DNA from: Methanopyrus sp. SNP6
Lineage (GTDB): Archaea; JAADCQ01; Methanopyri; Methanopyrales; Methanopyraceae
Direction of reading: 5' to 3'
Length of the DNA stretch: 64,000 bases
NCBI RefSeq assembly: GCF_002201895.1
Contig: NZ_CP019436.1
Coordinates: 137,456-201,455, forward strand
Numbering within the stretch: position 1 is the first letter of the stretch; each line of letters starts with the position of its first letter. Shown piece by piece: positions 1 through 64,000 of this stretch. The translations under genes were made by a program, and so were the position numbers. Under the pieces are notes generated by a model. The model saw only the letters and a program-made list of their open reading frames with translations, did not search any database and was not told the origin of the DNA.

Positions 1-372
1 GACTTCTCCTACCTCCTCACCCGACAAAGCTTCCTCCGTTACGTCAGGAGGAAGTTGGAACCCCGGGCTCGTTCCCACCGCCTCTCGTCCTTCGGGGTCC
101 CGCACCACGGCCACGTGGATGTCCACGTAGACGTCACCGACTTTTATCAGTCCGGCTTCCAAGCCCACCGAGTAGCTACCCAGGTTCCACACCTTCCGAG
201 CCCTGTTCTTAGCGCCCTGATGAACCTCTCTCGTTCCCACAGGTTGAGGTGGTACGTCTGAGTCGACGCTCACCGCCTCGACGGTGATCTCACGGTCCGG
301 AAACGCTCTGAGAAACGCTCGCTCCGTAGCCCGAACTTTTACTGGGTTAGTCGTCCCGACACGGACCTTCAT
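1..372 (-). CDS. Inosine/xanthosine triphosphatase, YjjX/DUF84 family (partial)
   Basis: This reading frame begins at an ATG at 372 and runs off the left edge, so only 124 residues are seen. The N-terminus MKVRVGTTNPVKVRATERAF and the later PPQPVGTREVHQGAKNRA match the YjjX (NTPase I-T) family, which removes non-canonical ITP and XTP from the nucleotide pool. The acidic patch SVGLEAGL also fits the family. The coaD stop overlaps its start by 26 bases, so the two lie in one minus-strand transcription unit with coaD upstream. Family assignment is by motif only and the C-terminus is not visible. Confidence 0.8.
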   Translation of the reverse strand, partial: MKVRVGTTNPVKVRATERAFLRAFPDREITVEAVSVDSDVPPQPVGTREVHQGAKNRARKVWNLGSYSVGLEAGLIKVGDVYVDIHVAVVRDPEGREAVGTSPGFQLPPDVTEEALSGEEVGEV

Positions 373-820
373 CCACATCTCCCCGCAGCTGGCTTGAGGA
401 TATCTTCCTTCCGTCACCGTCCAGCACGAACGGAACGACAACGATGGACAACGGTGGAAGGCCGCGCTTCCTCCTGAGCTCGTTGATCTCCAACGCCACC
501 GGTTCCGTCTCCGGACTCACAACGATCGCGTCCAACTCGTCATCCTCCAGCGTCGTGCCGTAGCGATCCTCCAACGGAACGATCTCGACCCGGTCAGACG
601 CTCCTTTTTTCTCGACGAATCTTCGGACGTCCCGCACCCTCTCCTCAAAGGGCTCGACTCCTCTTTTTCCCTCTTCACGAACGAAGGAGTCCGTCGTGAC
701 CCCTATCACCACTCGGTTTCCCAGTTCGAGCGCTACGGACAACAGGCGCTGGTGACCTGGATGTAACCTGTCGAATGTGCCCCCGACGACTACTTTGCGG
801 AACCTGGTCAAGGAGTTCAA
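347..820 (-). CDS. coaD: Phosphopantetheine adenylyltransferase, archaeal type
   Basis: A 157-residue protein with the nucleotidyltransferase signature GGTFDRLHPGHQ at residues 13-24 and the C-terminal ISSSQLR (near residue 140), equivalent to the ISSTxxR motif. It transfers AMP from ATP to 4'-phosphopantetheine to make dephospho-CoA in coenzyme A synthesis. Length and motifs match the archaeal (COG1019-type) branch rather than the bacterial CoaD. It overlaps the PP-loop gene upstream by 4 bases and the NTPase gene downstream by 26 bases, indicating an operon. Confidence 0.92.
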   Translation of the reverse strand: MNSLTRFRKVVVGGTFDRLHPGHQRLLSVALELGNRVVIGVTTDSFVREEGKRGVEPFEERVRDVRRFVEKKGASDRVEIVPLEDRYGTTLEDDELDAIVVSPETEPVALEINELRRKRGLPPLSIVVVPFVLDGDGRKISSSQLRGDVDEGPCRDD

Positions 821-1794
821 CCTCCTAAGATATCGTAAACGGCCTTCAGAGCTTCACCCACTTCCAAGAAGCCGTGACGGAGTTCTCGTAGTACCCTCTG
901 AATCGAGGCCCTTCGTAAGTGCGGATGGCGTTGGTGAACCTGATGCAGGAACGGACACGCGTACTTGTAGTCGTGAAACTTCGGGAGGACCTCCTCTACG
1001 AGACGGCGTAGCTCGAACTTAGTCTTCGCCAGGGCTGCGGGGACATGTAGTTTGAACCGATCGTCCTCTGGTTGTACGCAGTGATGGCCTGTGGGTAACC
1101 CGTCCCCGAACGCTACGACGTCGGTATCGGATTCTTCCATCACTCTTTTCCGGATCTTAGCGTTACAGCGTCCACAAGGGTGGAAGCGACCCTTCTCCAA
1201 AGCTCCTTCTACGACGTCGGACAGGTCCTCCTCGACGAATTTAGGTTCCGTGCCGAGGTACTCGGAGAGTATCTCGACGTTTCTGCGCAGCTTAGGCGGC
1301 AGGAACATCGGACCCGGGTCTACCGTGACAGATTCGACCTCGTAACCCAGCTTTCGGAGTATTATCGCGGAGGCCGTACTGTCGTATCCACCTGACGCCG
1401 CAACGGTGATCCGCATGTCGCGAGGTTCTTCTCCCTCCCAGCGTTCCCAGTAGTCCCACGGCAGTTCCCCGTAGAGCCTGGCTTTCTCTATCTCGATCCC
1501 CCGAAGGACGCCCTTTAGATCGGGCTGGTGACGGGAGTACCGCTCTAGAACCTCGTGCGATGCGTCCAACCTCAACAGTCTCATCTTCAGATCCGTCCAG
1601 GCCTGGACAACCACGCGGTCTACACCGAGCTCTTCTTTGAGTCTACCGGCGACGTATCCACCCGGACCGATGAAATAAGACATGTCGGAACGGTCCCTAC
1701 CTACGATCACTAGCGTGCCGTCCTCCTCACGTACGTCCACGATGTCGGGCTCTCCCTTCCCCTTCGTCCCTATCTCCTTCCTCAACTTGTCCAC
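817..1794 (-). CDS. KH-like/PP-loop ATPase, predicted RNA-modifying enzyme
   Basis: The N-terminal part carries a KH-like GPGGYVAGRL loop (residues 43-52) and the middle an N-type ATP pyrophosphatase SGGYDS loop (134-139). A later HPCGRCNAKIRK (CxxC) resembles the cysteine motifs of sulfur-transferring tRNA thiolation enzymes. Together these suggest an archaeal PP-loop ATPase acting on RNA, possibly in tRNA thiolation; the substrate is not known to me. I chose GTG 1794 because a near-perfect SD (GGAGGTGAT) ends 7 bases upstream; GTG 1818 or ATG 1803 are possible. The 5' end overlaps the DUF192 gene by 68 bases. Confidence 0.75.
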   Translation of the reverse strand: MDKLRKEIGTKGKGEPDIVDVREEDGTLVIVGRDRSDMSYFIGPGGYVAGRLKEELGVDRVVVQAWTDLKMRLLRLDASHEVLERYSRHQPDLKGVLRGIEIEKARLYGELPWDYWERWEGEEPRDMRITVAASGGYDSTASAIILRKLGYEVESVTVDPGPMFLPPKLRRNVEILSEYLGTEPKFVEEDLSDVVEGALEKGRFHPCGRCNAKIRKRVMEESDTDVVAFGDGLPTGHHCVQPEDDRFKLHVPAALAKTKFELRRLVEEVLPKFHDYKYACPFLHQVHQRHPHLRRASIQRVLRELRHGFLEVGEALKAVYDILGG

Positions 1795-2551
1795 TACGGT
1801 CATCACCTCCTTTTTCACGTTGCTTTCCCCACCGCACCGGTTTGGGTTCCTCCAGGTACGCTAGCTCTCCCACACCAGGGCGGGAGACGCCGATCTTCTC
1901 GAGGACCGAATGCACGTCCTTCACGATCACGACGAGAGAATGATCGTCGGAGAGTATCTTCGCTCGCCCTTCGACGATCTCGACGCTGTCCCCGAACGTC
2001 TCTTTAATGGTGTCCGCAACGATGTACTTGTCCTCCCCCGAGATGTGGATGCAACCAGTGTCTTTGTTGTAGAACACCTCGCCCTGTAGCCCGGATTTAG
2101 CTACCGCCCGCATGATCACCTGGGCGAGCTTTCTCGTGACCAGCTTTCGGTTGAGGATCCTAACGGCCAGCTCCGATTCGAGGTCCCCTGCCACAACTTC
2201 GACGGAGTCTCCAACCTCGGTATCGGTCGCACTGACGATGCCGGCAGGGAGTTCCACGATCTCTTCAGGAGATTCTTCTGGTACGTACATTCGCCACGGC
2301 TTAAGGCGCTCGACAACGTCCACCACTTCCCCGTCTGCCAGGAACACCACATCGATCGGGAAACGCATGAAGAAGGTGTGGATCGCGCAACGTCTACGTC
2401 CGCGGTAAGGAGGCTTCAGAATTAATCCTTCCCCCTCCTCCAATCTTCGACGGAACATCAACCCCCGAAGCCTTGCGAAGAACGACTCCGCGATCTCGGC
2501 ACTGTGAGCGAGCACGGTGCCTTTGCTCCGATTGATCACCGCGGCTTTCAA
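1727..2551 (-). CDS. DUF192 protein with an extra C-terminal domain
   Basis: Residues 1-118 form a DUF192 domain: the first beta-strands lead to RLRGLMFRRRL, then IHTFFMRFPIDVVFL and the closing GDSVEVV segment are typical. Residues 120-225 are an additional domain (VTRKLAQVIMRAVAKSGLQG onward) that I do not recognise, followed by a charged tail overlapping the next gene. The start is TTG 2551, 2 bases after a GGGGTGATC ribosome site. The function of DUF192 is unsettled; bacterial members are often secreted, but this one has no signal peptide. Confidence 0.75.
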   Translation of the reverse strand: MKAAVINRSKGTVLAHSAEIAESFFARLRGLMFRRRLEEGEGLILKPPYRGRRRCAIHTFFMRFPIDVVFLADGEVVDVVERLKPWRMYVPEESPEEIVELPAGIVSATDTEVGDSVEVVAGDLESELAVRILNRKLVTRKLAQVIMRAVAKSGLQGEVFYNKDTGCIHISGEDKYIVADTIKETFGDSVEIVEGRAKILSDDHSLVVIVKDVHSVLEKIGVSRPGVGELAYLEEPKPVRWGKQREKGGDDRSGQVEEGDRDEGEGRARHRGRT

Positions 2552-2574
2552 CTGATCACCCCGGGGGTGCGACT
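2552..2574. promoter_or_regulatory. Back-to-back ribosome binding sites between divergent TTG-start genes
   Basis: Only 23 bases separate two divergent TTG start codons. The core is a G/C palindrome in which one strand gives the GGGGTGATC SD of the DUF192 gene and the other the GGGGGTG SD of dacZ. There is no room for promoters between the starts, so at least one core promoter must lie inside the opposing coding sequence. Confidence 0.6.
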
Positions 2575-4480
<1,906 letters not shown>

Positions 4481-4525
4481 AGCGATGCGTGTACCGAACT
4501 AAACACCACGCCTCTGCGACTCCAG

Positions 4526-5902
4526 CTACATGCGATGGTGTGGACCGTCTGCTGGCTCGAATCCTCCCAGAACTCGACAGCCTTCGATCTCTCCAGCGAT
4601 GTTCGTCCTCATGAGTCTCTCGACCTCCTCGAGGTCGTCGGTTTTATGGAGCACGTACATGAGCTTCACGTAAGCAACCTCTGGCAACATATCTTCTCCC
4701 GGTATAACACCAGCGGCTCTCAGCAGTCGCCCTGTCCTGTACACGTTCATGTTCACACGTCCGTACAGGCACTGTGAGGTCATCACGACGGCGATTCCAT
4801 CGTCCACAGCCCGTTCGATCGACTCCAACCACCGCTCCGAGACGTGGCCCAAACCGGTGCCTTCGAGGACGATTCCACGGTAGCCCCGATCCACGTAGAA
4901 GTCTAAGATTTCGGGATCCATACCCGGGGCGAACTTCACCAAAGCCACCTTATCCTCGAATCCACCCGAGATCTCAGGCTCCCCGTCCTCCGGCCTCCGG
5001 TAATCGCTTCGTAGGAACTCTATCTTGGGATTCCTGAGATCCATTATGTCAACCTTCGCGATTGGGATGGATTCCACCGACCTGAACGCGTCCCTGCGTG
5101 AGGTGTGCATCTTCCTGACTCTCACTCCCCGATGCACGAGGCATACCTCGTCGGAGGTCCACCCGTGCATGCAGACGGTGATTTCACCCACCTCTCCGTC
5201 GCCCGCGAAGGCACACGCCGCGATGAGGTTCGAGGCCGCGTCCGAAGACGGCCTGTCCGAACTCCGCTGCGCTCCGACCAGCACGACCGGTCCGTTGAGT
5301 CCCTCGATGACGAACGACAGCGCCGCGGCTGTGAACGCCATCGTGTCCGTTCCGTGTCCGATCACGATACCGTCTACGTCCGGATCTGAAAGGACATCCA
5401 CGATCTCTTCGGCAATCTTCATCCAGTGTTTGGGTTCCATGTTCTCACTGAGCAGGTCGAGCACGGCCCTGGCGTCCACGATGTTGACCACGTCGAGGAG
5501 CTCCGGGACCGCTCCGACGAGCTCCTCTGCTGTGAACGCGGGTTTCACGGCCCCTGTCTCGTAGTCCACACGACACGCGATGGTGCCGCCGGTCGACATC
5601 ACCGACACGTTAGGGAGTTCCGGATCGTGTCCGATCTCCCCCTCTATCGGTTCGAAGCTAGGTTCGTGTCCTTCACCCGGGGCTTCAAGCTTCTCGATCC
5701 TGTCGACGCGAACCCCTACGTTGTAACCGTTGTCCATTTTGACGACGATGTGCTCGTCGTCTCCAAGTTCCGATCTGGGCATAATGATGCCTTCCACGAC
5801 CACCCCATCGTCCCGGACTATACGAACCCGGTCGCCGACACTAAGCCCATGCTCCTGTAGCAACTCCCTGGCCTTACCCTTGTATTCGGACAACACCCTC
5901 AC
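4526..5902 (-). CDS. gatD: Glutamyl-tRNA(Gln) amidotransferase subunit D
   Basis: An L-asparaginase-like subunit that releases ammonia from glutamine for GatE, which converts Glu-tRNAGln to Gln-tRNAGln in archaea. After an N-terminal beta-barrel (KGKARELLQEHGLSVGDRVR onward), the asparaginase signatures STGGTIA and GHGTDTM supply the catalytic threonines and the Thr-Asp pair. The open frame continues far upstream through hisH, but that is shadow. I chose GTG 5902 (MRVLSEYKGK); GTG 5896, TTG 5911 and GTG 5917 are alternatives. It is divergent from hisH with only ~30 bases between starts. GatE is not in this window. Confidence 0.93.
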   Translation of the reverse strand: MRVLSEYKGKARELLQEHGLSVGDRVRIVRDDGVVVEGIIMPRSELGDDEHIVVKMDNGYNVGVRVDRIEKLEAPGEGHEPSFEPIEGEIGHDPELPNVSVMSTGGTIACRVDYETGAVKPAFTAEELVGAVPELLDVVNIVDARAVLDLLSENMEPKHWMKIAEEIVDVLSDPDVDGIVIGHGTDTMAFTAAALSFVIEGLNGPVVLVGAQRSSDRPSSDAASNLIAACAFAGDGEVGEITVCMHGWTSDEVCLVHRGVRVRKMHTSRRDAFRSVESIPIAKVDIMDLRNPKIEFLRSDYRRPEDGEPEISGGFEDKVALVKFAPGMDPEILDFYVDRGYRGIVLEGTGLGHVSERWLESIERAVDDGIAVVMTSQCLYGRVNMNVYRTGRLLRAAGVIPGEDMLPEVAYVKLMYVLHKTDDLEEVERLMRTNIAGEIEGCRVLGGFEPADGPHHRM

Positions 5903-5933
5903 CCCAACCAATCCCACCAAGGGGGCATCCGGT

Positions 5934-6536
5934 TTGAAAGTGGCGATAGTAGAGTATGGCGTCGGCAACTTGAACAGCGTGTGCCGCGCGGTTAAACACT
6001 TGGGGTACGAGCCCGTCGTTACCAATGATCCCTCGGAGTTGCACGACGCCGACGCCGTAATTCTCCCAGGTGTGGGAAACTTCCGCGCCGCATCGGAAAA
6101 ACTCGAAGAGACCGGATTATGTGACGAGATTCGAGAGCTACTGGAGTCCGTTCCACTCTTAGGCATATGCCTTGGGATGCAGCTCTTGATGGAATCGAGC
6201 GAGGAGAGCCCCGGGTCACGCGGTCTAGGGTTGTTCCGGGGAACATGTGTAGCGCTTCCGGATGACGTGAAGACGCCACACATGGGATGGAACACGGTGG
6301 AGTTCCGGACGGAGGAGTTTCGGAAGTTCGACGGTGAGATGTTCTACTTCGTCCACTCGTACCGGGTGGCTCCCGAAGACGACGTCGTCCTAGGTGAAAC
6401 GGAGTACGGGGAACGGTTTCCGAGCGTGATCGGGGACCGGGATAGACTGATCTACGGGGTACAATTCCACCCCGAAAAAAGCGGACCAGTGGGGTTAAAG
6501 TTGCTCGGTGAGATTCTAACGGGGGCGCGTCGTTGA
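5934..6536 (+). CDS. hisH: Imidazole glycerol phosphate synthase, glutaminase subunit
   Basis: A class I glutamine amidotransferase that hydrolyses glutamine and passes ammonia to HisF in histidine synthesis. The oxyanion strand is PGVGNF (45-50), the nucleophile is Cys79 in GICLGMQLL, and the His-Glu pair is in YGVQFHPEKSG. I used TTG 5934, 8 bases after GGGGG at 5921-5925; GTG 5940 would remove two residues. Its stop overlaps the TTG of the V4R gene (TTGA). Confidence 0.93.
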   Translation: MKVAIVEYGVGNLNSVCRAVKHLGYEPVVTNDPSELHDADAVILPGVGNFRAASEKLEETGLCDEIRELLESVPLLGICLGMQLLMESSEESPGSRGLGLFRGTCVALPDDVKTPHMGWNTVEFRTEEFRKFDGEMFYFVHSYRVAPEDDVVLGETEYGERFPSVIGDRDRLIYGVQFHPEKSGPVGLKLLGEILTGARR

Positions 6537-7033
6537 GGATGTCCCGCGAAAGAATATTTCGAGAAGTTGAAGAATCTATGAGGAACATCCGAGAGGTGAG
6601 ATCCGAGCTAGGCGGCGACGTGTCGCTGTCGACCCTGCGTTACATCCTAGCATCGATGGTCATCACCCTGGGTCGAGGGGCCGGATCCACCTTCTACAGG
6701 GCCGGTTACGACATCGGTGTTTACAAAGCGAAATCACACGGCCTGGAGGGCGTCAAAGAGGCCTTTGAATACGTAGAGAAAGCGTTCGAGAAGACTGGTA
6801 CAGGCATCATTGAGCGCTGGGAAATTGAGGAGGATGATAAGATCGAGATCATTATGCGCGAGTCGGCGACGGCTGCCGGTTACGACATAGGGAAGAAGTT
6901 GTGTTACTACCAAGCCGGGTTCATCGCTGGGATCCTACACGGGGCTACCAGCGAGCGCTGGGAGGTGCACGAGACCAAGTGCATGGCCGAAGGTCACGAC
7001 CACTGTGAGTTCGTGGCGATACGGAGGGGGTAA
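6533..7033 (+). CDS. V4R (4-vinyl reductase) domain protein
   Basis: A 166-residue protein made almost entirely of a V4R domain. Typical features are the long helix with [16 protein letters not shown], a second [20 protein letters not shown] repeat, and the closing [14 protein letters not shown] with the conserved Cys/His pattern that could bind metal. V4R domains bind small hydrophobic ligands or act as sensors and are common in methanogens. The TTG start overlaps the hisH stop, and the next gene begins 1 base after its stop, so it probably works with the HPr-kinase-like protein that follows. Confidence 0.8.
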
Positions 7034-7034
7034 C

Positions 7035-7661
7035 GTGGAGCGGGTCGTCGTACATGGCACACTGATGGACGTGTTCGGGGTAGGGGTACTCCTGGTAGGT
7101 CCACGTGGGGTAGGGAAGAGCGAGACAGCCTTGGAACTCATACGTCGCGGCCACAGGTTAGTGTCAGACGATGCGGTGATCGTGGAGTGCGATGACAGTT
7201 ACGAGTACCCCGTCGGCAGGCCGCCGGAGAACTTAGCCGGAAAAATGGAGATCCGACTTGCCCTTGCGGAGCTGTACTGCCCCGAGTGCGGTCGAGTATA
7301 TACTTTCTCCGCCCTCAAGATGAAGGAAGGGTGTGACTGCGGTAGCGACCTGAAGCTACGTCCTATTCGGGATAAAATCGCCGTGGACGTCGCGGAACTC
7401 TATGGCATCCGGGCGCTCCGGAGCCGTAAGGGTATAGGCGTGGTCATTAAGATGATTCCGGGACCCCACCACCCGCATCACGATCCATCCATGAGACCGG
7501 ATGAACCAGTCTCTTCCACGCCTTCCGAGGAGGAGAAGGTAGTGAAGTGGGTGAAAAAAAGGGATGGAAAGGTGTTCCATCTGGACGTGGTCCCGGGTCG
7601 AGACACCGCCACGCTGATCGAAACGGTAGCACTTCAAGAGAGCTTGAGGCGCAGGAGGTGA
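7035..7661 (+). CDS. HPr kinase/phosphorylase-like P-loop protein with inserted zinc ribbon
   Basis: A 208-residue protein. The N-terminal [17 protein letters not shown] leads into the P-loop GPRGVGKS (22-29) and then [11 protein letters not shown] (38-48), which matches the HprK catalytic core almost word for word. After MEIR, where HprK has its ExRGLG motif, there is a Cys4 zinc-ribbon insertion (CPECGRVY...CDCGS) before [20 protein letters not shown]. Bacterial HprK phosphorylates HPr of the sugar PTS, and no PTS gene is visible here, so the substrate is unknown. GTG 7035 follows GGAGGGGG. Confidence 0.75.
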
Positions 7662-7667
7662 ACCGCG

Positions 7668-8024
7668 GTGCTATCGATACCCGATTGGCTCGGTGCCGCA
7701 CTGTTGCTTTCACTAAGTGACGAGCTGCACACCGGTCTCGTGTGGGGAGCCCTTCGCAGCCAGTACCTCCTGTTGGGAGCGTACCTCAGGGTCCGACATT
7801 CGGCTCTGTTCGTCTGGTTGATACACGAAACCTTGGAGTTCCTTTTCCACGCTGTGGTCCTGTCGTTGATACTTCCGGTTCCGATGGCGGTAACAGCGGC
7901 CTCAGTACACTTCGGAATCGACCTATTTCACGAAGCGCTGTTAGGAACCGTTAAAGGTCGAGTGACACACCGGCTGATGCACCTGTCTTTGGAGTCCGCA
8001 ATATTGTACTGGCTGTGGGGGTGA
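7668..8024 (+). CDS. Small histidine-rich integral membrane protein
   Basis: A 118-residue protein with about three to four hydrophobic segments (around residues 5-20, 45-75 and 100-117). Histidines and acidic residues cluster in or beside the membrane spans: DELHTG, LIHETLEFLFH, VHFGIDLFHE and HRLMHLSLES. This is compatible with metal binding in the membrane, but I do not recognise the family. It starts at GTG 7668, 6 bases after the HprK-like stop, and precedes a PRC-barrel gene. Confidence 0.6.
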   Translation: MLSIPDWLGAALLLSLSDELHTGLVWGALRSQYLLLGAYLRVRHSALFVWLIHETLEFLFHAVVLSLILPVPMAVTAASVHFGIDLFHEALLGTVKGRVTHRLMHLSLESAILYWLWG

Positions 8025-8029
8025 TACCT

Positions 8030-8293
8030 ATGAGGATCTTGCGCGATCTCATCGGCAAACCCGTAATCGACTCCAATGCCAAGCACATCGGCGAAGTCCT
8101 CGATGTTGAGTTCGACGAAGAGTCAGGAGAAGTCACTACACTGATAGTGGGGCACTCCAAGCGCCCCGGCGTTCTTCGGAAGATAAAGTGGCTAAGTGGT
8201 GAAGAGAAAGCCATCCGCATACCTTACTCGAAGGTCGTTGCCATCGAGGACATGGTACTGGTAGAAGGACGGTGGGGATCCGGGAAAAACTAA
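8030..8293 (+). CDS. PRC-barrel domain protein
   Basis: An 87-residue protein consisting of one PRC-barrel: RDLIGKPVIDSNAKHIGEVL at the N-terminus, then a GEVTTLIV strand and an IRIPYSKVVAIEDMVLVE ending. Archaeal stand-alone PRC-barrel proteins are abundant; some help FtsZ-based division, others act in RNA processing. ATG 8030 is preferred because GGGGGTGAT sits just upstream. It overlaps nothing and ends the hisH-V4R-HprK-like run. Its specific role is unknown. Confidence 0.82.
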   Translation: MRILRDLIGKPVIDSNAKHIGEVLDVEFDEESGEVTTLIVGHSKRPGVLRKIKWLSGEEKAIRIPYSKVVAIEDMVLVEGRWGSGKN

Positions 8294-8512
8294 CCCTTAG
8301 TACCGCGGTGGAGGTTCCGAACTCCCCACCCCCACGAACGGTTCCCTCGCCGTTTGTGTGGGTTGCATCGGGGGTTGTCGGATCGGTCACGAACACCAAC
8401 ATCACGAAACGATGAGTAGTGACAGGGGCGATCTCTACGGACAATCTACTGCGACAATGCAGTTCCTCCTCCCTTACATCCCAGAAGGTGAGACTTCCAG
8501 GGGTTGCGACCT
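8294..8512. other. Intergenic region before the ArsR-type regulator
   Basis: About 220 bases without a convincing gene. I see no clear TATA box or tRNA. The only ribosome site is AGGGG 9 bases before ATG 8513. Small frames here have no recognisable content. Confidence 0.5.
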
Positions 8513-9133
8513 ATGGACGAATCTGAGATCCTGAGAGTACTCCGTGACTGGATCTCTGACCCTTTTGAAGCGGTACTCGTGGATGACGTACCGGTGGACC
8601 TATACGACCCAGAGGAAGGTCACGCGTACCTCGTGGCCAACAAGAGCACCGTAGAGAAGAAACTGGGTCGACTTACGAGACTCGTCGGGAAGGTCCCGAA
8701 AGCATCGATCGCGTACTCTGGAGATACCGACGAGCTCGTAGACCCGTTGAGGAGGCTCGGTGCAGGCCTCCTAGATGTCTCCCCAGAAGGCGTCGAGGTC
8801 GTCCTCGAACCAGAGACGTTCGATGCCGACCCTGACATACGCCCCATGTCCGGACATCATGACGAGCTCGTCGCCGTCCTGAAAGCACTCGGAGATGAGC
8901 GTCGTGTCGCCGCGCTCGAGATACTGGGGCACAGTGAGGAGTGTTTATGCAAGCTAGCCGAAATTTTGGGGGAGAACCAACCGTCGACTGCATATCACTT
9001 GAAGAAGCTCCTGGAAGTCGGTTTGGTCACCAAGCGCTCCGAAGGCGGTAGAACGTTTTACAGGCTTACCGAGCGTGGCGAGCGCGTATTGAGAGTGATT
9101 AGAGATTTAAAAGATCAGCTGCGACGTACGTGA
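8513..9133 (+). CDS. ArsR-family winged-helix transcriptional regulator with N-terminal sensor-like domain
   Basis: A 206-residue protein. Residues 120-206 form an ArsR-type winged helix: LVAVLKALGDERRVAALEIL, then CLCKLAEILGENQPSTAYHL as recognition region and TKRSEGGRTFYRLT as wing. The CLC at the start of the recognition region resembles the ELCVC metal site of ArsR/SmtB sensors. Residues 1-110 are an extra domain I do not recognise. It ends 35 bases inside cbiB, convergently. Target genes are unknown. Confidence 0.8.
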   Translation: MDESEILRVLRDWISDPFEAVLVDDVPVDLYDPEEGHAYLVANKSTVEKKLGRLTRLVGKVPKASIAYSGDTDELVDPLRRLGAGLLDVSPEGVEVVLEPETFDADPDIRPMSGHHDELVAVLKALGDERRVAALEILGHSEECLCKLAEILGENQPSTAYHLKKLLEVGLVTKRSEGGRTFYRLTERGERVLRVIRDLKDQLRRT

Positions 9134-9995
9134 TACTCGGAGCGACGAGCCCGAATATCACGGCGATCTGAGCCGCGCGACGCACGTCGTCGGGCTTCGG
9201 AAGCCAGTCCCCTCCTTTTAGGACGTACACGTTCGGTTTCTCCAGTCGGACTCCCAGTGCGCAGGCTCCCACGTACATAGGCAACCAGGAGCTCGGGCTC
9301 GGGACCTCCCGTACCGCCCGCAACAGTGACCGGGGCCTCGCCCGAAGTATCCACCAAGGTAGAGTTACCGTAAGCGCCGCGGCGCATGCGGGCAGTGAGA
9401 GCACATTCAGCAGGTCGTCCAACCTCGCCGGAATCTTACCGAACATCTTGTACTCGCCTCGGTATCCGAACATGGCGTCCGCGACGTTCGTCGCTCGGTA
9501 CACGACAGCACCCGGCCACCCGAGGATATAGTACCACCACAAGGGGCCCACGATAGAATCTAGTAAGTTCTCGAAACAACTTTCCACCGCGGCCGAAGCT
9601 ACCTCCGCCCCGTTTAAACAGCTTACGTCACGACTGACGAGCCTCTTCACGGCCCGTCGAGCCACGTCTAAATCCCCATCTTGGAGCGCCCGCTCCACCG
9701 GAAGCAAGTGTTCGACAAGTCCCCGTACGGAAATGCACACCCACAGGACCAGGGCATCTCCCACCATCGGGATGGAGTGAAGCAAGTAACACACTCCCAG
9801 CAGGAACCCGCAACCGACCGTTAGGGACAGTCCTCCCCAGATTACGTCGAGGATACTTCCGCACCGTACTTTCTTCTCCACGAGCTCCATCACCCGGCCG
9901 CACCATGCCACCGGATGGAAACGGTTCGGCGGGTCTCCCAGGAGCAGGTCCAGAGCCACCGCCAGGTACGCGGTAAGGAGGGGGTCCAACGCCAT
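9099..9995 (-). CDS. cbiB: Adenosylcobinamide-phosphate synthase
   Basis: An integral membrane protein of about 298 residues. The family signatures are LLLGDPPNRFHPVAWCGRVM at the N-terminus, ESCFENLLDSIVGPLWWY, and YRATNVADAMFGYRGEYKMFG. CbiB/CobD attaches aminopropanol phosphate to adenosylcobyric acid in corrinoid synthesis. ATG 9995 overlaps the dph2 stop (TGATG). In this lineage corrinoid is needed for the methyltransferase of methanogenesis. Confidence 0.92.
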   Translation of the reverse strand: MALDPLLTAYLAVALDLLLGDPPNRFHPVAWCGRVMELVEKKVRCGSILDVIWGGLSLTVGCGFLLGVCYLLHSIPMVGDALVLWVCISVRGLVEHLLPVERALQDGDLDVARRAVKRLVSRDVSCLNGAEVASAAVESCFENLLDSIVGPLWWYYILGWPGAVVYRATNVADAMFGYRGEYKMFGKIPARLDDLLNVLSLPACAAALTVTLPWWILRARPRSLLRAVREVPSPSSWLPMYVGACALGVRLEKPNVYVLKGGDWLPKPDDVRRAAQIAVIFGLVAPSITYVAADLLNL

Positions 9996-11026
9996 CACCG
10001 CCGTAGGACGTTGAGGACGTCCTCAGGGGTCGGAATCTCATCGAGGCGGTACTCTCTCCACCCAGCACGCACCGCGGCTAGTTCGGCTGGGTTCAGCAAC
10101 ACCCATCGCTTGAACCTAGAGGCCTCGTCGACGGGCACCCTGGGACACCCGCAGAACACGCATTGACGTCTGCGGAGCGATCTTAGCGCATCTTCCGTCA
10201 GATATCTCAACCTCCATATTGGGCGGTTCAGGATCTGTACCACGCCTGGTCTCCTCTGACCCAACGCGGTGCTCTCTACGATCTCGAACCCCTCTTCCCA
10301 GTCGAACTCACGGATTTTAGACAGTCTAACGGCCAGAATCCTCTTGGTGACACCCTCCACGTCCTCTGGGTCTAAGACCCCCTTCGTGGGGTCGAGTTGT
10401 ACCACGGGCTGATTCGTCCTAATAGCGACACCGGCGGGATGGAAGCTTCCAGAACACACCACTACCGTTGGTAGGGACGTATCGAGAGCGGAGAAATTGC
10501 ACCCGAGCACCAACCCGGGCGTTGCCACCCTGCGACCGTCTCCCGATCGGATTACGGGCTCGATACCGGATTCCCGTAGGATCTCTGACACGAGCTCGAG
10601 ATCGGTTACGTACTGTGCCGTTGCGCAGATATTCACACGCTCGATTCCTAAGTTTCGAAGTACTTCGGCGACTTCCTCGACCATCCATGGTTCCACGCGT
10701 TTACGTCCACGTACCGGTAGGAAATGTGCGGTCGCCCCGAGCTCCCGTATCCGTCGCTCGACCTCGGGTATGGGATAATGACCGATGTGAACGATATAAT
10801 CCGTCCGGATCACGGTACCGGAAGTGATGTCGCAAGCTCCGAACACGCGACCTGCGTCGAGCTCCACCTCGCAGCCACGGGCTTCCAGCACGTCGGCAAC
10901 CTCACGGGCGATTCGCTTCAGCCCATCCGGGGCCTGAACCAGAACACGCCCTTCAACGTTGAGGGACTCGACGGCCCTCGGCACTTCGTCCTCGTCATAG
11001 GATTCGGCGGAGGTGCATCTCGTCAT
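9995..11026 (-). CDS. dph2: 2-(3-amino-3-carboxypropyl)histidine synthase
   Basis: The unconventional radical-SAM enzyme that makes the first diphthamide intermediate on EF-2. The three cysteines expected to bind the [4Fe-4S] cluster are visible in VFGACD, LVLGCNFS and CVFCGCPRVP. ATG 11026 is chosen since GGTG lies 6 bases upstream; GTG 11038 is an alternative. The gene is divergent from the CobE-like gene and coupled to cbiB downstream. Confidence 0.9.
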   Translation of the reverse strand: MTRCTSAESYDEDEVPRAVESLNVEGRVLVQAPDGLKRIAREVADVLEARGCEVELDAGRVFGACDITSGTVIRTDYIVHIGHYPIPEVERRIRELGATAHFLPVRGRKRVEPWMVEEVAEVLRNLGIERVNICATAQYVTDLELVSEILRESGIEPVIRSGDGRRVATPGLVLGCNFSALDTSLPTVVVCSGSFHPAGVAIRTNQPVVQLDPTKGVLDPEDVEGVTKRILAVRLSKIREFDWEEGFEIVESTALGQRRPGVVQILNRPIWRLRYLTEDALRSLRRRQCVFCGCPRVPVDEASRFKRWVLLNPAELAAVRAGWREYRLDEIPTPEDVLNVLRR

Positions 11027-11055
11027 CGGGAGCACCACACATGGAGGTGTGATAG

Positions 11056-11418
11056 TTGTATGCTTTGGGAGTCGGGATGAGGCGGAGAGTGCGACGGCAG
11101 GACCTGGTGACTGCGATACGATGGGGTCTGGAGGAAGCAGGCGAACTCGGTGAGATCATCACGATAACCCGAAAGCGGGACCAGCCCTCCGGAAAGGCGC
11201 TGGTTGAAATTGGTCGCCGGTTAGGGATCCCCGTACGGTTCGTCGAGAAGTTCGCTGACTACACACCGAGCGATTCCCGAGCGAGGGACCTACTAGGGGT
11301 TCGAGGTTCCGTGTGTGAGGGTGTCCTTATAACTCACGGGTACGAAATCGTTCGGCCGAAACGGACTTTCGGAAACACCGTTACCGCGGCTTTGGGGTGG
11401 AAAAGATCCCGAAAGTAG
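11056..11418 (+). CDS. CobE / CbiG C-terminal-domain protein, cobalamin pathway
   Basis: A 120-residue stand-alone version of the CbiG C-terminal domain. The key stretch runs from LGIPVRFVEKF through TPSDSRARDLLGVRGSVCEG to RPKRTFGNTVTAALG, matching the family pattern of a S-rich loop, a G-V-x-E motif and K..G..T-A. In CbiG this domain accompanies the cobalt-precorrin-5A hydrolase. The GGAGGTG at 11043-11049 lies 6 bases before TTG 11056, fixing the start; the internal ATG 11077 is less likely. Its neighbour cbiB supports a corrinoid role. Confidence 0.7.
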   Translation: MYALGVGMRRRVRRQDLVTAIRWGLEEAGELGEIITITRKRDQPSGKALVEIGRRLGIPVRFVEKFADYTPSDSRARDLLGVRGSVCEGVLITHGYEIVRPKRTFGNTVTAALGWKRSRK

Positions 11419-11933
11419 TCTGCATAGTCGGAGGGCGTGGGGACGGATTCACACGAGCGGCCCGGGTGCTTTCGAAAGCTATCAAACGTTCGGGACGCAC
11501 TGTTGGCGTTCTGATGCTTCCACAGTCCACAGGCGGGTCCGGGCGGAAGTGGATCGGTGGATATCGATGGAATTGCGACGTGATAGTGGCGACAGTGGAT
11601 AGGGTCTCGGAGTGTGATTATGCCATGATACTCAGCAGGTTCGGGGCGTGTACGAACGCCCGAAGGGCGGTGTACGATCTCTCTCATCAGTCCTTCGTAG
11701 GGTTCGATCCGCCCGAAGGATGGATCGGAATAGACTGCTCCAGAGTCGCTCGAGATGAAAGGGTTCCTTCAGTCCATTCTCTAATCTTATTAGGGGCCAT
11801 GTGTCGCATCGCGCGCCTCTGCGAGTTAGAAGACGTGAAAAAGGCGCTGCTTTCGGAAGAGGGACGGCTCGGTGCGGTATCCTATCGGGCCGTACAAGCC
11901 GGTTGGGAGGAGGCAAGGCGACGGGGGTACTGA
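11397..11933 (+). CDS. 2-oxoacid:ferredoxin oxidoreductase gamma-subunit-like protein (orphan)
   Basis: A 178-residue protein starting at GTG 11397, overlapping the CobE-like gene by 22 bases. The N-terminus (CIVGGRGDGFTRAARVLSKA, then STGGSGRKWIGGYRW) resembles the GxGGqG fold of the gamma subunits of pyruvate or 2-oxoacid ferredoxin oxidoreductases. The C-terminus (LLGAMCRIARLCELEDVKKA) also fits that family. No alpha, beta or delta subunit lies nearby, so it is either an orphan or has been recruited to another role. Similarity is by eye. Confidence 0.5.
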   Translation: MEKIPKVVCIVGGRGDGFTRAARVLSKAIKRSGRTVGVLMLPQSTGGSGRKWIGGYRWNCDVIVATVDRVSECDYAMILSRFGACTNARRAVYDLSHQSFVGFDPPEGWIGIDCSRVARDERVPSVHSLILLGAMCRIARLCELEDVKKALLSEEGRLGAVSYRAVQAGWEEARRRGY

Positions 11934-11935
11934 CG

Positions 11936-12157
11936 TTGGTTAACGCCCGAATCCATGTGGACCGTACGACCAGCTTCGACGCGGAAAACGGTACCAAGAG
12001 CTACGTGATTAAGGTGACCGTAGAGTTGGAGACCGACGACTACGACGAGGCGAAGCAACTCACCAAGCGCTTGGAGGAGTTCATCGATGAGTTGAAGAGT
12101 GTTGTCAAAAGTGAGCTCCTGGAAAAAGACCTGGGAAAACGAGAACTGATACTGTAG
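11936..12157 (+). CDS. Small conserved-looking protein of unknown function
   Basis: A 73-residue protein from TTG 11936, with GGGGGT seven bases upstream. An N-terminal beta region (ARIHVDRTTSFDAENGTKSY) is followed by a charged helix (DEAKQLTKRLEEFIDELKSV). Its last codons contain the heptamer GGGAAAA (12133-12139), read as G-GGA-AAA. This is a classical -1 slippery arrangement, and the -1 frame leads into the acidic frame of the next gene. I do not recognise the family. Confidence 0.6.
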   Translation: MVNARIHVDRTTSFDAENGTKSYVIKVTVELETDDYDEAKQLTKRLEEFIDELKSVVKSELLEKDLGKRELIL

Positions 12158-12270
12158 TCAGGGGGGATGAGGAAGAGGCGGAGGAACGTACGGAAGCGTA
12201 TGAAGGAGAGGAATACGAGGAGTCATACCGCGAGGAATCGTACGAGTACGGAGAGTACGAGGAGCGTGAG

Positions 12271-12537
12271 GTGGAGGGGATCGGCAGGGCCGAGAGTACC
12301 GAAGAAGATGTGATACTCACCGAGCGCGGGGAGGAGTTCTTCGGTAGGGCTCATGAGAGCGCAGAGGAAGCCGAGACCATTCCTCAGGAGGTCACCTGGG
12401 TAGAGGAGCCCGGAGAGTGGGAGGAGTGGAGACCCAGGAGGTTACCGACGGTTCCGCTACCTAAGGAGTACCTCATCGTAGCCGCCGTGGCTATCGGCCT
12501 GTTAGTGGCGGCGCTACTGTATTACGCGAGGTGATCA
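12271..12537 (+). CDS. Acidic protein with C-terminal membrane anchor
   Basis: An 87-residue frame from GTG 12271 (GGAG 6 bases upstream). It is very acidic and ends in a single hydrophobic span (EYLIVAAVAIGLLVAALLYY), so it is a tail-anchored protein with its N-terminal part in the cytoplasm. The same frame stays open back to 12115 and from 12166 reads as an E/Y-rich acidic segment without any ATG, GTG or TTG. The true N-terminus is therefore uncertain: a GTG 12271 start, a -1 frameshift from the preceding gene, or a sequence error. Function unknown. Confidence 0.5.
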
Positions 12538-13469
12538 CGGACTTCCTCGGCGATAACGCGGGCGAGCTCCGGCGGCACCGACTCTCCTACCTGGTCGTAC
12601 TGCGTCTCGTACCCTCCTTCGAACACGTGATCGTCGGGATAACTCATCAGCCGGGCTTGCTCCCTGACGGTAAGCAGTCGGTCCTCGAACGGGTGTATGA
12701 ACCTGGACCCACCCATCACAGTAGGGGCCGGCTTGAAGGGGTGCAGCCTGAGCCAGTTCTTGAAGCTACCTCTAGCCCCTCTTATGACGCTCAGGGCCTC
12801 CCCCCACCTAAGGCGTCGGATCCTTCGGAGCTTCCTCTTGGACATGGGGCGCAGTTCGTGGTTGGGAATCTCCGAGTCAGGGCTGGGGAGATTTCCGATA
12901 GCTTCCCACACAGTTTTCGGCCGTTCCGCTGTGGGTTCGGGGTCTATTCTTACGTTTGAAATGAAGACGCGGCGCCGATACGAAGGTACCTCGTAATGTA
13001 CCGCTTGGAGTACGTTGAAGTGTATCCTCTCGTATCCAACACGTGCGAACTCCTTCCTCAACGCTTTTTCTAAAGGCCCCTCCATGATTGCGGGGACGTT
13101 CTCCATGACGAAAACCTCGGGCTGGAGGTCACCGATAATCCTCACGAAGTGGAGTACTAACCTGCCTACGGGATCGTCGTAGAGTCGATCCAGCGGGTTA
13201 GGTTTCCGATCCGCGTTGGCGGCTGTGAACGGCTCGCAGGGCGGCCCTCCAATAATCACATCCGGTTCGCCTAACTCGTCCACGATTTCCTCCGAGTCGA
13301 CCCGCTGGATATCACGCTCGATCACCTCGGCTTTCGGGAAGTTCTTCCGATATGTCGCGGCCGGCGCGGGGTTGTTCTCAACACCTCCCAAGACCTTGAA
13401 CCCAGCTTCCCTGAAACCCCTAGAGAAACCGCCGGCTCCGCAGAATAGATCCACCACTCTCGGCTTCAA
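12522..13469 (-). CDS. DNA (cytosine-5) methyltransferase, solitary
   Basis: A 315-residue C5 methyltransferase with all main motifs. Motif I is DLFCGAGGFSRGF (AdoMet binding), motif IV GGPPCEPFT with catalytic Cys78, motif VI MENVP, motif VIII SYRRRVF, and motifs IX-X RLLTVREQARLMSYP and QVGESVPP. The target-recognition region between VIII and IX is short. No restriction endonuclease is adjacent, so it may be an orphan methylase. The 3' end overlaps the tail-anchored gene convergently by 16 bases. The cognate sequence cannot be predicted. Confidence 0.9.
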   Translation of the reverse strand: MKPRVVDLFCGAGGFSRGFREAGFKVLGGVENNPAPAATYRKNFPKAEVIERDIQRVDSEEIVDELGEPDVIIGGPPCEPFTAANADRKPNPLDRLYDDPVGRLVLHFVRIIGDLQPEVFVMENVPAIMEGPLEKALRKEFARVGYERIHFNVLQAVHYEVPSYRRRVFISNVRIDPEPTAERPKTVWEAIGNLPSPDSEIPNHELRPMSKRKLRRIRRLRWGEALSVIRGARGSFKNWLRLHPFKPAPTVMGGSRFIHPFEDRLLTVREQARLMSYPDDHVFEGGYETQYDQVGESVPPELARVIAEEVRDHLA

Positions 13470-13517
13470 CGGATCACCCCCAGTCGAGTTCTACTCAACA
13501 CCCGCCGGTAGACGCCC

Positions 13518-13528
13518 CATAAATAAGA
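13518..13528 (+). promoter_or_regulatory. TATA box of the mod operon
   Basis: The AT-rich CATAAATAAG stands out in GC-rich DNA, about 70 bases before modA. A start of transcription near 13549-13552 is expected. Confidence 0.6.
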
Positions 13529-13552
13529 GGTAGTGGCCGGACTACTCCGACC

Positions 13553-13565
13553 ATGCGAATCGCAT
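13553..13565. promoter_or_regulatory. Perfect 13-base inverted repeat, possible operator
   Basis: ATGCGA-A-TCGCAT is a perfect palindrome with a single central base. It lies just downstream of the expected transcription start of modABC-moeA, where a bound repressor would block initiation. The regulator is unknown, and the sequence does not resemble the bacterial ModE site. Confidence 0.45.
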
Positions 13566-13592
13566 GATCATATCAATCGGGGGATGTGAAGC

Positions 13593-14348
13593 GTGCGCGG
13601 GGTACCGATCGCAATAGGGATCCTATCAGTAGTAGTGATCGCGGCGGCCGCCGGTTACTACTACACGTCCTCGAACCAGCTCACGGTGTTCGCTGCGGCC
13701 AGCCTGAAGAAACCACTCACCAAGCTCGCGAAGCAGTACGAGAAGGAAAAAGGCGTTAAGGTAGCCCTCAACTTCGGTCCATCCGGAGGACTGACTGCGC
13801 AGATACTCCAAGGGCAGAAGTGCGACCTGTTCTTCTCCGCGGATTGGAAGTACGTGGTCAAGCTCCAGAAGGCCGGCAAGACTATCAAGACTAAGAAATT
13901 CCTGAAGGACTACCTCGTTCTGGTGGTATCCAAGACGGGCAAGGAGAAAGGCATCAAGGACGTCGAGGACATCACAAAGCCTGGCGTCACGGTTGCCGTG
14001 GCTGACCCGAAGGCACCTGTCGGTGAGTACACACAGCGCGCGCTGAAGAAGCTCGGACTCTGGGACACTATCGTGAAAAACGGGAACCTGAAGGCCAGAC
14101 CTGGTACCGTCAACCAGGTCGCCACGATGGTGAAGAACGACCAGATCGATGCAGGTTTCGTCTATCGGAGTGTGGCAGTCGGCTTCGGTCTGCCGATCGT
14201 GCAGATGTTCCCTCACTCCCTGACTGGGCCGATAATCTGGGGAGCGGCCGTCATCAAGGGAGGTAACGAACGGCTCGCAGAGGACTTCCTGAACTACTGT
14301 CTCGAGCACATCGACGAGTTCAAGAAGTACGGGTGGAGTCCAGCATGA
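13593..14348 (+). CDS. modA: Molybdate/tungstate ABC transporter, substrate-binding protein
   Basis: A 251-residue exported protein with an N-terminal membrane anchor (IAIGILSVVVIAAAAGYYY) and no lipobox cysteine. The ModA-type oxyanion-binding elements are FAAASLKKPLTKLAKQYEKE, FGPSGGLTAQI, and AVADPKAPVGEYTQRALKKL. It captures molybdate or tungstate outside the cell for ModB. The GTG start follows GGGGGATG by 6 bases. Tungsten use by the nearby Fwd enzyme makes tungstate the likelier substrate, but the sequence alone does not decide. Confidence 0.9.
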   Translation: MRGVPIAIGILSVVVIAAAAGYYYTSSNQLTVFAAASLKKPLTKLAKQYEKEKGVKVALNFGPSGGLTAQILQGQKCDLFFSADWKYVVKLQKAGKTIKTKKFLKDYLVLVVSKTGKEKGIKDVEDITKPGVTVAVADPKAPVGEYTQRALKKLGLWDTIVKNGNLKARPGTVNQVATMVKNDQIDAGFVYRSVAVGFGLPIVQMFPHSLTGPIIWGAAVIKGGNERLAEDFLNYCLEHIDEFKKYGWSPA

Positions 14349-15130
14349 TCGGGAGGTACGAAATCCTGAGTACTCTGTTCCCTCCCCTGTTCTTCGTATT
14401 CATAGTGTTCCCGTTGGTAGCACTGACCATGAACCTAACGCCCCAAGGGATAGCGTGGGCGTTCAGTGATCCCTACTTCTGGTCCGCCACGTTCAACACG
14501 GTGCTCTGCGCTGTCGCAGCCGCCGCCGTGGGTGTGGTGATCGCGATAGGGTTTGGCTACTATCATCTGTTCAAGCGAAACTCGGTGATCTACAGGGTAG
14601 CGGACTTCCTAAACGACCTACCCATCGCCTTGCCGCACACCGTAGCAGGACTAGCGTTACTGTTGGCGTTCGGTCGCAACTATTTCGGATGGTTGGGTGA
14701 GAACGGGCTCGCGTTCACTTTGATCGCAGTAGTCCTCGCCATGCTCTTCGTATCGTACCCGCTAGCGGCCAGGACCGTACAGTCGGGTGTCGAGGAACTA
14801 GGACGTGAGCTCGTGGACGTCGCCCGCACACTCGGTGACGAACCGCCAAAGGCCTACATACGAGTGGTCGTACCTGCTCTGCGGGAGGCGCTGCTCGGCG
14901 GTTTCCTACTAGGGTTCTCCAGATCCCTGAGCGAGTTCGCCACGGTGATCATGTTCGGAGGTAACCTTCCAGGTAAGACACAGGTACTCGCGTCGTACGT
15001 GTTCACCCGGGTGGAAGCAGGAGATCTAGAAGTCGCCGTCGCCGCCAGCGTGTTCTGTATGGTCCTATCGCTGACCATGGTCGCGTTAGTGCGCTCGGTA
15101 ACAGGGGGACTTCGCCGTGCTGAGGGTTGA
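14345..15130 (+). CDS. modB: Molybdate/tungstate ABC transporter, permease
   Basis: A membrane protein of 261 residues with about six spans. The EAA loop (DVARTLGDEPPKAYIRVVVP) contacts the ATPase. ATG 14345 overlaps the modA stop and follows GGTGGAG by 6 bases; GTG 14333 is less likely. It pairs with ModC to move the oxyanion into the cell. Confidence 0.9.
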   Translation: MIGRYEILSTLFPPLFFVFIVFPLVALTMNLTPQGIAWAFSDPYFWSATFNTVLCAVAAAAVGVVIAIGFGYYHLFKRNSVIYRVADFLNDLPIALPHTVAGLALLLAFGRNYFGWLGENGLAFTLIAVVLAMLFVSYPLAARTVQSGVEELGRELVDVARTLGDEPPKAYIRVVVPALREALLGGFLLGFSRSLSEFATVIMFGGNLPGKTQVLASYVFTRVEAGDLEVAVAASVFCMVLSLTMVALVRSVTGGLRRAEG

Positions 15131-15803
15131 GGGAGTCGAGTTCTCCTACGGAGACCGGGAGGTCCTACGCGGTGTCGACCTGGAAGTAAAGCCCGGTAAA
15201 GTACGGGTACTCTTCGGTCCCAACGGGAGCGGTAAGTCCACGCTCCTCAAGATCGTCGCCGGCATTCTGAAGCCCGACAAGGGTCGCGTGATCATCGGAG
15301 AGGAAGACGTCACCGACCTCCCACCCGAGGAGCGCCACGTTGGGTATGTCCCACAGCAACCTGCGCTGTTCCCACACATGACCGTCAAGGACAACATCAC
15401 GTACTCCCTCCACAACGGTCGCGGCGATCCCGATCGACTGGACGAACTCGTGGAGCTCCTCGGACTGAAGGAATACCTCGATCTGAAGCCCGACGAGCTC
15501 AGCGGCGGGTACCAGAGTCGGGTATCACTCGCTCGAGCTCTATTCTCCGATCCGAAGGTGATGCTTCTGGATGAGCCTCTCAGCGACGTCGACCTGGCCG
15601 TGAAGACGGACCTCGTCCCGAAGTTCCGCGAGGTACTGAAGGAAACGGGCGTACCCGCCCTGTACGTCACGCACGACCCATGGGAAGCCGAGCGTATCGG
15701 TGACACCTTCACGGTTTTAGTAGGGGGTAAGGCGATGGATGTGGGTTCAGTGGACGAGGCGCTCGAGAAGTTGAAACGGGGTGTGGAAAGTGTCAAAGCG
15801 TAA
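15117..15803 (+). CDS. modC: Molybdate/tungstate ABC transporter, ATP-binding protein
   Basis: A 228-residue ABC ATPase with Walker A GPNGSGKST, Q-loop YVPQQPALFPHMTV, signature LSGGYQSRVSLARAL, Walker B VMLLDEPLSDVD and switch His in YVTHDPWEA. It lacks the C-terminal TOBE/Mop domain of bacterial ModC, as is common in archaea. GTG 15117 overlaps the modB end by 14 bases. Confidence 0.9.
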   Translation: MLRVEGVEFSYGDREVLRGVDLEVKPGKVRVLFGPNGSGKSTLLKIVAGILKPDKGRVIIGEEDVTDLPPEERHVGYVPQQPALFPHMTVKDNITYSLHNGRGDPDRLDELVELLGLKEYLDLKPDELSGGYQSRVSLARALFSDPKVMLLDEPLSDVDLAVKTDLVPKFREVLKETGVPALYVTHDPWEAERIGDTFTVLVGGKAMDVGSVDEALEKLKRGVESVKA

Positions 15804-17034
15804 GTACAAGGGCTTCGTGTACGCAGACGATCTGGCCAAGCCCGAGGAGTTCATCCAATTCCTACGACGCTTCGTTTCACCTCCGGAACCCGAGACCGTG
15901 GAAGTAGGGTCCGAACTTTCAGGACGCGTGCTCGCGGAAGACGTTCGTGCGGAGCGTCCCTCTCCACCTTTCACCCGGTCCGCTATGGATGGGTATGCCG
16001 TGAGATCCGAAGACACCGAGCCCGGAACCAAGTTGAAAGTCGTGGGCAAGTCTAGGATAGGAGAAGGGACCGACGTCGAGGTCGGTCCGGGAGAGGCAGT
16101 GTACGTCGACACCGGAGCTCCGATTCCGGAGGGTGCGGACGCCGTCATCCCCGTAGAGTTCGTGGAACGCGACGGTAACGAGATAATTGTGGAGAAAAGC
16201 GTCGATCCGGGGGACAACCTGGATCCGGCCGGCTGCTACGTCGAGGAGGAAGAAGTTCTCTACCGGTCCGGCCATCTCGTCGAGCCCGTGGACGTCGGAG
16301 TGATGCTCGAACACGGAGTGGAGGAAGTGGATGTCCACAGACCCCTGCGTGTCTCGGTCGTAGTAACCGGAAACGAGCTCGTCCACCGTCCATCAGAGCT
16401 GGAGAGTGAGACGCAGGTTGTGGATTGTATCGGCCCAGTGCTCACCGCGGAACTCGAGAACATGGGCTGTGTCGAGGTAGTAGGGATGAGCTTGGTCAAG
16501 GATGATCCGGAAGAGATCCGTGAGACAGTGAAGGACTACGCCGATTGCTCCGACGTAGTTCTGATCACTGGAGGATCCTCGGTTGGGGAGAGAGACCATG
16601 TCAAGGACATACTGGACGACACGTTCGATGCCTTCATCCACGGGATCAGAGCCCGGCCCGGGCGTCCATTTGGTATCGCCGTACGGGAGGGAACCGTCGC
16701 CTTCACCCTGCCAGGATGGCCCACCTCGTGTTACTCTACTTTCCGGGTTTGGGTGATACCTTCGCTACTCATGCTGGCCGGAGCGGACCCGTTAGTGGTC
16801 GGTTTCGAGGCAGAAGCCTCCGGGATCAAATCCAAACGCGAGGTCGGCGTGATAGCACGTGTTCGTCTTTCCGATGGTGTCGAGAAGATGTCCAAGGACC
16901 GTCCCAGTCACTTCGCGCTGTTTCGGGAGACCGACGGCTTCGCCCTCGTTCCTCCCGGAGGCTCGGAGCGTGCTCTGATTCTCCCGCTGCGCGGGTTCCT
17001 TAACTTGTTCGATGAGGTAGAACGTAGGTTCTGA
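15790..17034 (+). CDS. moeA: Molybdopterin molybdenumtransferase
   Basis: MoeA inserts molybdate or tungstate into adenylylated molybdopterin. The signature RPSPPFTRSAMDGYAVRSED and VDTGAPIPEGADAVIPVE lie in the N-terminal half. The MPT-binding TGGSSVGERDHVKD and the RPGRPFGIA segment are in the MogA-like domain, and the C-terminal domain ends the protein. GTG 15790 follows GGGGTG by 6 bases; GTG 15781 is possible. It overlaps the modC stop, linking metal uptake and cofactor loading just before the fwd operon. Confidence 0.93.
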   Translation: MSKRKYKGFVYADDLAKPEEFIQFLRRFVSPPEPETVEVGSELSGRVLAEDVRAERPSPPFTRSAMDGYAVRSEDTEPGTKLKVVGKSRIGEGTDVEVGPGEAVYVDTGAPIPEGADAVIPVEFVERDGNEIIVEKSVDPGDNLDPAGCYVEEEEVLYRSGHLVEPVDVGVMLEHGVEEVDVHRPLRVSVVVTGNELVHRPSELESETQVVDCIGPVLTAELENMGCVEVVGMSLVKDDPEEIRETVKDYADCSDVVLITGGSSVGERDHVKDILDDTFDAFIHGIRARPGRPFGIAVREGTVAFTLPGWPTSCYSTFRVWVIPSLLMLAGADPLVVGFEAEASGIKSKREVGVIARVRLSDGVEKMSKDRPSHFALFRETDGFALVPPGGSERALILPLRGFLNLFDEVERRF

Positions 17035-17074
17035 AGGTGTCCACCGGTCGTCCACTCGTCCCCACCGACCCCAC

Positions 17075-17084
17075 TTATTTAATT
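17075..17084 (+). promoter_or_regulatory. TATA box of the formylmethanofuran dehydrogenase operon
   Basis: TTATTTAATT stands alone in GC-rich DNA 52 bases before the TTG of the ferredoxin gene. It probably drives the run 17127-22543. Confidence 0.6.
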
Positions 17085-17126
17085 CCTAACTCCGAGGCGG
17101 GCGTGGAGACTAGTGGGGGTCGCGGG

Positions 17127-17366
17127 TTGGTAGAGATAATCATCCGCGAGGAACGCTGTCACGGATGCGGTAACTGCGTGATCGCTTGCCCAGTCAACGC
17201 TTGTAATTCTCCAAATGCATGGGGTGGAAAGGGTCCCGAAGATGGTGAAGATGTGGTGATCAAGGTCGTGAACGGGACAGTCTCGGTGATTAACGAGGAC
17301 TTGTGCGAGGCATGCATGACTTGCGAACTCGCTTGTCCCGTGGACGCTATCGAAATCAAAACGTAG
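17127..17366 (+). CDS. fwdG: 2[4Fe-4S] ferredoxin, formylmethanofuran dehydrogenase-associated (FwdG-type)
   Basis: A 79-residue protein with two cluster motifs: CHGCGNCVIACPVNAC and CEACMTCELACPVDAI. Between them is a longer loop (NSPNAWGGKGPEDGED) found in Fwd-associated ferredoxins. It probably feeds low-potential electrons to the catalytic subunits. TTG 17127 follows GGGGGT by 6 bases. It is first in the fwd operon. Confidence 0.82.
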   Translation: MVEIIIREERCHGCGNCVIACPVNACNSPNAWGGKGPEDGEDVVIKVVNGTVSVINEDLCEACMTCELACPVDAIEIKT

Positions 17367-17380
17367 GGGAGCCACGGGGA

Positions 17381-17776
17381 ATGGTCGAATTCATCCTGCT
17401 CACGGGTCGAACGATCTGGCAGGGCGAAGCTATCGAAACCGACAAAGCTGGCGAGATTTACCCTAACGCCACTGCAATATGCTACTTCAATCCAAAGGAC
17501 ATGAGAGAGCTCGGCATTAGCGAAGGTGATCCCGTTAAGGTCAAGTCCAAATACGGTAAAGTAATCGTACGGGCTAAAGCTGCGGACACCGACGTGCCGC
17601 CTCGCGGTGTGGTTTTCATCCCGATGGGTCCCTGGGCAAATAAAGTCGTAGATCCGAACACCAAGAGCACGGGAATGCCTGGTTTCAAGGGGATAAAAGT
17701 CGAAATAGAACCCACTGATGATGAGCCGATCGAAGATATGTCAGAATTCATGCGCTCCGAGTACCTCTCTGAATAA
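17381..17776 (+). CDS. fwdD: Formylmethanofuran dehydrogenase subunit D
   Basis: A 131-residue molybdopterin-dinucleotide-binding domain. It has GEIYPNATAICYFNPKDMRE, then GISEGDPVKVKSKYGKVIV, and the VFIPMGPWAN loop that contacts the pterin. In most Mo/W oxidoreductases this domain is fused to the catalytic subunit; in Fwd/Fmd it is separate. It works with FwdB to bind the W/Mo bis-pterin cofactor. Confidence 0.92.
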   Translation: MVEFILLTGRTIWQGEAIETDKAGEIYPNATAICYFNPKDMRELGISEGDPVKVKSKYGKVIVRAKAADTDVPPRGVVFIPMGPWANKVVDPNTKSTGMPGFKGIKVEIEPTDDEPIEDMSEFMRSEYLSE

Positions 17777-17854
17777 CTCGCGGTAACTTGACAGCTGGTC
17801 ATTTTCATCTTCATCGAATATCAACATCGGCTACAACTGAAAGGGGGTGAAAAA

Positions 17855-19156
17855 ATGGCGAGGAAAGTAATCAGGGACGTGGTTTGTCCGTTCTGTGGTA
17901 CGTTGTGTGATGATTTGGAGGTGGTCGTGGAGGACGGTGAGATCGTGGAGGTTCGGCATGCTTGTAGGATTGGTGCTGCGAAGTTCTTGAGTGCGCAGGA
18001 GGAGCATCGTCATACGGAACCGATGATCAGGGAGAATGGAGAGTGGAAGAAGATTGACTACGAGGATGCTGCGGAAGAAGCGGCTAGGATACTCGTTGAG
18101 GCTAAGTTACCGATCCTGTACGGTTGGTCCGCGACGTTGGTAGAGGCACAGGAGAAGGGTGTTGAACTAGCAGAACTAGTCGGTGGCGTCATCGACAACA
18201 CGGCCTCAGTGTGACACGGTCCTTCGGTGTTGGGGTTGCAGGATGTTGGTGTTCCGGGGTGTACGTTGGGTGAGGTGAAGAACAGGGCTGATACGGTGAT
18301 TTACTGGGGTTGTAATCCGATGCATGCTCATCCGCGGCATATGAGTCGGTATCCAGTGTTTGCTAGGGGTTATTTCAGGCCGAAGGGTCGTGGGGATCGT
18401 ACTGTGATCGTCGTTGACCCGCGGAGGACTGCCACGTCTAGACTGGCTGACGTTTACATACAAGTCAAGCCGAACGAGGATTACGAGTTAATCAGCGCGC
18501 TTCGAATGGCTGTTCATGGGCTTGAAATCGAGCGTGAGAAAGTGGCTGGAGTACCGGTAGAACTAGTCTACGAGGTCGCTGACTTGCTCAAGGAGGCTAG
18601 CTTTGGTACACTATTCTGGGGAATGGGTTTGACAATGTCTCGCGGTAGGCATCGGAACATTGATAATGCAATCTGCCTAATCAGGGATTTGAACGAGTAC
18701 TCGAAGTGGACTCTAATCATGATGCGAGGTCATTACAATGTGACTGGGTTCAATGAAGTACTAGCATGGACGACGGGATACCCGTACGCTGTAGACTTCA
18801 CTAGAGGATACCCGCGGTATAACCCGGGTGAAACGAGTACTGTAGACTTACTAATCAGAGGAGAAGCCGACGCGATGATGGTCATCGCAAGCGACCCAGG
18901 CGCACACTTCCCACAAAAAGCAGTAGAACACATGGCTAGAATACCACTCGTATGCATCGACCCACACTGGACGCCAACAGCAGAACTCTCAGACTTATAC
19001 ATACCAGTAGCCATCGCGGGCATAGAATGGGAAGGAACCGCCTACAGAATGGACGCAGTACCAATCAGAATGAAGAAAATAACCGAACCACCAGAACAAA
19101 TACCCAACGACAAACAAATCCTACAAATGATAATAGAGAAAATAGAGGAGATGTAA
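17855..19156 (+). CDS. fwdB: Formylmethanofuran dehydrogenase subunit B, selenocysteine-containing
   Basis: The catalytic subunit (433 residues) that reduces CO2 to formate inside the Fwd complex. The N-terminal [4Fe-4S] motif is CPFCGTLC at 11-18 with Cys37. A UGA at 18212-18214 (residue 120) interrupts the frame exactly where Cys-containing relatives have VCHGPS, and the frame continues as HGPSVLGLQ. The residue is therefore selenocysteine, ligating the metal. M. kandleri is known to have such a Sec-containing Fwd. A SECIS-like hairpin follows the stop. Third codon positions shift from G/T-rich at the 5' end to A/C-rich at the 3' end, unlike neighbouring genes. The start ATG 17855 follows GGGGGTGA. 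Confidence 0.93.
18212..18214 (+). other. Selenocysteine UGA codon in fwdB
   Basis: An in-frame TGA sits between GCC TCA GTG and CAC GGT CCT TCG. The frame on both sides matches FwdB without a gap, so this is recoding, not termination. Confidence 0.92.
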
Positions 19157-19238
19157 GCCCGGGCCGCCCCACGGGGCGAACCCCGTCCCCGGGGAGCCCC
19201 GTGGGGTGAAGCGGGGGCAAGTCCCCCGCGGCCCGGGC
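19157..19238 (+). promoter_or_regulatory. SECIS element inside a larger three-way RNA structure
   Basis: Directly after the fwdB stop there is a hairpin at 19167-19206: an 11-bp stem (CCCCACGGGGC with GCCCCGTGGGG), then GAA on the 5' side opposite a single A, a short C4/G4 stem and an apical loop. This is the archaeal SECIS layout. A second hairpin follows at 19211-19229 (GCGGGGG-CAAGT-CCCCCGC). Both are enclosed by an outer stem of 9-11 bp (19157-19167 with 19228-19238). Archaeal SECIS elements normally sit in the 3' UTR, as here. Confidence 0.8.
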
Positions 19239-19271
19239 CCTTCCACCTCGTATTCCTTGGGGTGAGTCCGT

Positions 19272-19583
19272 ATGGAATACCGATGCCCGTACTGCGGCTC
19301 ACATTCCTGCGTGAACGAATCCGTTCTATCGTTATTCTTCCGAGCGTCCGAACGTGTCGCGAGGTACATGGTTGAGGAGCGAGACGACGTGGATGAAGAT
19401 CCAAACTTCCGTCCCTCGTTCGGTGAAGTTGGGGTCTGTAAGGAGACTTCCAAGCGTATATGGACGTGTCCGTACTGTCACTCCCTCACCCCGGAGCTAG
19501 AATCAGATGGGATGACAGCACGATGTCCCGAATGCGGGCGGGAGGCCAACGTGGCGCCTTCCCGCCGTAAGATCGTGTGTTAA
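19272..19583 (+). CDS. Multi-CxxC zinc-ribbon protein in the fwd operon
   Basis: A 103-residue protein with three CxxC motifs, CPYCGS at the N-terminus, then CPYCHS and CPECGR, plus single Cys residues including a C-terminal one. These suggest two zinc ribbons. I do not recognise the family. Its position between fwdB and fwdA, after the SECIS region, suggests a regulatory or assembly role, but nothing in the sequence proves this. Confidence 0.65.
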   Translation: MEYRCPYCGSHSCVNESVLSLFFRASERVARYMVEERDDVDEDPNFRPSFGEVGVCKETSKRIWTCPYCHSLTPELESDGMTARCPECGREANVAPSRRKIVC

Positions 19584-19610
19584 ACTCCGTACGGGGTTGG
19601 GGGGATCCGA

Positions 19611-21356
19611 TTGGCTAAGGAGCTCCTGATTAAGAACGCGTGCGTGTACGACCCTTTTAACGGGATCGAGGGCGAGGTCATGGATATAGGTGTCAAGGAT
19701 GGCAAGATAGTCGATCCGTCGGAAGTAGACGAATCCAAAGCGAAGGTCATCGACGCTGAAGGTCGTCTGACCATGGCCGGAGGCGTCGACATACACTCCC
19801 ACGTGGCCGGCCCTAAAGTCAACGTGGGTCGTATATTTAGACCGGAGGACAGCCGTCGCCTGCAGATAGCAACCAAGAAACTTGGAACACGCTCCGGTAC
19901 GGGCTTTTCGGTTCCGTCGACCACGATCACGGGATATTTGTACGCTCAGATGGGATACACCACCGTGATGGAGGCTGCCACTCCGCCGCTACTGACCAGG
20001 CACACCCACGAGGAGATTAAGGACACCCCGATCCTGGACGAAGGCGCGTACACACTGATGGCTAATAACTGGATCCTATACGAGTACATCAAGGAGGGTG
20101 AGCTGGAGAAGGCAGCCGCGTACGCCGCCTGGCTACTCCGAGCGACTAAAGGTTTCGTGATTAAGATGGTGAACCCCGGAGGTACCGAGGCTTGGGGATG
20201 GGGCGAGAACGTCCATAGCCTGGACGATCCAGTACCATACTTCGAGATCACCCCGGCCGAAATCTACGAGAACTACGTAAAGATCAACGAGATGCTAGGT
20301 TTACCACACTCGATACACATCCATCCGAACCTGCTCGGCGAGCCCGGTAACTACGGGATAACGACGGACAGCTGGGACGTAATCAAGAATACGGGTGTAG
20401 AACCGAACCCCGAAATAGGTGAGCGTGAGCAGATCGCACACAACACACACGTACAGTTTCATTCGTACGGCGGTGATTCGTGGCCCACTTTCGAGTCGAA
20501 GGCAGATGAAATCGCGAAGTACCTGAACAAGAACGACCATATGACGGTCGACCTGGGCGCGGTCACCCTGGACGAGACCACGACTATGACCGCAGACGGT
20601 CCGCTCGAATGGGAGCTACATGAGCTGACAGGCTTCAAGTGGGCAAACTACGACGTCGAGCTCGAGACGGGATCGGGCGTTGTACCGTTCATCTACAGCC
20701 CGAAGAACCCCGTGCACTCGGTTCAGTGGGCTATCGGTTTGGAGATCGCACTACTAACCGAGAATCCATGGCAAGTCGTGATCTCGACGGACCACCCGAA
20801 CGCTGGTCCGTTCATCCGGTACCCGAGGATCATCGCGTGGCTGATGAGTGAACCGTACCGTGAGGAGTGGATCGAGAACATGCACCCGTGGGTGGGTCAG
20901 CGCGCAGCGATCGCGACCATCGACCGCGAGTACACATGGACCGATATCGCGATCACGACCCGAGCCGCCCCAGCGAAGATGTTGGGTCTCTCGGACCGTA
21001 TCGGACACCTTGGTGAGGGAGCTTACGCGCACATCGCCATTTACGACATCAAACCCGACGAGGTGGATCCTTCTCGGGACTATGAGGAAGTGGAGAGGGC
21101 GTTCGAACAGGCGTGGCTCGTGGTGAAGGATGGGAAGATAGTAGTTCAGGAAGGTATGGTGGTGAACGAGCCCGTCGGGCGTACTTACTGGGTCGATGTT
21201 AAGGTCCCGGAGGATCTGCTCGAAGAAGTCAAGGAGGATCTCAAGACGAAGTTTCGGAAGTATTACTCGGTCAATATGGGTAGCTATGAGGTTCAGGACG
21301 TGTACATACCGAAGGAGGAGCGAATTGAAATCGACGCCCGCGATCGCCTCTCGTAA
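19611..21356 (+). CDS. fwdA: Formylmethanofuran dehydrogenase subunit A
   Basis: A 581-residue amidohydrolase-superfamily subunit that condenses formate made by FwdB with methanofuran at a binuclear zinc site. The metal-binding GGVDIHSHVAGPK motif is near residue 60, ATKGFVIKMVNPGG carries the likely bridging lysine, HNTHVQFHSYGGDSWP supplies histidines, and STDHPNAGPF supplies the catalytic Asp. TTG 19611 follows GGGGGGATC. Confidence 0.94.
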   Translation: MAKELLIKNACVYDPFNGIEGEVMDIGVKDGKIVDPSEVDESKAKVIDAEGRLTMAGGVDIHSHVAGPKVNVGRIFRPEDSRRLQIATKKLGTRSGTGFSVPSTTITGYLYAQMGYTTVMEAATPPLLTRHTHEEIKDTPILDEGAYTLMANNWILYEYIKEGELEKAAAYAAWLLRATKGFVIKMVNPGGTEAWGWGENVHSLDDPVPYFEITPAEIYENYVKINEMLGLPHSIHIHPNLLGEPGNYGITTDSWDVIKNTGVEPNPEIGEREQIAHNTHVQFHSYGGDSWPTFESKADEIAKYLNKNDHMTVDLGAVTLDETTTMTADGPLEWELHELTGFKWANYDVELETGSGVVPFIYSPKNPVHSVQWAIGLEIALLTENPWQVVISTDHPNAGPFIRYPRIIAWLMSEPYREEWIENMHPWVGQRAAIATIDREYTWTDIAITTRAAPAKMLGLSDRIGHLGEGAYAHIAIYDIKPDEVDPSRDYEEVERAFEQAWLVVKDGKIVVQEGMVVNEPVGRTYWVDVKVPEDLLEEVKEDLKTKFRKYYSVNMGSYEVQDVYIPKEERIEIDARDRLS

Positions 21357-21383
21357 ATATTATTTTCCTTGGGGGTACCCCTG

Positions 21384-22181
21384 TTGAAGGAGGTCGTGCT
21401 GACGCCGAAAGGAGAACCGGACGTACCAATCGAGGCCGAGGTTATATGTACGGACGAGTTCGCGGGTAAGTCCGAGGACGAGATCGCAGCGCTGAAGATA
21501 TACGAAGGTAACTCGACCGTCGAGCTCGGCGAGTACTTCGACGTGGAGGGGAATGCGGGCGACTCGCCTGAGAACACCAGGATCGTGATCGAAGGAGACG
21601 TACCCTGGGTTAAGTTGATAGGGTACAGGATGAGCGCCGGCGAGATTCTAGTTAAGGGAGATATCGGACGGCACGCGGGTGCCGAGATGAAAGGAGGTAA
21701 GCTGGTCGTGGAGGGGGATGCCGACGACTGGCTCGGTCGGGAGATGAAGGGCGGGGAGATCACGGTGTACGGAAACGCTGGGAACTACGTGGGTTCCTCG
21801 TATCGAGGTGAGTGGCGTGGGATGAGCGGTGGCTGTATCCTAGTGAAAGGGGACGTTGGCGACGAGATCGGAGAGTGGATGTCTGACGGGAAAATCATCG
21901 TGGAGGGCGACGCAGGCATAATGATAGGAATCCACATGCAGGGAGGTACCATCATCGTGAGAGGAGACGTCGGAGCGCGTCCCGGCGCCCAGATGGAGGG
22001 AGGGACCGTCGTCGTCTGCGGCCGCGCCGAGGACGTACTGCCCAGCTTCCGATACGAAGGACTCCGAGAAGATCCGATGGGGGAAACCGGAACCTTCCAT
22101 CTCTTCACGGGCGATTACGCGAACGGACCTAAGGTCGAGGGTGAACTGTACTTAAACGCAACGCTCAACGAGGTACCGTGA
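21384..22181 (+). CDS. fwdC: Formylmethanofuran dehydrogenase subunit C
   Basis: A 265-residue right-handed beta-helix subunit related to the C-terminal domain of glutamate synthase. It shows repeated G-x-x-G-x-x-x-G steps such as GDIGRHAGAEMKGG, GDADDWLGREMKGG and GDVGDEIGEWMSDG. It holds FwdA and FwdB together and closes the formate tunnel. TTG 21384 follows GGGGGT by 7 bases. Confidence 0.93.
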   Translation: MKEVVLTPKGEPDVPIEAEVICTDEFAGKSEDEIAALKIYEGNSTVELGEYFDVEGNAGDSPENTRIVIEGDVPWVKLIGYRMSAGEILVKGDIGRHAGAEMKGGKLVVEGDADDWLGREMKGGEITVYGNAGNYVGSSYRGEWRGMSGGCILVKGDVGDEIGEWMSDGKIIVEGDAGIMIGIHMQGGTIIVRGDVGARPGAQMEGGTVVVCGRAEDVLPSFRYEGLREDPMGETGTFHLFTGDYANGPKVEGELYLNATLNEVP

Positions 22182-22543
22182 GCTCCGCCCCCACGACCTG
22201 TATCGTTATTTCCCCCTTAACGAACCCCCCGGGGATCGTCGACGTGAAGACGCTCCGAATGTCCCCCGAAGAGTTACTGAGGTACTTCCGAGAGAAGGTA
22301 GAAGAAGGGGATCAGTTAGAGCTCAACTACGCGTTCGTGCACGTACCCGGTGAAGTTGTTAAAATCACCAGGTACCGCCTCCATCTGTACGTCGAGTCCG
22401 AGGTAGCACCAGGAATTCGGCGCTACGACCTGGAAGATATATGCTCGATGATGCTGGAGGTAGTTCACAAGCCTAAGGCTGGGGAACCCGTCAAGATAGT
22501 CGTCGAGGGGACCGACGAGAGTCCGAGTATGAACATACTGTAA
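22178..22543 (+). CDS. Unknown protein at the end of the fwd operon
   Basis: A 121-residue protein starting at GTG 22178, overlapping the fwdC stop by 4 bases (GTGA), so it is probably co-translated. The middle (MSPEELLRYFREKVEEGDQL, then FVHVPGEVVKITRYRLHLYV) has no motif I know. The tight coupling suggests a role in Fwd assembly or regulation; this is inference. Confidence 0.6.
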   Translation: MSSAPTTCIVISPLTNPPGIVDVKTLRMSPEELLRYFREKVEEGDQLELNYAFVHVPGEVVKITRYRLHLYVESEVAPGIRRYDLEDICSMMLEVVHKPKAGEPVKIVVEGTDESPSMNIL

Positions 22544-22600
22544 TTCCCACGTGGCAGCCGTGTGTACTAGTCCTCAACACCGGAAATGTTAAGCTAAAGT

Positions 22601-22610
22601 TAAAATATAT
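22601..22610 (+). promoter_or_regulatory. TATA box of the surface-protein gene
   Basis: TAAAATATAT lies 31 bases before TTG 22641 within an AT-rich patch, giving a very short leader. Confidence 0.65.
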
Positions 22611-22640
22611 CAACTAAGGTTGTGTTGAAGGGCACACCAG

Positions 22641-24392
22641 TTGAGGAGAACTACCGCGCTACTGGCCCTGCTAGCGGCGCTCGTAGGACAAGCATCGGCT
22701 GTTTCTGTGAGTCCTCAGCTTACCCTCGACACGGAGATGAAATGGGATCAGCAACAGGGCAGGTACGTGGACTCCGACGTGGCCGCCAGGGACGGTTACT
22801 ACTACCAAGTCAAAGGGCCGGCCGTGGCAGTGGATAGTGCCGGTACGGTACTAGTAGCTTGGGAGGAATGGTCCGAGAACGGCAACGTGGTCGGTAAGAT
22901 CGGCTTGAGAACTCCATCGGGTAGTGCTGCTTATGTGACCCCGGAATCCGGCCACGTCGATTTCGCACCGGCTCTTGTGAGCTACGGTCATGGTAAGTTC
23001 CTCCTGGCCGTGACGGAGGTGCCGCAGGACAACTTAGCCACTCAGGATTACGGCGAGCTTCTGGTGTACAATGTCAGTGTCTCTGGTGATCAGATTTCGA
23101 TGGATTCCCAACCGGTCCAAGTGGACGGGAACGCCGCGTATCCGCACATGGTATACCTCGGATCGGACAATGATGGTAACGAGTATGTGGCGATCGTGTA
23201 CGAGAAGTGGAACGGTGGGAGTGGTAACGTCGTTCTACAGGTGCTCAAGATATACACGAACGGGAACATCACCCCGGTCTTGGGTCAGCCGCTAGTCATC
23301 GCGGAAGGAGTGTGCAAGGACTACGTCAAGGACGGCGTTCACTATTTCGGACACGCCAGACCCGTAGCATCGGTGTACCAACAGGGCGGCTCTAAGTACC
23401 TCGTGGTGGTACTGACGGACTACTCGCAAGCGAGCCCCAACGTGACCAGCTGGGGCTTCTATGGCGAGTGGAAGGGGTGCAAAGTGAAGGCGTACGTGGT
23501 GGATCTTCCAGCCGATCTATCGACGATCGGTGAATTGAACCAGGAGGACGTTCACGAGGTACAAGGATCACTATCGACCTCCGATAACACCAACGAGTGC
23601 CCGTGGGTGTGCGACAACGTGGTAGTGTACCGGGTCGGATCGCTCTGGGGAGGGATGTCGGGAGACACCACAATCCCGGACATCAACGCCGCGCTGATAG
23701 TGAATTCAGGTGATGGGAACTGGACGTTCTCGTCGGACACCACGATCTACCGCCGTATCTACACGCAGACGGGCCCCACAGTAGCCAAGGTTTACACGGA
23801 CAACGGCACGTCGTACTACTTATCGGTGTTCGCGGATAACAGTGGCGGTTTTGGTAGGGAACGATTGGCGGGCGTCCTGTTCCGTGTCAAAGATGGCAAG
23901 ATCCAGGTGATCGCGCAGTACGACCTCACTGGGTTCGGTAGTGGGTATTATTACTACTGTCCGGCCTTAGCCACGGTCAATAGCGAGTACAAGAACGCCG
24001 AGTTGGTCGTAGCCTGCTACAAGGGTGACAGTGGGAGCCGCGGCCATAGTATCGGCGACGCCGTCATACTGACGGTAGGCATCGGTGATCCCGTCGACGA
24101 GTTCATGTCGTCGGCCGCCGAGCTGCTCAACAACCTGACTGGTACCATGGATGTCGTGAACAACGCGATTTTCAACAGCTACTCAGGGCTCAAGAAGAAG
24201 GTCTCCGACCTGGAGAAGAAGGCGAACGAGCTGATACAGACCGCTCAGGAGTTGAAGCATACTGTAGAGAATCTCGAAGGACGCGTGAAGAAGCTGGAGC
24301 AGAAGCTCGAGCGTAGGAAGGTCGCGATATCACCGATGGCGGTATTGGCGGCGATACTGACACTGGCGGCGTACAGGAGGTATAGCCGGTAA
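22641..24392 (+). CDS. Exported surface protein with C-terminal coiled coil and membrane anchor
   Basis: A 583-residue protein. A signal peptide (TTALLALLAALVGQASA) is followed by a large beta-rich ectodomain with repeated segments such as VLVAWEEWSEN, FLLAVTEVP, YVAIVYEKW and YLVVVLTDY. These hint at a beta-propeller. Residues ~505-560 form a coiled coil (KKKVSDLEKKANELIQTAQE), then a C-terminal hydrophobic span (SPMAVLAAILTLAAY) ends in a short basic tail. It is therefore stalked and anchored outside the membrane. Function unknown; a cell-surface adhesin or sensor is possible. Confidence 0.7.
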   Translation: MRRTTALLALLAALVGQASAVSVSPQLTLDTEMKWDQQQGRYVDSDVAARDGYYYQVKGPAVAVDSAGTVLVAWEEWSENGNVVGKIGLRTPSGSAAYVTPESGHVDFAPALVSYGHGKFLLAVTEVPQDNLATQDYGELLVYNVSVSGDQISMDSQPVQVDGNAAYPHMVYLGSDNDGNEYVAIVYEKWNGGSGNVVLQVLKIYTNGNITPVLGQPLVIAEGVCKDYVKDGVHYFGHARPVASVYQQGGSKYLVVVLTDYSQASPNVTSWGFYGEWKGCKVKAYVVDLPADLSTIGELNQEDVHEVQGSLSTSDNTNECPWVCDNVVVYRVGSLWGGMSGDTTIPDINAALIVNSGDGNWTFSSDTTIYRRIYTQTGPTVAKVYTDNGTSYYLSVFADNSGGFGRERLAGVLFRVKDGKIQVIAQYDLTGFGSGYYYYCPALATVNSEYKNAELVVACYKGDSGSRGHSIGDAVILTVGIGDPVDEFMSSAAELLNNLTGTMDVVNNAIFNSYSGLKKKVSDLEKKANELIQTAQELKHTVENLEGRVKKLEQKLERRKVAISPMAVLAAILTLAAYRRYSR

Positions 24393-25868
24393 CAGAACCG
24401 GCAAACCCTTCCTTGACCCCTCTCTCCTGTTCGTTTCCATCCCTCCTGACACGGTCTCACTCCTGGACACTTCGCTCCCGCTCGGTTTCGTTATTTTCCC
24501 GTAAAACAGCTCCGGGTTCAGGTAAGCCTCGAGTGCCCGCATAGCGTAGGCCGTAGCCCATATCGACGCCGGTTCGTAGCTAGCTCCACTATCAGTTGAC
24601 ATCACATTCCGGGCCGGCCACGGCCAAGCTCCGTACCACTCCGGGTGTTCGGTCCCTCGGTACTGCTGGGATACGAGCCACTCGACGGTGGCGTGAATGT
24701 TGTACTTCGGATCCGTCACGAGGTCCCGGAGCTTGCGTCTGCCCACCGGCGTGCAGATTTCCGCGTCCGTCGCGACGTCGAACCACAGAGCCTTCAGCAG
24801 TGCCAAACTCAGGACGTTCCCTGTAACGGTCGTCTCCGGCGATCCCTGCGCCTCTAGGTAAGCCGAGGAGTACGCCCACGCGGGACCTCGACCGTGATTT
24901 CCAACTACCCACGCTATCCCGGACTTCTCGCTGTTGAAGAGCCACTCGATACCATTGCGGATGGCATTTAGGATCCGATCGCGGTCCACGTGGAGTCCGA
25001 GCCTGTCCGCTTTCAGGTAGACGTCGATCAGCGTCGAGAGGATGTACGCCTGAGTGTCGGCCGAGTATTCCTGACACATCAGCCCGGAGTACCAAGACCC
25101 GTCGGGGTTTTGACTCTCCAGCATCCAGGAGACTCCCCGCTCGATGGCGCTTTTGATCCGCTCCACCGCACGGTCGTCGAGGCTCAGCAGATCCCGGTGT
25201 TCCAACGCCATCAACAACGCCGCGACCGCCGCACGAGTGTGCCACGGAGACCCCTCCCGTGATTCCTCTTTCTTCCTGCTCCAGCTACCATCCCCAAGTT
25301 GTTGGTCCAGAAGCCAGGTCAGTCCCCTGCGTACGGCGCTCACTAGCTCGCACTCCACACCCGAATCGTGTCGCCGCTCGATCTCATGGATCAGCAGCAT
25401 GACCGCCGCCGCAGTGTCGCTAGTTTGACTACCCGAGTGGGTTATACCCCGATACGTCCATGCCTGCCCCCAACCACCGTCCTCGTTCTGGTTGTCTAGT
25501 ACCCATCTGACGGCCTCCTCGGAAGCCTTAGGCCACTCCGATATCGGCGTCATCGCCGGCACACCGGCAGGTACCCTGTCGGCTAGTAATCCAGCGCGCT
25601 CAGCGCTCTCCAGCGTGGGATACGCCAGTGAGATCGCCTTCAGCTCGTATCCGAACGTCATCTGAGGGTTCCACAAGTGGATCGAAGCCAAGTAGGGACC
25701 GCCACGATCCGCGGTGATGAACCACCATACGGTGCCCGCTTTCACGGCGTCCGTACACTCCGTTTGGAGCTCCTTATACGGCTCCGCATTCCTCCAGTCC
25801 AGCGCTGTCGTCGGTGCGGCGGTTACCAGAACGGCTATCGCGGCAGCGAGGACGCACACCGCACCCAC
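24330..25868 (-). CDS. Exported alpha/alpha-toroid (squalene-cyclase-like repeat) protein
   Basis: A 512-residue protein with a signal peptide (AAAIAVLVTAAPTTA). It has several QW-like repeats: VLDNQNEDGGWGQ, LLDQQLGDGSWS and MLESQNPDGSWYS. These are the structural repeats of prenyltransferase/squalene-cyclase toroids. I do not see a DxDD catalytic motif, so an exported binding or scaffold role is likelier than terpene cyclisation. The C-terminal basic tail overlaps the preceding surface-protein gene convergently by 63 bases. It is divergent from the CobN-like gene, and the two may act together outside the cell. Confidence 0.7.
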   Translation of the reverse strand: MGAVCVLAAAIAVLVTAAPTTALDWRNAEPYKELQTECTDAVKAGTVWWFITADRGGPYLASIHLWNPQMTFGYELKAISLAYPTLESAERAGLLADRVPAGVPAMTPISEWPKASEEAVRWVLDNQNEDGGWGQAWTYRGITHSGSQTSDTAAAVMLLIHEIERRHDSGVECELVSAVRRGLTWLLDQQLGDGSWSRKKEESREGSPWHTRAAVAALLMALEHRDLLSLDDRAVERIKSAIERGVSWMLESQNPDGSWYSGLMCQEYSADTQAYILSTLIDVYLKADRLGLHVDRDRILNAIRNGIEWLFNSEKSGIAWVVGNHGRGPAWAYSSAYLEAQGSPETTVTGNVLSLALLKALWFDVATDAEICTPVGRRKLRDLVTDPKYNIHATVEWLVSQQYRGTEHPEWYGAWPWPARNVMSTDSGASYEPASIWATAYAMRALEAYLNPELFYGKITKPSGSEVSRSETVSGGMETNRREGSRKGLPVLLPAIPPVRRQCQYRRQYRHR

Positions 25869-25894
25869 CCCTAACTACAACGTATGGTAGGAGT

Positions 25895-25914
25895 AAGAAA
25901 TAAAAATTTAGTAA
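25895..25914. promoter_or_regulatory. AT-rich divergent promoter region
   Basis: AAGAAATAAAAATTTAGTAA is the only AT-rich block between the toroid gene (minus) and the CobN-like gene (plus). It can serve as TATA for both. Confidence 0.5.
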
Positions 25915-25948
25915 TCACGCGACGGCTCGGTGGGGGTCCGCACGCCCT

Positions 25949-28900
25949 ATGATACACTTGGCACCTTTCCTGATTCTCGTCGCCGTATCCTTAACCGTCC
26001 CGACCCCAGCGCATTCGCTAGACGTGGTGATATTCGGGAACGCCGCGAGGGGATCACCCGAAGGAATCCACGCAGTGGAGGAGCGTGTGAAGAAGGATCT
26101 GAACGTGGACGTCCGAATTCACGTACACAACGTACTCGTGAGCTGGTCCGACCAGAGCGCTCCGGTGGATTTTGACTCGTTAGCCAAGGATATCGAGCTC
26201 TCCGATATCGTCGTTCTGGACAACATGGGACCAATGCCTACGCCCTTCACGATGGAGTTGTCGAAGCGCGTCCTGGGCAAACCCGTCCCCTCGATGCAGG
26301 AGTTCCTCAGAGAACTCGCCGACAGAAAGCGGGTGGTGGCCTACGTAACGGGAGACCGACACGATTTCGTGATTTTAGGGCCCGGTTGTCGGCGCGTAGT
26401 CGACAACACCGCCGCAGTCGTTAATCTCGGTTTCCTGTTCAGGTTCTCCTCGGATCTGACACCGGCCGTAGAGTTCCTGGTGTGGCTCGCGAACCCGTCG
26501 GTACCGGCGGAGGACTTGCATCTTTCCGGGGTACGGATATCGTTCGTGGCCGTTTATGTACCGGGTCGAGGTTGGATTTTCCCGGAGACACCGGGAGAAG
26601 TTATCGAGGCGTCATACCACCGGTGGCTTCACGCGCTCGAAGGTCGGGATCGTATCACCGAGCCTCTCTGGACGGAGGTCCGCCTAGGCTCGATACCATC
26701 GTGGGTGAAAGCCATCAGGGAAATGTCTTCCAGGCTCTTCCAGTCCATAAAACTTCCGAAACGACGCACCGTAGTAGTGCTTGGTTACATCGATGCACTT
26801 TACAAGGGCGAGAAGGATCTCGTGGAGAAGCTCACAGATACAGTGTACCGTGAGGTTTCCCGTGAGTTCCGGGACGTGATGACGATAGCCGTTCTGTGTG
26901 ATGGGAACGTGGTCTCTCCGATCGAAGCTCTACTCGGGTTGAAAGACGCCGGGTACGACATCGCGGCCGTGGTCTCCCTGTGGGCATTCACGCTCGATTA
27001 CCCCAAGCCCGGTACCTGGGCGCTCGAGCGGATCGATGCCCCGGTCATCAAGGTGGTGTATCCGTTCTGGGCTAATTGGATGGACGAGCCGCAGCGCTAT
27101 TTGAACATGGACGAGGAAGATCCGGAATCCGGCCGCATCGGCGCGCTCTTCGAGTGGGGTTACCAGGTAATCGGAGGTCCCGAACCCGAGGGTGCTTTTT
27201 GGTTCAAGATGGTGGCGCTCAAGGAGCGCGATCGGATGAGGGTGTTCCCGCTGGAGGACATGATCGAAGATCTGGCCCGGACGGTAACCGGGTTCCTGAG
27301 GCTACGGTATCTGCCCGAGTCAAAGAAACGAGTGGCGTTCGTAGTGTACTGCTACCCGCCGGGACGTGGGTGTATCGGCGCCTCTTACCTGGACGTGTTC
27401 CGGTCCCTGGTGAGGATCTTCGAGGCGTTGGCGGAACGGGGCTACGACCTGGGCCCCGCGACCGCTTTATACCGGAAGCTGGTGGAGCTCCGGCGGGAGG
27501 ACCCGAAGGCTGCCGAGGAGATGGAGAAGCGTCTAGCACACGCTCTGATGGCGGCGTCCGACCTCGTACTGAAGAACGTGGGCCCGTGGGCGAGAGGTGA
27601 GCTCGCCGACATCGTTCAGCTGTACCGAGGTGGGCGGGCCGAGGCGAGCGTAGATTGGAACGGAAAGTCGATGAAGGTAATCGTCGATCGTGGTACGATC
27701 CGGTGGATCGACGTGGACGGGTCGTCGTACGTGCTAGGAACTGTGGGCGAAGATCAACTAGTCCCAGTGGAGACACTGGAGCGCTGGTACCGGGAGGACA
27801 TCGTGCGGAGGTTCGAATACTACCTATCGCTACTGATCGGCGACGATCCACAGACTGAGTGGGCTCGGAAGTCCCTCATGGAGTGGATGAGGGCCATCGA
27901 GGAGAAGTTCGGACCCCCTACGGACAACCGTGGGATCATGAGGTACGGTCCGTACTACGTCATCCCGGCCCTGCGACTGGGCAACGTGGCCGTTATACTG
28001 CAGCCGGTGCGCGGTTGGTCAGGAAGCCCAGAGTTGGTCTACCACTCCCCGGACCTGCCGCCGCAGTGGCAATACGTCGCCGCATACGAGTGGTTACGTA
28101 GAGTCTTCCACGCGGACGCCGTAGTCCACGTGGGTACGCATGGAACCTTGGAGTGGTTGCCGGGTCATCAGGTCGGTCTATTGGGTTTGGATTGGCCCCA
28201 TGTACTGCTACCCGATGTGCCCCATATCTACCTCTATATCGTCAGTAATCCCGGCGAGGCGATGGTCGCCAAGTACCGCTCCGGTCCGATCCTCATAACA
28301 CATCTACCACCGCCGTGGGGTTACTTCAAGGACCTAGGCAAGTATGGGGAACTGGAGCGCGAGCTCGCGAGGTACTTCCAGATGAAGAATTTCGGAGGAG
28401 ACCCCCGCGTGCTGGAGGAGCTGAAACGGCAGATCGTCGAGACGGCGGAGCGCCTGGGACTTCTGAAGGATGTCGTCAACATGGTCGCCGTGGGGAGGAA
28501 GGAACCACCGCCCGAGAACCCAAAGGAGTGGGCGATGAGCCACATTGAAGAGTTCATCGACAAACTCCACGACTTCCTATTGGACCTCGCGCTGAGGAAC
28601 GTCGCGTATGGATTGCACGTGTACGGCGGAGACGTAGACGAGGACGTGGCCGTAGAGCAGGCCGCGGCACTTGCGTCCTCACGAGTCGCTCCGGTGTTCG
28701 CGTACTATGCAGGGCTGATCGACTCCCCGGATCAGGCCGCGCTGAACCGATTGCAGTCCGACGCTCCGGACCTGTTCACGTGGTTCAAACGCGAGCTCAG
28801 GGGGTGCCTGAAGGAGATCCTCCGGGCCGTTCTGAGGGACAAGGGCTTGGCCTATCGGCTGGAGCGTTACGTGACGCTAAAAGACCGCGAGGATTACTAC

Positions 28901-31276
28901 GCAGAGTCCGACGACATAGAGGGACCGGGCAGGGAGGCTAAGCGCCTGTTCTGGCAGATATCGAACAAGTTAGTGATGGTGGCCCGAAGGGCGATCGAGT
29001 GGCACCTCCACGGCTGGCGAGACGATCCTGACCACGAGCACCTCCTCGCCGAGGCCGTGGTCGACCTGTACAGGATCTACGTGCACTACCGTGACTCGGG
29101 ACGTGTCGAGTTGGAGGAACTGCTCGCAGCCCTCGACGGCAGGTTCGTCCCTCCGGGGATGTTGGGCGAACCGATGTGGAATGCCAAGGTCCTGCCCACC
29201 GGGCGGGACGGCTACCCAATCGATCCCTCCAGTATTCCCACGCCGGAGGCTTGGGACGTCGCGCGCAAGCTCGTCGATCAGATGCTCGCGGACTACTACC
29301 TGAAGTACGGCAGGTGGCCCGAGGCTGTGGGCGTAGTCCTGTGGGGTGTTCACGAGCTCTGTACCGGAGGTCTAGGCATCGCGGAGGTTCTGTACCTGCT
29401 GGGCGTGAAACCCGTCTGGAACCCGGACTCCGGCCAGGTCATCGGGGTCGAGCTGATCCCGTTAGACGAGCTGAGGGTGAAGGTCGGTAACCGGTGGATC
29501 AACCGGCCAAGGATCGACGTGGTGGTGTGGGCCGCCTTACACATGGAAGATCCGCTGAAGCTGCTGACCGAGGCTTATTACTTGGTCTCTCATGTGGGCG
29601 AGCCTACCTATTATAACTACCGCAGGAAGCACTATCTGGAGCTGAAACCCAGACTGTTGGAAGAGCTCAATAAGAAGGGGTTCTCACCCGAAGAAGCCGA
29701 AGAGATGGCCGACGTGATCGCGTCTTCGGGGTTCTTCGCCCAACCACCCGGAGTCTACGCGGGCACCGGAGCTTGCGACATAGTGGAACACGCCTGGACC
29801 GACGTCGCGGGTACGGTCGGTCTCTTTGAGGACTCCGAGACAGCGCTGAAGAGCTTCGAGCGGAGATTCTGGGAGAAGTTCAGGGTGACCTGTGAGAACC
29901 GGATGGCGTACGTTTACACGGTTAAAGCTCGGATCCTGACGATCCGAGAGGGGAACAAGGTCAGGATCGTCGTGCTGAGAACCAGTACGGACCGCGTCTA
30001 CCACGCCATCCCATCGGTCGAGGCGTTCCGATACCTCATGTCCAAGGTCGACGTCGTCGTTCACAACGTCGTAAACACGTGGGGACTGATCGACACGGAC
30101 GATTTCTACGACTGGGTCGGTGGAATGACTCTGTACGCGATACACGCCTCGGGTCACGCTCCGGAATTGTACATCGGGAACGCCGTCGATCCGACCGCCG
30201 CGAGGATGCTAACGGGTTATCAGCAACTGGTAGGCGAGGTCTATACGAAGTTGCTCAGCGAATCCTGGTGGAAAGCCATGATAGAGCACGGTGACTACGG
30301 CTGGTCTAGGATCGCCAGGAGAATCGAGTTCCTGGCCGGTTGGGGGATTACGGTACCATCACTGCGTCCGTACCTGAATTCAGTGTACACCGAAGTGTTC
30401 AGGACACTGGTCCAACGTATCGGTCAGGTACCACCCAGGACCGAGTACGGGTGGGCGTCCGTCGTCGGTGCCGTCGCTTGGTTCGTAGAACTCGCCCGAA
30501 CGGGCGTGTGGAGGCCTAACTCGAAGACCTTAGCGCGTGCTGCGGAAGTCCTATTGGATACGATGGCCAAACACGGACCCGCGACGTGTCACCACACCAG
30601 CCCCAATCCCGCGTTAGTAGCGTACGCCGCACGGGTCCTATTAGATGCTGGTTACTCCAAATCTGAAGTTGAGCAGTTGGTATCCAAAGTCGTGAAGTGG
30701 TACGCCAAGCTGGACAGTCCGAATATCGCTCGCGAGATCGAACGATTGGTGAAAGAAGTGACTGCCGCTGTCGCTACCAGGTCGCATCCCACAGAATCCA
30801 TCCGGTCAACCTCGGGGACCGCACCGTCGTCTACCAGCCCTTCGGTACATCCGGTATCACAGTTTTCGGCTACGTCGGCGGTTGTCTCGTCTTCGATACG
30901 TCACAAACTTGGTGTGCCAGGAAGAAAGAGCGGAGTTCAAACGGTGGTGGGGCTCATCGGAGCGCTGCTCAAGAGCTCGGTCCGGGGAGCCACTGGAGCC
31001 TCGACGATTTCAGGTTCGGTCGCCGGTTCCACGAAGTCCGCGCACCGAGCGATCAACCGTACAGCGGCGACCGAGTCTAAGGTGCAACCTGAGAATGCCT
31101 CCCGGACGTTCGTCAGGACTTCTCAACCCTCTTCGGGTCCGAAGGTCATCTGGGAGTGGGTCATCGCCCTGCTTCTGACTCTACTGTTCATCTTGGTGTG
31201 GAGGATTCAACCGGCGGGTCCTAGGCCGCGAGCTACGTGGGCTACACCAACAACCGTTCCGCCAGTCGCCGCGTGA
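25949..31276 (+). CDS. Exported, membrane-anchored CobN/BchH-like chelatase subunit
   Basis: A 1775-residue protein of the CobN/ChlH/BchH family. The family motif HVGTHGTLEWLPG lies near residue 730, and WLHGWRDD-like and GTGACDIVEHAWTDVAG segments also fit. It differs from cytoplasmic CobN by an N-terminal signal peptide (LAPFLILVAVSLTVPTPAHS), a Ser/Thr-rich stalk (about residues 1610-1730) and a C-terminal span (WEWVIALLLTLLFILVW). The catalytic mass should lie outside the membrane. Classical CobN inserts cobalt using CobS/CobT ATPases, which an extracellular protein could not use. It may bind or scavenge tetrapyrrole or metal instead. Confidence 0.8.
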   Translation: MIHLAPFLILVAVSLTVPTPAHSLDVVIFGNAARGSPEGIHAVEERVKKDLNVDVRIHVHNVLVSWSDQSAPVDFDSLAKDIELSDIVVLDNMGPMPTPFTMELSKRVLGKPVPSMQEFLRELADRKRVVAYVTGDRHDFVILGPGCRRVVDNTAAVVNLGFLFRFSSDLTPAVEFLVWLANPSVPAEDLHLSGVRISFVAVYVPGRGWIFPETPGEVIEASYHRWLHALEGRDRITEPLWTEVRLGSIPSWVKAIREMSSRLFQSIKLPKRRTVVVLGYIDALYKGEKDLVEKLTDTVYREVSREFRDVMTIAVLCDGNVVSPIEALLGLKDAGYDIAAVVSLWAFTLDYPKPGTWALERIDAPVIKVVYPFWANWMDEPQRYLNMDEEDPESGRIGALFEWGYQVIGGPEPEGAFWFKMVALKERDRMRVFPLEDMIEDLARTVTGFLRLRYLPESKKRVAFVVYCYPPGRGCIGASYLDVFRSLVRIFEALAERGYDLGPATALYRKLVELRREDPKAAEEMEKRLAHALMAASDLVLKNVGPWARGELADIVQLYRGGRAEASVDWNGKSMKVIVDRGTIRWIDVDGSSYVLGTVGEDQLVPVETLERWYREDIVRRFEYYLSLLIGDDPQTEWARKSLMEWMRAIEEKFGPPTDNRGIMRYGPYYVIPALRLGNVAVILQPVRGWSGSPELVYHSPDLPPQWQYVAAYEWLRRVFHADAVVHVGTHGTLEWLPGHQVGLLGLDWPHVLLPDVPHIYLYIVSNPGEAMVAKYRSGPILITHLPPPWGYFKDLGKYGELERELARYFQMKNFGGDPRVLEELKRQIVETAERLGLLKDVVNMVAVGRKEPPPENPKEWAMSHIEEFIDKLHDFLLDLALRNVAYGLHVYGGDVDEDVAVEQAAALASSRVAPVFAYYAGLIDSPDQAALNRLQSDAPDLFTWFKRELRGCLKEILRAVLRDKGLAYRLERYVTLKDREDYYAESDDIEGPGREAKRLFWQISNKLVMVARRAIEWHLHGWRDDPDHEHLLAEAVVDLYRIYVHYRDSGRVELEELLAALDGRFVPPGMLGEPMWNAKVLPTGRDGYPIDPSSIPTPEAWDVARKLVDQMLADYYLKYGRWPEAVGVVLWGVHELCTGGLGIAEVLYLLGVKPVWNPDSGQVIGVELIPLDELRVKVGNRWINRPRIDVVVWAALHMEDPLKLLTEAYYLVSHVGEPTYYNYRRKHYLELKPRLLEELNKKGFSPEEAEEMADVIASSGFFAQPPGVYAGTGACDIVEHAWTDVAGTVGLFEDSETALKSFERRFWEKFRVTCENRMAYVYTVKARILTIREGNKVRIVVLRTSTDRVYHAIPSVEAFRYLMSKVDVVVHNVVNTWGLIDTDDFYDWVGGMTLYAIHASGHAPELYIGNAVDPTAARMLTGYQQLVGEVYTKLLSESWWKAMIEHGDYGWSRIARRIEFLAGWGITVPSLRPYLNSVYTEVFRTLVQRIGQVPPRTEYGWASVVGAVAWFVELARTGVWRPNSKTLARAAEVLLDTMAKHGPATCHHTSPNPALVAYAARVLLDAGYSKSEVEQLVSKVVKWYAKLDSPNIAREIERLVKEVTAAVATRSHPTESIRSTSGTAPSSTSPSVHPVSQFSATSAVVSSSIRHKLGVPGRKSGVQTVVGLIGALLKSSVRGATGASTISGSVAGSTKSAHRAINRTAATESKVQPENASRTFVRTSQPSSGPKVIWEWVIALLLTLLFILVWRIQPAGPRPRATWATPTTVPPVAA

Positions 31277-32561
31277 CTTCGCGGATCTCGGACTCCGGTA
31301 CCACGACGCTCACCGCTACGACCCCATGTGCGCTGCCCAACAAGTCGAACTCCTCGCAAGCTGCCAGGAACTCGGACACGTCCCGGGCCGACATTCCTTC
31401 GCCTATCACCGTGACCAATCCCACGTCCTTGTCGACTTCCCAATCGTAGTCCAGGCCGTTCAGAGCTTCCTCCGCGCTCTTCAAGTTTGTCTCCTCCACC
31501 AGGAGGTTGATGTAGGGCTCCGAGACCGTCGTGAATACCGCAAGGAGGTTCACGCCGGCGTTCCCCAGCGCGGAGGTCACCCTACCCACCACTCCGGGCT
31601 CGTCCACCATCTTGGCACCGCTCACCCTGATCAGCGCGACGTCGTCCCTGGACGCAACTACCTTAGGACCGGGCTCCGTACTATCGGATATCACGGTCCC
31701 TATCTCCCCGGTGAACGAGTTCCCAATGAGAACCGTCACTCCGAGGTTCTTAGCAGCCTCCACGGCCTTGGGATGGAGGACTTCCGCCCCTGAGGCGCCC
31801 GCCATCACAGCTTCCTCGTACGACAGTCGCTCGACGACCTCTGCGTCCACCAGTTCCGGGTCGGCGGTCATGATGCCGTCGACGTCCGTCCATATTACTG
31901 ACCGCGATCCCAACACCCCGGCCAGAACGGTGGCCGTGTAGTCGGAGCCCCCTCGTCCCAGCGTGGTCACGTGGCCACGATCGGACCTCCCGATGAACCC
32001 CGTGATGACTGGAACGCGGCCCGAGCGGAGGTCTCGTAGGAGTCTCGAACGCGTTCCGTCCCATCTAATGATATCCGCGTTTCCTGGGTCGTCGGTGGTG
32101 ACCAGCCCCACGTCCCAAGCGTCGTACGCCACCGCCTTGATACCCAGCTCCCTCAGGTACGCCGCTACGATGCGGGCGGACGCGCGCTCTCCGAGTGACA
32201 GAACCAAGTCGCGGAGGCGCTCTTCGGGTCTACCCAGTTGCTCGAGAACCGTGACGACACTGTGTAGGAGGGACTCCATATCTTTCAGGAACGATTCTAC
32301 TTCCTCGTGTCGCTGTTCCAGGTGTTCCGCGATGAACTCCCTGTGACGCTCTAGTATGGGAGTCGGATCGGCGGAACCCTCGGCGGCACGTCGAACGAAG
32401 TCCTCCAGTGCATCCGTGACACCGGCTAGGGCCGAGACCACGATAACATGACCGGAAGCCGCGGAAGCCTCGAGGGTCCGAAGTCCCTCCTCAGAGGATA
32501 CCGAAGTTCCTCCGAACTTGTGAACCTCCAAGATCGGTCCCCTCTTCGTTATGAGACTCAT
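31242..32561 (-). CDS. Aspartokinase
   Basis: A 439-residue kinase that phosphorylates aspartate, the first step to lysine, threonine and methionine. The N-terminal KFGGTSVSSEEG and the later GRGGSDYTATVLAGVLGS bind substrates. Two C-terminal ACT domains (VALIRVSGAKMVDEPGVVGR, VGLVTVIGEGMS) allow feedback control. I set the start at ATG 32561 because the longer frame runs into the tRNA-Ser gene. The 3' end overlaps the CobN-like gene convergently. Confidence 0.92.
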   Translation of the reverse strand: MSLITKRGPILEVHKFGGTSVSSEEGLRTLEASAASGHVIVVSALAGVTDALEDFVRRAAEGSADPTPILERHREFIAEHLEQRHEEVESFLKDMESLLHSVVTVLEQLGRPEERLRDLVLSLGERASARIVAAYLRELGIKAVAYDAWDVGLVTTDDPGNADIIRWDGTRSRLLRDLRSGRVPVITGFIGRSDRGHVTTLGRGGSDYTATVLAGVLGSRSVIWTDVDGIMTADPELVDAEVVERLSYEEAVMAGASGAEVLHPKAVEAAKNLGVTVLIGNSFTGEIGTVISDSTEPGPKVVASRDDVALIRVSGAKMVDEPGVVGRVTSALGNAGVNLLAVFTTVSEPYINLLVEETNLKSAEEALNGLDYDWEVDKDVGLVTVIGEGMSARDVSEFLAACEEFDLLGSAHGVVAVSVVVPESEIREVTRRLAERLLV

Positions 32562-32574
32562 AACGATTCCGTGT

Positions 32575-32666
32575 TGGCGCCGGGGCCGGGATTTGAACCC
32601 GGGCGGCCCGTTACGGGCCACGGGATCTCCAATCCCGCGCCTTGGACCGGGCTCGGCCGCCCCGGC
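32575..32666 (-). tRNA. tRNA-Ser (GGA anticodon), C8-type
   Basis: The acceptor stem is GCCGGGG with CCCCGGC, discriminator G, and an encoded CCA at the 3' end. The anticodon loop TTGGAGA gives GGA for serine, and a long variable arm (TGGCCCGTAACGGGCCG) marks a class II tRNA. The T-arm is CCGGG-TTCAAAT-CCCGG. Position 8 is C (base 32659), not the universal U8. M. kandleri edits C8 to U8 in most of its tRNAs, so this gene needs that editing. Confidence 0.93.
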
Positions 32667-32693
32667 GCTTCCAGGCGGCATAAAACCGTTGTC

Positions 32694-32703
32694 TGAATAA
32701 AGT
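32694..32703 (-). promoter_or_regulatory. TATA box of tRNA-Ser
   Basis: On the minus strand AACTTTATTC lies about 28-37 bases before the mature tRNA 5' end, next to the stop of the PIN-ATPase gene. Confidence 0.45.
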
Positions 32704-34605
32704 TTACGGTACAGTCTGGGCCCGGACCTTCATCCCCTTGTGGAGGGCCTCCTCCAGCCGCTGTCCGACCGATGTATCCTTGTTCACCCTGACTTCACCG
32801 CTAGAGCCCACCGTGGCCGTAAACACGTACTCGTCTCCCACGAACACCTTCACAGGACGTCCTGAGAACCTGCCCCCCAGCTGCAGCCTGATGTATTCGC
32901 CGTCGTCGACGACGCGCATGGGGAACCGCTCTCCTGACTCCACCTCGATTACCTCTCCCTTCCCTTCGGGAACCGGAGAACCAGTCGGCTGCGATCGTTC
33001 ACCTCGCCGCTCCTCCAGCGGCTTAACGGTTATCTTCAGCCCCGTGCGGTGCTCGATTTGCTCGACATTCCTGCCTTTCTTGCCTATCACCATAGGAACC
33101 ATGTGCTCTGGGACGTAGACCGTGGCCTGTGAGCCCTTCACCTCGACGTCCACCGGGGCACGGCCGCCTATGAAGCGGCGAACTTCCCGTTCCACGACTT
33201 CGGCCGCGAGTCGTTCTGATGCCGTCTCCTGCTCTTCCTCTCCCTTAACGGGGACGACGAAGACTTCCTCTCCGTAGGTATAGATCTCGTACTCTAGCTC
33301 TCCAGTCTCGAAGTCCCGAATCTCCACAACGGGACGCGCTAGGTCCTCCTCCGTCATCCCGGTGGGGACCTTCACGGTCAGTGACACGTCGTACACCTTC
33401 TTGATCTCACCGTCTTCGATGAAGATGACCGTGTCCACGATCTGCGGGATGACACCCAACTCCACCCTACCTATGAGCCGCTGGATCGCGTCGATGGGTC
33501 TGGTGGCGTGAACCACTCCAACCATCCCGACGCCGGCTAGCCTCATGTCCGCGAAGACCTCGAAGTCCTTAGTCTTCCGGACCTCGTCGTAGATTGTGTA
33601 GTCCGGACGTACCAGGAGAAGTATGTCCGCGGTCTTCTCCATGTCGCCGTCCAGTGGTGCGTACTGGGTTATTTCGTCACCGACCTGCAGATCACGCGGG
33701 CTCTCCATAGTCTTGACGATCTTGCCCTGTTCGGCGTAGAACTCGGCAAGCGCCGCGCAGAACGTCGACTTACCGGACCCTGGCGGACCGGCCACCAGGA
33801 TACCCTCAGCACGCTCTCTTAGTCGTTCCTTCAACTTCTCGGATAGGTCGTAGTCGTCGAGACTCACCTTGACGACCGGCCGGACGGCAGTGATCTCCCA
33901 TCCTTCAGAGAACGGAGGTCGAGCTATCGAGATCCGGAGGTCGCGTAGCTGCACCACGGTCGCTCCACTTCGGTCGATCTCCACGAAGCTTTCCTCGTCC
34001 GTATACGCCTTCTCGATGACCTCTCTAGCCCATTTCTCCATCTCCTCACGAGTACACGGCTCCGGGCGGAGCTCTATCAGCTTCCACTCTCCGGGTCGTC
34101 CCACCTTCGCCTTCGGGGGCACGTTCTCCTTTAGGTGGAGTGACATCGCGTTCTCAGGCATCATCCGCTCGATCTCGGTCTCACCCGCACGGGTTATGGG
34201 CTCGAAATACACTACCTCGAGGCCCTCGGCTTTCGCTACCTCCGCCTGGACCTTGTCGCTGGTGATGAGCGTCGCGTTGTACTCCCTCGCCACCTCACGG
34301 ATCATGGCATCGATCTCACCGCTCCGTGCGAGCCTGATCTCCTCGAGACCCGGCCGTTCGCCCGCGAACTCGATCTCGATGATTCCCTCCTCGGCGAGTC
34401 GCTGGAGCTCCTGCAGTTCTTGAAGTCCAGCGAATCCCGTCTCCCTACCGCGGTTGGCCTGGTACTCCAGTTCCGAGAGAACAGCACGTGGGATGACCAC
34501 GATCTTGCCCTCGAGGTAACCTTCCTCGGCGAGGCGGGATATCCTACCGTCGATCACCACGCTGGTGTCCGGAACGATGTACTCCGTCTCGATCTCTACA
34601 TCCAT
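32704..34605 (-). CDS. PIN-ATPase-KH protein (PINA family)
   Basis: A conserved archaeal protein of about 633 residues (COG1855-type). An N-terminal PIN domain (YIVPDTSVVIDGRISRL with acidic residues, and a later GEIDAMIREVA) is followed by a PilT/VirB11-like ATPase. Walker A is GPPGSGKST, then come ETM-like and HATRPIDAI motifs. A C-terminal KH domain (MVPMVIGKKGRNVEQIE) ends the conserved part. The Sulfolobus relative PINA is a hexameric ATPase linked to Holliday-junction processing. ATG 34605 is chosen because the TATA box at 34668-34677 would place transcription start near 34646, downstream of GTG 34662. Confidence 0.88.
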   Translation of the reverse strand: MDVEIETEYIVPDTSVVIDGRISRLAEEGYLEGKIVVIPRAVLSELEYQANRGRETGFAGLQELQELQRLAEEGIIEIEFAGERPGLEEIRLARSGEIDAMIREVAREYNATLITSDKVQAEVAKAEGLEVVYFEPITRAGETEIERMMPENAMSLHLKENVPPKAKVGRPGEWKLIELRPEPCTREEMEKWAREVIEKAYTDEESFVEIDRSGATVVQLRDLRISIARPPFSEGWEITAVRPVVKVSLDDYDLSEKLKERLRERAEGILVAGPPGSGKSTFCAALAEFYAEQGKIVKTMESPRDLQVGDEITQYAPLDGDMEKTADILLLVRPDYTIYDEVRKTKDFEVFADMRLAGVGMVGVVHATRPIDAIQRLIGRVELGVIPQIVDTVIFIEDGEIKKVYDVSLTVKVPTGMTEEDLARPVVEIRDFETGELEYEIYTYGEEVFVVPVKGEEEQETASERLAAEVVEREVRRFIGGRAPVDVEVKGSQATVYVPEHMVPMVIGKKGRNVEQIEHRTGLKITVKPLEERRGERSQPTGSPVPEGKGEVIEVESGERFPMRVVDDGEYIRLQLGGRFSGRPVKVFVGDEYVFTATVGSSGEVRVNKDTSVGQRLEEALHKGMKVRAQTVP

Positions 34606-34667
34606 GGATCCCACACCTTCCCACGTGTAGCGTTCACCGACTTCGTCCTCTCCCGTAAGCACCTCAT

Positions 34668-34677
34668 CAATATATTA
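34668..34677 (-). promoter_or_regulatory. TATA box of the PIN-ATPase gene
   Basis: AATATATT on the minus strand overlaps the hisI stop codon. Its spacing supports the ATG 34605 start. Confidence 0.55.
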
Positions 34678-35100
34678 ACGGTACACCTCGTCCGGGCTGA
34701 AAACTCTATCCATCACGACCTCGAACGATCCATCCCGAGTAACGCGTCGGTAGAAACAGGACCTATAACCGGTGTGGCAAGCCCCACCTTCCTGCTCTAC
34801 CACGTACAGGACTGCGTCTTTGTCACAGTCCACGCGGACTTCGACTACTCGTTGCACGTGACCCGACTCTTCCCCTTTCTTCCATACTTCGCGCCGACTC
34901 GTGCTCCAGTAGTGAGCGTAACCTGTCGTGAGCGTCCGGTATACCGCCTCCTCGTTCGCGAACGCCGTCATCAACACATCGCCATTCTCGGCGTCCTGGG
35001 TGATCGCGATCACCAATGGCTCCCCGCCGATCTCGATCCGGTAGTTCAGGGAGGACGTGACCTTCCGCGCGGTCTCGGGATCCAGTGGTACGTGATTCAT
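34675..35100 (-). CDS. hisI: Phosphoribosyl-AMP cyclohydrolase
   Basis: A 141-residue HisI that opens the purine ring of PR-AMP in histidine synthesis. Zinc-binding cysteines are in [10 protein letters not shown] and [14 protein letters not shown], and the conserved [19 protein letters not shown] is present. It is separate from HisE, as usual in archaea. It overlaps the hisS stop by 4 bases; the pair forms an operon. Confidence 0.94.
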
Positions 35101-36347
35101 ACTTCAGCCGCCCTCTCGAGTTTATCCAGCGGAACCTCCTCCTGAACCCCTGTTCTCAGGTTCTTCACCGACACGTATCCTTCCTTCAGTTCCCGCTCCC
35201 CTACGATCACGGCGTAGTTGTACTCGAGTGAGTCCGCCAGTGATAGCGCCTTGCGTATGTGCTTTCCTGAAACCTCCACGTTCACTACCCACCCGAGCTC
35301 GCGCAGCTTCGCGGCTATCTCCCAGATCTTGCCCGACCTCACGAGTGGTATCAATAGGGCTCGAGTTTCCTCCACTCCGTTCGGAATTCGATCGTACAGC
35401 TCGGCTGCGAGGAGGAGCCTGTCGAAACCTATGGCCATGCCGACGGCCGGAACATCGGGTCCTCCGAGCTCCTTTACCAAGTCGTCGTAGCGGCCGCCAC
35501 CGGCGCATTGGGATCCTCCACCGAGCTCCGGCACATGTATCTCGAACACCATACCGGTGTAGTAATCCAATCCTCTCGCGACGGAGAAATCGAGTTCGTG
35601 GTCGACCCCAGCTTCCCGGAGCGCGTCCGAGATTTCCATGAGGTTCTCCAAGGCCCGCTCGGCGCGTTCTTTCCCACTAACGGTCTCCTCTACCTCGGAC
35701 TCCGATCGTGCCGTTACTACCGCTAGGACCGTCTCGGCCGGTTCGGCCGGTAGCAACGTCCTCACTTCATCCAGTTCGCCCTTGTCGACGAGGTGCGCGA
35801 CCTTGTTCTGTACGTCTTCACCTATCCCGTACTCCTCGAGCAATCCCCGGAGTATTCCCAAGTGTCCCAGGCGGACTTCGAAGGTACCGGAAGGCAGGAT
35901 ACCGTCGAAGATGCGGTAGGTCAGCTCGATCACCTCGACGTCCGCCTCCGGGCGGTCCGAGCCGAGTATCTCCACGCCGGCCTGCCAGAACTCACGCCAA
36001 CGTCCACGCTGCGGCTGCTCGTACCGGAAACAGTTCACGATGTACGCCAACTTGAGAGGGTGAGGTCGCGTCTTCAGTTCCGTATTGTAAAACCGGACGA
36101 CGGGCGCCGTCATCTCCGGCCTGAGCGCCAGCTTCCTCCCCTTCTTGTCTTCGAACACGTACATCTCCTCCAGTATCTCCTCACCTGATTTCTCCTCGAA
36201 TAGCTTCGCGTGCTCGAAAGTAGGGGTGAGGATTTCCTCGTACCCGTAAGAACGGAACACGTCCAGCAGGTACCGCTCCAGCCACCTGCGTGCCCTCATC
36301 TCCTCCGGAGTGAAGTCGCGGGTTCCTTTGGGTCGCTCTACCTTCAT
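35097..36347 (-). CDS. hisS: Histidyl-tRNA synthetase
   Basis: A class II synthetase of 416 residues. Motif 1 is in [11 protein letters not shown] and the following helix; motif 2 is [20 protein letters not shown]. The histidine-specific segments are [16 protein letters not shown] and GGGRYDDL, and [12 protein letters not shown] is motif 3. A C-terminal anticodon-binding domain follows. ATG 36347 follows GGGGGT by 6 bases; the upstream ATG 36362 is less likely. Linked to hisI. Confidence 0.95.
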
Positions 36348-36361
36348 CAGCGTAACCCCCA

Positions 36362-37714
36362 TCAGCCGGTCCGTCCCATGAGTGCTATGAAGAATCCACA
36401 GGTCTCATATCGATGCGGGAACAGTCGGCACGCTTCGGGCATGTCGAATCCTGGGTCACCGACCTCGACTTCCAGCAGCTCGAACTCTGGGTGCTCGTCC
36501 AAGAACCTCCGGACTACCTCTTCGTTCTCCTCGGGGAACATTGAGCAGGTGGAATAAAGAAGTCGACCTCCGGGTTTGACCATTTCGGCGCCCGCTTTCA
36601 GGAGCTCGTACTGGAACTTAGGCAGTCGTTCCAGCTCATCCGAGGTGATCCTCCACCGACGCTCGGGATTCTTTGGAATAGTACCGTCGGCGGAGCAAGG
36701 TGGGTCGACTAATACGGCATCGGCGAACTCACGACCCAGCTTCTCTGGCGCTTCACGTCCGTCCATCAAGTGTGTTTCAATGCAGTCTAGGACACCCATC
36801 CGTTCTGCGATCTCCCGAAGACGTTCCATCCGAACCTCATCCACGTCGATCGCCACGACCTTACCCTCTCCTCCCATCAGCTGCGCCATGTGAGTGGTCT
36901 TACCGCCCGGAGCCGCACAAAGGTCGACGATTACCTCCCCGGGCTTCGGATTGAGAACCGCCGATGCGAGCGCCGCGGCCTCGTCCTGGATCACGAAAAG
37001 ACCTTCTTCCCATTCCGGCATCTCTCCGATGGGGAGTCCTTCAGGGATCTTCAGTATCTCATCCAAGAAGCGTCCCGGCTCGACCGTCACCCGATACTTC
37101 TTCTGTAACCGATCCGCCAGCTCTTTGGGGTCCACCTTGAGGGTGTTCACGCGGATGGTCAGCGGCGGCCTCCGGTTGTTGGCTTCCAATAGGGCGATCA
37201 CCTCGTCGTGGTTGCCGAACATCTCCATCCATCGCTCGATCAACCATCGCGGATGGTAGTATTCCCACTTCAACCTGTCGAGTTCATCCTCCGGCTCGGG
37301 AGGTTCGTAGTCCATTAAATCCAGCGTGAACGCTTTCACGATCGCCGCTGCCCCGGGATTAGCTAGCTTCCGGACCAGCCCGTGTAGTACGTCGGCTACC
37401 TCCTCGGGGTCGCCGTCTTCGAACACGACCTCGTTCACGGCGATCCGTGCCGCGTTCCTTACCCACGTGTCGAGCTCGGTCACGTCATCCGTGATCTCCA
37501 GGACGTCCTCTATCACCTCGTCCAAGAGTCCACGTTTCTGTAACACACTGTACAGCATCCCGGCGGACACGGATCTGGCCTCTCGAGAGGGATTCACCTC
37601 CTTCATTACCAGGCGTCTGGCGTACTGCGTGGGTTTAACCCTCTCCGCTTTCACCAACGTACGGAGCACTATTTCCATAGCCTCTTCGTAGGTCTTAGCG
37701 TTCCGGGACGTCAC
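36362..37714 (-). CDS. NOL1/NOP2/Sun-family RNA m5C methyltransferase
   Basis: A 450-residue enzyme with an N-terminal helical, NusB-like region (residues ~1-150) and a C-terminal AdoMet-dependent domain. AdoMet binding is [14 protein letters not shown]. The two catalytic cysteines are in [10 protein letters not shown] and [13 protein letters not shown], as in RsmB/NSUN. It methylates cytosine C5 in rRNA or tRNA; the target cannot be read from sequence. It overlaps moaA by 20 bases. Confidence 0.9.
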
Positions 37715-38633
37715 CGTGCATCATCCCCGTCACCGACGCTCCCTGATGCAGTTCGAACGTGTCGTTCCGGGTTCGAACGTATCCCTTCAGCGTGCGAACG
37801 AGTTCTTCGAAGTCGTTCCGAGGAAGCGACTTGGGAGGTGCCATCAGGCACCCCTTGTACTTTCCATCGTGGGTTAAACGGATACGAGTGCAGGCTTCGC
37901 ACATGACCCCGTCCATGGGTTTGACGACTTCGACGGACATACCGTTGTTAAGCCGGTATATCTCGCGGTTATGGAACGTGCGAACTCGCTCCAGCTCCGG
38001 TTCATACTCACCGAGCGCTTTCAGACCGTCTTCGGCACGTGCGGGCTTAAATCCTGGTATCGAACCCATCGGCTCGATCAACTGCAGCTTCAGACCCTCT
38101 AAGTCGGACAGCTCCTCCACGAGCGTCGGCAGCGTCTTCACGGTATCCGAGACCAGTACGACGTTTACCTTAACTGGGGTCAATCCCTCAGACACTGCCG
38201 CTTCTATCCCTCTGATGACGTAGTCAGGAGAGAAACGAGACCGGGTGAGCTTACGGTACAGTTTCCGATTTACCGTGTCGAGACTCACGTTCACGCGGTC
38301 CAGTCCGGCCTCAGCTAGGTCACCCGAGTACCTCGCGAGCAGTACACCGTTCGTGACAAGGGAAGTTTCCTCGAACCCCTTGGCGTTTTCGATTATTTCG
38401 ACCAGGTCTTCTCGAAGCAACGGTTCGCCACCTGTGATCTTGACCTTCCTAATGCCGATTTCAGCACAGGCTCGGAGCAGTCGGCACCATTCGGCGGCGC
38501 TCAGTTCGGATCTCCCAGGCTGTTCCCCTTCCCTGTGGCAGTACACGCAGGCCATGTTGCATCGCATCGTTACGGATATCCTAACGCTTCGAACCTCACG
38601 ACCTAGCGCGTCGCGCAAGCGAGGGGACCCCAC
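37695..38633 (-). CDS. moaA: GTP 3',8-cyclase (MoaA), molybdopterin synthesis
   Basis: A 312-residue radical-SAM enzyme. The first cluster is CNMACVYCHREG near residue 25, with GGEPLLRED following. The C-terminal cluster ligands MCEACTRIRLTHDGKYKGC are present. It makes the first pterin intermediate for the W/Mo cofactor used by Fwd. It supports the cofactor theme of modABC-moeA 20 kb away. Start GTG 38633. Confidence 0.92.
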   Translation of the reverse strand: MGSPRLRDALGREVRSVRISVTMRCNMACVYCHREGEQPGRSELSAAEWCRLLRACAEIGIRKVKITGGEPLLREDLVEIIENAKGFEETSLVTNGVLLARYSGDLAEAGLDRVNVSLDTVNRKLYRKLTRSRFSPDYVIRGIEAAVSEGLTPVKVNVVLVSDTVKTLPTLVEELSDLEGLKLQLIEPMGSIPGFKPARAEDGLKALGEYEPELERVRTFHNREIYRLNNGMSVEVVKPMDGVMCEACTRIRLTHDGKYKGCLMAPPKSLPRNDFEELVRTLKGYVRTRNDTFELHQGASVTGMMHGDVPER

Positions 38634-38648
38634 AGAAAAATAATGCGG

Positions 38649-39893
38649 TTAAGCGGGTAAGAGGGCGTATATGTTGCAGAATATGATCCCGCCGATCTTC
38701 GGCTTCCCCTTGAAACCTATTTCGATAAGTATCGGATACGGCTTCGTGTTGTAGACTACTACCCCTTCAGTAGGATGAAAACCGTACTCCATTGGGTGCA
38801 CGCCCATGTCGATTCCCTTAGGTTTCGGGAGTCCTGCATCCAAGCATGCGTCCCTGAGCGCTCGGGCCGGTGGACAGCATCCGTGTGCGGCTTTCTCGTA
38901 CCCTGGGACCTCGAACACGTCGAAGTACTGGCGCCTCCCGTGCGTCCAGGAATGTGGTGGTACGATCACTCCGTTCCATCCTCGGCACATCCTCGCGGCG
39001 TTGACCACCCTGAGATCGTCTAGGTGGCCGACACCCTCCATCGTTGTCTCGGCGTGTCCGATCAACTTCTTCCGGTACTTGCCAATCCACACGACCACAG
39101 CGGAATAGTCGGCCATCTCTACCATCCGTCGGTACGCCGCCTCACCGAACACCTTCTTGACCTCGTTCTCATCCATCGGTCGGCGGCCGTCCGTGAACTT
39201 CAGCTCGTAAACCAGCGCCGCGCGCTCCCCGATGTCAGCTTTCTTCAAGTATTTCAGTTTCTCCCAACCGTACTTCTTGGCCGCCTCCTCGAACGTCATG
39301 CGTTTGCCCTCGACCTCGATCTCGTCGCTCCCGACCTTCACGGCCACGACCTTCGGGACCTTCCGTCCCCAGACTACCAAGCCCGGTTTCTTCACGTACA
39401 GATGGCTGCCCCTTATCAGGACGACACCAGGTCCCTGGTAGTCAGCTACGATCCATCCGTGTTCTACCTTGTAATCCCCGCGCACCCACCGTTCTGCCGG
39501 CGATGGGACTACGCCGAAGAACACTGCCGACAGACTTGCGACAGCACCGTACTCCTCGATCGCCTTGCAGGCGATGAACGGGTGCGCCCACACGCTGTAC
39601 CACGGCAGGGAATACGCAGACATTATCTTGTGTCCTCCCCAAACTGTGTCGCCGTTCTTCACCGGATAGCTGGGCTCCGACGGAGAGAAGGTCAAGTACA
39701 GGTGACCGGTCGCCTGACCCGCCGCGATCACTAGTGCCAGTGCGACCAACCCCCCTTTGACTGGACCCAGCTCGCGTATACGCTGTGGGAACTCCCGGAC
39801 CAGTCGCTGGACTCTTTCGGTTAGCTTCTCCTCTTTCTTCTTCTCCTTCTTTCTCTCCTCTCTCTCCTTCTTCTCCCTGGATTCACTCCTCAC
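38649..39893 (-). CDS. Membrane-anchored exported protein with VanW-like C-terminal domain
   Basis: A 414-residue protein. A highly charged cytoplasmic N-terminus (KKEREERKKEKKKEEK) leads to one membrane span (VKGGLVALALVIAAGQATG), then a ~340-residue ectodomain. Its last ~80 residues (AHGCCPPARALRDACLDAGL, EGVVVYNTKPYPILIEIGF) resemble a VanW domain with its GxCQxS-like Cys region and FxNxxxxPixI strand. VanW is linked to cell-wall biology in bacteria; here the wall would be pseudomurein. The VanW call is tentative. The GTG start follows AAGGA by 7 bases. Confidence 0.55.
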   Translation of the reverse strand: MRSESREKKEREERKKEKKKEEKLTERVQRLVREFPQRIRELGPVKGGLVALALVIAAGQATGHLYLTFSPSEPSYPVKNGDTVWGGHKIMSAYSLPWYSVWAHPFIACKAIEEYGAVASLSAVFFGVVPSPAERWVRGDYKVEHGWIVADYQGPGVVLIRGSHLYVKKPGLVVWGRKVPKVVAVKVGSDEIEVEGKRMTFEEAAKKYGWEKLKYLKKADIGERAALVYELKFTDGRRPMDENEVKKVFGEAAYRRMVEMADYSAVVVWIGKYRKKLIGHAETTMEGVGHLDDLRVVNAARMCRGWNGVIVPPHSWTHGRRQYFDVFEVPGYEKAAHGCCPPARALRDACLDAGLPKPKGIDMGVHPMEYGFHPTEGVVVYNTKPYPILIEIGFKGKPKIGGIIFCNIYALLPA

Positions 39894-39988
39894 CGTATCG
39901 TCCTTCCGCTCCTCGTCCGAACGTTCCTCTTTGCGGCTCTTACCCTTCAGTTAAACACCCCCGAGCGGCTTGATTGAGGCGATAGTTA

Positions 39989-39997
39989 TTTATATTA
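39989..39997 (+). promoter_or_regulatory. TATA box of tRNA-Tyr
   Basis: TTTATATTA in an AT-rich patch about 33-41 bases upstream of the mature tRNA. Confidence 0.6.
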
Positions 39998-40029
39998 TCG
40001 GTCAGTGTCCCGGCACGGAGGATGGGGGT

Positions 40030-40107
40030 CCGGCCGCAGCTCAGTCTGGCTAGAGCGCGGGACTGTAGATCCCGTGGTCCCGGGTTCAAATCCCGGCGGC
40101 CGGACCA
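40030..40107 (+). tRNA. tRNA-Tyr (GTA anticodon), C8-type
   Basis: The acceptor stem is CCGGCCG with CGGCCGG, beginning with the archaeal C1-G72 pair typical of tRNA-Tyr. The discriminator is A and CCA is encoded. The anticodon loop CTGTAGA gives GTA. The T-arm is CCGGG-TTCAAAT-CCCGG. Position 8 is C (base 40037), so the transcript needs C8-to-U8 editing as in M. kandleri. Confidence 0.95.
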
Positions 40108-40297
40108 AGCCAGGAATCGTTATGAAATCCATAACGAGCCCAGGTCGTGGGACGGAGAATTCGATGTCTATCCACAATACCACAACTCAGGTACCAAAGT
40201 CCATGACGACATGCGGTACTACGGTGGGGGCGAGTTCGACCACTTTCGCTGAGTTTTTAGGAAGGTGTTTGAGACGACTCGTAGCGGGGGGTAAGTC
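40108..40297 (+). other. Region after tRNA-Tyr with a possible gene remnant
   Basis: No complete gene is evident. From about 40115 to 40252 one frame reads as protein-like, aromatic-rich sequence (SWDGEFDVYPQYHNSG, DMRYYGGGEFDHFR) but has no start codon before the tRNA. Another frame holds a 45-codon ORF (40164-40301). Either may be a remnant of a gene inserted next to the tRNA. Confidence 0.35.
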
Positions 40298-40990
40298 ATG
40301 AGGGTAACGTGGTTGGGTCATGCGGCGTTCGAAGTGGAAATCGACGGAGTCAACGTGCTCATCGACCCGTTCTTAAGCGGGAATCCGAAGGCGGCCAAGT
40401 CGCCGGACGAGGTGGATCCGGACCTCGTCCTCGTGACTCACGGTCACGGCGATCATCTGGGCGACGCCGTCGAGATCTGCAAGCGCACTGGGGCTACGTT
40501 GGTCGGAATCTACGAGATCGCCGTGTACGCCAAGGGACAGGGCGTCGAGAACGTGGAGGAGATGAACATCGGCGGCACCATCGAGGTAGAGGGACTGAGG
40601 ATCATCCAGGTACCAGCGTGGCACTCCTCGGAGATCGTAGAAGACGGTGAGATAGTCGCCGGCGGCACCCCAGTGGGTTACGTAGTGTCCGGTGAGGAGG
40701 GATCCGTTTATCACGCGGGCGATACCGGTCTGTCCATGGACATGAAGCTCATCGGTGAGCTCTACGAGCCAGAGGTGGCGCTGCTACCGATAGGCAGCAG
40801 GTTCACCATGGGACCCAAGGAGGCTGCTAAAGCCGTGGAACTGATCGAGCCGGAGGTGGCGATACCGATGCACTACGGGACCTTCCCACCGATCGATCAG
40901 GATCCTGAGGAATTCAAACGGGAGGTGAAGGAACTCGGACTGGACGTGGAAGTCGTGATCCTGGAGCCTGGAGAGTCGTACGAAAGGTAG
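40298..40990 (+). CDS. Metal-dependent hydrolase, UPF0173 metallo-beta-lactamase family
   Basis: A 230-residue hydrolase. Metal ligands are in THGHGDHLGD and PAWHSS, with Asp in YHAGDTGL and His in IPMHYGTFPP. This is the UPF0173/UlaG-like branch of the metallo-beta-lactamase fold; the substrate is unknown. ATG 40298 follows GGGGGGTAAG. Confidence 0.88.
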   Translation: MRVTWLGHAAFEVEIDGVNVLIDPFLSGNPKAAKSPDEVDPDLVLVTHGHGDHLGDAVEICKRTGATLVGIYEIAVYAKGQGVENVEEMNIGGTIEVEGLRIIQVPAWHSSEIVEDGEIVAGGTPVGYVVSGEEGSVYHAGDTGLSMDMKLIGELYEPEVALLPIGSRFTMGPKEAAKAVELIEPEVAIPMHYGTFPPIDQDPEEFKREVKELGLDVEVVILEPGESYER

Positions 40991-41047
40991 GGATGACGAG
41001 CACCTTTCCGACCGAGTGGTGAGGACCGCCGTCGGGCCCGACCTCCC

Positions 41048-41797
41048 TCATTCTACTTTCACGATTTCACGGTTGATCATCTCGACGAACCGCGCCGCCA
41101 CGAACCCCATCACACACGCTGCGATCACCACGCCCAGGAACCCGATACCGAGGTACGGTAGGAGTAACGATGACACCAAACCCGCCAGAACGAGGAGGGC
41201 CAGAGAAACTGCCACGGGTACCGAGACCCTCTTCGGGCGATCGAGCGCGTCGTCGGCCAGTCCCAGGAGGCCTACACGCCATGGCAGTAGGCATCCGGCT
41301 GCCCCTGAAACCGCGATGGCTGGAGGAAGGAGTTTCACGACACGCTCAGGATACGCGAGCGCTTCTATTCCGAGCAGAGTCACCGAAGCCGATCCACAGA
41401 GAACACACAACTTCGTTATTCTGCGGATCACCTCGGGCTCCGGTCGAACGTCGTCTATGGTGGTCACACGCAGGGCCCCTCTTAGTGCCCAATTGAGCTT
41501 GTGGCGGATCTTCGGGTCCTCGATGTCCTTCACGATTCTATCTATAAGGTTCCGCTCCATGTCTTTTGCCACACTTTCGTCCCCTCGGATCAGTATCCAC
41601 AACCTGTCGATACGACGGAAGATCCCTACGGATCGCCTGTAACCGTACGCCCGGATCTCTTTTATCTCGGCGTCCTCCGGTACGGCCGCGCTCAGCTCTT
41701 CCTCCAACTTGCCGAGTTCGGGCCCATGCTCCGATAGTTCGGTCTTGATCGCTCGCCAAACTCTCCGAGCTCCTTCTGACGGGCTCACGCGCAACAT
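41048..41797 (-). CDS. Membrane protein of unknown function, coupled to hypE
   Basis: A 249-residue protein. The N-terminal ~120 residues are soluble and charged (SEGARRVWRAIKTELSEHGP, then IDRLWILIRGDE). The C-terminal half has about four membrane spans, ending in VEMINREIVKVE. ATG 41797 overlaps the hypE stop (TGATG), so it is co-translated with hypE. I do not recognise the family. Confidence 0.65.
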   Translation of the reverse strand: MLRVSPSEGARRVWRAIKTELSEHGPELGKLEEELSAAVPEDAEIKEIRAYGYRRSVGIFRRIDRLWILIRGDESVAKDMERNLIDRIVKDIEDPKIRHKLNWALRGALRVTTIDDVRPEPEVIRRITKLCVLCGSASVTLLGIEALAYPERVVKLLPPAIAVSGAAGCLLPWRVGLLGLADDALDRPKRVSVPVAVSLALLVLAGLVSSLLLPYLGIGFLGVVIAACVMGFVAARFVEMINREIVKVE

Positions 41798-42795
41798 CAG
41801 CACACCCGTGGTACCGGGTCTCCAACGGGCTTTTCCACTATTCTCCGACCACCGACTTCGGTTTCCATCTCGACGCGCGGTGTGCCCTCTTCCACGATTC
41901 CTATCACCTCGGCGTTTTTGCCGACCTCGGTAGAGCGGATCGCGTCGAGCACGTCATCGACAGTATCCGGACGGACTCCCATAACGACTTTGCCCTCGTT
42001 CGCCACTTCCAGGGGGTTGACACCCAGCATCTCCGAAAGCACTCGGACCTCCTCCCGAATTGGAATCCGCTCCTCCTCGATCACGATCCGTACACCCGAC
42101 TTCTCCGCCATCTCGTTCAGTGCCCCGGCGAGGCCTCCCCGGGTGGGATCCTTCATCGAAGTGACACCACCGACTTCGAGCGCTGCGTTGACGGCTTCCC
42201 ATACCGGGGCCACGTCGGACTCGAGATCAGTCTCCAATCCCTGCTGAGCCGCCAGAATCGCCATCCCGTGGTCTCCCACCGTACCCGTGACAATGATCTT
42301 ATCACCGGGCCTGAGACCACGGTCTCGGACAAGCTCGACGATCTCACCCACACCGGTCATGGTGACGACGATATCGACGCCACCAGTGTTTCCGACCTTA
42401 GTGTCGCCGGTGATCAGATGAGCGTCCAACTCGCTCAGTACCTCGTCGATCGAACGGTATACGAGCTTCAAGTCATCGATAGGGAACCCCTCGCGCACGA
42501 CGATGGAGCACGCGAAGGCTACGGGCTTCGCACCCATAACGGCGAGATCGTTGGCCGTACCCGCGGCCGCGAGCTTACCCACATCTCCCCCGGGGAAAAA
42601 CGGTGGGTCCACGATATGCGCATCGGTTGTCATCACCATCTCACCGTCGACGGAAGGGAACGTCGCTCCATCGTCGAGGTCATCCAGCGTAACCGACCCT
42701 TCGCCACGCATCGTCAGGTTAGGCAGCAGCTCCTCCTTGATCAGGGACTCCATGAGTTCCCCGCCGGCTCCGTGTTCGCGGCGTACTTTACTCAA
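41797..42795 (-). CDS. hypE: Hydrogenase maturation protein HypE
   Basis: A 332-residue AIR-synthase-fold enzyme that dehydrates the carbamoyl group on its C-terminal cysteine to make the cyanide ligand of NiFe hydrogenases. The C-terminus PRVC carries that cysteine. The ATP-binding MTTDAHIVDPPFFPGGDVGK and the glycine-rich DPTRGGLAGALNEMA are present. The TTG start is at 42795. Needed for the hydrogenases of a hydrogenotrophic methanogen. Confidence 0.95.
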   Translation of the reverse strand: MSKVRREHGAGGELMESLIKEELLPNLTMRGEGSVTLDDLDDGATFPSVDGEMVMTTDAHIVDPPFFPGGDVGKLAAAGTANDLAVMGAKPVAFACSIVVREGFPIDDLKLVYRSIDEVLSELDAHLITGDTKVGNTGGVDIVVTMTGVGEIVELVRDRGLRPGDKIIVTGTVGDHGMAILAAQQGLETDLESDVAPVWEAVNAALEVGGVTSMKDPTRGGLAGALNEMAEKSGVRIVIEEERIPIREEVRVLSEMLGVNPLEVANEGKVVMGVRPDTVDDVLDAIRSTEVGKNAEVIGIVEEGTPRVEMETEVGGRRIVEKPVGDPVPRVC

Positions 42796-42857
42796 GCCAG
42801 TGTTTCCCCCGCCAGCTTTTTACGGCCGGGTAGATCGGCCGACCTGGGGGGTTCAGT

Positions 42858-43262
42858 TTGGGCGTATGGCACGGACGCTCACTACGTAAGCCGACCGGAG
42901 GAAGGATTCGGCCACACCGGAAGAAGCGGAAGTTCGAAATGGGTAATCCTCCCACGGAGACGCTGGTAGGGGAAGAGAGGAAACTCAAGGAGCGACGCGG
43001 CATGGGTGGCAACGTCAAGAAGGGTCTCAAGTTCGCGACGCACGCCAACGTAGCCGACCCGGAAACGGGTGAGGTGAAGTGCGTGAGGATCGAGGAAGTC
43101 GTCGAGAACCCAGCGTCCCAGTACTACGAGCGTCACGGGGTGATCACTAAGGGAGCGATCATTAGGACTGAGATCGGGCTCGCGAAAGTCACGAATCGAC
43201 CAGGTCAGGAACCCGTTGTTAACGCTGTCCTCATCAAGGAGGAAGAGGAGAAAGAAGGTTAA
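42858..43262 (+). CDS. rps8e: Ribosomal protein eS8
   Basis: A 134-residue small-subunit protein. The N-terminus ([20 protein letters not shown], then [14 protein letters not shown]) is the archaeal/eukaryotic S8e signature, and the C-terminal [20 protein letters not shown] also fits. TTG 42858 is the start. Its 3' end overlaps hypB convergently by 4 bases. Confidence 0.95.
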
Positions 43263-43915
43263 GGGAGCAGTCTCTCGGCGAGTTCCGCCATCCCTTCTCC
43301 CGTCTTGATGCTCGTGAGGTATACCTCGAGGTCCGGATTTATCTCCTTAGCCGTACTGACCATTGTCTCCGGAGAGACACCGCAGGCATCAGCCAGATCG
43401 ATCTTATTAACGACCAACACGTCACCCCTCCGGATCATCATCGGATGCTTACCGATGACGTCCTCACCCTCCGTTGCCGAGACTACGATAACGCGCAGGT
43501 GGGCGCCAATGGGGAAATCGGCTGGGCACACGAGGTTTCCCACGTTTTCTATGAACAACACGTCCACCTCGTCCAGGTCCGTCAGTTCCTCGAGATGTTC
43601 TAAACCGTGTTGTACCATATGAGCATCGAGGTGACACTCACGACCCGTGTTGAGACCTACCGTCGGTACCCCTAGGTCCTTGAACCTGCTCTCGTCGTAC
43701 TCGCTCACCACGTCTCCTGCGATAACTGCGAAGGAGTACTCGTCCCCGTACTCCTTCACGATCCACTCGATGAGCGAGGTCTTTCCGGAACCGATAGATC
43801 CAAGCACCTCCACTGCCCGGACGTTATGCTCGTCCAGTGTTTCCCGAACCTCGCGGGCCAAATTACGGTTGACTTCGAGCAGATCTTCGGAGACGTCGAC
43901 TTCAACCTTGTGCAT
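43259..43915 (-). CDS. hypB: Hydrogenase/urease nickel-insertion GTPase HypB
   Basis: A 218-residue SIMIBI GTPase. Walker A is [12 protein letters not shown], metal-binding Cys/His lie in [11 protein letters not shown] and [11 protein letters not shown], and NKID is present. It lacks the His-rich N-terminus of bacterial HypB. GTP hydrolysis drives nickel delivery with HypA. ATG 43915 overlaps the hypA end by 14 bases; the longer upstream frame is hypA shadow. Confidence 0.94.
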
Positions 43916-44330
43916 GCTGCTCACCCGGCACCTCAAGCCGTACGGACTCGATCGAGCAAGCATCCCCACCGTCCAGCTCCACCGCTCGGGAGCCACATTT
44001 CGGGCATTTAAGGTCCAGCAGTTCGGTTAACTCGGACGTACCGAACGCGGTATGCAGCGAAGGATCCTTTAGACTTTCGTCCTCCGGGCGCCATTTGTGC
44101 CCGCATTCCACACACTTGAAGTACCCACGTTCGATCTCGATCTCGAACTTTGCCCCCTCTACGGGCGTTCCTTCCGCGAGCACTTCCAGGCAGAACCGCA
44201 GTTGCTCCGGATTCAGTAGCGTGAACTCGCCTATCCGGAGTCGAACCGAGAGCACCCTTTCGGCACCTCGCTTTCGCGCGACGTCCAACACGGTTTCGAG
44301 TACTGACTGAGCCACGCTCAGCTCGTGCAA
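43902..44330 (-). CDS. hypA: Hydrogenase nickel-insertion protein HypA
   Basis: A 142-residue protein with N-terminal (M)HELSVAQSVLETVL, whose His binds nickel, and a zinc site made of CVECGHKW and CPKCGS. The insertion PEDESLKDPSLHTAFG between the CxxC pairs is characteristic of archaeal HypA. TTG 44330 is the start. It lies directly upstream of hypB in one operon. Confidence 0.92.
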   Translation of the reverse strand: MHELSVAQSVLETVLDVARKRGAERVLSVRLRIGEFTLLNPEQLRFCLEVLAEGTPVEGAKFEIEIERGYFKCVECGHKWRPEDESLKDPSLHTAFGTSELTELLDLKCPKCGSRAVELDGGDACSIESVRLEVPGEQHAQG

Positions 44331-44388
44331 GATGACCTCACCCTCGGAACTTAAAGCACGATCATGTCCGTGGTCTGGGGGATGAGGA

Positions 44389-45129
44389 GTGGCCGGTAAG
44401 CTCGTGCTCGTAGGAGCTGGACCCGGAGATCCGGAGCTGCTCACCTTTAAGGCGGCTCGGGCCATCTCGAGAGGTGATGTGATACTCAAGGACCGGCTGG
44501 TACCGGATGAGATAATCGAGGAACATGCGTCGGAGGACGCCGAAATCATAGACGTAGGGAAGAAACCTGGGGGCGAAGGGTGGACACAGGAGGAGATCAA
44601 CGAGCTCATAGTTCGGGAGGGGACCAAGGGAAAGACCGTTGTTCGCGTGAAGAGCGGAGATCCGTTGATATTCGGTCGTGGGGCGGAGGAGATAGAGGTG
44701 GCATTGAAACACGGAATGGATGTCGAGGTCGTGCCTGGGGTAACCTCGGCCATCGGCGTACCGACGTCCCTGGGACTCCCTCTCACTCATCGAAAGTGTG
44801 CTTCAAGCTTCGTCGTCGCCACGGGACACGAGGATCCTTCGAAACCCGAAAACCGCGTCGATTTCGGCGCTTTGGCCGAGGCCGCGGACACCCTGGTGGT
44901 GCTGATGGGGGCCCGACGTCTTCGGGAAATAGCCCGAGAGATCCTGGAAAGGCGGGGGAACGAGTCCGTCGCTATACTGGAGCGAGGGACCACCGAGCAA
45001 GAGCGTGTCAAGGTAGGGACGCTGGAGGATGCAGCTGAAGGTAGGATGAAAGCCCGTCCCCCCGCCGTTGTCGTGGTGGGAGAGGTCGTAGAGTGGTGGA
45101 AGGAGATACTGGGTAGGGAGACGCGTTGA
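44389..45129 (+). CDS. cobA: Uroporphyrinogen-III C-methyltransferase
   Basis: A 246-residue SUMT that makes precorrin-2, entry to corrinoid, siroheme and F430. The N-terminal LVGAGPGDPELLTFKAARAI and the VVRVKSGDPLIFGRGAEE motif bind AdoMet; PGVTSAIGVPTSLGLPLTHR is also conserved. GTG 44389 is the start. The stop overlaps the channel-like gene (TTGA). Confidence 0.95.
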   Translation: MAGKLVLVGAGPGDPELLTFKAARAISRGDVILKDRLVPDEIIEEHASEDAEIIDVGKKPGGEGWTQEEINELIVREGTKGKTVVRVKSGDPLIFGRGAEEIEVALKHGMDVEVVPGVTSAIGVPTSLGLPLTHRKCASSFVVATGHEDPSKPENRVDFGALAEAADTLVVLMGARRLREIAREILERRGNESVAILERGTTEQERVKVGTLEDAAEGRMKARPPAVVVVGEVVEWWKEILGRETR

Positions 45130-46271
45130 AGGCGAAGGTTCGAACGTTCAGGTACCTTTGGCATTTACTATGCGATGCGATCAGCGTACCGACCGTGAAG
45201 TACGCGATCGCGTACGTAGCGGCGCTCCTATGCATGGGTACTCTCGGGTACTGGATACTCGAAGGACGGTCGCCGGTTGACGCGTTCTACACCACGGTCC
45301 TTATCTTGACAGGGGTCGGGTGCGCCAATCCTCCCACGACACCCGCTGGTGAGATCTTCACGATAGGCCTCCTGGCCGTGGGTCTTGGGGCGCTCATTCA
45401 CATCATTTCGAGAATATTCGCCGCACTTCTGCGGGGAGACGTTCTGTTGCGTATCAAAGAGAGCGACGCGATGGCACGGATAGAGCGCATGCGCGATCAC
45501 GTGGTGGTGTGCGGGTACGGCAAGAAGGGTCGTGAAATAGCCCGCAACTTAGGGAAGCACGGGTTCGAGGTCGTGGTTGTGGACAAAGACTCGGAAAAGT
45601 GCGATCGGGCCTTCCGTGACGGCCACCTGGCGGTGCAAGGCGACGTGACTTCGGAGGAGACGCTACTGAAGGCCGGGGTGGAACGTGCGCAGGCCGTGGC
45701 ACTAGTCACCGATTCAGACGAAACTAACGTCTTCGCCTGTGTGCTGGTTCGCGACCTCAACCCCGACGCGTGGATAGTGGCAGCAGCTCGGTCCAAAACC
45801 GGTGCGAGGACCCTGCAACGTGCCGGGGCCGATGAGGTGGTGAGGGTATACGAGGCGGCCGGGATAGTCATAGCCAACAGGTTGATGGACCCCCTGTCGT
45901 TCCTGGTGACTGTGAGTCATCCGTTGGAAGATACCTTCCGAGAGTTCCGGGAGATCATAAGACATGGCGGGATAGTCGTCGACGTTCGGTACCACATCCC
46001 TCCGTTACCGGAGCCGTTGGTGAAGGACCTCTGGGTAGAGGATGAGAGCGACGTGAAACGGCGCCTGGAAATGCACGAAGACTCGGAGACTAGAGAGGCC
46101 CTGGAGAGGCTTCATAGGATGTCGGACGACGTTCATTCTCACCGTATCATAGTCCGGCGGGAAGAGGACAAGGAAAAGATCGTGGAAGCCCTCCGGAGGC
46201 TCGGTTTCCTGATCGGCGTCGACATGACTCACGGAGAGGTTCTTAAGGAGGTGTTCGAAGTGGAGGCGTGA
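45126..46271 (+). CDS. Potassium-channel-like protein with RCK domain and atypical filter
   Basis: A 381-residue protein of the two-membrane-span channel plus RCK type (like MthK). The spans flank a pore helix and filter at residues 54-70. Where typical channels have TVGYG, this one has GVGCA (LTGVGCANPP, 61-70). An RCK/TrkA-N domain (VVCGYGKKGREIARNLGKHG) and a TrkA-C-like region follow. The changed filter suggests loss of strict K+ selectivity or another function. The TTG start overlaps the cobA stop. Confidence 0.82.
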   Translation: MKAKVRTFRYLWHLLCDAISVPTVKYAIAYVAALLCMGTLGYWILEGRSPVDAFYTTVLILTGVGCANPPTTPAGEIFTIGLLAVGLGALIHIISRIFAALLRGDVLLRIKESDAMARIERMRDHVVVCGYGKKGREIARNLGKHGFEVVVVDKDSEKCDRAFRDGHLAVQGDVTSEETLLKAGVERAQAVALVTDSDETNVFACVLVRDLNPDAWIVAAARSKTGARTLQRAGADEVVRVYEAAGIVIANRLMDPLSFLVTVSHPLEDTFREFREIIRHGGIVVDVRYHIPPLPEPLVKDLWVEDESDVKRRLEMHEDSETREALERLHRMSDDVHSHRIIVRREEDKEKIVEALRRLGFLIGVDMTHGEVLKEVFEVEA

Positions 46272-46274
46272 AAC

Positions 46275-46961
46275 TCACTCCTCGTTCACCAAGAGCGCCG
46301 TCTTCGCTACGGCTTCCACGGTGCGTTCTTCGGCCTCCACGACCTTCAAGCCGACTCTTCGGAGCTCCTCGGTGGTGACCGGACCTATACTCACAACCGG
46401 CTCCGGAATTTCGGCAGGATCCACGCTCTCGAGGAAACACCGCGCGGTGAACGCGCTCAGGAAACATACCACGTCGAACTCCCTCGGGTTCACCTCAACG
46501 CGTTTGGGTTTGAGGTCGTATACCTCAAACTCCTCGACCTTAACCCCGCAGGACTCAAGTGTCCTTCTGAGGTCCTCCGTTCTCCGTCTAGAACGGAGCG
46601 CCAACACGGCATCGTATTGACGGAGTTCTTCGGCCAACTTTCCGGTCGTATATTCGGTAGGCATTACGTCTACACGCAGTCCAGCTCGTTCGAGCGCCTC
46701 GCGCGTTCTGGGACCGACAGCGGCTATATCGACATCTGAGCGTTGCAGTTCTTCAACCTCTTCTTCGGAGAGAAACTCGATGGTGCGCGGGCTGGTGAAA
46801 GCTACCGCGTCGTACTTGGATAGTAACCTGACACTTATCTTAGGACGGTCCAGCGGTACAAGCTCGACGGGACACACGACTTCAGCGTCTAGGCCGACCT
46901 TTCTGAAGGCTCGAACCGTTTCACTCTCGAGACCCGGTGCTCTAACGACCAGAGCCCTCAA
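46275..46961 (-). CDS. hemD: Uroporphyrinogen-III synthase
   Basis: A 228-residue two-lobed HemD. The family is weakly conserved, but the AVAFTSPRTIEFLSEEEVEE segment, AVGPRTREALERAGL, YTTGKLAEELRQYD, and the final VVSIGPVTTEELRRVGLKVV are typical. It closes and inverts ring D to make uroporphyrinogen III, the substrate of CobA next door. TTG 46961 overlaps the SRP19 stop. Confidence 0.88.
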   Translation of the reverse strand: MRALVVRAPGLESETVRAFRKVGLDAEVVCPVELVPLDRPKISVRLLSKYDAVAFTSPRTIEFLSEEEVEELQRSDVDIAAVGPRTREALERAGLRVDVMPTEYTTGKLAEELRQYDAVLALRSRRRTEDLRRTLESCGVKVEEFEVYDLKPKRVEVNPREFDVVCFLSAFTARCFLESVDPAEIPEPVVSIGPVTTEELRRVGLKVVEAEERTVEAVAKTALLVNEE

Positions 46962-47269
46962 CTCTTCCTCCGCTCCCTCAGCTTCTCGGCGATCATGAGG
47001 AGAGTTTTCCTCTTCGATTCCACCTTATCCACGATCAACCTCCCCTTGTCGTCCCACCACCGCTTCGGGTACCGCTTATCGCGCTGGACCTCTGGGTTCA
47101 GGCCTAGCTTCTCCGCGATGCGACGGAGCTCGGTGAGCCGAGGATTCTTAACGGCTAACCGTTTCGGGACTTTACGTCCTTCGGACCTCGACCTGTCGGC
47201 GTCGAAGTATGCCGGCCACACTACGATCCTGTCTTTACCCTTCAACCTGACAGTCGGAGTCTCGGCCAC
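46958..47269 (-). CDS. srp19: Signal recognition particle 19 kDa protein
   Basis: A 103-residue SRP19. The family segment RIVVWPAYFDADRSRSEGRK followed by VPKRLAVKNPRLTELRRIAE is clear, and PKRWWDDKGRLIVD matches the C-terminal part. It binds SRP RNA and helps SRP54 assembly. GTG 47269 is the start; it overlaps the upstream exported-protein gene by 35 bases. Confidence 0.95.
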   Translation of the reverse strand: MAETPTVRLKGKDRIVVWPAYFDADRSRSEGRKVPKRLAVKNPRLTELRRIAEKLGLNPEVQRDKRYPKRWWDDKGRLIVDKVESKRKTLLMIAEKLRERRKS

Positions 47270-48506
47270 GGTTCGTCCCCCTCGGGAGAGCTGGCACGAT
47301 CGGTATCAAGGGTATCTTCCTTCGTTTTGAGGACGTTGTGGACGCCTGGTTGTTCGCCTCGGACTCGTTCTCTTTAGGTTCAATCCCTTCCTGGGTGTTC
47401 GAGACTTTAACGGACTGGTTCTGGGCCTCGGCTCCGTTAGAATTAGTCGGTTGTGCGACGACCGCGGTGATCGGAACGGAAAGTATTCGAAGTACGTGGG
47501 TACCCACCAGCGGTACTTCCAGTACTTGCCCTCGGTAAGCTAGCCATGCGAACGGTTCTTTCACTATACACATAACCGGAACTCCGGCTTCAGCCAGGTG
47601 TCGACATATTTCTAACACGTCGGATAACGTGGACGCCAGGAACACGTAGAATCGCACCTTCAGCCCACCACCGACGTCGACGGTTCTCTCCCCCTGGAAG
47701 AACTCGTCGAGCCCGGGTGGCAACTTTCCGTCGGTTGGGACCGGGAAGAACAGCACGGGTATAGTTGAAGAGTACTGCTCCAGCGGGTTAAAGGCGTCCT
47801 GGATAGCCCGCGATATGTTCAGCTCCAGTGAGTAAGCAGGCACCAGATAGTAGTCGTGCTTCCAGTCGTAATCCGGTCCCTGAATTGCGGAGCAATCTTT
47901 CACGACTAAGTAGCGTCCGTTGCTCGTCGCACCCATGACCACGACGGCGTGCATCATAGGCGGCACGACGACGAACCACCTCGATACCGTGACTAACGGT
48001 GCGTAGAGTACCACTCCGATGGCGTTAGGATGCTCGGAGTCCGCCGCCAGCGAGATCAGCGCTGGGAACCACGGTGGATCCGTAGAGGCAGTGGGGGCGT
48101 CGTATTGGGGGTCCTCGACCGGAATGTTCGTGGTCTTGGCGAACCATTCCTCGCGCTTCTCGAGGTCCTCCGGGGTCAACTCATTGCCTGCGGTGGGCTT
48201 CCACCAACCTTTGGCTACGGCTACGTTGTACAAGGTTAGGGATGCGAGCTCCCCGCACCACGTGTGATCCGGTACTCCGTCCCCATCTACGTCTCTACCG
48301 AAGTCGACCTGACCGTAGTCGGGTTCGGGAACGAGGAAGTGCACAGTTTGGGGTTTCGAGAACTTGGCCTTAATCACTCCTTCAGTCGTTTTGATGTTGA
48401 TCGCGATGAGTTTCCACGTGTGCTCCTGTACACTGATTGCATGCGCCGCCCCTCCCAGCACCATGATAAAGGCCAGAATGGAGAAGGACCGAAGCACGCG
48501 GACCAC
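47235..48506 (-). CDS. Exported protein, possible papain-like cysteine peptidase
   Basis: A 423-residue protein with a signal peptide (SFSILAFIMVLGGAAHA). Possible catalytic residues are Cys in PDHTWCGELASL, His in MMHAVVVMGATSNG and Asp in LVVKDCSA. The His-to-Asp spacing (18 residues) resembles C39/papain-like enzymes. Candidate N-glycosylation sites and a polar stalk (NSNGAEAQNQSVKVSN) precede a basic C-terminus without a clear span. A role in cleaving pseudomurein or surface proteins is only a guess. Confidence 0.55.
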   Translation of the reverse strand: MVRVLRSFSILAFIMVLGGAAHAISVQEHTWKLIAINIKTTEGVIKAKFSKPQTVHFLVPEPDYGQVDFGRDVDGDGVPDHTWCGELASLTLYNVAVAKGWWKPTAGNELTPEDLEKREEWFAKTTNIPVEDPQYDAPTASTDPPWFPALISLAADSEHPNAIGVVLYAPLVTVSRWFVVVPPMMHAVVVMGATSNGRYLVVKDCSAIQGPDYDWKHDYYLVPAYSLELNISRAIQDAFNPLEQYSSTIPVLFFPVPTDGKLPPGLDEFFQGERTVDVGGGLKVRFYVFLASTLSDVLEICRHLAEAGVPVMCIVKEPFAWLAYRGQVLEVPLVGTHVLRILSVPITAVVAQPTNSNGAEAQNQSVKVSNTQEGIEPKENESEANNQASTTSSKRRKIPLIPIVPALPRGTNRGRDSDCQVEG

Positions 48507-48521
48507 CCCGGGGGATTCGGA

Positions 48522-49037
48522 ATGAAACGGTTCGAGTTAGACGTAGTGTTGCCGGATAAGCCCGGACAGCTCGTAAAAGTCCTCGAACCGTTGTCGAAAA
48601 TCGGTGGTAACGTGATCAGTATATCCCATTCGCGAGATGGTGACCGCGCCCGGGTGCACATAGTGTTCGAAGCCACGGAAGACGTCGCCCGTGAGTATTC
48701 GCGGAGCATCAGTGAGTTAGAGGGTGTCAAGATCCTGCGGTTCGGTAGGGGGCCGGGGCACGAGACGGACGTCGTGCTGATAGGGCACATCGTAGACACG
48801 GACATTAAGGACACGATCGACCGGGTGAACGCTATACAAGGCGCCCGCGTCGTGGACGTCGACTTGGAGATGCCGGATCCGGAGCGGGAGTCGTCCGCGG
48901 GATTCACGCTCATCTACGAGGACGAGGAGGCGCTGAGGAAAGCCGTCCAGACCATCGAGAAGATCGCTGAAGAGAAGGATCTCGTAGCCATCTTCCCGGT
49001 GGAGGTGATACGGTGCGCCAGGCGCGCCTCTTCGTGA
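48522..49037 (+). CDS. ACT-domain regulatory protein upstream of homoserine dehydrogenase
   Basis: A 171-residue protein with two ACT-like repeats: FELDVVLPDKPGQLVKVLEP at the N-terminus and the ETDVVLIGHIVDTDIKDTID region. It overlaps hom by 25 bases. It probably senses an amino acid such as threonine and regulates homoserine dehydrogenase. ATG 48522 follows GGGGG by 7 bases; the frame extends upstream only as shadow of the divergent gene. Confidence 0.78.
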   Translation: MKRFELDVVLPDKPGQLVKVLEPLSKIGGNVISISHSRDGDRARVHIVFEATEDVAREYSRSISELEGVKILRFGRGPGHETDVVLIGHIVDTDIKDTIDRVNAIQGARVVDVDLEMPDPERESSAGFTLIYEDEEALRKAVQTIEKIAEEKDLVAIFPVEVIRCARRASS

Positions 49038-50026
49038 TCGGCCTCGGGGCTGTTGGACTGGGACTAATGCGACTTCTGGCCAAGAAGCGGGACGCGTACG
49101 CCCGGGAGTTCGGCATCGACGTTCGCGTGGTAGGAGTCGCGGATTCTCGAGGCGTCTGGGTGAAGAACGACCTTAACCCGGCCGAAGTGCTGAAGGCTAA
49201 GCGGGAACTGGGTACCGTGGCGGAGGTCGGTGAGAGCGGCGATGCGTTGCAGGTCATGGAGGAAGTGGAGTTCGACGTTCTCGTGGAGCTCACGCCCACC
49301 GATATAGAAACGGGCGAACCCGGTCTATCACACATCATGAAAGCCATAGAGTTGGGTAGGCACGTGGTAACTGCGAACAAAGGACCACTGGCAGTGGCTT
49401 ACGGGGAAATCATGGAGGCGGCCGAAGAAGCCGGCGTCGTCGTGCGTTACGAGGCTACGGCTGGCGGTGCCATGCCTGTGTTCAACCTCGTACGTGAGAC
49501 GCTGAAGAGTGTGGACATACGTTCGATAGAGGGTGTACTCAATGGCACTGTCAACTATATCCTCACCAGGATGGAAGAAGAGGGTATATCTCTGAAGGAT
49601 GCCATCGCCGAGGCGCAATCTCGTGGGATAGCCGAAGCGGATCCGAGTATGGACATTGAAGGGTGGGATACCGCCTGTAAGGTCGTCATCCTCGCGAACG
49701 CCATCTTGGGACTAGACTGCACCATCAAGGACGTTGACGTTACGGGTATCGAGGACGTCACACCTGAGGCCATTCGGATCGCGGAGGAGCGTGGCTACAG
49801 GATCAAATTAATCGGTCGAGCGGACAGCGACGGCGAGCTCTCGGTACGTCCGTGTCTGGTGCCGAAGTCCGACCCTGTGGCCAAGGTGAGGGGCGTCATG
49901 AACGTCGTGAGACTCGAGACCGACGTAGCTGGGGACATTTACGTGTCGGGTCGGGGCGCCGGTCCCTTAGAAACCGCTAGCGCCGTCATGAGTGATGTCC
50001 TCTCCATTGCCGAGAACGTTGGCTAG
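49013..50026 (+). CDS. hom: Homoserine dehydrogenase
   Basis: A 337-residue NAD(P)-dependent enzyme converting aspartate semialdehyde to homoserine. The Rossmann motif is VIGLGAVGLGLM, TANKGPLAVAY is conserved, and the substrate region is GVLNGTVNYILTRMEEEG with DPSMDIEGWDTACKVVILAN. The C-terminal ACT domain of bacterial enzymes is absent; the upstream ACT protein may replace it. GTG 49013. Confidence 0.95.
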   Translation: MRQARLFVIGLGAVGLGLMRLLAKKRDAYAREFGIDVRVVGVADSRGVWVKNDLNPAEVLKAKRELGTVAEVGESGDALQVMEEVEFDVLVELTPTDIETGEPGLSHIMKAIELGRHVVTANKGPLAVAYGEIMEAAEEAGVVVRYEATAGGAMPVFNLVRETLKSVDIRSIEGVLNGTVNYILTRMEEEGISLKDAIAEAQSRGIAEADPSMDIEGWDTACKVVILANAILGLDCTIKDVDVTGIEDVTPEAIRIAEERGYRIKLIGRADSDGELSVRPCLVPKSDPVAKVRGVMNVVRLETDVAGDIYVSGRGAGPLETASAVMSDVLSIAENVG

Positions 50027-50065
50027 TTCCGGTCCGAAGAATTCTAATTCGTGATCTCAAACCAA

Positions 50066-50593
50066 TCATCGCCACCCCAAGATCTCGAGCAACGCTCTAA
50101 CTGGATCCCAAGTAATCCATCCTTCGTCCTCCTCCACGTGTTCGTCGATGACGTCTAGTATTTCGGCTATGGTGGGGGAGCTACCTAGGGATCCCTCCAT
50201 AGTCCTAAGGATGTCCCTGGAAAACCTCTCGACCAGCTTCTGGTCGTGGTTAAGCAGGGAATCTACGCGATAACGCAACGTTTGGGACATGCTCTTCAGA
50301 GCTTCTACGAATGCCTCATCAGGACGTTCGACGGACTTCTTCACCGCCTGGGCGAATCCGGGGACGTTCAGACCTATCTCTCGCTTGTAAACGTGGACAT
50401 GTTCTAAACCACGAAACGCCACTAACGCGACGTTTTCTGGGATCGGGCTATCGGACAGGCGGAGACAGGTTGCGTACAGTACGGCACCCAGCTCGACGAG
50501 CGGCCTTCCTTCGGACTTCCAGGCTTCTTTACCGGGAGCGAGCTTGCCCCCCAAATAGATGGATGCAGCCCCGGCGGTCGCTACCGTCATCAT
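50066..50593 (-). CDS. Unknown helical protein
   Basis: A 175-residue protein from ATG 50593, which overlaps the preceding gene's stop (ATGA) and follows GGGGGTGGG. A hydrophobic N-terminus (VATAGAASIYLGGKLAPG) may contact the membrane; the rest is predicted helical (RYRVDSLLNHDQKLVERFSR). No family is recognised. It is translationally coupled to the membrane protein upstream. Confidence 0.55.
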   Translation of the reverse strand: MMTVATAGAASIYLGGKLAPGKEAWKSEGRPLVELGAVLYATCLRLSDSPIPENVALVAFRGLEHVHVYKREIGLNVPGFAQAVKKSVERPDEAFVEALKSMSQTLRYRVDSLLNHDQKLVERFSRDILRTMEGSLGSSPTIAEILDVIDEHVEEDEGWITWDPVRALLEILGWR

Positions 50594-51027
50594 CTGTCCC
50601 ACCCCCATCTTCGACACGTTTCGAGTACCCTTCTAGCGGCCTCGCGGTCTCCTGGATCGACCTTCCCTTTATAACCGAGCTTTTCCAGCACGCGCGTGAG
50701 GAACGCACGGAGCGTGTCCGGTCTCTCTCCGACGCTCTTGGACTCTCGCCCCGTCACCAGCCTGAGAATACCAATGATCCACGTGTAAATGACGTGTGCT
50801 ACGGCCATCAAGGTAGCAACGACTAGACCCACAGTTGGGAGCAGAGAGGAGAACTGGTGGCCAGTAATCCCGACGTAGATGGCCGCCGCGCAAACCGCTA
50901 GGTCGGCGATCGTGAACCAAGTAGTGGCTTCGATGGTTCCTTCCACGACTATCGCAGAAATCAGTGCGATGCCGGCGAGGACGAGACAGAGCCCCGCTAA
51001 CGTTATCCACAGGGTGGTGTGGATCAT
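50590..51027 (-). CDS. Small membrane protein of unknown function
   Basis: A 145-residue protein with about four spans (LWITLAGLCLVLAGIALISA, then FTIADLAVCAAAIYVGI and LLPTVGLVVATLMAVAHVIY) and a basic cytoplasmic C-terminus (GYKGKVDPGDREAARRVLET). ATG 51027 overlaps the stop of a small zinc-ribbon frame (ATGA). No family is recognised. Confidence 0.6.
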   Translation of the reverse strand: MIHTTLWITLAGLCLVLAGIALISAIVVEGTIEATTWFTIADLAVCAAAIYVGITGHQFSSLLPTVGLVVATLMAVAHVIYTWIIGILRLVTGRESKSVGERPDTLRAFLTRVLEKLGYKGKVDPGDREAARRVLETCRRWGWDR

Positions 51028-51191
51028 CGGGACCCCACGTGTTCGGAGTTTGGAAGGACGTTAGCTTTTCTCCCCGAGCAGTAACAGGGTCCCACGTCAT
51101 CGCTCGTGAGCCGACTGCTACACTCGCGTGCGACTGCGGGTCCGATCGAGCTCGAACTAAACACACATCGAGGACACCACATCTGTACCAT
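51024..51191 (-). CDS. Possible small zinc-ribbon protein
   Basis: A 55-residue frame starting MVQMWCPRCVFSSSSIG, with a later REC and CYCSGRK, so four or five cysteines are placed like a zinc site. Its stop overlaps the ATG of the membrane-protein gene (ATGA), the hallmark of coupled genes here. No SD is visible at ATG 51191 or ATG 51182, so the call is uncertain. Confidence 0.45.
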   Translation of the reverse strand: MVQMWCPRCVFSSSSIGPAVARECSSRLTSDDVGPCYCSGRKANVLPNSEHVGSR

Positions 51192-51253
51192 CTGTGAAAC
51201 GCAATCCAACCGTGATATGCGGGTGGAGGGAACGAAGAGTTGGGATGAGCGCG

Positions 51254-51655
51254 TTAGTTCTCCCGCTCTACGACCACTTCTTTACTGACGATGGCTGAGC
51301 CCAAGGTACGGCTCAGGATACACCGGTCGGCGCCCTTCTCTACAATCTTTCGAACTTCGTCGGAGTCGGTGTCATCCTTCAGTTTCACCCTAATCGTGAT
51401 CTCTATCGTCACCGCCAGGCGGTCCCAGTCCTTCTTCCCGGTCGCCTCCGCCGTCACCTCGGCGTCGATTCCGGCTTTCTCCAACGCGCGGCCCGCGTTC
51501 ATCGTCACACAAGAGAGAATACCGGCCAGAAAGAGGTGGTACGGGGTGACGTGTTCAGGCTCCGCCACCTTGCTGCTAACGAGCTCCATCCTCTCCTCTT
51601 CGAATTCAACGGCGCACTCACCGTCACCCAGGAACTCGGCGATGACGTCCGGCAT
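51254..51655 (-). CDS. OsmC/Ohr-family peroxiredoxin-like protein
   Basis: A 133-residue protein with the two redox cysteines of the OsmC fold in AGILSCVTMNAGRALEKAG and ADRCILSRTLG. OsmC/Ohr proteins reduce organic hydroperoxides or act in thiol chemistry. ATG 51655. Its TATA box lies inside the end of the marker-2-like gene, so transcription starts about 9 bases before the ATG. Confidence 0.88.
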   Translation of the reverse strand: MPDVIAEFLGDGECAVEFEEERMELVSSKVAEPEHVTPYHLFLAGILSCVTMNAGRALEKAGIDAEVTAEATGKKDWDRLAVTIEITIRVKLKDDTDSDEVRKIVEKGADRCILSRTLGSAIVSKEVVVEREN

Positions 51656-51671
51656 CTCGTATCCCGAGAGT

Positions 51672-52577
51672 TTAAGATTCTTTGAAATTTTTAAATGTTT
51701 TGAGATGATCCTCGATCTTCGCTATGAGCTCACTGTCGACGAGTGTTCGACCGGCGATTCGAAGGATGGGTTCTTCGATTACCTCGCCGAGCACCGTCAC
51801 AGGACACCCACGCTCGGCGCACACATCGAGGACTTCCTCGACGTCATCCTGGGATACGACGGCGAGGACGTTATCCCAGTTCCGAGTGATGGATGAGTAG
51901 GGAACCGAGTTCAAATCCATTCCAACACCGGACTTAGCGCAGACGAGGGCCGCCATAGCTACAAGACCTCCTTTAGTCACGTCTTTTGCCGCTTTCACCA
52001 GCCCCCTACGGGCCAACTCTGGGAATGCGTCGAACAGACGGCGTGCTCTTTCCATCCTCTCCTGGAAACTCCCATGGATAGGCTCACCCACGAGCAGGAC
52101 CGAATCCCCGGACTCGGCCCCGCAGTCCGTGATCGGCTCGGGAGCTACGAGCGGCCCCATCACTGTCATCGATACTTTCGGCTCTTCGACGTCGTCCTCG
52201 ATCATCGTGTTGCCGCCGAGTATCTCGATACCCAGCGCACGCGCTTGTCGTCCTATCCATTTCGCGGCCTCCAGCGCTCCCTTCTCCGTGGGTGCGATGA
52301 TGGTGTCGACAGCGAATCGTGGCTCCCCTCCGGCCACTAGCACGTCCGTTGAGGCGTGGACAAGGGCCGACTTCCTTACCAACCGGAACGCATATGGACC
52401 GTCAGAGCTGACTACGAGCTTCCCATCCACCATCACCACGGCCGCATCGTCGTAGTCGGCTAGACCGACTTCCGCTCGACCGAACTCCGGGAGTAACCTT
52501 ACCACCTTGACGTCGTCCACGGTGTACCTGAGCACGTGCCGACGCAAATCTTTATAGGAGGAGGTCCCTCGGGCCAC
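51672..52577 (-). CDS. AIR-synthase-related protein, methanogenesis marker 2-like
   Basis: A protein of up to 301 residues with the AIR-synthase fold (ATP-binding VASSDGPY-like VVSSDGPYAFRLVRKSALVH and DVTKGGLVAMAALV). It resembles SelD/ThiL/HypE but most closely the methanogen-specific AIR-synthase-related family (marker 2). I list the longest form, GTG 52577. A TATA box (CTATAAAG, 52550-52557) lies inside this N-terminus and would make GTG 52520 the start if active. Confidence 0.72.
   Translation of the reverse strand: MARGTSSYKDLRRHVLRYTVDDVKVVRLLPEFGRAEVGLADYDDAAVVMVDGKLVVSSDGPYAFRLVRKSALVHASTDVLVAGGEPRFAVDTIIAPTEKGALEAAKWIGRQARALGIEILGGNTMIEDDVEEPKVSMTVMGPLVAPEPITDCGAESGDSVLLVGEPIHGSFQERMERARRLFDAFPELARRGLVKAAKDVTKGGLVAMAALVCAKSGVGMDLNSVPYSSITRNWDNVLAVVSQDDVEEVLDVCAERGCPVTVLGEVIEEPILRIAGRTLVDSELIAKIEDHLKTFKNFKES
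51685..51697 (-). promoter_or_regulatory. TATA box of the OsmC gene
   Basis: ATTTAAAAATTTC on the minus strand, inside the 3' end of the preceding coding sequence and ~30 bases before ATG 51655. Confidence 0.6.
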
Positions 52578-53211
52578 CCCGCCCGTCCCCCGTAAGCTCC
52601 TTCTCGACCCTCTCTAGGAGCTCTCGGACCTCCTTCCACGTTTCGATCCACTGAACCATCGCCGCATGGTTCAATTCGACCGACGTTCGGCTGAACTCTA
52701 GCGGGCTGGGATCCTCTCCCACCCTACGAAGTATGGTTTTGATCATCCTCCTGAACTCGCTTCTGTCGAGCTTTCTGGGACCTTCCTGGACGAGCTCTTC
52801 CTTCTCGACCTCGTAATAGACAACGATTTCCCCATCTGTGAGGACCGCGAGAACGTCCTCCGGTCTCACATCCCGTTCTCTGACGAGGTAGGCGAAGTAC
52901 CTGAGCAGCTGATCACGGGCTTCCTCGAGCCTCCCTCCGCTGTTTAGCTCACCCGGTCTCTTCGTTTCGATTATCACCCGGTCACGAACGAGGATGTCGA
53001 TCCTTCTGGGTCTGTCTTGAAAGGTTCCGACTTCCGATCCGACTCCTACCTCCAGCATCACGTCACCAGGGCATAAGTCTCCCACCACCTCCAACGCATC
53101 CTCCAAAGTGCGCGCGACCCAGTGCTGTAAGAATTGGGAGGGTATCTCCGAATATCCAGCTACTTCGACGGCCTCACGGAACCGCAGGTATAACTCGTCC
53201 AGAACGTCCAA
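52552..53211 (-). CDS. Orphan PD-(D/E)XK nuclease-like protein
   Basis: A 219-residue protein resembling the N-terminal nuclease domain of type I restriction HsdR. The putative active site is Asp72 (RRIDIL) with Glu82 and Lys84 (VIIETK). A helical C-terminus (WIETWKEVRELLERVEKELT) follows. No methylase or specificity subunit is adjacent. TTG 53211. It may be a remnant of a restriction system or a repair nuclease. Confidence 0.65.
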   Translation of the reverse strand: MDVLDELYLRFREAVEVAGYSEIPSQFLQHWVARTLEDALEVVGDLCPGDVMLEVGVGSEVGTFQDRPRRIDILVRDRVIIETKRPGELNSGGRLEEARDQLLRYFAYLVRERDVRPEDVLAVLTDGEIVVYYEVEKEELVQEGPRKLDRSEFRRMIKTILRRVGEDPSPLEFSRTSVELNHAAMVQWIETWKEVRELLERVEKELTGDGRGGPRDLLL

Positions 53212-53243
53212 GAGGGGGTCCCCCGCACGTGGGAGGACTGGAA

Positions 53244-54125
53244 GTGTTCCCCGAGGTACTCGGACTAGTGTTCATTGGATACACGTTACGTAAGGTTGGG
53301 ATCTTCTCCGAAGATACACCCTCTCACCTCAACGCGTACGTGGTTTATTTGGCCATGCCGGCGTTAGTGTTCTCCGCGATGTTGAGGGCCCCGATCCAGG
53401 GGCTACTCCAACATCTCAAGCTCGTGGTTATCTCGATGTTGCTGTCGGTCACGTGTGCCTTCATCGGTTTCGCGATCGCTCGTAATACGGCGCGCGATCG
53501 GCGCGATGCGATAGCCGCTGCCCTAGCCTCGGGTTTGGGAAACACCGGGTTTTTTGGGTACCCCATATGCCTCTCCACATTCGGGGAACCGGGCCTCGAA
53601 GCGGCGGTTTTCTACGACTTCGGGACGACCTTGTCGGTGATAGCGGCCTACCTGATGCTGTCTTCCCGCCGCGAAAACCCATTGAAGATGAGCCTACGCT
53701 TTCCGCCCGCCCATGCCGCCGTCGCTGGGATATGTTGGACGGCCCTCGGACTTCACCTGCCCGATACCATCCGCTCGACTCTGCAGTTGCTGGGACGCTC
53801 CGTAGTGCCGGTCATCATGGTCTCACTCGGAGCCTCACTTCGGTGGGATCTCCCCAAATCCGTCATCAATGTGATACCGACCGTCTGGGTCGTTAAGTTG
53901 TGTACATCACCGGTAGTGGCGGTGGCAATCGCCCCATCGGGGTTGGACGGTAAAGTGGCCGTTCTAGAAGCCGCAATGCCTCCGGCCCTGATGAACTTGG
54001 TACTGGCAGAGCTCTTGGGACTGAGACTGCACGTAACCGCCGCCCTGGTGTTCTCGACTACCGTGATATCGCTAGCGACGGTTCCGACGGTGATCTACCT
54101 GATATCGGGTGGTGGTGGAGCGTGA
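53244..54125 (+). CDS. Auxin-efflux-carrier (AEC) family permease
   Basis: A 293-residue membrane protein with about ten spans. The AEC family features are LVFIGYTLRKVGIFSED, then YVVYLAMPALVFSAML and the ALASGLGNTGFFGYPICLST motif. The second half (SVVPVIMVSLGASLRWDLPK) repeats the fold. It exports an organic solute, unknown here. GTG 53244 follows GGGAGG by 7 bases. It overlaps the next gene by 4 bases (GTGA). Confidence 0.82.
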   Translation: MFPEVLGLVFIGYTLRKVGIFSEDTPSHLNAYVVYLAMPALVFSAMLRAPIQGLLQHLKLVVISMLLSVTCAFIGFAIARNTARDRRDAIAAALASGLGNTGFFGYPICLSTFGEPGLEAAVFYDFGTTLSVIAAYLMLSSRRENPLKMSLRFPPAHAAVAGICWTALGLHLPDTIRSTLQLLGRSVVPVIMVSLGASLRWDLPKSVINVIPTVWVVKLCTSPVVAVAIAPSGLDGKVAVLEAAMPPALMNLVLAELLGLRLHVTAALVFSTTVISLATVPTVIYLISGGGGA

Positions 54126-54658
54126 AAGTCCCAACCGTGTGTTATCGGGACGTGCATCGCTGCGAAACCTCTGAATGGTCGTCCTATGAAGAGTACCTCG
54201 ACAACATCCTACGAGACATAGCCTCGGAAGAGCCGGAGGTGCTACGGTTTGAGATCGGCGGATGTAGGCGAGACATCCTTCACGCGATCACAGCGTTCGA
54301 CGTCCTTTTCCGACTTTACCGCAGTAAGCGTAGAGTGGGTAAGGTGATGATCGACGGCATCGACGTGACCGAAATGTTAAAACCGATCTACGAACAGGCA
54401 TTCTCCAACTACGACGTCGTGCGGGCTAAGGTCGGCGTCCCGGAGAGACACCGGCATATTAGGACGGAGATTGAGATTAGGGACGGCCGAAAGATCGTAT
54501 TTCAAGAGGCGACTATGTCCAACTTACTCAGGGCGTTCGTAACCGTGAAGACCAGACCGGATGTGGTGTACGTGGAGTTAAAGCGCAAGAAGTTCGACGT
54601 CCCGGAGTACTCGGAGTGGCAGCTCGTCGAGACTTCAACGCGTACTCGGCGGCGTTGA
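54122..54658 (+). CDS. Unknown protein coupled to the AEC permease
   Basis: A 178-residue protein from GTG 54122, overlapping the permease stop. It begins KVPTVCYRDVHRCETSEWSS, contains GGCRRDILHAITAFDVLF, and ends with a basic tail. No family is recognised. Its 3' end runs into the decayed thioredoxin reductase on the other strand. Confidence 0.6.
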   Translation: MKVPTVCYRDVHRCETSEWSSYEEYLDNILRDIASEEPEVLRFEIGGCRRDILHAITAFDVLFRLYRSKRRVGKVMIDGIDVTEMLKPIYEQAFSNYDVVRAKVGVPERHRHIRTEIEIRDGRKIVFQEATMSNLLRAFVTVKTRPDVVYVELKRKKFDVPEYSEWQLVETSTRTRRR

Positions 54659-55532
54659 TTCCGGCCACGCTGCCATGGTACACGGCAAAGGGCAAGTTCC
54701 GATGCGAGACCGTCGTAACGTCTCTGGCGGAAAACTCCCTCCAGGATGTGCGCATTTCACTGTCCACGACTATGTGGCCGTGATCGTCGGTTTCCAAGAG
54801 ATACCGAAACGGTTCCGAGTTCGGCGCCTTACCGGCCGCTATGAAGACGCCCTCACAGGGTAGGAGATGTTCCCATCGGAGAGCTCGATGCCCTCGACGC
54901 GCTCGTTCCCGACGATCCGCCGAATTTAGTTACGACCAACCTCCGCGTTGCGGCGTAAGAGCATACGTTCAGTCAGGAGTCTTACACTCGAGCGTACCGT
55001 CTGGATTTATACACGCTCGGCTATCTCCGAAGAGGAAGAGACCCATGTTCGCTGCGTAGGTACCTCACACCAACAGCCGTGACGGTCCGGTTTTTGAAAG
55101 ATAGGGTTGTCGCAAATCGCACAGTAGCTGACTCCCCAGTCTTCGAACTCTCGCTCTCTAGGAACTCCTAACTGCTTCGGCCTGGCTCCCGTGGCAATCA
55201 CCACAGCCCTGCACTCCTCATCCAGGACGCGGGGAGGTATCGTCCGTTATCTCGATCCCCTAGATTCTGTTAGTGTACTTGTTGGTGTACTTGACGTCCG
55301 GCTCTACTCCGACGGTTTCAGCGTATGCCAACATTCGATCGACGGGTTCGTATCCCGGTGTGGGCGGGAAACCCGGGGCAGTTCCCGACCTCAGGCGCCG
55401 TGGTGAGCTGACCAACCGAGCTCCTGCGCGACGACGAGGTCCTCGACCCCGTCTCTAGCGTCATGGATAGCGGCGGAGAGCCCGGCGGGTCCGGCCCCGA
55501 TTACGATGATGTCGTACGACTTCACAGCCATC
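54620..55532 (-). pseudogene. Decayed thioredoxin reductase (trxB)
   Basis: ATG 55532 begins MAVKSYDIIVIGAGPAGLSA, the FAD site of TrxB. The frame shifts at GGTTGGTCAG (one extra T), after which VGQLTTAPEVGNCPGFP continues in another frame. Further frames give VIATGARPKQLGVPRERE with the redox GVSYCAICDN, and near 54800 GVFIAAGKAPNSEPFRYLL followed by ETDDHGHIVVDSEMRTS and AGINAAEYALK, the C-terminal FAD region. Several frameshifts and stops break the gene, so it is dead, but the fragments remain easy to align, suggesting recent loss. Confidence 0.85.
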
Positions 55533-55554
55533 GGAAGCCTTACCCTTGAGGACG

Positions 55555-56649
55555 TCAGCCGCTCCTCCTCAGCTTGTCGCAGAAGTCCTCTGCCATCGCC
55601 AAGATAACACCGACTGGGGGTTTACCCAACGGCTCGGGCAATACGTTAGCATCCACGACGTAAACGTTGTCGTATCCCTCCAGCGCGTACCTGTTGTCGA
55701 CTCTATCGGACAACGTTCCACCGGGATGTGCGCCCGAAGGCTCCGTGACGGCGCGTACTCTACCCCCCATCCTTGAGATGATTTCGCCCGCCACCGCGCA
55801 CCCTTCAGCGAAAAGCTCTATCTCTCGGACGCTGATTGGTTTCTCCCCGCTGATGACGTCGCCCGAGAGTTCGTCCGCAATTTTCACCATGATCGAGTAT
55901 TTGCCCTCATAAGCCGAAGTTCGATGTGGAGACAAGATGTACTCACCCATGTCGACGATTATTGGCATTTGAATGCCGGGTTCCGCCTCCAGGTCGGACA
56001 CGACGTGGATGTAAGCGTCCACGAACAGCGGACCGTCTGCGTCTATTCCGCTACGCTCCAGGAGCCGGGGTGTGCCGGGACAACCCGCGCACAATACAAC
56101 AATGTCGTCGGTTTCAAGTTCTACTGTCTGGGATCTAAGTACGATAGCGGCCGCTTTACCTCCAGAAAACTCAAATCGAATGCACTCGTCTCTCAGTACG
56201 CTAACTCCTTCAGGCAGCTCGTCCTGTGGAACCCACTTCGCATTTCTCGGACACTCTAAGCATTCTCCACACCCATCACACAGATCAAAATGAACGGATT
56301 TAGGCATATGCTCTGGTTCAAGTCCGACGTCCTCAGCGGCCTCTTCGAACTCAATATCGAGGTTTGACATGACCGAGTCAGGTGTTCTTCGTACCTCGCA
56401 CGTCATGTCGCGGAGAACTCGCTCAAATGGCCTCCGGAGGCCCTCAGGGCCCCAAAACCAGAAGTTACCCATCGAGTACCTGGCGGAGCCACCGAGCCCC
56501 TCTCCGTAGTAAACCCTATAATGCCCGAAGCGCTCCGACTGCAGTCTGTTCTCGGGGTGGGTAATCACGGTAACGTCGTATCCCATCTCATTAACTCGCC
56601 GCGCTACCCAACATCCCGAAGGGCCTGCGCCCACGATATAGACCTTCAA
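55555..56649 (-). CDS. GMC-type FAD oxidoreductase with Fe-S-like cysteine motif
   Basis: A 364-residue flavoprotein. The N-terminal dinucleotide fold is VYIVGAGPSGCWVARRVNEM; C-terminal HPGGTLSDRVDNRYALEG and VVDANVLPEPLGKPPVGVIL are typical of GMC oxidoreductases. Between them, CDGCGECLECPRNAK (near residue 125) supplies four cysteines that may bind an iron-sulfur cluster, allowing electron transfer instead of direct oxygen use. It is intact although both neighbours are decayed. Substrate unknown. TTG 56649. Confidence 0.75.
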   Translation of the reverse strand: MKVYIVGAGPSGCWVARRVNEMGYDVTVITHPENRLQSERFGHYRVYYGEGLGGSARYSMGNFWFWGPEGLRRPFERVLRDMTCEVRRTPDSVMSNLDIEFEEAAEDVGLEPEHMPKSVHFDLCDGCGECLECPRNAKWVPQDELPEGVSVLRDECIRFEFSGGKAAAIVLRSQTVELETDDIVVLCAGCPGTPRLLERSGIDADGPLFVDAYIHVVSDLEAEPGIQMPIIVDMGEYILSPHRTSAYEGKYSIMVKIADELSGDVISGEKPISVREIELFAEGCAVAGEIISRMGGRVRAVTEPSGAHPGGTLSDRVDNRYALEGYDNVYVVDANVLPEPLGKPPVGVILAMAEDFCDKLRRSG

Positions 56650-56755
56650 CTCGAGCCCTGGCAGTCACACGTCAAACGTACCTTTTTAGTAGCTCCCTTC
56701 CCAGGTACGGTGGGTTACCAACTCGGAAGTACGTGTATCCTCGGTCCCACTTGTC

Positions 56756-57090
56756 ATGTTATCGCCGGCCTCGCTCGTTGCAGCAGGCGTTGATGAGATG
56801 TTTCGCTCGGAAATCAACGGATTTAGGGGATTATTCCCGCTGAAATGGGGTCCGGGTTCGGCGAGACTGGCCGAGCAGCATGCGGCGAGGATGAATGAGG
56901 CGAATTGCACTCACGAGTGTCGTCAGGAGTATAGCTTCGAGAACATGGCGCGTATTCCGAACACGGGAGAACCTACCCTGACGGCCAAGTTGCTCGCAAT
57001 AACGGTGCTTTTCAGCACTCCACATCGGTAGAACGTTCGGAAGGGATTGCGAAGGTGTCGGTGTGTCGATCCCTGGAGATTATGGGGTGA
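56756..57090 (+). pseudogene. Truncated CAP/SCP-domain gene
   Basis: From ATG 56756 the frame reads EMFRSEINGFRGLFPLKWG, then ARLAEQHAARMNEANCTH and SFENMARI. This is the CAP (SCP/PR-1) fold with its conserved His and ENxA motifs. The frame hits TAG at 57029 right after STPHR, but NVRKGLRRCRCVDPW continues beyond it in the same frame like the CAP HRxNxL segment. There is no signal peptide, so both ends look damaged. Confidence 0.6.
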
Positions 57091-57105
57091 TCTCTCAGAA
57101 GACAT

Positions 57106-57117
57106 GCTAAATTAAAG
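57106..57117 (+). promoter_or_regulatory. TATA-like box before the GTPase operon
   Basis: GCTAAATTAAAG in an otherwise GC-rich region. It would start transcription near 57138, either leaderless for TTG 57139 or giving a ~380-base leader for the GTPase gene at 57521. Confidence 0.45.
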
Positions 57118-57138
57118 GTGCTACCGTTTCGTTAGGTA

Positions 57139-57378
57139 TTGACGGCGCACCGCGATGATGTGGAGATAGCTGTATCGAACGCTGTCTACCGAGAGCGCGA
57201 GCGGTCAGACTTCCCACAGTTCTGGACGAGGTACGAAACGAGTCTCGAAGAGCTCTGTGAGGCCACCAAGACACTGTCGATGGATGGCTCGTCAGGAACG
57301 CTGGCCCGACATTGTTACGGGACCCCAGTTAAGATCGCCGAAAACGTGCTCACTCCGCGCAGTATCTGCCGGTTGTGA
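57139..57378 (+). CDS. Doubtful small ORF
   Basis: A 79-codon frame from TTG 57139 (AHRDDVEIAVSNAVYRERER and so on) with no SD. Its start matches the transcription start expected from the TATA box. I recognise nothing in it; it may be a remnant or chance frame. The remaining sequence to 57520 shows no gene. Confidence 0.25.
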   Translation: MTAHRDDVEIAVSNAVYRERERSDFPQFWTRYETSLEELCEATKTLSMDGSSGTLARHCYGTPVKIAENVLTPRSICRL

Positions 57379-57520
57379 TCTCTGGGTTCCGAAAGGTCGC
57401 TTAGGAGTAGCCGCTCTCGAAGTTACCGAGGTAACCCCGCCGGACGGGAGTCCCGTCGTACGTCGCTACCGACCGTCAAACGTTCTTTACCAGTCGACGG
57501 CGCTAGCGAGGGGCACCGCG

Positions 57521-59755
57521 GTGAAGAGACGTATCAACGTCGCGATCGCCGGTCACGTAGACCATGGTAAATCCTCGCTGCTCGAGAGCATCACCGGGGA
57601 GTTTCCTGACAAAGAGGAGTTCGAGCTCAGCCGCGGTATCACTGCGGTCATGAAGGTGATACCGACGGAATGGAAAGGCGTAGAGATACGTTTCATCGAC
57701 ACGCCGGGACACTCGGACTTCAGGGAGGAGGTGGGTAAAGCGCTGTTAGTGTCGGACGGCTTAGTGCTCGTCGTGGCGGCCGACGACGGCGTGCAAGCTA
57801 GGACGGAAGTCATCATCGAGGAGGCGAAGGAGCTCGGGCTGCCAGTGGTCCTAGCGGTAAACAAGATGGACAAGGAAGGGGCGGATTTCGAGCGTGTAGT
57901 CAGGGAGGTCAAAGAACGAGGGCTCGAACCCGTGGCCGCCGTCCCCACGTCGGCCAAAACGGGTGAGGGAATCGAGGACTTACTGGACGCTATCGTGGAA
58001 CACATCGAACCGCGCGGGTGGGGAGACCCGGACGAGGAGACGGCTTTCCTCGTCGTCGACGTCGGAGAGCGGGAAGGACTCGGTTCGGTAGCTACCGGAG
58101 TGGTGCGTGCGGGTACCCTGAAACCTGGGGATGAACTCCGATACGAGGGAGAGGTCTATAGGGTTCGGGCCCTCCTCTCCCCGGACGAGAAACGAATGCA
58201 AGAAGCTCAGCCGGGTGACGTAGTACTGGTCGCGATGGACCGTGCGCCGGAGACAGGAATCCTTCTTACGGAAACAGGAGGGTACAGGGTCGAGAACCCC
58301 GAGGACGTGCGCCCTTGCGTCCGGTACACTGTCGAGGTAGACGACTTGAGGAAAGCCCGTGATATTCTCGAAGACGTAGAAAGGAGGAACCTCGGGGTCG
58401 AAACCGAGATCATCGATGAACGCCGCATTAAGATCTCGTGTCTCGGTGACGTACAATTCGACAAGATCCGCTCGGAGCTCGAGGGAGCGGGAATTCAGGT
58501 AGAGGTTACGTCCAGAGAGTTCGAGGGGGTGAAGACCGTCGGTGGAAGGGCGGTGGGTCGCTCCGGTCCGGTCGAGGTCGAGGTGCTCCCAAGAGCCTCT
58601 GAAGGCGTTCGGGTGTTCAAGCGGGGCAAGGATCGCGCCACCACGAAGGAGATTACAACGGTCCACCTAGTCGCGGAGGAACTCGGACTGGACGGACTCG
58701 TCGTGAACATACTCTCCGAGGGCGAATCCCCTCCCGAAGCTCTAGCGGATGCTATCGCGGCGGCGATTGAAGAGGTCGGGATCTTCGAACTGTACCCGAT
58801 CGAGAACGTACTTATTGAGGTAGACAACGTCGGGAAGGCAGCTTCCCTGGTGTACAAGCACGAGGGGCAAGTCATCGAATCGGACGAGTCTTCGATCAAG
58901 GCGATAGTGCCGGCGCCGCGGCTTAACGAGCTCGTGAGCGATCTCATGACGGAGACGTCGGGACGGGCGAGGATACGACTGATCTCGTCCGCAGGTGCGG
59001 GTGGCCCGATACTATCCGTGGATCCGGGCGAGGTGAACTTTGGGATCGCGTACATCCCCAGAAGAGGTCCTTGCGACGTCACCTCCGTCAAGCTAACCGG
59101 GCACACCCGTGACGCCAAGGTGGAAGAGCTGAGGCGTACACTGAAGATGTTCTTAGCGGACCGAGAAGAACCGAACCTCGTGTACGTCGGTAACGGACCA
59201 GGTCACGATGTGGCTGTCGAAGCCGTAGTGGATGTGCTTCCTGAGGTCGAGATAGTGTTAGTCGACGAGCGTGAGACGACGAAGGAAGCCGTGTACAGGT
59301 TATCGTCGGGCAAGCTCGAGAACGTTCGATCCAGGGACCTCCGGGATCACGGAGTAGCGGCGCTCGCGATCGCACGTCGCGGACAACTCGGTCGTAGGGT
59401 GAAGAAGCGCGTGGATCGTGAGACGGTCAGACGAGCCGTCGTCACGGCCTTCGGAGGTGGCTCTCGAAGGTTTGGCGATTACTCCAGACTACCGATACGC
59501 AATCCGGAGGAGTTGGAAGAAGGGACGATGCTACAAGTGAAGGATCCGAACGCAATCACGACTGGGCTGTCGAAAGGCGAAGTAGTCGTGTTCCACGGTT
59601 GGAGGGAGGACGGAGGGATGATCGCGTCGACGTTGACCGGAAACCGGGTGATCATCAAGCCGCGAGACGGTCGGTCGCTGAAGAACCCGCGTCGGTTCTT
59701 CGAGGTGTTCAGGCCGGTGAAGCCGAAACGAGGCTCGCAGAAAGGAGAGGGGTGA
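57521..59755 (+). CDS. EF-G-like translational GTPase fused to a YqgF/RuvX-like nuclease domain
   Basis: A 744-residue protein. Residues 1-160 form a translational GTPase domain: G1 AGHVDHGKSS (10-19), G3 DTPGHSDF, G4 NKMD, G5 SAKTGEG. A domain-II barrel follows, then regions resembling EF-G domains III (IKISCLGDVQFDKIRSELEG), IV, and V (LYPIENVLIEVDNVGKAASL). Residues ~495-625 look like an RNase-H-fold YqgF/RuvX domain: LSVDPGEVNFGIA with Asp501, VYVGNGPGH, VDERETTKEA with Glu583, and RDHGVAALAIA with Asp609. A basic C-terminal domain ends it. GTG 57521 follows GAGGGG by 7 bases. I know no described protein with this architecture. Confidence 0.75.
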   Translation: MKRRINVAIAGHVDHGKSSLLESITGEFPDKEEFELSRGITAVMKVIPTEWKGVEIRFIDTPGHSDFREEVGKALLVSDGLVLVVAADDGVQARTEVIIEEAKELGLPVVLAVNKMDKEGADFERVVREVKERGLEPVAAVPTSAKTGEGIEDLLDAIVEHIEPRGWGDPDEETAFLVVDVGEREGLGSVATGVVRAGTLKPGDELRYEGEVYRVRALLSPDEKRMQEAQPGDVVLVAMDRAPETGILLTETGGYRVENPEDVRPCVRYTVEVDDLRKARDILEDVERRNLGVETEIIDERRIKISCLGDVQFDKIRSELEGAGIQVEVTSREFEGVKTVGGRAVGRSGPVEVEVLPRASEGVRVFKRGKDRATTKEITTVHLVAEELGLDGLVVNILSEGESPPEALADAIAAAIEEVGIFELYPIENVLIEVDNVGKAASLVYKHEGQVIESDESSIKAIVPAPRLNELVSDLMTETSGRARIRLISSAGAGGPILSVDPGEVNFGIAYIPRRGPCDVTSVKLTGHTRDAKVEELRRTLKMFLADREEPNLVYVGNGPGHDVAVEAVVDVLPEVEIVLVDERETTKEAVYRLSSGKLENVRSRDLRDHGVAALAIARRGQLGRRVKKRVDRETVRRAVVTAFGGGSRRFGDYSRLPIRNPEELEEGTMLQVKDPNAITTGLSKGEVVVFHGWREDGGMIASTLTGNRVIIKPRDGRSLKNPRRFFEVFRPVKPKRGSQKGEG

Positions 59756-60438
59756 GCCGAAGTGTTGGCGTTGTTCCCCTGACGCACCCGTTCACGATCA
59801 CCCCTGAAGACTTCCGGAGCGTTTGGCGTTGGATCAAGATGTCGGGTATTATTCGAGTGTACACCGACAGCGAGTCGTTAGCAGAGCTGCTGAAACGGCC
59901 ACTACTCAGGGTCGTCCGCTCCTCACTCCGACCACCTACGGTCTCGTGGGCGGGTCCTTGCCCGGAAGAGGACCTTCGAAGAGCCGGTGCCGAGGTCGAG
60001 ATGAACGAATATCGGCCGTTTGAAGCCTCGAACGTCCTCGCACTGTGTACACGAACGTTTGCGCTCTTCCTGAAGGGCGTCCGGGGAAGTACTGTAGGGT
60101 TGGTAGGGTTCGGGGACCTCGACGATCTCCACCGTTACCTGGTCGAACTGGGATACCCGCGCACGTTCAAAGCGACGTCCACGCTCATGTTACGTCGTCG
60201 GGGATTAGAGGTGGACGAATTGTGGAAATTGTTCCCGGCATGGGTGGGGGACGAGGTCGAACCGTTGCTCCGAGAGACACTCAATTCCAACGTCGCGGAG
60301 GACCTCCTGGAGGAGGCGAGGTCTCTGACGTCCTCACTGGGACCGAGAGTCCGAGACCTCGAGACCACACCCACCGGACGCTTGCTACTGGCATCCTCTC
60401 AGACCGTGTGGGTCGTGAGGGGGGCGCTGAGCGGATGA
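59752..60438 (+). CDS. Unknown protein coupled to the GTPase-nuclease
   Basis: A 228-residue protein from GTG 59752, overlapping the previous stop (GTGA). It contains HPFTITPEDFRSVWRWIKMS, a GSTVGLVGFGDLDDLHRYLV segment that could be a small Rossmann-like strand-loop-helix, and a C-terminal AEDLLEEARSLTSSLGPRVR. No family is recognised. Its coupling suggests it partners the GTPase. Confidence 0.6.
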   Translation: MSRSVGVVPLTHPFTITPEDFRSVWRWIKMSGIIRVYTDSESLAELLKRPLLRVVRSSLRPPTVSWAGPCPEEDLRRAGAEVEMNEYRPFEASNVLALCTRTFALFLKGVRGSTVGLVGFGDLDDLHRYLVELGYPRTFKATSTLMLRRRGLEVDELWKLFPAWVGDEVEPLLRETLNSNVAEDLLEEARSLTSSLGPRVRDLETTPTGRLLLASSQTVWVVRGALSG

Positions 60439-60899
60439 TCTTGGGAGAGCACGTACTACGGGAGCTGTTCCCCGACTTGGACGAGAACCAGTACCAGCCA
60501 GCTGGCATCGATCTCAAGCTGGATAGGGTTTTCCGTCTCGAGGGTCAGAGTGCCCTGTTGGAGGGCGACGATAAGCGGCTACCGGAGTATCGCGAAGTCG
60601 AAACCGAAAGTGGGGTGTTCGAGCTCGAACCGAATGTCCCTTACGTACTCGAGCTGGCACCCGAGCTCGAGGTCCCAGAAGACACTGCCGCCCTATTCCT
60701 ACCGCGATCTACACTATTAAGATCCGGTGTCTCCGTACATACGGCTCTCGGCGACCCGGGTTTCAGGGGTAAGATCAGGGTTCTCGCCGTCAATCACCAC
60801 ACGGCACCGTACCGGGTAGCCCGTGGAGAACGTGTCGTTCAGGCTGTGTTCCTCCGGGCGGAAGATGCTGGTCGGTACGAGGGGAACTACGGCCGATGA
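60435..60899 (+). CDS. dCTP deaminase / dUTPase-family protein
   Basis: A 154-residue protein of the Dcd/Dut fold. LRELFPDLDENQYQPAGIDL and the core LFLPRSTLLRSGVSVHTALG followed by DPGFRGKIRVLAVNH match the dCTP deaminase family. It removes dCTP or dUTP-type nucleotides, keeping uracil out of DNA; which activity applies cannot be decided. ATG 60435 overlaps the previous stop (ATGA). Confidence 0.85.
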   Translation: MILGEHVLRELFPDLDENQYQPAGIDLKLDRVFRLEGQSALLEGDDKRLPEYREVETESGVFELEPNVPYVLELAPELEVPEDTAALFLPRSTLLRSGVSVHTALGDPGFRGKIRVLAVNHHTAPYRVARGERVVQAVFLRAEDAGRYEGNYGR

Positions 60900-61447
60900 C
60901 AGTAGTAGTGGTCGTGCGGAAAGGTAAACTGGTAAGATCGGCGTCCGGCGGCGTGCTAGAGGCCGACTCGTCGTCCACCCTCGTTCTCACGGAGGAGATG
61001 AACCTGTTGGTAGACACCGGAAACGAGGACCCGAAAGGACTGATCCGCGATCTCGAGCCGTACGGCGTCGACGCCGTTATCTTCACCCACGGACATCGGG
61101 ATCACGTAGGTAACGCCCGGACGATCGCCGAGGCGTTCCACCCGGAATTCTACGCGCACGAGAAGGAGGTTGGATCGATCCCCGTCGACGTGGACCCTAT
61201 CGACTCGTTCGACCCGCCCGAAGGTGTCGAGATCATCGAGACTCCGGGTCACACCCCTGGTCATATATCCGTAGTCGTGGGGGGCCGGATCGTGATCGCC
61301 GGGGACGCGTGTCCGACTCCCGACAACGCGCTGAAACGCGTACCGCCGGCTGTCAGTTGGGACCGCGAACTCGCGGAAGACTCCCTCGAGAAGGTTCTGT
61401 CGTACCCGGTCGTTATACCGGGACACGGGGTACACCTTAGGCGGTGA
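60896..61447 (+). CDS. Metallo-beta-lactamase-fold hydrolase
   Basis: A 183-residue hydrolase with metal ligands in THGHRDHVGN, TPGHTPGHIS, and Asp in VIAGDACPTPDN, plus PGHGVHLRR at the end. It resembles the short MBLAC1-like branch of the metallo-beta-lactamase fold, which includes RNA-acting enzymes. ATG 60896 overlaps the preceding stop (ATGA), completing a four-gene coupled operon. Confidence 0.82.
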   Translation: MTVVVVVRKGKLVRSASGGVLEADSSSTLVLTEEMNLLVDTGNEDPKGLIRDLEPYGVDAVIFTHGHRDHVGNARTIAEAFHPEFYAHEKEVGSIPVDVDPIDSFDPPEGVEIIETPGHTPGHISVVVGGRIVIAGDACPTPDNALKRVPPAVSWDRELAEDSLEKVLSYPVVIPGHGVHLRR

Positions 61448-61576
61448 AGGTGAAGGTAAATTATCTGGTGTACACGCCCGTGGTATCGTCAGCTGGATAT
61501 AGCTGACGTTAAAGGATGATCCACAACGACGAACGGCTCGAAGACCCGGTACGGTTCTCCCACCTCCTCGGCCCCT

Positions 61577-61584
61577 CTTATAGA
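61577..61584 (+). promoter_or_regulatory. TATA box of the MFS gene
   Basis: CTTATAGA about 75 bases before GTG 61654; transcription start near 61607, which excludes the upstream ATG 61516 as a start. Confidence 0.5.
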
Positions 61585-61653
61585 TCCACAGACATCTGGC
61601 CCATCAGCCGTGAAGGTTTTTCCGCGCGACGGGGTGATACGCCCGGGGTAGCG

Positions 61654-62661
61654 GTGTCCGTCGTCCGTTGGTCCCTTTACGTCAACTCGGCGGTGATTTC
61701 GGCGGCGGCAGCCCTGATGCTCCCGAACGTACCGGTATACGTATACAGTCGTGGCGGGGATGAGCTCGCGGCCAGCCTAGTCCTATCGATGTTCTCGATC
61801 ACGATGACTATCACCTCTTTGGCTTCAACGAGCCTCCTGGAAGGAGTTCGAGCTGGTATCCCTATATGTTTGGGATGTCTGGGATACGGTTGGGCCCTTC
61901 TACCTTTCTTCGTTCACGGCTCGATAGCGTCATTGACTCTCGCCAGAGCCCTTCAAGGAGTCTGCTCTGGATTCTCTTTCCCAGCTAACGTGGCCGCCGC
62001 ACTACAGTTGGGACGTTCCGTAGTGTCCAAGAACAATTTCTGGTCCAACGTCGGTTTCATCACCGGCTATTTGGCTTCTTCCCACGTACGGGACCCGTTC
62101 GGTATCTGCTCGGTCCTCAGCGTACTCGCCGCGGTCTTAAGTCTTCCACTGTTGACGCTGAGGATCCAACCGTTGGAAGACGTAAGCGCGTATCACGGGT
62201 ATCCGGTGGCGTTCGGAGCTGCGCTCGCACTTACGCTGGCCTCGACACTACCCAACTCAGCCATCACACTCCTTGCCCCCAAATACGGAGGTGATTACGG
62301 GCTCGTAATCGCCATGATGACCGCGGTCGGGGGAGTAGCTCAACTTCTAGGTCCCAGGCTCGGTGAACTCGAGTCAACACTGCTGGCGACCGTACTCTGC
62401 GTGGTCAGTGCTGCTCTCGGCTACTCGATAGCGAGCGTGCTCGCGGCCGGAACCGCCACAGGTCTCATGTACTACGCGGCTAACGTCTACAGCGGTGGAG
62501 GTAGGGGAGTTAGGGCCGTTTCCACGGCAATAGGAGTGGGTTACGCCGTGAATCAGACGATAGTGGGAGCGATCCTGTCCGCGGGACTCGACGGTTGGAG
62601 GTTCGCCACTCTCGCGGCGGCGGCGATAACACTGGTATCTCTCCTCGGGGTGAGGCGTTGA
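61654..62661 (+). CDS. MFS-type permease
   Basis: A 335-residue membrane protein with about ten to eleven spans. It shows MFS-like LARALQGVCSGFSFPANVAA between spans 4 and 5, and glycine-rich helices throughout. The solute is unknown. GTG 61654 is chosen because the TATA box lies downstream of the ATG at 61516 and because the N-terminus then starts at the first span. Its stop overlaps the TTG of the CDF gene (TTGA). Confidence 0.75.
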   Translation: MSVVRWSLYVNSAVISAAAALMLPNVPVYVYSRGGDELAASLVLSMFSITMTITSLASTSLLEGVRAGIPICLGCLGYGWALLPFFVHGSIASLTLARALQGVCSGFSFPANVAAALQLGRSVVSKNNFWSNVGFITGYLASSHVRDPFGICSVLSVLAAVLSLPLLTLRIQPLEDVSAYHGYPVAFGAALALTLASTLPNSAITLLAPKYGGDYGLVIAMMTAVGGVAQLLGPRLGELESTLLATVLCVVSAALGYSIASVLAAGTATGLMYYAANVYSGGGRGVRAVSTAIGVGYAVNQTIVGAILSAGLDGWRFATLAAAAITLVSLLGVRR

Positions 62662-63539
62662 GCCGCGTCGAGGAGCGCCTTCAGGAAGTTCGTAGAGGTG
62701 CGCTGATAGGGATCTACGGAAACGTCCTTTTATCGGCTCTCAAAATAGCGATAGGATATATCGCCAGCAGCTGGGCGTTGGTCTCCGACGGCGTTCATTC
62801 CCTGGGAGATACCGTATCTTCCGTAATGGTACTCTTGGGCGCCAAAGTCGCCCGAAAACCGCCGGACGCCCGTCACATGTACGGTCACTACAAGGCCGAA
62901 GCCCTCGCAGGACTGGGAGTTTCCATGATGGTCACGTTCACGGGTCTTCTACTGCTATGGGAGTCAATGATGCGTCTTCACAACCCGGAACCACCGACTT
63001 CCACACTGCCCTTAGCGGTGGCCCTCGGAACCGTGGCGGCTAAGGAAGGTATGTACAGGTACACACTGAGGCTGGCCGAACGCATAGGAAGCTCGGCGCT
63101 GAAAGCGGACGCTAAGCACCATCGCAGTGATGCCCTATCCTCGGTGGCTGCTAGCGTCGGTATCGCCGGAGCACTCTTGGGATATCCATGGGCGGATCCC
63201 GGTGCCGCGCTCGTAGTCTCGCTGATGGTCGCGCACATGGGTCTGGAGTTGTGTTGGGAGAGCATCCACGAGCTTATGGACGTGGCTCCCGAGGACGAAC
63301 TACTCGAGCGCGTTCACGAGATCGTGGAGAACACACTTCAAGACGTTGATTTTGACGTTGAACTCATCGCGGTGCGTGGCAGGAAGATGGGTCCGGCCTA
63401 CCATTTCGACGTTTTCATAGCCGCGGATCCTGAAGCACATCTCCAGGAACTCGATGTCGTCAGGAGACGGATCGTGAATGGGATCCGCCGAGAAATATCC
63501 GCCGCCGAGCTCGTAACCGTGGAATTCGTCCCAACGTAA
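62658..63539 (+). CDS. Cation diffusion facilitator (CDF) transporter
   Basis: A 293-residue metal-proton antiporter with about six spans. The metal site is formed by WALVSDGVHSLGDTVSS in span 2 and AKHHRSDALSSVAAS in span 5. A C-terminal cytoplasmic metal-sensing domain follows (YHFDVFIAADPEAHLQELDV). It exports Zn, Fe, Mn or similar. The TTG start lies after GGGGTGAGG. Confidence 0.9.
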   Translation: MSRVEERLQEVRRGALIGIYGNVLLSALKIAIGYIASSWALVSDGVHSLGDTVSSVMVLLGAKVARKPPDARHMYGHYKAEALAGLGVSMMVTFTGLLLLWESMMRLHNPEPPTSTLPLAVALGTVAAKEGMYRYTLRLAERIGSSALKADAKHHRSDALSSVAASVGIAGALLGYPWADPGAALVVSLMVAHMGLELCWESIHELMDVAPEDELLERVHEIVENTLQDVDFDVELIAVRGRKMGPAYHFDVFIAADPEAHLQELDVVRRRIVNGIRREISAAELVTVEFVPT

Positions 63540-63731
63540 GCATATAGTTCGAGAACCAGATTCACTTTATGTGCACTCTTAACTATCTAAGTGCCCCTTC
63601 ACCATCGGCGAATCACGCGGTGATAGGATACGCTGTCACCGTGGCTCATTCGAGTTCATTCGACATAGTCTGAATACCTCCGAGAAAAGTCCACGTAGAC
63701 TGTCGAGTCGCGGAGTGGCTGGGTGGTCTCG
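63540..63731. other. Intergenic region before cbiA
   Basis: About 190 bases without a gene. A small inverted repeat (CGGTGA...TCACCG, 63620-63643) is present, and the sequence is less GC-rich near 63545-63590, compatible with a promoter, but I cannot place a clear TATA box. Confidence 0.4.
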
Positions 63732-64000
63732 ATGCTAGCCGTGGCCGTCGCCGGAGTTCGAAGTGGCTGCGGTAAAACCTCGCTCTCGATAGGGTTGGCG
63801 AGGGCACTACGTGAGGAGGGAATCCGGGTACGCCCCTTTAAGGTAGGTCCAGATTACATAGACCCTACGTACTTGGAAGTCGCGGCCGGTCGGGAGGCGT
63901 TCAACCTGGACGTCTGGATGATGGGAGAAGGCGGCGTGGTAGATGCTTTCGAGAGGTATACACGGGGATGCGATGCGGCGGTCATAGAAGGCGTGATGGG
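63732..64000 (+). CDS. cbiA: Cobyrinate / Ni-sirohydrochlorin a,c-diamide synthase (partial)
   Basis: The first 89 residues are seen before the right edge. The N-terminal P-loop VAGVRSGCGKTSLSIGLARA and the KVGPDYIDPTYLEVAAGREA segment are typical of CbiA-type a,c-diamide synthases. In methanogens the same fold serves corrinoid synthesis and F430 synthesis (CfbB); the part seen cannot tell them apart. ATG 63732; GTG 63741 is an alternative. Confidence 0.9.
   Translation, partial: MLAVAVAGVRSGCGKTSLSIGLARALREEGIRVRPFKVGPDYIDPTYLEVAAGREAFNLDVWMMGEGGVVDAFERYTRGCDAAVIEGVM

Follow-up and report, generated by a model that had tools for sequence, protein, structure and literature searches.

A translational GTPase joined to a nuclease-like domain

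The window (the whole 64,000-nucleotide stretch of DNA that was analysed) belongs to a genome made up of one contig of 1.42 Mb, whose relatives are recorded as Methanopyri/Euryarchaeota. Within it, one forward-strand gene encodes a protein in which the body of an EF-G-like translational GTPase (trGTPase) is followed by a domain resembling the YqgF/RuvX nucleases and by a further C-terminal domain. The gene and its parts are listed below.

57521..59755, + strand: trGTPase-YqgF fusion gene, 744 aa; single open frame with GTG start and TGA stop; full-length orthologues
57521..58012, + strand: domain I (G domain), residues 1-164; Pfam GTP_EFTU 4.8e-41; G1-G5 intact; short, without a G' insert
58013..58291, + strand: domain II, beta barrel, residues 165-257; EF-G_D2 7.9e-8 over residues 185-246
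58292..58555, + strand: domain III, residues 258-345; predicted beta-alpha-beta-beta-alpha-beta; weak EF-2 domain III matches
58556..58792, + strand: domain IV-like region, residues 346-424; predicted three strands-helix-strand-helix; Foldseek alignment along EF-G/EF-2
58793..58996, + strand: domain V, residues 425-492; EFG_C 0.0024; dN/dS 0.02 in two close pairs
58997..59398, + strand: YqgF/RuvX-like RNase H domain, residues 493-626; RuvX 5.1e-5; hhalign P 84.6%; Foldseek matches to RNase H-fold proteins
59021..59023, + strand: Asp501 in strand 1 (LSVDPG); corresponds to D9 of E. coli YqgF; invariant; aligned by hhalign
59267..59269, + strand: Glu583, closing strand 5 (VDERETTKEA); corresponds to E96 of E. 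coli YqgF; invariant, 20/20
59345..59347, + strand: Asp609 in the C-terminal helix (RDHGVAALA); corresponds to D122 of E. coli YqgF; invariant, 20/20
59399..59752, + strand: C-terminal domain, residues 627-744; predicted short helix and strand-rich segment; matches no family

The fusion occurs in Methanopyri and in part of a probable Asgard phylum

A preliminary description of this DNA, made from the sequence, had suggested a profile search for the same fusion in other archaea. Full-length orthologues were present in all five Methanopyri genomes examined, sharing 71 to 96% identity with the copy in the window. Searching with a profile of the C-terminal half first picked up homologues in two genomes outside Methanopyri; in the archaeal phylum to which these two belong, a refined profile found the fusion in 17 of 228 genomes, 16 of these 17 in one family. 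The frames in this phylum are mostly 760 to 796 aa long, have the same architecture, and share approximately 31 to 35% identity with the Methanopyri members. Its genomes encode several actins each, the best of those tested scoring approximately 540 bits against eukaryotic actins and 630 against "HC1 actin"; because of these eukaryote-like actins, we infer that the phylum is Asgard (Promethearchaeota).

Across a 394-genome archaeal sample, the fusion family was confined to Methanopyri and the Asgard phylum. In the archaeal samples searched, a profile of domains III to V matched strongly only in fusion proteins, and neither half turned up unfused; those weaker domain III to V matches that we read proved to be EF-2 or EF-2-like proteins and were rejected as unfused copies. 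The preliminary description knew of no protein of this kind, and we likewise found no description of the fusion in the open-access literature searched; an earlier remark in the Methanopyrus kandleri genome paper is possible.

Several sequences adjoining the family were seen in the Asgard genomes. One genome of the main carrier family (G095) encodes a stand-alone protein of 285 aa (L100:1288-2145, - strand) that weakly matches the nuclease profile; it carries the motifs FSIDPGTKHIG and YLIDESKSS, its third acid is seemingly replaced (TKHEVSALIL), and it could be related to the nuclease half, either in decayed form or as a separate protein. In another Asgard family, an EF-2-like protein of 661 aa (L118:319-2304, + strand), possibly an EF-2 paralogue, has a domain III that weakly matches the fusion family. 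One contig (G115; L042:1-20, L073) opens inside the fusion gene, so that the N-terminus is missing, with a translated adapter-like MCIRDS that looks like a sequencing-adapter leftover of assembly.

The GTPase half is provisionally placed outside the named EF2-family groups

The N-terminal two thirds had been read as an EF-G-like GTPase with motifs G1 to G5 and segments like domains II to V, and the open frame, Pfam, secondary structure prediction and Foldseek all bore this out. The motifs GHVDHGKSS, RGIT, DTPGH, NKMD and TSAK correspond to G1 through G5, and GTP_EFTU matched residues 2 to 163 of the fusion protein, as well as 13 of 14 Asgard members, the remaining one being cut at a contig edge. 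Invariant throughout the family are the Gly, Lys and Ser of G1, the Thr of G2, G3 including the catalytic His64 of DTPGH (20 of 20 members in the alignment columns), the KMD of G4 and the Ser of G5.

Domains III and V follow domain II, as judged from secondary structure, Foldseek and individually weak matches to EFG_C, EFG_III and EF-2. Each is predicted to be beta-alpha-beta-beta-alpha-beta, and the pattern of domain IV is short, the region being smaller than its EF-G counterpart. For domain V, EFG_C gave E = 0.015 with the full-length protein and 0.0024 when the segment was searched alone; for domain III, weak matches were obtained to an EF-2 of known structure (PDB 6q2d, E = 0.048), to EFG_III (0.054) and to EF-2-like frames. 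AlphaFold, given a shallow alignment of four sequences, produced low-confidence models (pLDDT 57.7 for the full length and 63.8 for the C-terminal part). In Foldseek, this low-confidence full-length model aligned along EF-G, EF-2 and LepA, with E values down to 3e-25 and poor TM-scores.

To place the GTPase, we built a tree from 276 columns covering the G domain and domain II, with references from E. coli and one archaeon. The fusion-family GTPases were monophyletic and sister to a group of EF2, EF-G, TypA, LepA and RF3 (UFB 98-100 in this small tree), a position that is provisional given the small sampling and long branch. No NCBIfam translation-factor family came near its cut-off for the fusion protein (IF-2, 150.9 versus 424.4 bits; lepA, 110.4 versus 533.9 bits), and by both the tree and the NCBIfam subfamily scores the family falls inside no named EF2-family subfamily. 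A published census recognizes seven archaeal trGTPase subfamilies, with aSelBL as the sole archaeal addition to the ancestral set, and mentions no nuclease (PMC4342817). The fusion protein does not fit aSelBL: its G motifs are intact, and in the tree it groups with the EF2 family and not with SelB. Because in the tree the GTPase branches as the sister of all EF2-family members together, it is, as far as its sequence places it, a trGTPase subfamily missing from that census.

The nuclease half carries a YqgF-type active site

For the region after domain V, the preliminary description had proposed a YqgF-type RNase H domain with an acidic triad, and the positions it gave, Asp501, Glu583 and Asp609, are correct. 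The Pfam RuvX family (PF03652) matched the full-length protein with E = 0.002 and, when the domain was searched alone, with E = 5.1e-5. As its score of 24.1 bits is below the curated Pfam cut-off of 29.2, we file the domain as YqgF-like and not as RuvX. The same family matched all four Methanopyri members tested and 9 of 14 Asgard members (best, 3e-6). When compared by hhalign with three RuvX proteins of known structure, the domain aligned with a probability of 84.6% (E = 6.8e-6) and with the three acids in register. Its score of 39.3 compares with a maximum of 19.2 for 60 column-shuffled RuvX templates and with approximately 11 for the other domains of the fusion protein. A single E. coli RuvC sequence also scored (P 52%); the E. 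coli YqgF and RuvC comparison sequences agree with PDB entries 1nmn and 1hjr. Since both RuvX and RuvC score, the domain belongs to the RuvC/YqgF group, with the active site of YqgF.

That active site was read over 21 aligned members, 20 of them with a complete nuclease domain. Asp501, Glu583 and Asp609 are invariant in all 20, within the family motifs L..DPG, [V/I][D/N]E..TTKEA and DH..AA..IA.R, so that the conservation expected of homologues extends to those at 31 to 35% identity. Strand 4 (L/K-V-Y/F-V-G, residues 551-557) has no acid. In YqgF and Tex, a carboxylate has been shifted from beta4 to beta5 (PMC3985635; PMC9601230), and the acid pattern, as aligned here, is this YqgF arrangement; the RuvC arrangement is ruled out because beta4 lacks an acid. 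In Deinococcus radiodurans YqgF, D22, E106 and D122 are required for RNase activity (PMC9601230).

The order of elements predicted for residues 497 to 622 in the low-confidence AlphaFold model (three strands, helix, strand, helix, strand, helices) is that of RNase H. The top Foldseek matches of the C-terminal model, also of low confidence, were all RNase H-fold proteins (integrases, RuvC and UvrC), with poor TM-scores. The fold comparison that had been suggested for this part thus does not contradict the assignment; we regard the structure matches as supportive, not decisive.

Selection was measured as Nei-Gojobori dN/dS over four pairs, in two of which, the distant ones, dS is saturated. The nuclease domain gave values of approximately 0.04 to 0.22, comparable with those of the other domains, and purifying selection acts on all domains of the fusion protein.

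The C-terminal domain (residues 627-744) accompanies the fusion in both Methanopyri and Asgard members. It had no convincing family in Pfam or the PDB, the C-terminal half had no match in NCBIfam, and a profile of the nuclease and C-terminal domains found nothing significant among PDB sequences. A weak match of the C-terminal domain to a ribosomal L10e-like protein was taken as chance.

Gene neighborhoods

Downstream of the fusion gene in Methanopyrus lie, in order, a gene of 228 aa without a Pfam family, a dCTP deaminase-like gene, a metallo-beta-lactamase and an MFS transporter. The GTG start of the 228-aa gene (59752-60438, + strand) overlaps the TGA of the fusion gene, and this GTGA overlap suggests that the two are translationally coupled. 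In two other Methanopyri (L015 and L016), the deaminase directly follows the fusion gene, the 228-aa gene being missing between them. On the other side, a divergent GMC/FAD-type oxidoreductase gene (55555-56649, - strand) adjoins the fusion gene and is kept there in other Methanopyri. The Asgard neighborhoods resemble one another and are unlike those of Methanopyri; judged by eye from sequence, they hold FAD enzymes, a phosphatase-like protein and a radical SAM protein. At neither the Methanopyrus nor the Asgard loci did we recognize ribosomal genes beside the fusion gene, or rescue or stress genes near it. Two further leads were dropped: a PADLOC match to LeoA, which would have pointed to defense, reflects only the shared G domain, and phage records held no match that would indicate a phage origin.

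A possible GTP-gated RNase of the ribosome

Sequence comparison establishes the fusion, its conservation, and its complete GTPase and nuclease motifs. From here, we infer ribosome docking, RNA cleavage and GTP gating, and think it probable, though well short of certain, that the protein is an undescribed archaeal enzyme whose EF-G-like GTPase docks on the ribosome while its YqgF-type domain cuts RNA under the control of GTP. In such an enzyme, the EF-G-like body would dock in its GTP form at the ribosomal factor-binding site. By analogy with the additional domains that follow domain V in LepA and TypA, docking would put the nuclease in the intersubunit or A-site region, where with Mn or Mg it could cut exposed RNA, either the pre-rRNA of an immature particle or the mRNA or tRNA of a stalled one. 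GTP hydrolysis, through His64, would then free the factor and so limit cleavage to the right ribosomal state.

The C-terminal domains of LepA and TypA enter the A-site region, and in E. coli annotation LepA is a 30S biogenesis factor and TypA a 50S assembly factor. Pre-16S rRNA is reportedly processed by E. coli YqgF solely when it is part of the 70S ribosome (PMC9601230), a restriction that fits a nuclease tethered to a ribosome-docking factor. Given this 70S-bound processing and the assembly roles of LepA and TypA, a GTP-gated, ribosome-bound RNase is the simplest reading, and we rank ribosome maturation slightly above quality control as its task. The more specific idea of the preliminary description, trimming of the 16S 3' end, is weakened, because Nob1, the nuclease that has been implicated in maturing the 3' end of archaeal 16S rRNA (PMC8339473), was found in all seven genomes tested; it is unlikely that the fusion replaces it. 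The patchy distribution also argues against an essential, universal rRNA step. Counting against the model as a whole are the nonribosomal neighborhoods, the sub-cut-off RuvX match and the low confidence of the AlphaFold models.

The strongest rival, which we hold possible but clearly less likely than the enzyme just described, is a quality-control or stress factor whose GTPase senses stalled or hibernating ribosomes and whose nuclease cuts mRNA or tRNA in the A-site region and not pre-rRNA. A patchy distribution is more readily understood for an accessory factor of this sort than for an enzyme at the core of maturation, Nob1 already serves the 16S 3' end, and the A site is where the EF2-family relatives act; yet no rescue or stress genes were recognized nearby, and the YqgF relatives are tied to rRNA maturation (PMC9601230, PMC12641178). 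It is also conceivable, if rather improbable, that the YqgF-like domain is a dead RNA-binding module as in Tex/Spt6 and the protein a GTP-dependent remodeling or assembly factor. Tex retains the fold without the third carboxylate, the activity of YqgF itself has been doubted (PMC3985635), and the likeness to RuvX is seen at sub-threshold scores only. Unlike in Tex, however, the three acids and their TTKEA and DH..AA surroundings are invariant across 31 to 35% identity, and later work found that the RNase activity of YqgF requires these residues (PMC9601230).

We give very little weight to a DNA enzyme, that is, a junction nuclease resembling RuvC/RuvX for which the GTPase would serve as motor or regulator. 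Some RuvX proteins resolve Holliday junctions (Mycobacterium tuberculosis RuvX, cited in PMC9601230), the strand-1 motif LSVDPG is RuvC-like, E. coli RuvC was among the sequences that scored in hhalign, and a dCTP deaminase gene lies nearby; but beta4 lacks the acid that RuvC needs, two thirds of the protein are a translation-factor body, and no DNA-binding domain was recognized. That the fusion is an artefact, whether of misassembly or of two neighboring genes read through by chance, is already refuted by these data: it is a single frame in five Methanopyri genomes and in 16 Asgard frames (two cut at contig ends) from independent assemblies, and the halves never occur apart in the genomes searched.

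Relation to known systems

A GTP-gated RNase of this kind, if real, would let one polypeptide tie the hydrolysis of GTP to the cutting of RNA on the ribosome, and would offer a simple system for asking how the 70S-dependent bacterial YqgF picks its substrate. Its occurrence in Asgard would give it a bearing on the translation apparatus of the archaea most closely related to eukaryotes. For the fullest form of the proposal, an eighth archaeal trGTPase subfamily that predates the EF2-family splits, is common to Methanopyri and Asgard, and is a GTP-gated RNase acting on the ribosome itself, we see the case as evenly poised.

The fusion protein shares with the EF2 family (EF-G/aEF2, LepA/EF4, TypA/BipA, RF3) the order I-II-III-(IV)-V, motifs G1 to G5 and the catalytic His, and with LepA and TypA in particular a short G domain that lacks G' and additional sequence C-terminal to domain V. 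It differs in branching outside all of them, in scoring far under the family cut-offs, in its short domain IV and in its nuclease. With YqgF/RuvX it has in common the RNase H order, the Asp of strand 1, the Glu closing strand 5 (DExxTT) and the Asp of the last helix before AA; it departs from them in its sub-cut-off Pfam score, a GPG loop after strand 4, a constant union with a GTPase and a new C-terminal domain, whereas the known YqgF proteins are small stand-alone enzymes. Tex/Spt6 likewise hold a YqgF-like fold, with a carboxylate at beta5, inside a larger nucleic acid factor, but Tex is missing the third carboxylate (PMC3985635), and all three are invariant here. What is new is thus the combination of two known domain types, as a trGTPase subfamily for which no description was found. 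Like aSelBL, the fusion family is archaeal, patchy and of unknown function; aSelBL, however, is SelB derived, its G domain is disrupted and M. kandleri has no aSelBL (PMC3037878), whereas the fusion protein is EF2-like with an intact G domain and would represent a further archaeal addition beyond aSelBL.

Follow-up and report, generated by a model that had tools for sequence, protein, structure and literature searches.

Among clostridia, Tet-type ribosomal protection GTPases are described that are fused to a YacP-like NYN RNase (PMC4342817). YqgF nucleases are separated from RuvC by a Glu at the strand-5 position, and the RNase activity of Deinococcus YqgF was impaired by the substitution D22A and blocked by E106A and D122A (PMC9601230). 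The same source states that E. coli YqgF processes pre-16S rRNA only when it is inside 70S ribosomes. For archaea, the translational GTPases given by Atkinson (2015) comprise aEF1A, aEF2, aIF5B, aIF2-gamma, aSelB, aSelBL, and GTPBP (the last from the ancestral list), with aSelBL named there as the only archaeal addition to the ancestral set. In E. coli annotations, LepA is a biogenesis/assembly factor of the 30S subunit and BipA one of the 50S subunit. Here, a locus of Methanopyrus sp. SNP6 is examined, located in a 64,000-nucleotide stretch of DNA (the window), in which a translational GTPase is joined to a YqgF/RuvX-type domain, a fusion that is without description in the open-access literature searched.

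A four-gene locus with overlapping ends

Four genes at 57521-61447 (Table 1) are chained by 4-base overlaps, GTGA (59752), ATGA (60435), and ATGA (60896), as the initial annotation had recorded. When compared with the syntenic locus of G001, all four evolve in the manner of coding sequences, with dN/dS values of 0.06 (g1; 0.063 and the lowest of the four), 0.19 (g2), 0.09 (g3), and 0.16 (g4). The g1 start at 57521 is consistent with the starts of its relatives. Overlaps of the NTGA type are routine in the window, where they join 12 of 38 same-strand neighbor pairs (60 genes called), a count obtained with a crude gene caller that missed the 154-aa gene g3 and placed the starts of two others wrongly. 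A scan of 53000-62700 against Rfam returned no match, and a sigma-70/terminator scan, using models not apt for archaea, returned nothing above shuffles.

Table 1. Features of the locus, in window positions; residue numbers refer to the g1 protein.
Feature	Position	Strand	Basis or remark
g1, translational GTPase with YqgF/RuvX-type nuclease domain	57521..59755	+	744 aa
g1 G domain, residues 1-165 (GHVDHGKS, T41, DTPGH, NKMD, TSAK; no large insert)	57521..58015	+	Pfam GTP_EFTU 4.8e-41; motif columns
g1 domain II beta-barrel, residues 172-250	58034..58270	+	Pfam EF-G_D2 8e-8; model
g1 domains III-, IV-, and V-like, residues ~265-330, 331-425, 426-489	58313..58987	+	Model secondary structure; alignment to EF-G, EF-2, LepA
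g1 YqgF/RuvX-type RNase H-fold domain, residues 495-627	59003..59401	+	Pfam RuvX; structural matches Tex, RuvC, SPT6, YqgF
g1 D501, proposed catalytic Asp, strand 1	59021..59023	+	Invariant 18/18
g1 E583, proposed catalytic Glu, end of strand 5	59267..59269	+	Invariant 18/18; position as in YqgF
g1 D609, proposed catalytic Asp, last helix	59345..59347	+	Invariant 18/18
g1 C-terminal domain, residues 628-744, helix and strands in models	59402..59752	+	Conserved in Methanopyri, Loki, Baldr
g2, 228-aa protein	59752..60438	+	No family match; patchy within Methanopyri
g3, DCD-like dUTPase, 154 aa	60435..60899	+	NCBIfam dUTPase NF002598 6e-34
g4, small MBL-fold hydrolase, 183 aa, HGHRDH motif	60896..61447	+	Pfam Lactamase_B 4e-22

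Searches of Pfam, NCBIfam, PADLOC, and the PDB with g2 gave no match. The best NCBIfam family of g3 is the dUTPase family, at 116.9 bits, just below the model cut-off of 130. In g3, the Glu of the dCTP deaminase motif GxxxLE.xN, which we take to be a catalytic residue of that enzyme, is missing (GKIRVLAVN vs GRLTLELVN in the other DCD-family protein of the genome), while GDPGFRG is present, including the Asp of the DPGFRG motif that is presumably catalytic in dUTPase. The earlier label of a dCTP-deaminase/dUTPase-family protein stands as to the DCD/dUTPase family; because the deaminase glutamate is missing, dUTPase is a better name than dCTP deaminase. The MBL-fold assignment of g4 was borne out.

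A translational GTPase that continues into a nuclease fold

As judged from sequence and predicted models, g1 is a five-domain translational GTPase of the EF-G/LepA type, behind which come an RNase H-fold domain of the YqgF/RuvX type and then a C-terminal domain; the initial annotation had likewise joined a GTPase to an RNase-H fold, a reading that is supported here. The G domain is of the EF-Tu type (GHVDHGKS, DTPGH, NKxD) with domain II adjacent, and both match translational GTPases by sequence in Pfam and in the PDB. All 17 family sequences that cover the GTPase motifs have them intact; in the Asgard rows, a T takes the place of N114. The domain IV-like stretch was placed by its order and by secondary structure in the model, and a weak Pfam EFG_C match lies at residues 426-485. 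Structure searches with the first g1 model, which are dominated by the GTPase part, aligned it to LepA (Z 30.1, 357 residues, rmsd 5.3), EF-G (Z 28.8, 420 residues, rmsd 15.0), and archaeal EF-2 (Z 28.5, 461 residues, rmsd 8.1). The LepA_C or BipA C-terminal domain was not among the listed Pfam matches, and the C-terminal part of g1 consists of the YqgF-like domain and a further domain. The only PADLOC matches, to dynamin-like LeoA/LeoBC, lie in the P-loop part of g1 and were taken as generic GTPase similarity.

All 17 family members match Pfam RuvX, with scores under the gathering cut-off of 29.2 for the window protein (18.9 in full, 22.1 as a fragment) and for the Baldr protein (28.1 bits). 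A PDB profile search by sequence with the nuclease part found nothing, and when profiles were compared, E. coli YqgF was matched only weakly (E 0.02, probability 2.3%). When predicted separately, the domain aligned to Tex (Z 13.0, 126 residues), RuvC (Z 12.1, 128 residues), SPT6 (Z 11.7, 120 residues), and YqgF (Z 11.2, 111 residues), which places its predicted fold in the RuvC/YqgF clade of RNase H folds. Confidence in the two models is middling (pLDDT 73 and 74, pTM 0.47 and 0.51), such that domain placement and active-site geometry are predicted ones, and the structure search barely covers residues 142-257 of the second model, that is, the C-terminal domain, for which no new fold is therefore claimed.

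The residues of the proposed triad follow the YqgF/RuvX layout, with an Asp in strand 1, a Glu at the end of strand 5, and an Asp in the last helix, and are unchanged in 18 of 18 aligned relatives across ~30% identity. This invariance argues against a domain that has lost its nuclease function and acts instead as an RNA-binding or tRNA-mimicking part, as does the RNase-H-fold domain of aeRF1/Pelota. Release-factor domains of this fold are described as functioning without nuclease residues (PMC6514570) and a weak structural match to archaeal Pelota was obtained, but with all three acidic residues retained we regard such a loss as unlikely. The layout also bears on the possibility that g1 is a GTP-regulated DNA junction resolvase with no connection to the ribosome. 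The structural matches include RuvC and RuvX, the RuvX entry 7ess of the PDB is titled Holliday junction resolvase, and RuvX/YqgF-type proteins also act on DNA junctions; however, the active-site layout is that of YqgF rather than RuvC, and the remainder of g1 has the make-up of a translational GTPase and not of a DNA motor, making a resolvase very unlikely.

Distribution and phylogeny of the GTPase-nuclease

The family was detected in all five Methanopyri and in 16 of 227 Asgard genomes (Loki and Baldr), and in none of the other archaea searched, other methanogens included. Phylum searches of G006 and G009 found it in 0 of 151 and 0 of 115 genomes, respectively, with a profile that recovers five of five known carriers, and viral contigs held no relative. 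Two sets of partial matches were left out of these counts: G175, G299, and nine Asgard genomes, in which only a short stretch at the domain III-like end was matched (taken as EF-2 type), and L098 (residues 7-246) and L099 (best segment 1-210), which match the G-domain part only (taken as ordinary translational GTPases). Phylogenetically, the family forms its own clade (98/97) outside EF-G, EF-2, BipA, LepA, IF2, EF-Tu/EF1A, and SelB. Its placement as sister of the EF-G/EF-2/BipA/LepA group has support of only 87/75, and it does not group with EF-G or EF-2. A tree of the family itself is unrooted with a long Baldr branch, and thus does not tell vertical descent from transfer.

Genomic neighborhood

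The overlaps had been read in the initial annotation as a sign of a single pathway in which nucleic-acid cutting, hydrolysis by the MBL protein, and nucleotide sanitation come together. Consistent with that proposal, the order of GTPase, 228-aa protein (where present), dUTPase, and MBL genes is kept in G001, G002, and G003, which with the window makes four of five Methanopyri. However, such overlaps are common in the window, and the whole 10-gene stretch around the four genes is equally kept in the same three genomes, unrelated transporters included. Moreover, g2 is present in G000, G001, and G004 and was not found in G002 or G003, where the GTPase and dUTPase genes overlap directly by ATGA; in G004, a MAG, the GTPase lies on one contig and a set of 228-aa, dUTPase, MBL, and MFS genes on another, with a different divergent frame upstream.

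Synteny of the dUTPase-MBL part is confined to Methanopyri, where it belongs to a larger syntenic block. Among 15 Asgard loci (219 ORFs), nothing resembled the g2 protein, the g3 dUTPase, or the g4 hydrolase at E <= 0.001, and the Asgard GTPase-nuclease genes neighbor a dual-specificity phosphatase and FAD/NAD oxidoreductases, with no hint of rRNA, which speaks against the role proposed below. In one of the 15 loci, an unrelated gene of the MBL superfamily lies on the opposite strand. For 56 genomes outside the genus, no adjoining dUTPase and MBL matches occurred among the matches listed; the closest such pair was separated by >2 kb and involved a weak, different MBL. Conservation of the neighborhood across methanogens, by which the initial annotation was to be checked, cannot exist because no other methanogen searched has the GTPase-nuclease. 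A single pathway is therefore very unlikely. Co-transcription, which the annotation implied, is accepted as probable: g2, the dUTPase, and the MBL gene are probably co-transcribed with g1 in Methanopyrus, for general expression reasons.

Proposed role in ribosome-associated RNA cleavage

Domain make-up, intact motifs, purifying selection, distribution, and the absence of conserved partners are shown here for g1; ribosome binding, nuclease activity, substrate, and co-transcription are inferred. The most likely role, to which we give an even chance, is that of a GTP-switched RNase that docks on the ribosome and serves in the maturation of rRNA or in ribosome quality control. In its GTP state, g1 would dock at the factor-binding site of the ribosome or of a late pre-ribosome via domains I, II, and V. 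The ribosome would gate GTP hydrolysis through H64, and hydrolysis would time an RNA cut by the nuclease domain (D501/E583/D609, metal-dependent). That cut may either trim an rRNA precursor or cleave RNA on a defective ribosome.

A related possibility is that g1 acts not on rRNA precursors but on the mRNA or tRNA in stalled or stressed ribosomes, in rescue or shut-down. The clostridial GTPase-NYN RNase fusions (PMC4342817) would suit such a substrate. So would the domains behind domain V in LepA and BipA, in that they extend toward the ribosome's tRNA side. However, neither a toxin-antitoxin nor a rescue-factor neighbor was seen, and steady synteny with strong purifying selection better suits housekeeping; an mRNA or tRNA substrate is thus rather unlikely.

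More broadly, although we put this at somewhat below even, a GTP-switched RNase of this kind could represent a further class of archaeal translation factor, ribosome-triggered and GTP-clocked, in which a five-domain EF-G/LepA-like GTPase delivers a YqgF nuclease to the ribosome. Such a class would either be ancestral, with Methanopyri and some Asgard archaea as its sole remaining carriers, or have been transferred between these groups. If so, it would be an archaeal counterpart of bacterial YqgF plus LepA/BipA, with GTPase switch and RNase built into one ribosome factor, and would offer a direct handle on archaeal rRNA maturation or ribosome quality control, including in Asgard lineages close to eukaryotes. 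If the reading is true, the physical fusion would in addition count as Rosetta-stone evidence for a ribosomal site of action of YqgF-type nucleases, and it predicts which residues to mutate.

Comparison with known systems

The archaeal GTPases covered by Atkinson (2015) belong to the same superfamily as g1, and no archaeal nuclease fusion was found described among them there. The clostridial Tet-type fusion (PMC4342817) resembles g1 in adding an RNase domain to an EF-G-family GTPase, but has another nuclease fold and is a bacterial, late fusion within one subfamily. With YqgF/RuvX, g1 shares the RNase H-fold, the D/E/D layout, and DER.(S/T)T.EA-like and D.(A)A motifs, whereas YqgF/RuvX is a free protein and g1 carries the domain fused and under the Pfam gathering score. 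A GxGPG turn in g1 takes the place of the usual YqgF loop. EF-G, EF-2, LepA, and BipA have in common with g1 the order of G, II, III, and IV/V-like domains and the GTPase motifs, and LepA and TypA likewise do without a G-domain insert. Unlike all of these factors, g1 carries a nuclease domain behind domain V and forms a clade of its own.

Distribution and domains of the GTPase-nuclease family

A profile of residues 255-744 of g1, the GTPase-nuclease, matched 9 of 394 genomes: five Methanopyri, two Asgard archaea and two with a short match alone, which were left out of the family. Of 227 genomes in the Asgard phylum, 25 matched: 16 are full relatives (15 in one family plus one) and nine have short matches. 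The named scan returned 20 loci, from Methanopyri (3), Lokiarchaeota (14) and Baldrarchaeum (1), together with two ordinary translational GTPases that were excluded. None of 151 and 115 genomes in two further archaeal phyla matched, in a search that recovered known carriers 5/5, and a viral collection yielded no g1 relatives. The g1 of the Baldrarchaeum MAG is cut off at the contig start, where the sequence resembles an adaptor remnant (Table).

The fusion proteins make up a single clade (support 98/97) in a tree built on the G and neighbouring domains of 25 GTPases; its sister there is EF-G/EF-2/BipA/LepA, at a support of just 87/75. Methanopyri and Loki g1 share ~30% identity across the whole protein; Baldr g1 falls on the Methanopyri side of the unrooted family tree, on a long branch.

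Pfam and NCBIfam place the translational GTPase region at residues 1-250. AlphaFold models were built from 18 and 17 sequences (pLDDT 73 and 74), and the first, as a prediction, aligns over domains I-V to EF-G, EF-2 and LepA. Structure comparison of the models places an RNase H fold of the RuvC/YqgF/Tex/SPT6 clade at residues 495-627. Pfam RuvX matched 17/17 family members, the window's own g1 scoring below the gathering score, and D501, E583 and D609 are invariant in 18/18 aligned sequences.

Gene neighbourhood

The initial annotation proposed that g1-g4 form a translationally coupled operon serving one pathway. The four genes and their three overlaps are present as claimed in this complete 1.42 Mb genome, and the overlaps suggest co-transcription; a shared pathway receives little support from them. 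Overlaps of this kind are usual in the window, occurring in 12 of 38 pairs of neighbours on the same strand.

Across g1-g4 the window is ~91% identical in DNA to G001, which is therefore a sister species. Three Methanopyri relatives (G001-G003) keep the order permease, 178-aa protein, FAD oxidoreductase (divergent), g1, (g2), g3, g4, MFS, CDF, CobB-like; with the whole stretch kept, the synteny is not particular to g1-g4. No g2 was found in G002 or G003, where g1 and g3 overlap directly (ATGA). Since g2 is carried by the window's genome, G001 and the most distant relative, G004, its absence from G002 and G003 is more simply explained by loss in their lineage than by two gains. G004 has g1 at the end of one contig, next to the FAD gene and to genes read from their ORFs as ribosomal-protein genes. 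Its g2-g3-g4-MFS set is on a second contig, where g2-g3 and g3-g4 overlap by ATGA and a divergent frame lies upstream. This split is possibly a binning or assembly fault, G004 being a MAG.

Table. Coordinates of features in the window and at related loci
Feature	Coordinates	Strand	Observation
g1	57521-59755	+	744 aa
g2	59752-60438	+	228 aa
g3	60435-60899	+	154 aa, dUTPase; deaminase Glu missing
g4	60896-61447	+	183 aa, MBL-fold hydrolase
GMC-like FAD oxidoreductase	55555-56649	-	cysteine-rich CDGCGECLEC stretch; divergent from and adjoining g1 in 5/5 Methanopyri
Gaps flanking FAD gene	56650-57520; 54659-55554		~0.9 kb each without convincing gene, vs at most some tens of bases in G002
ORF	55007-55204	-	resembles part of a thioredoxin reductase (Pfam Pyr_redox_2 match weak, E 0.09); perhaps a relic
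178-aa protein	54122-54658		no family matched significantly (lowest Pfam E 0.04); synteny kept in three Methanopyri relatives; 4-base overlap with permease gene
SelB-like GTPase, own genome (L108)	C1 ~49080-49691		370 aa; very long branch in 25-GTPase tree
Contig start, Baldrarchaeum MAG (L095)	3-20		reads MCIRDS
Small protein downstream of Asgard g1	L096 11800-12138; L083 10469-10810		only weak zinc-ribbon-like Pfam matches

At 15 Asgard loci, g1 has near it a dual-specificity phosphatase (11 loci; directly upstream in 7), FAD/NAD oxidoreductases (12), DUF1667 (11) and a small protein of ~106-126 aa (12; directly downstream in 8), the last a candidate partner. Among the 219 ORFs of these loci none resembled g2, g3 or g4 at E <= 0.001; L093 carries, on the opposite strand, an MBL-superfamily gene of a different kind from g4. 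Most simply, g3 and g4 are co-transcribed neighbours of g1.

Putative function and comparison with known systems

Given its intact GTPase motifs, a dN/dS of 0.063 (purifying selection) and its YqgF-type active site, g1 is best read as a putative ribosome-docking RNase: it would dock on the ribosome and act on a presumed RNA substrate under the control of GTP. The glutamate of g1, E583, follows strand 5, the feature that sets YqgF apart from RuvC (PMC9601230). The same paper describes Deinococcus YqgF as an RNase that depends on Mn and that is weakened or inactivated by the substitutions D22A, E106A and D122A; for E. coli YqgF, it gives pre-16S rRNA as a substrate only when this is in 70S ribosomes.

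Searches of an open-access library turned up no description of this fusion. Atkinson 2015 (PMC4342817) gives aSelBL as the sole archaeal addition to the ancestral translational GTPase set, and reports the Tet-NYN RNase fusion of clostridia as a domain addition. E. coli annotations name LepA and BipA, among the nearest structural kin of g1, as factors in subunit biogenesis/assembly, and PMC9601230 connects YqgF with 16S maturation; the fusion fits this theme.
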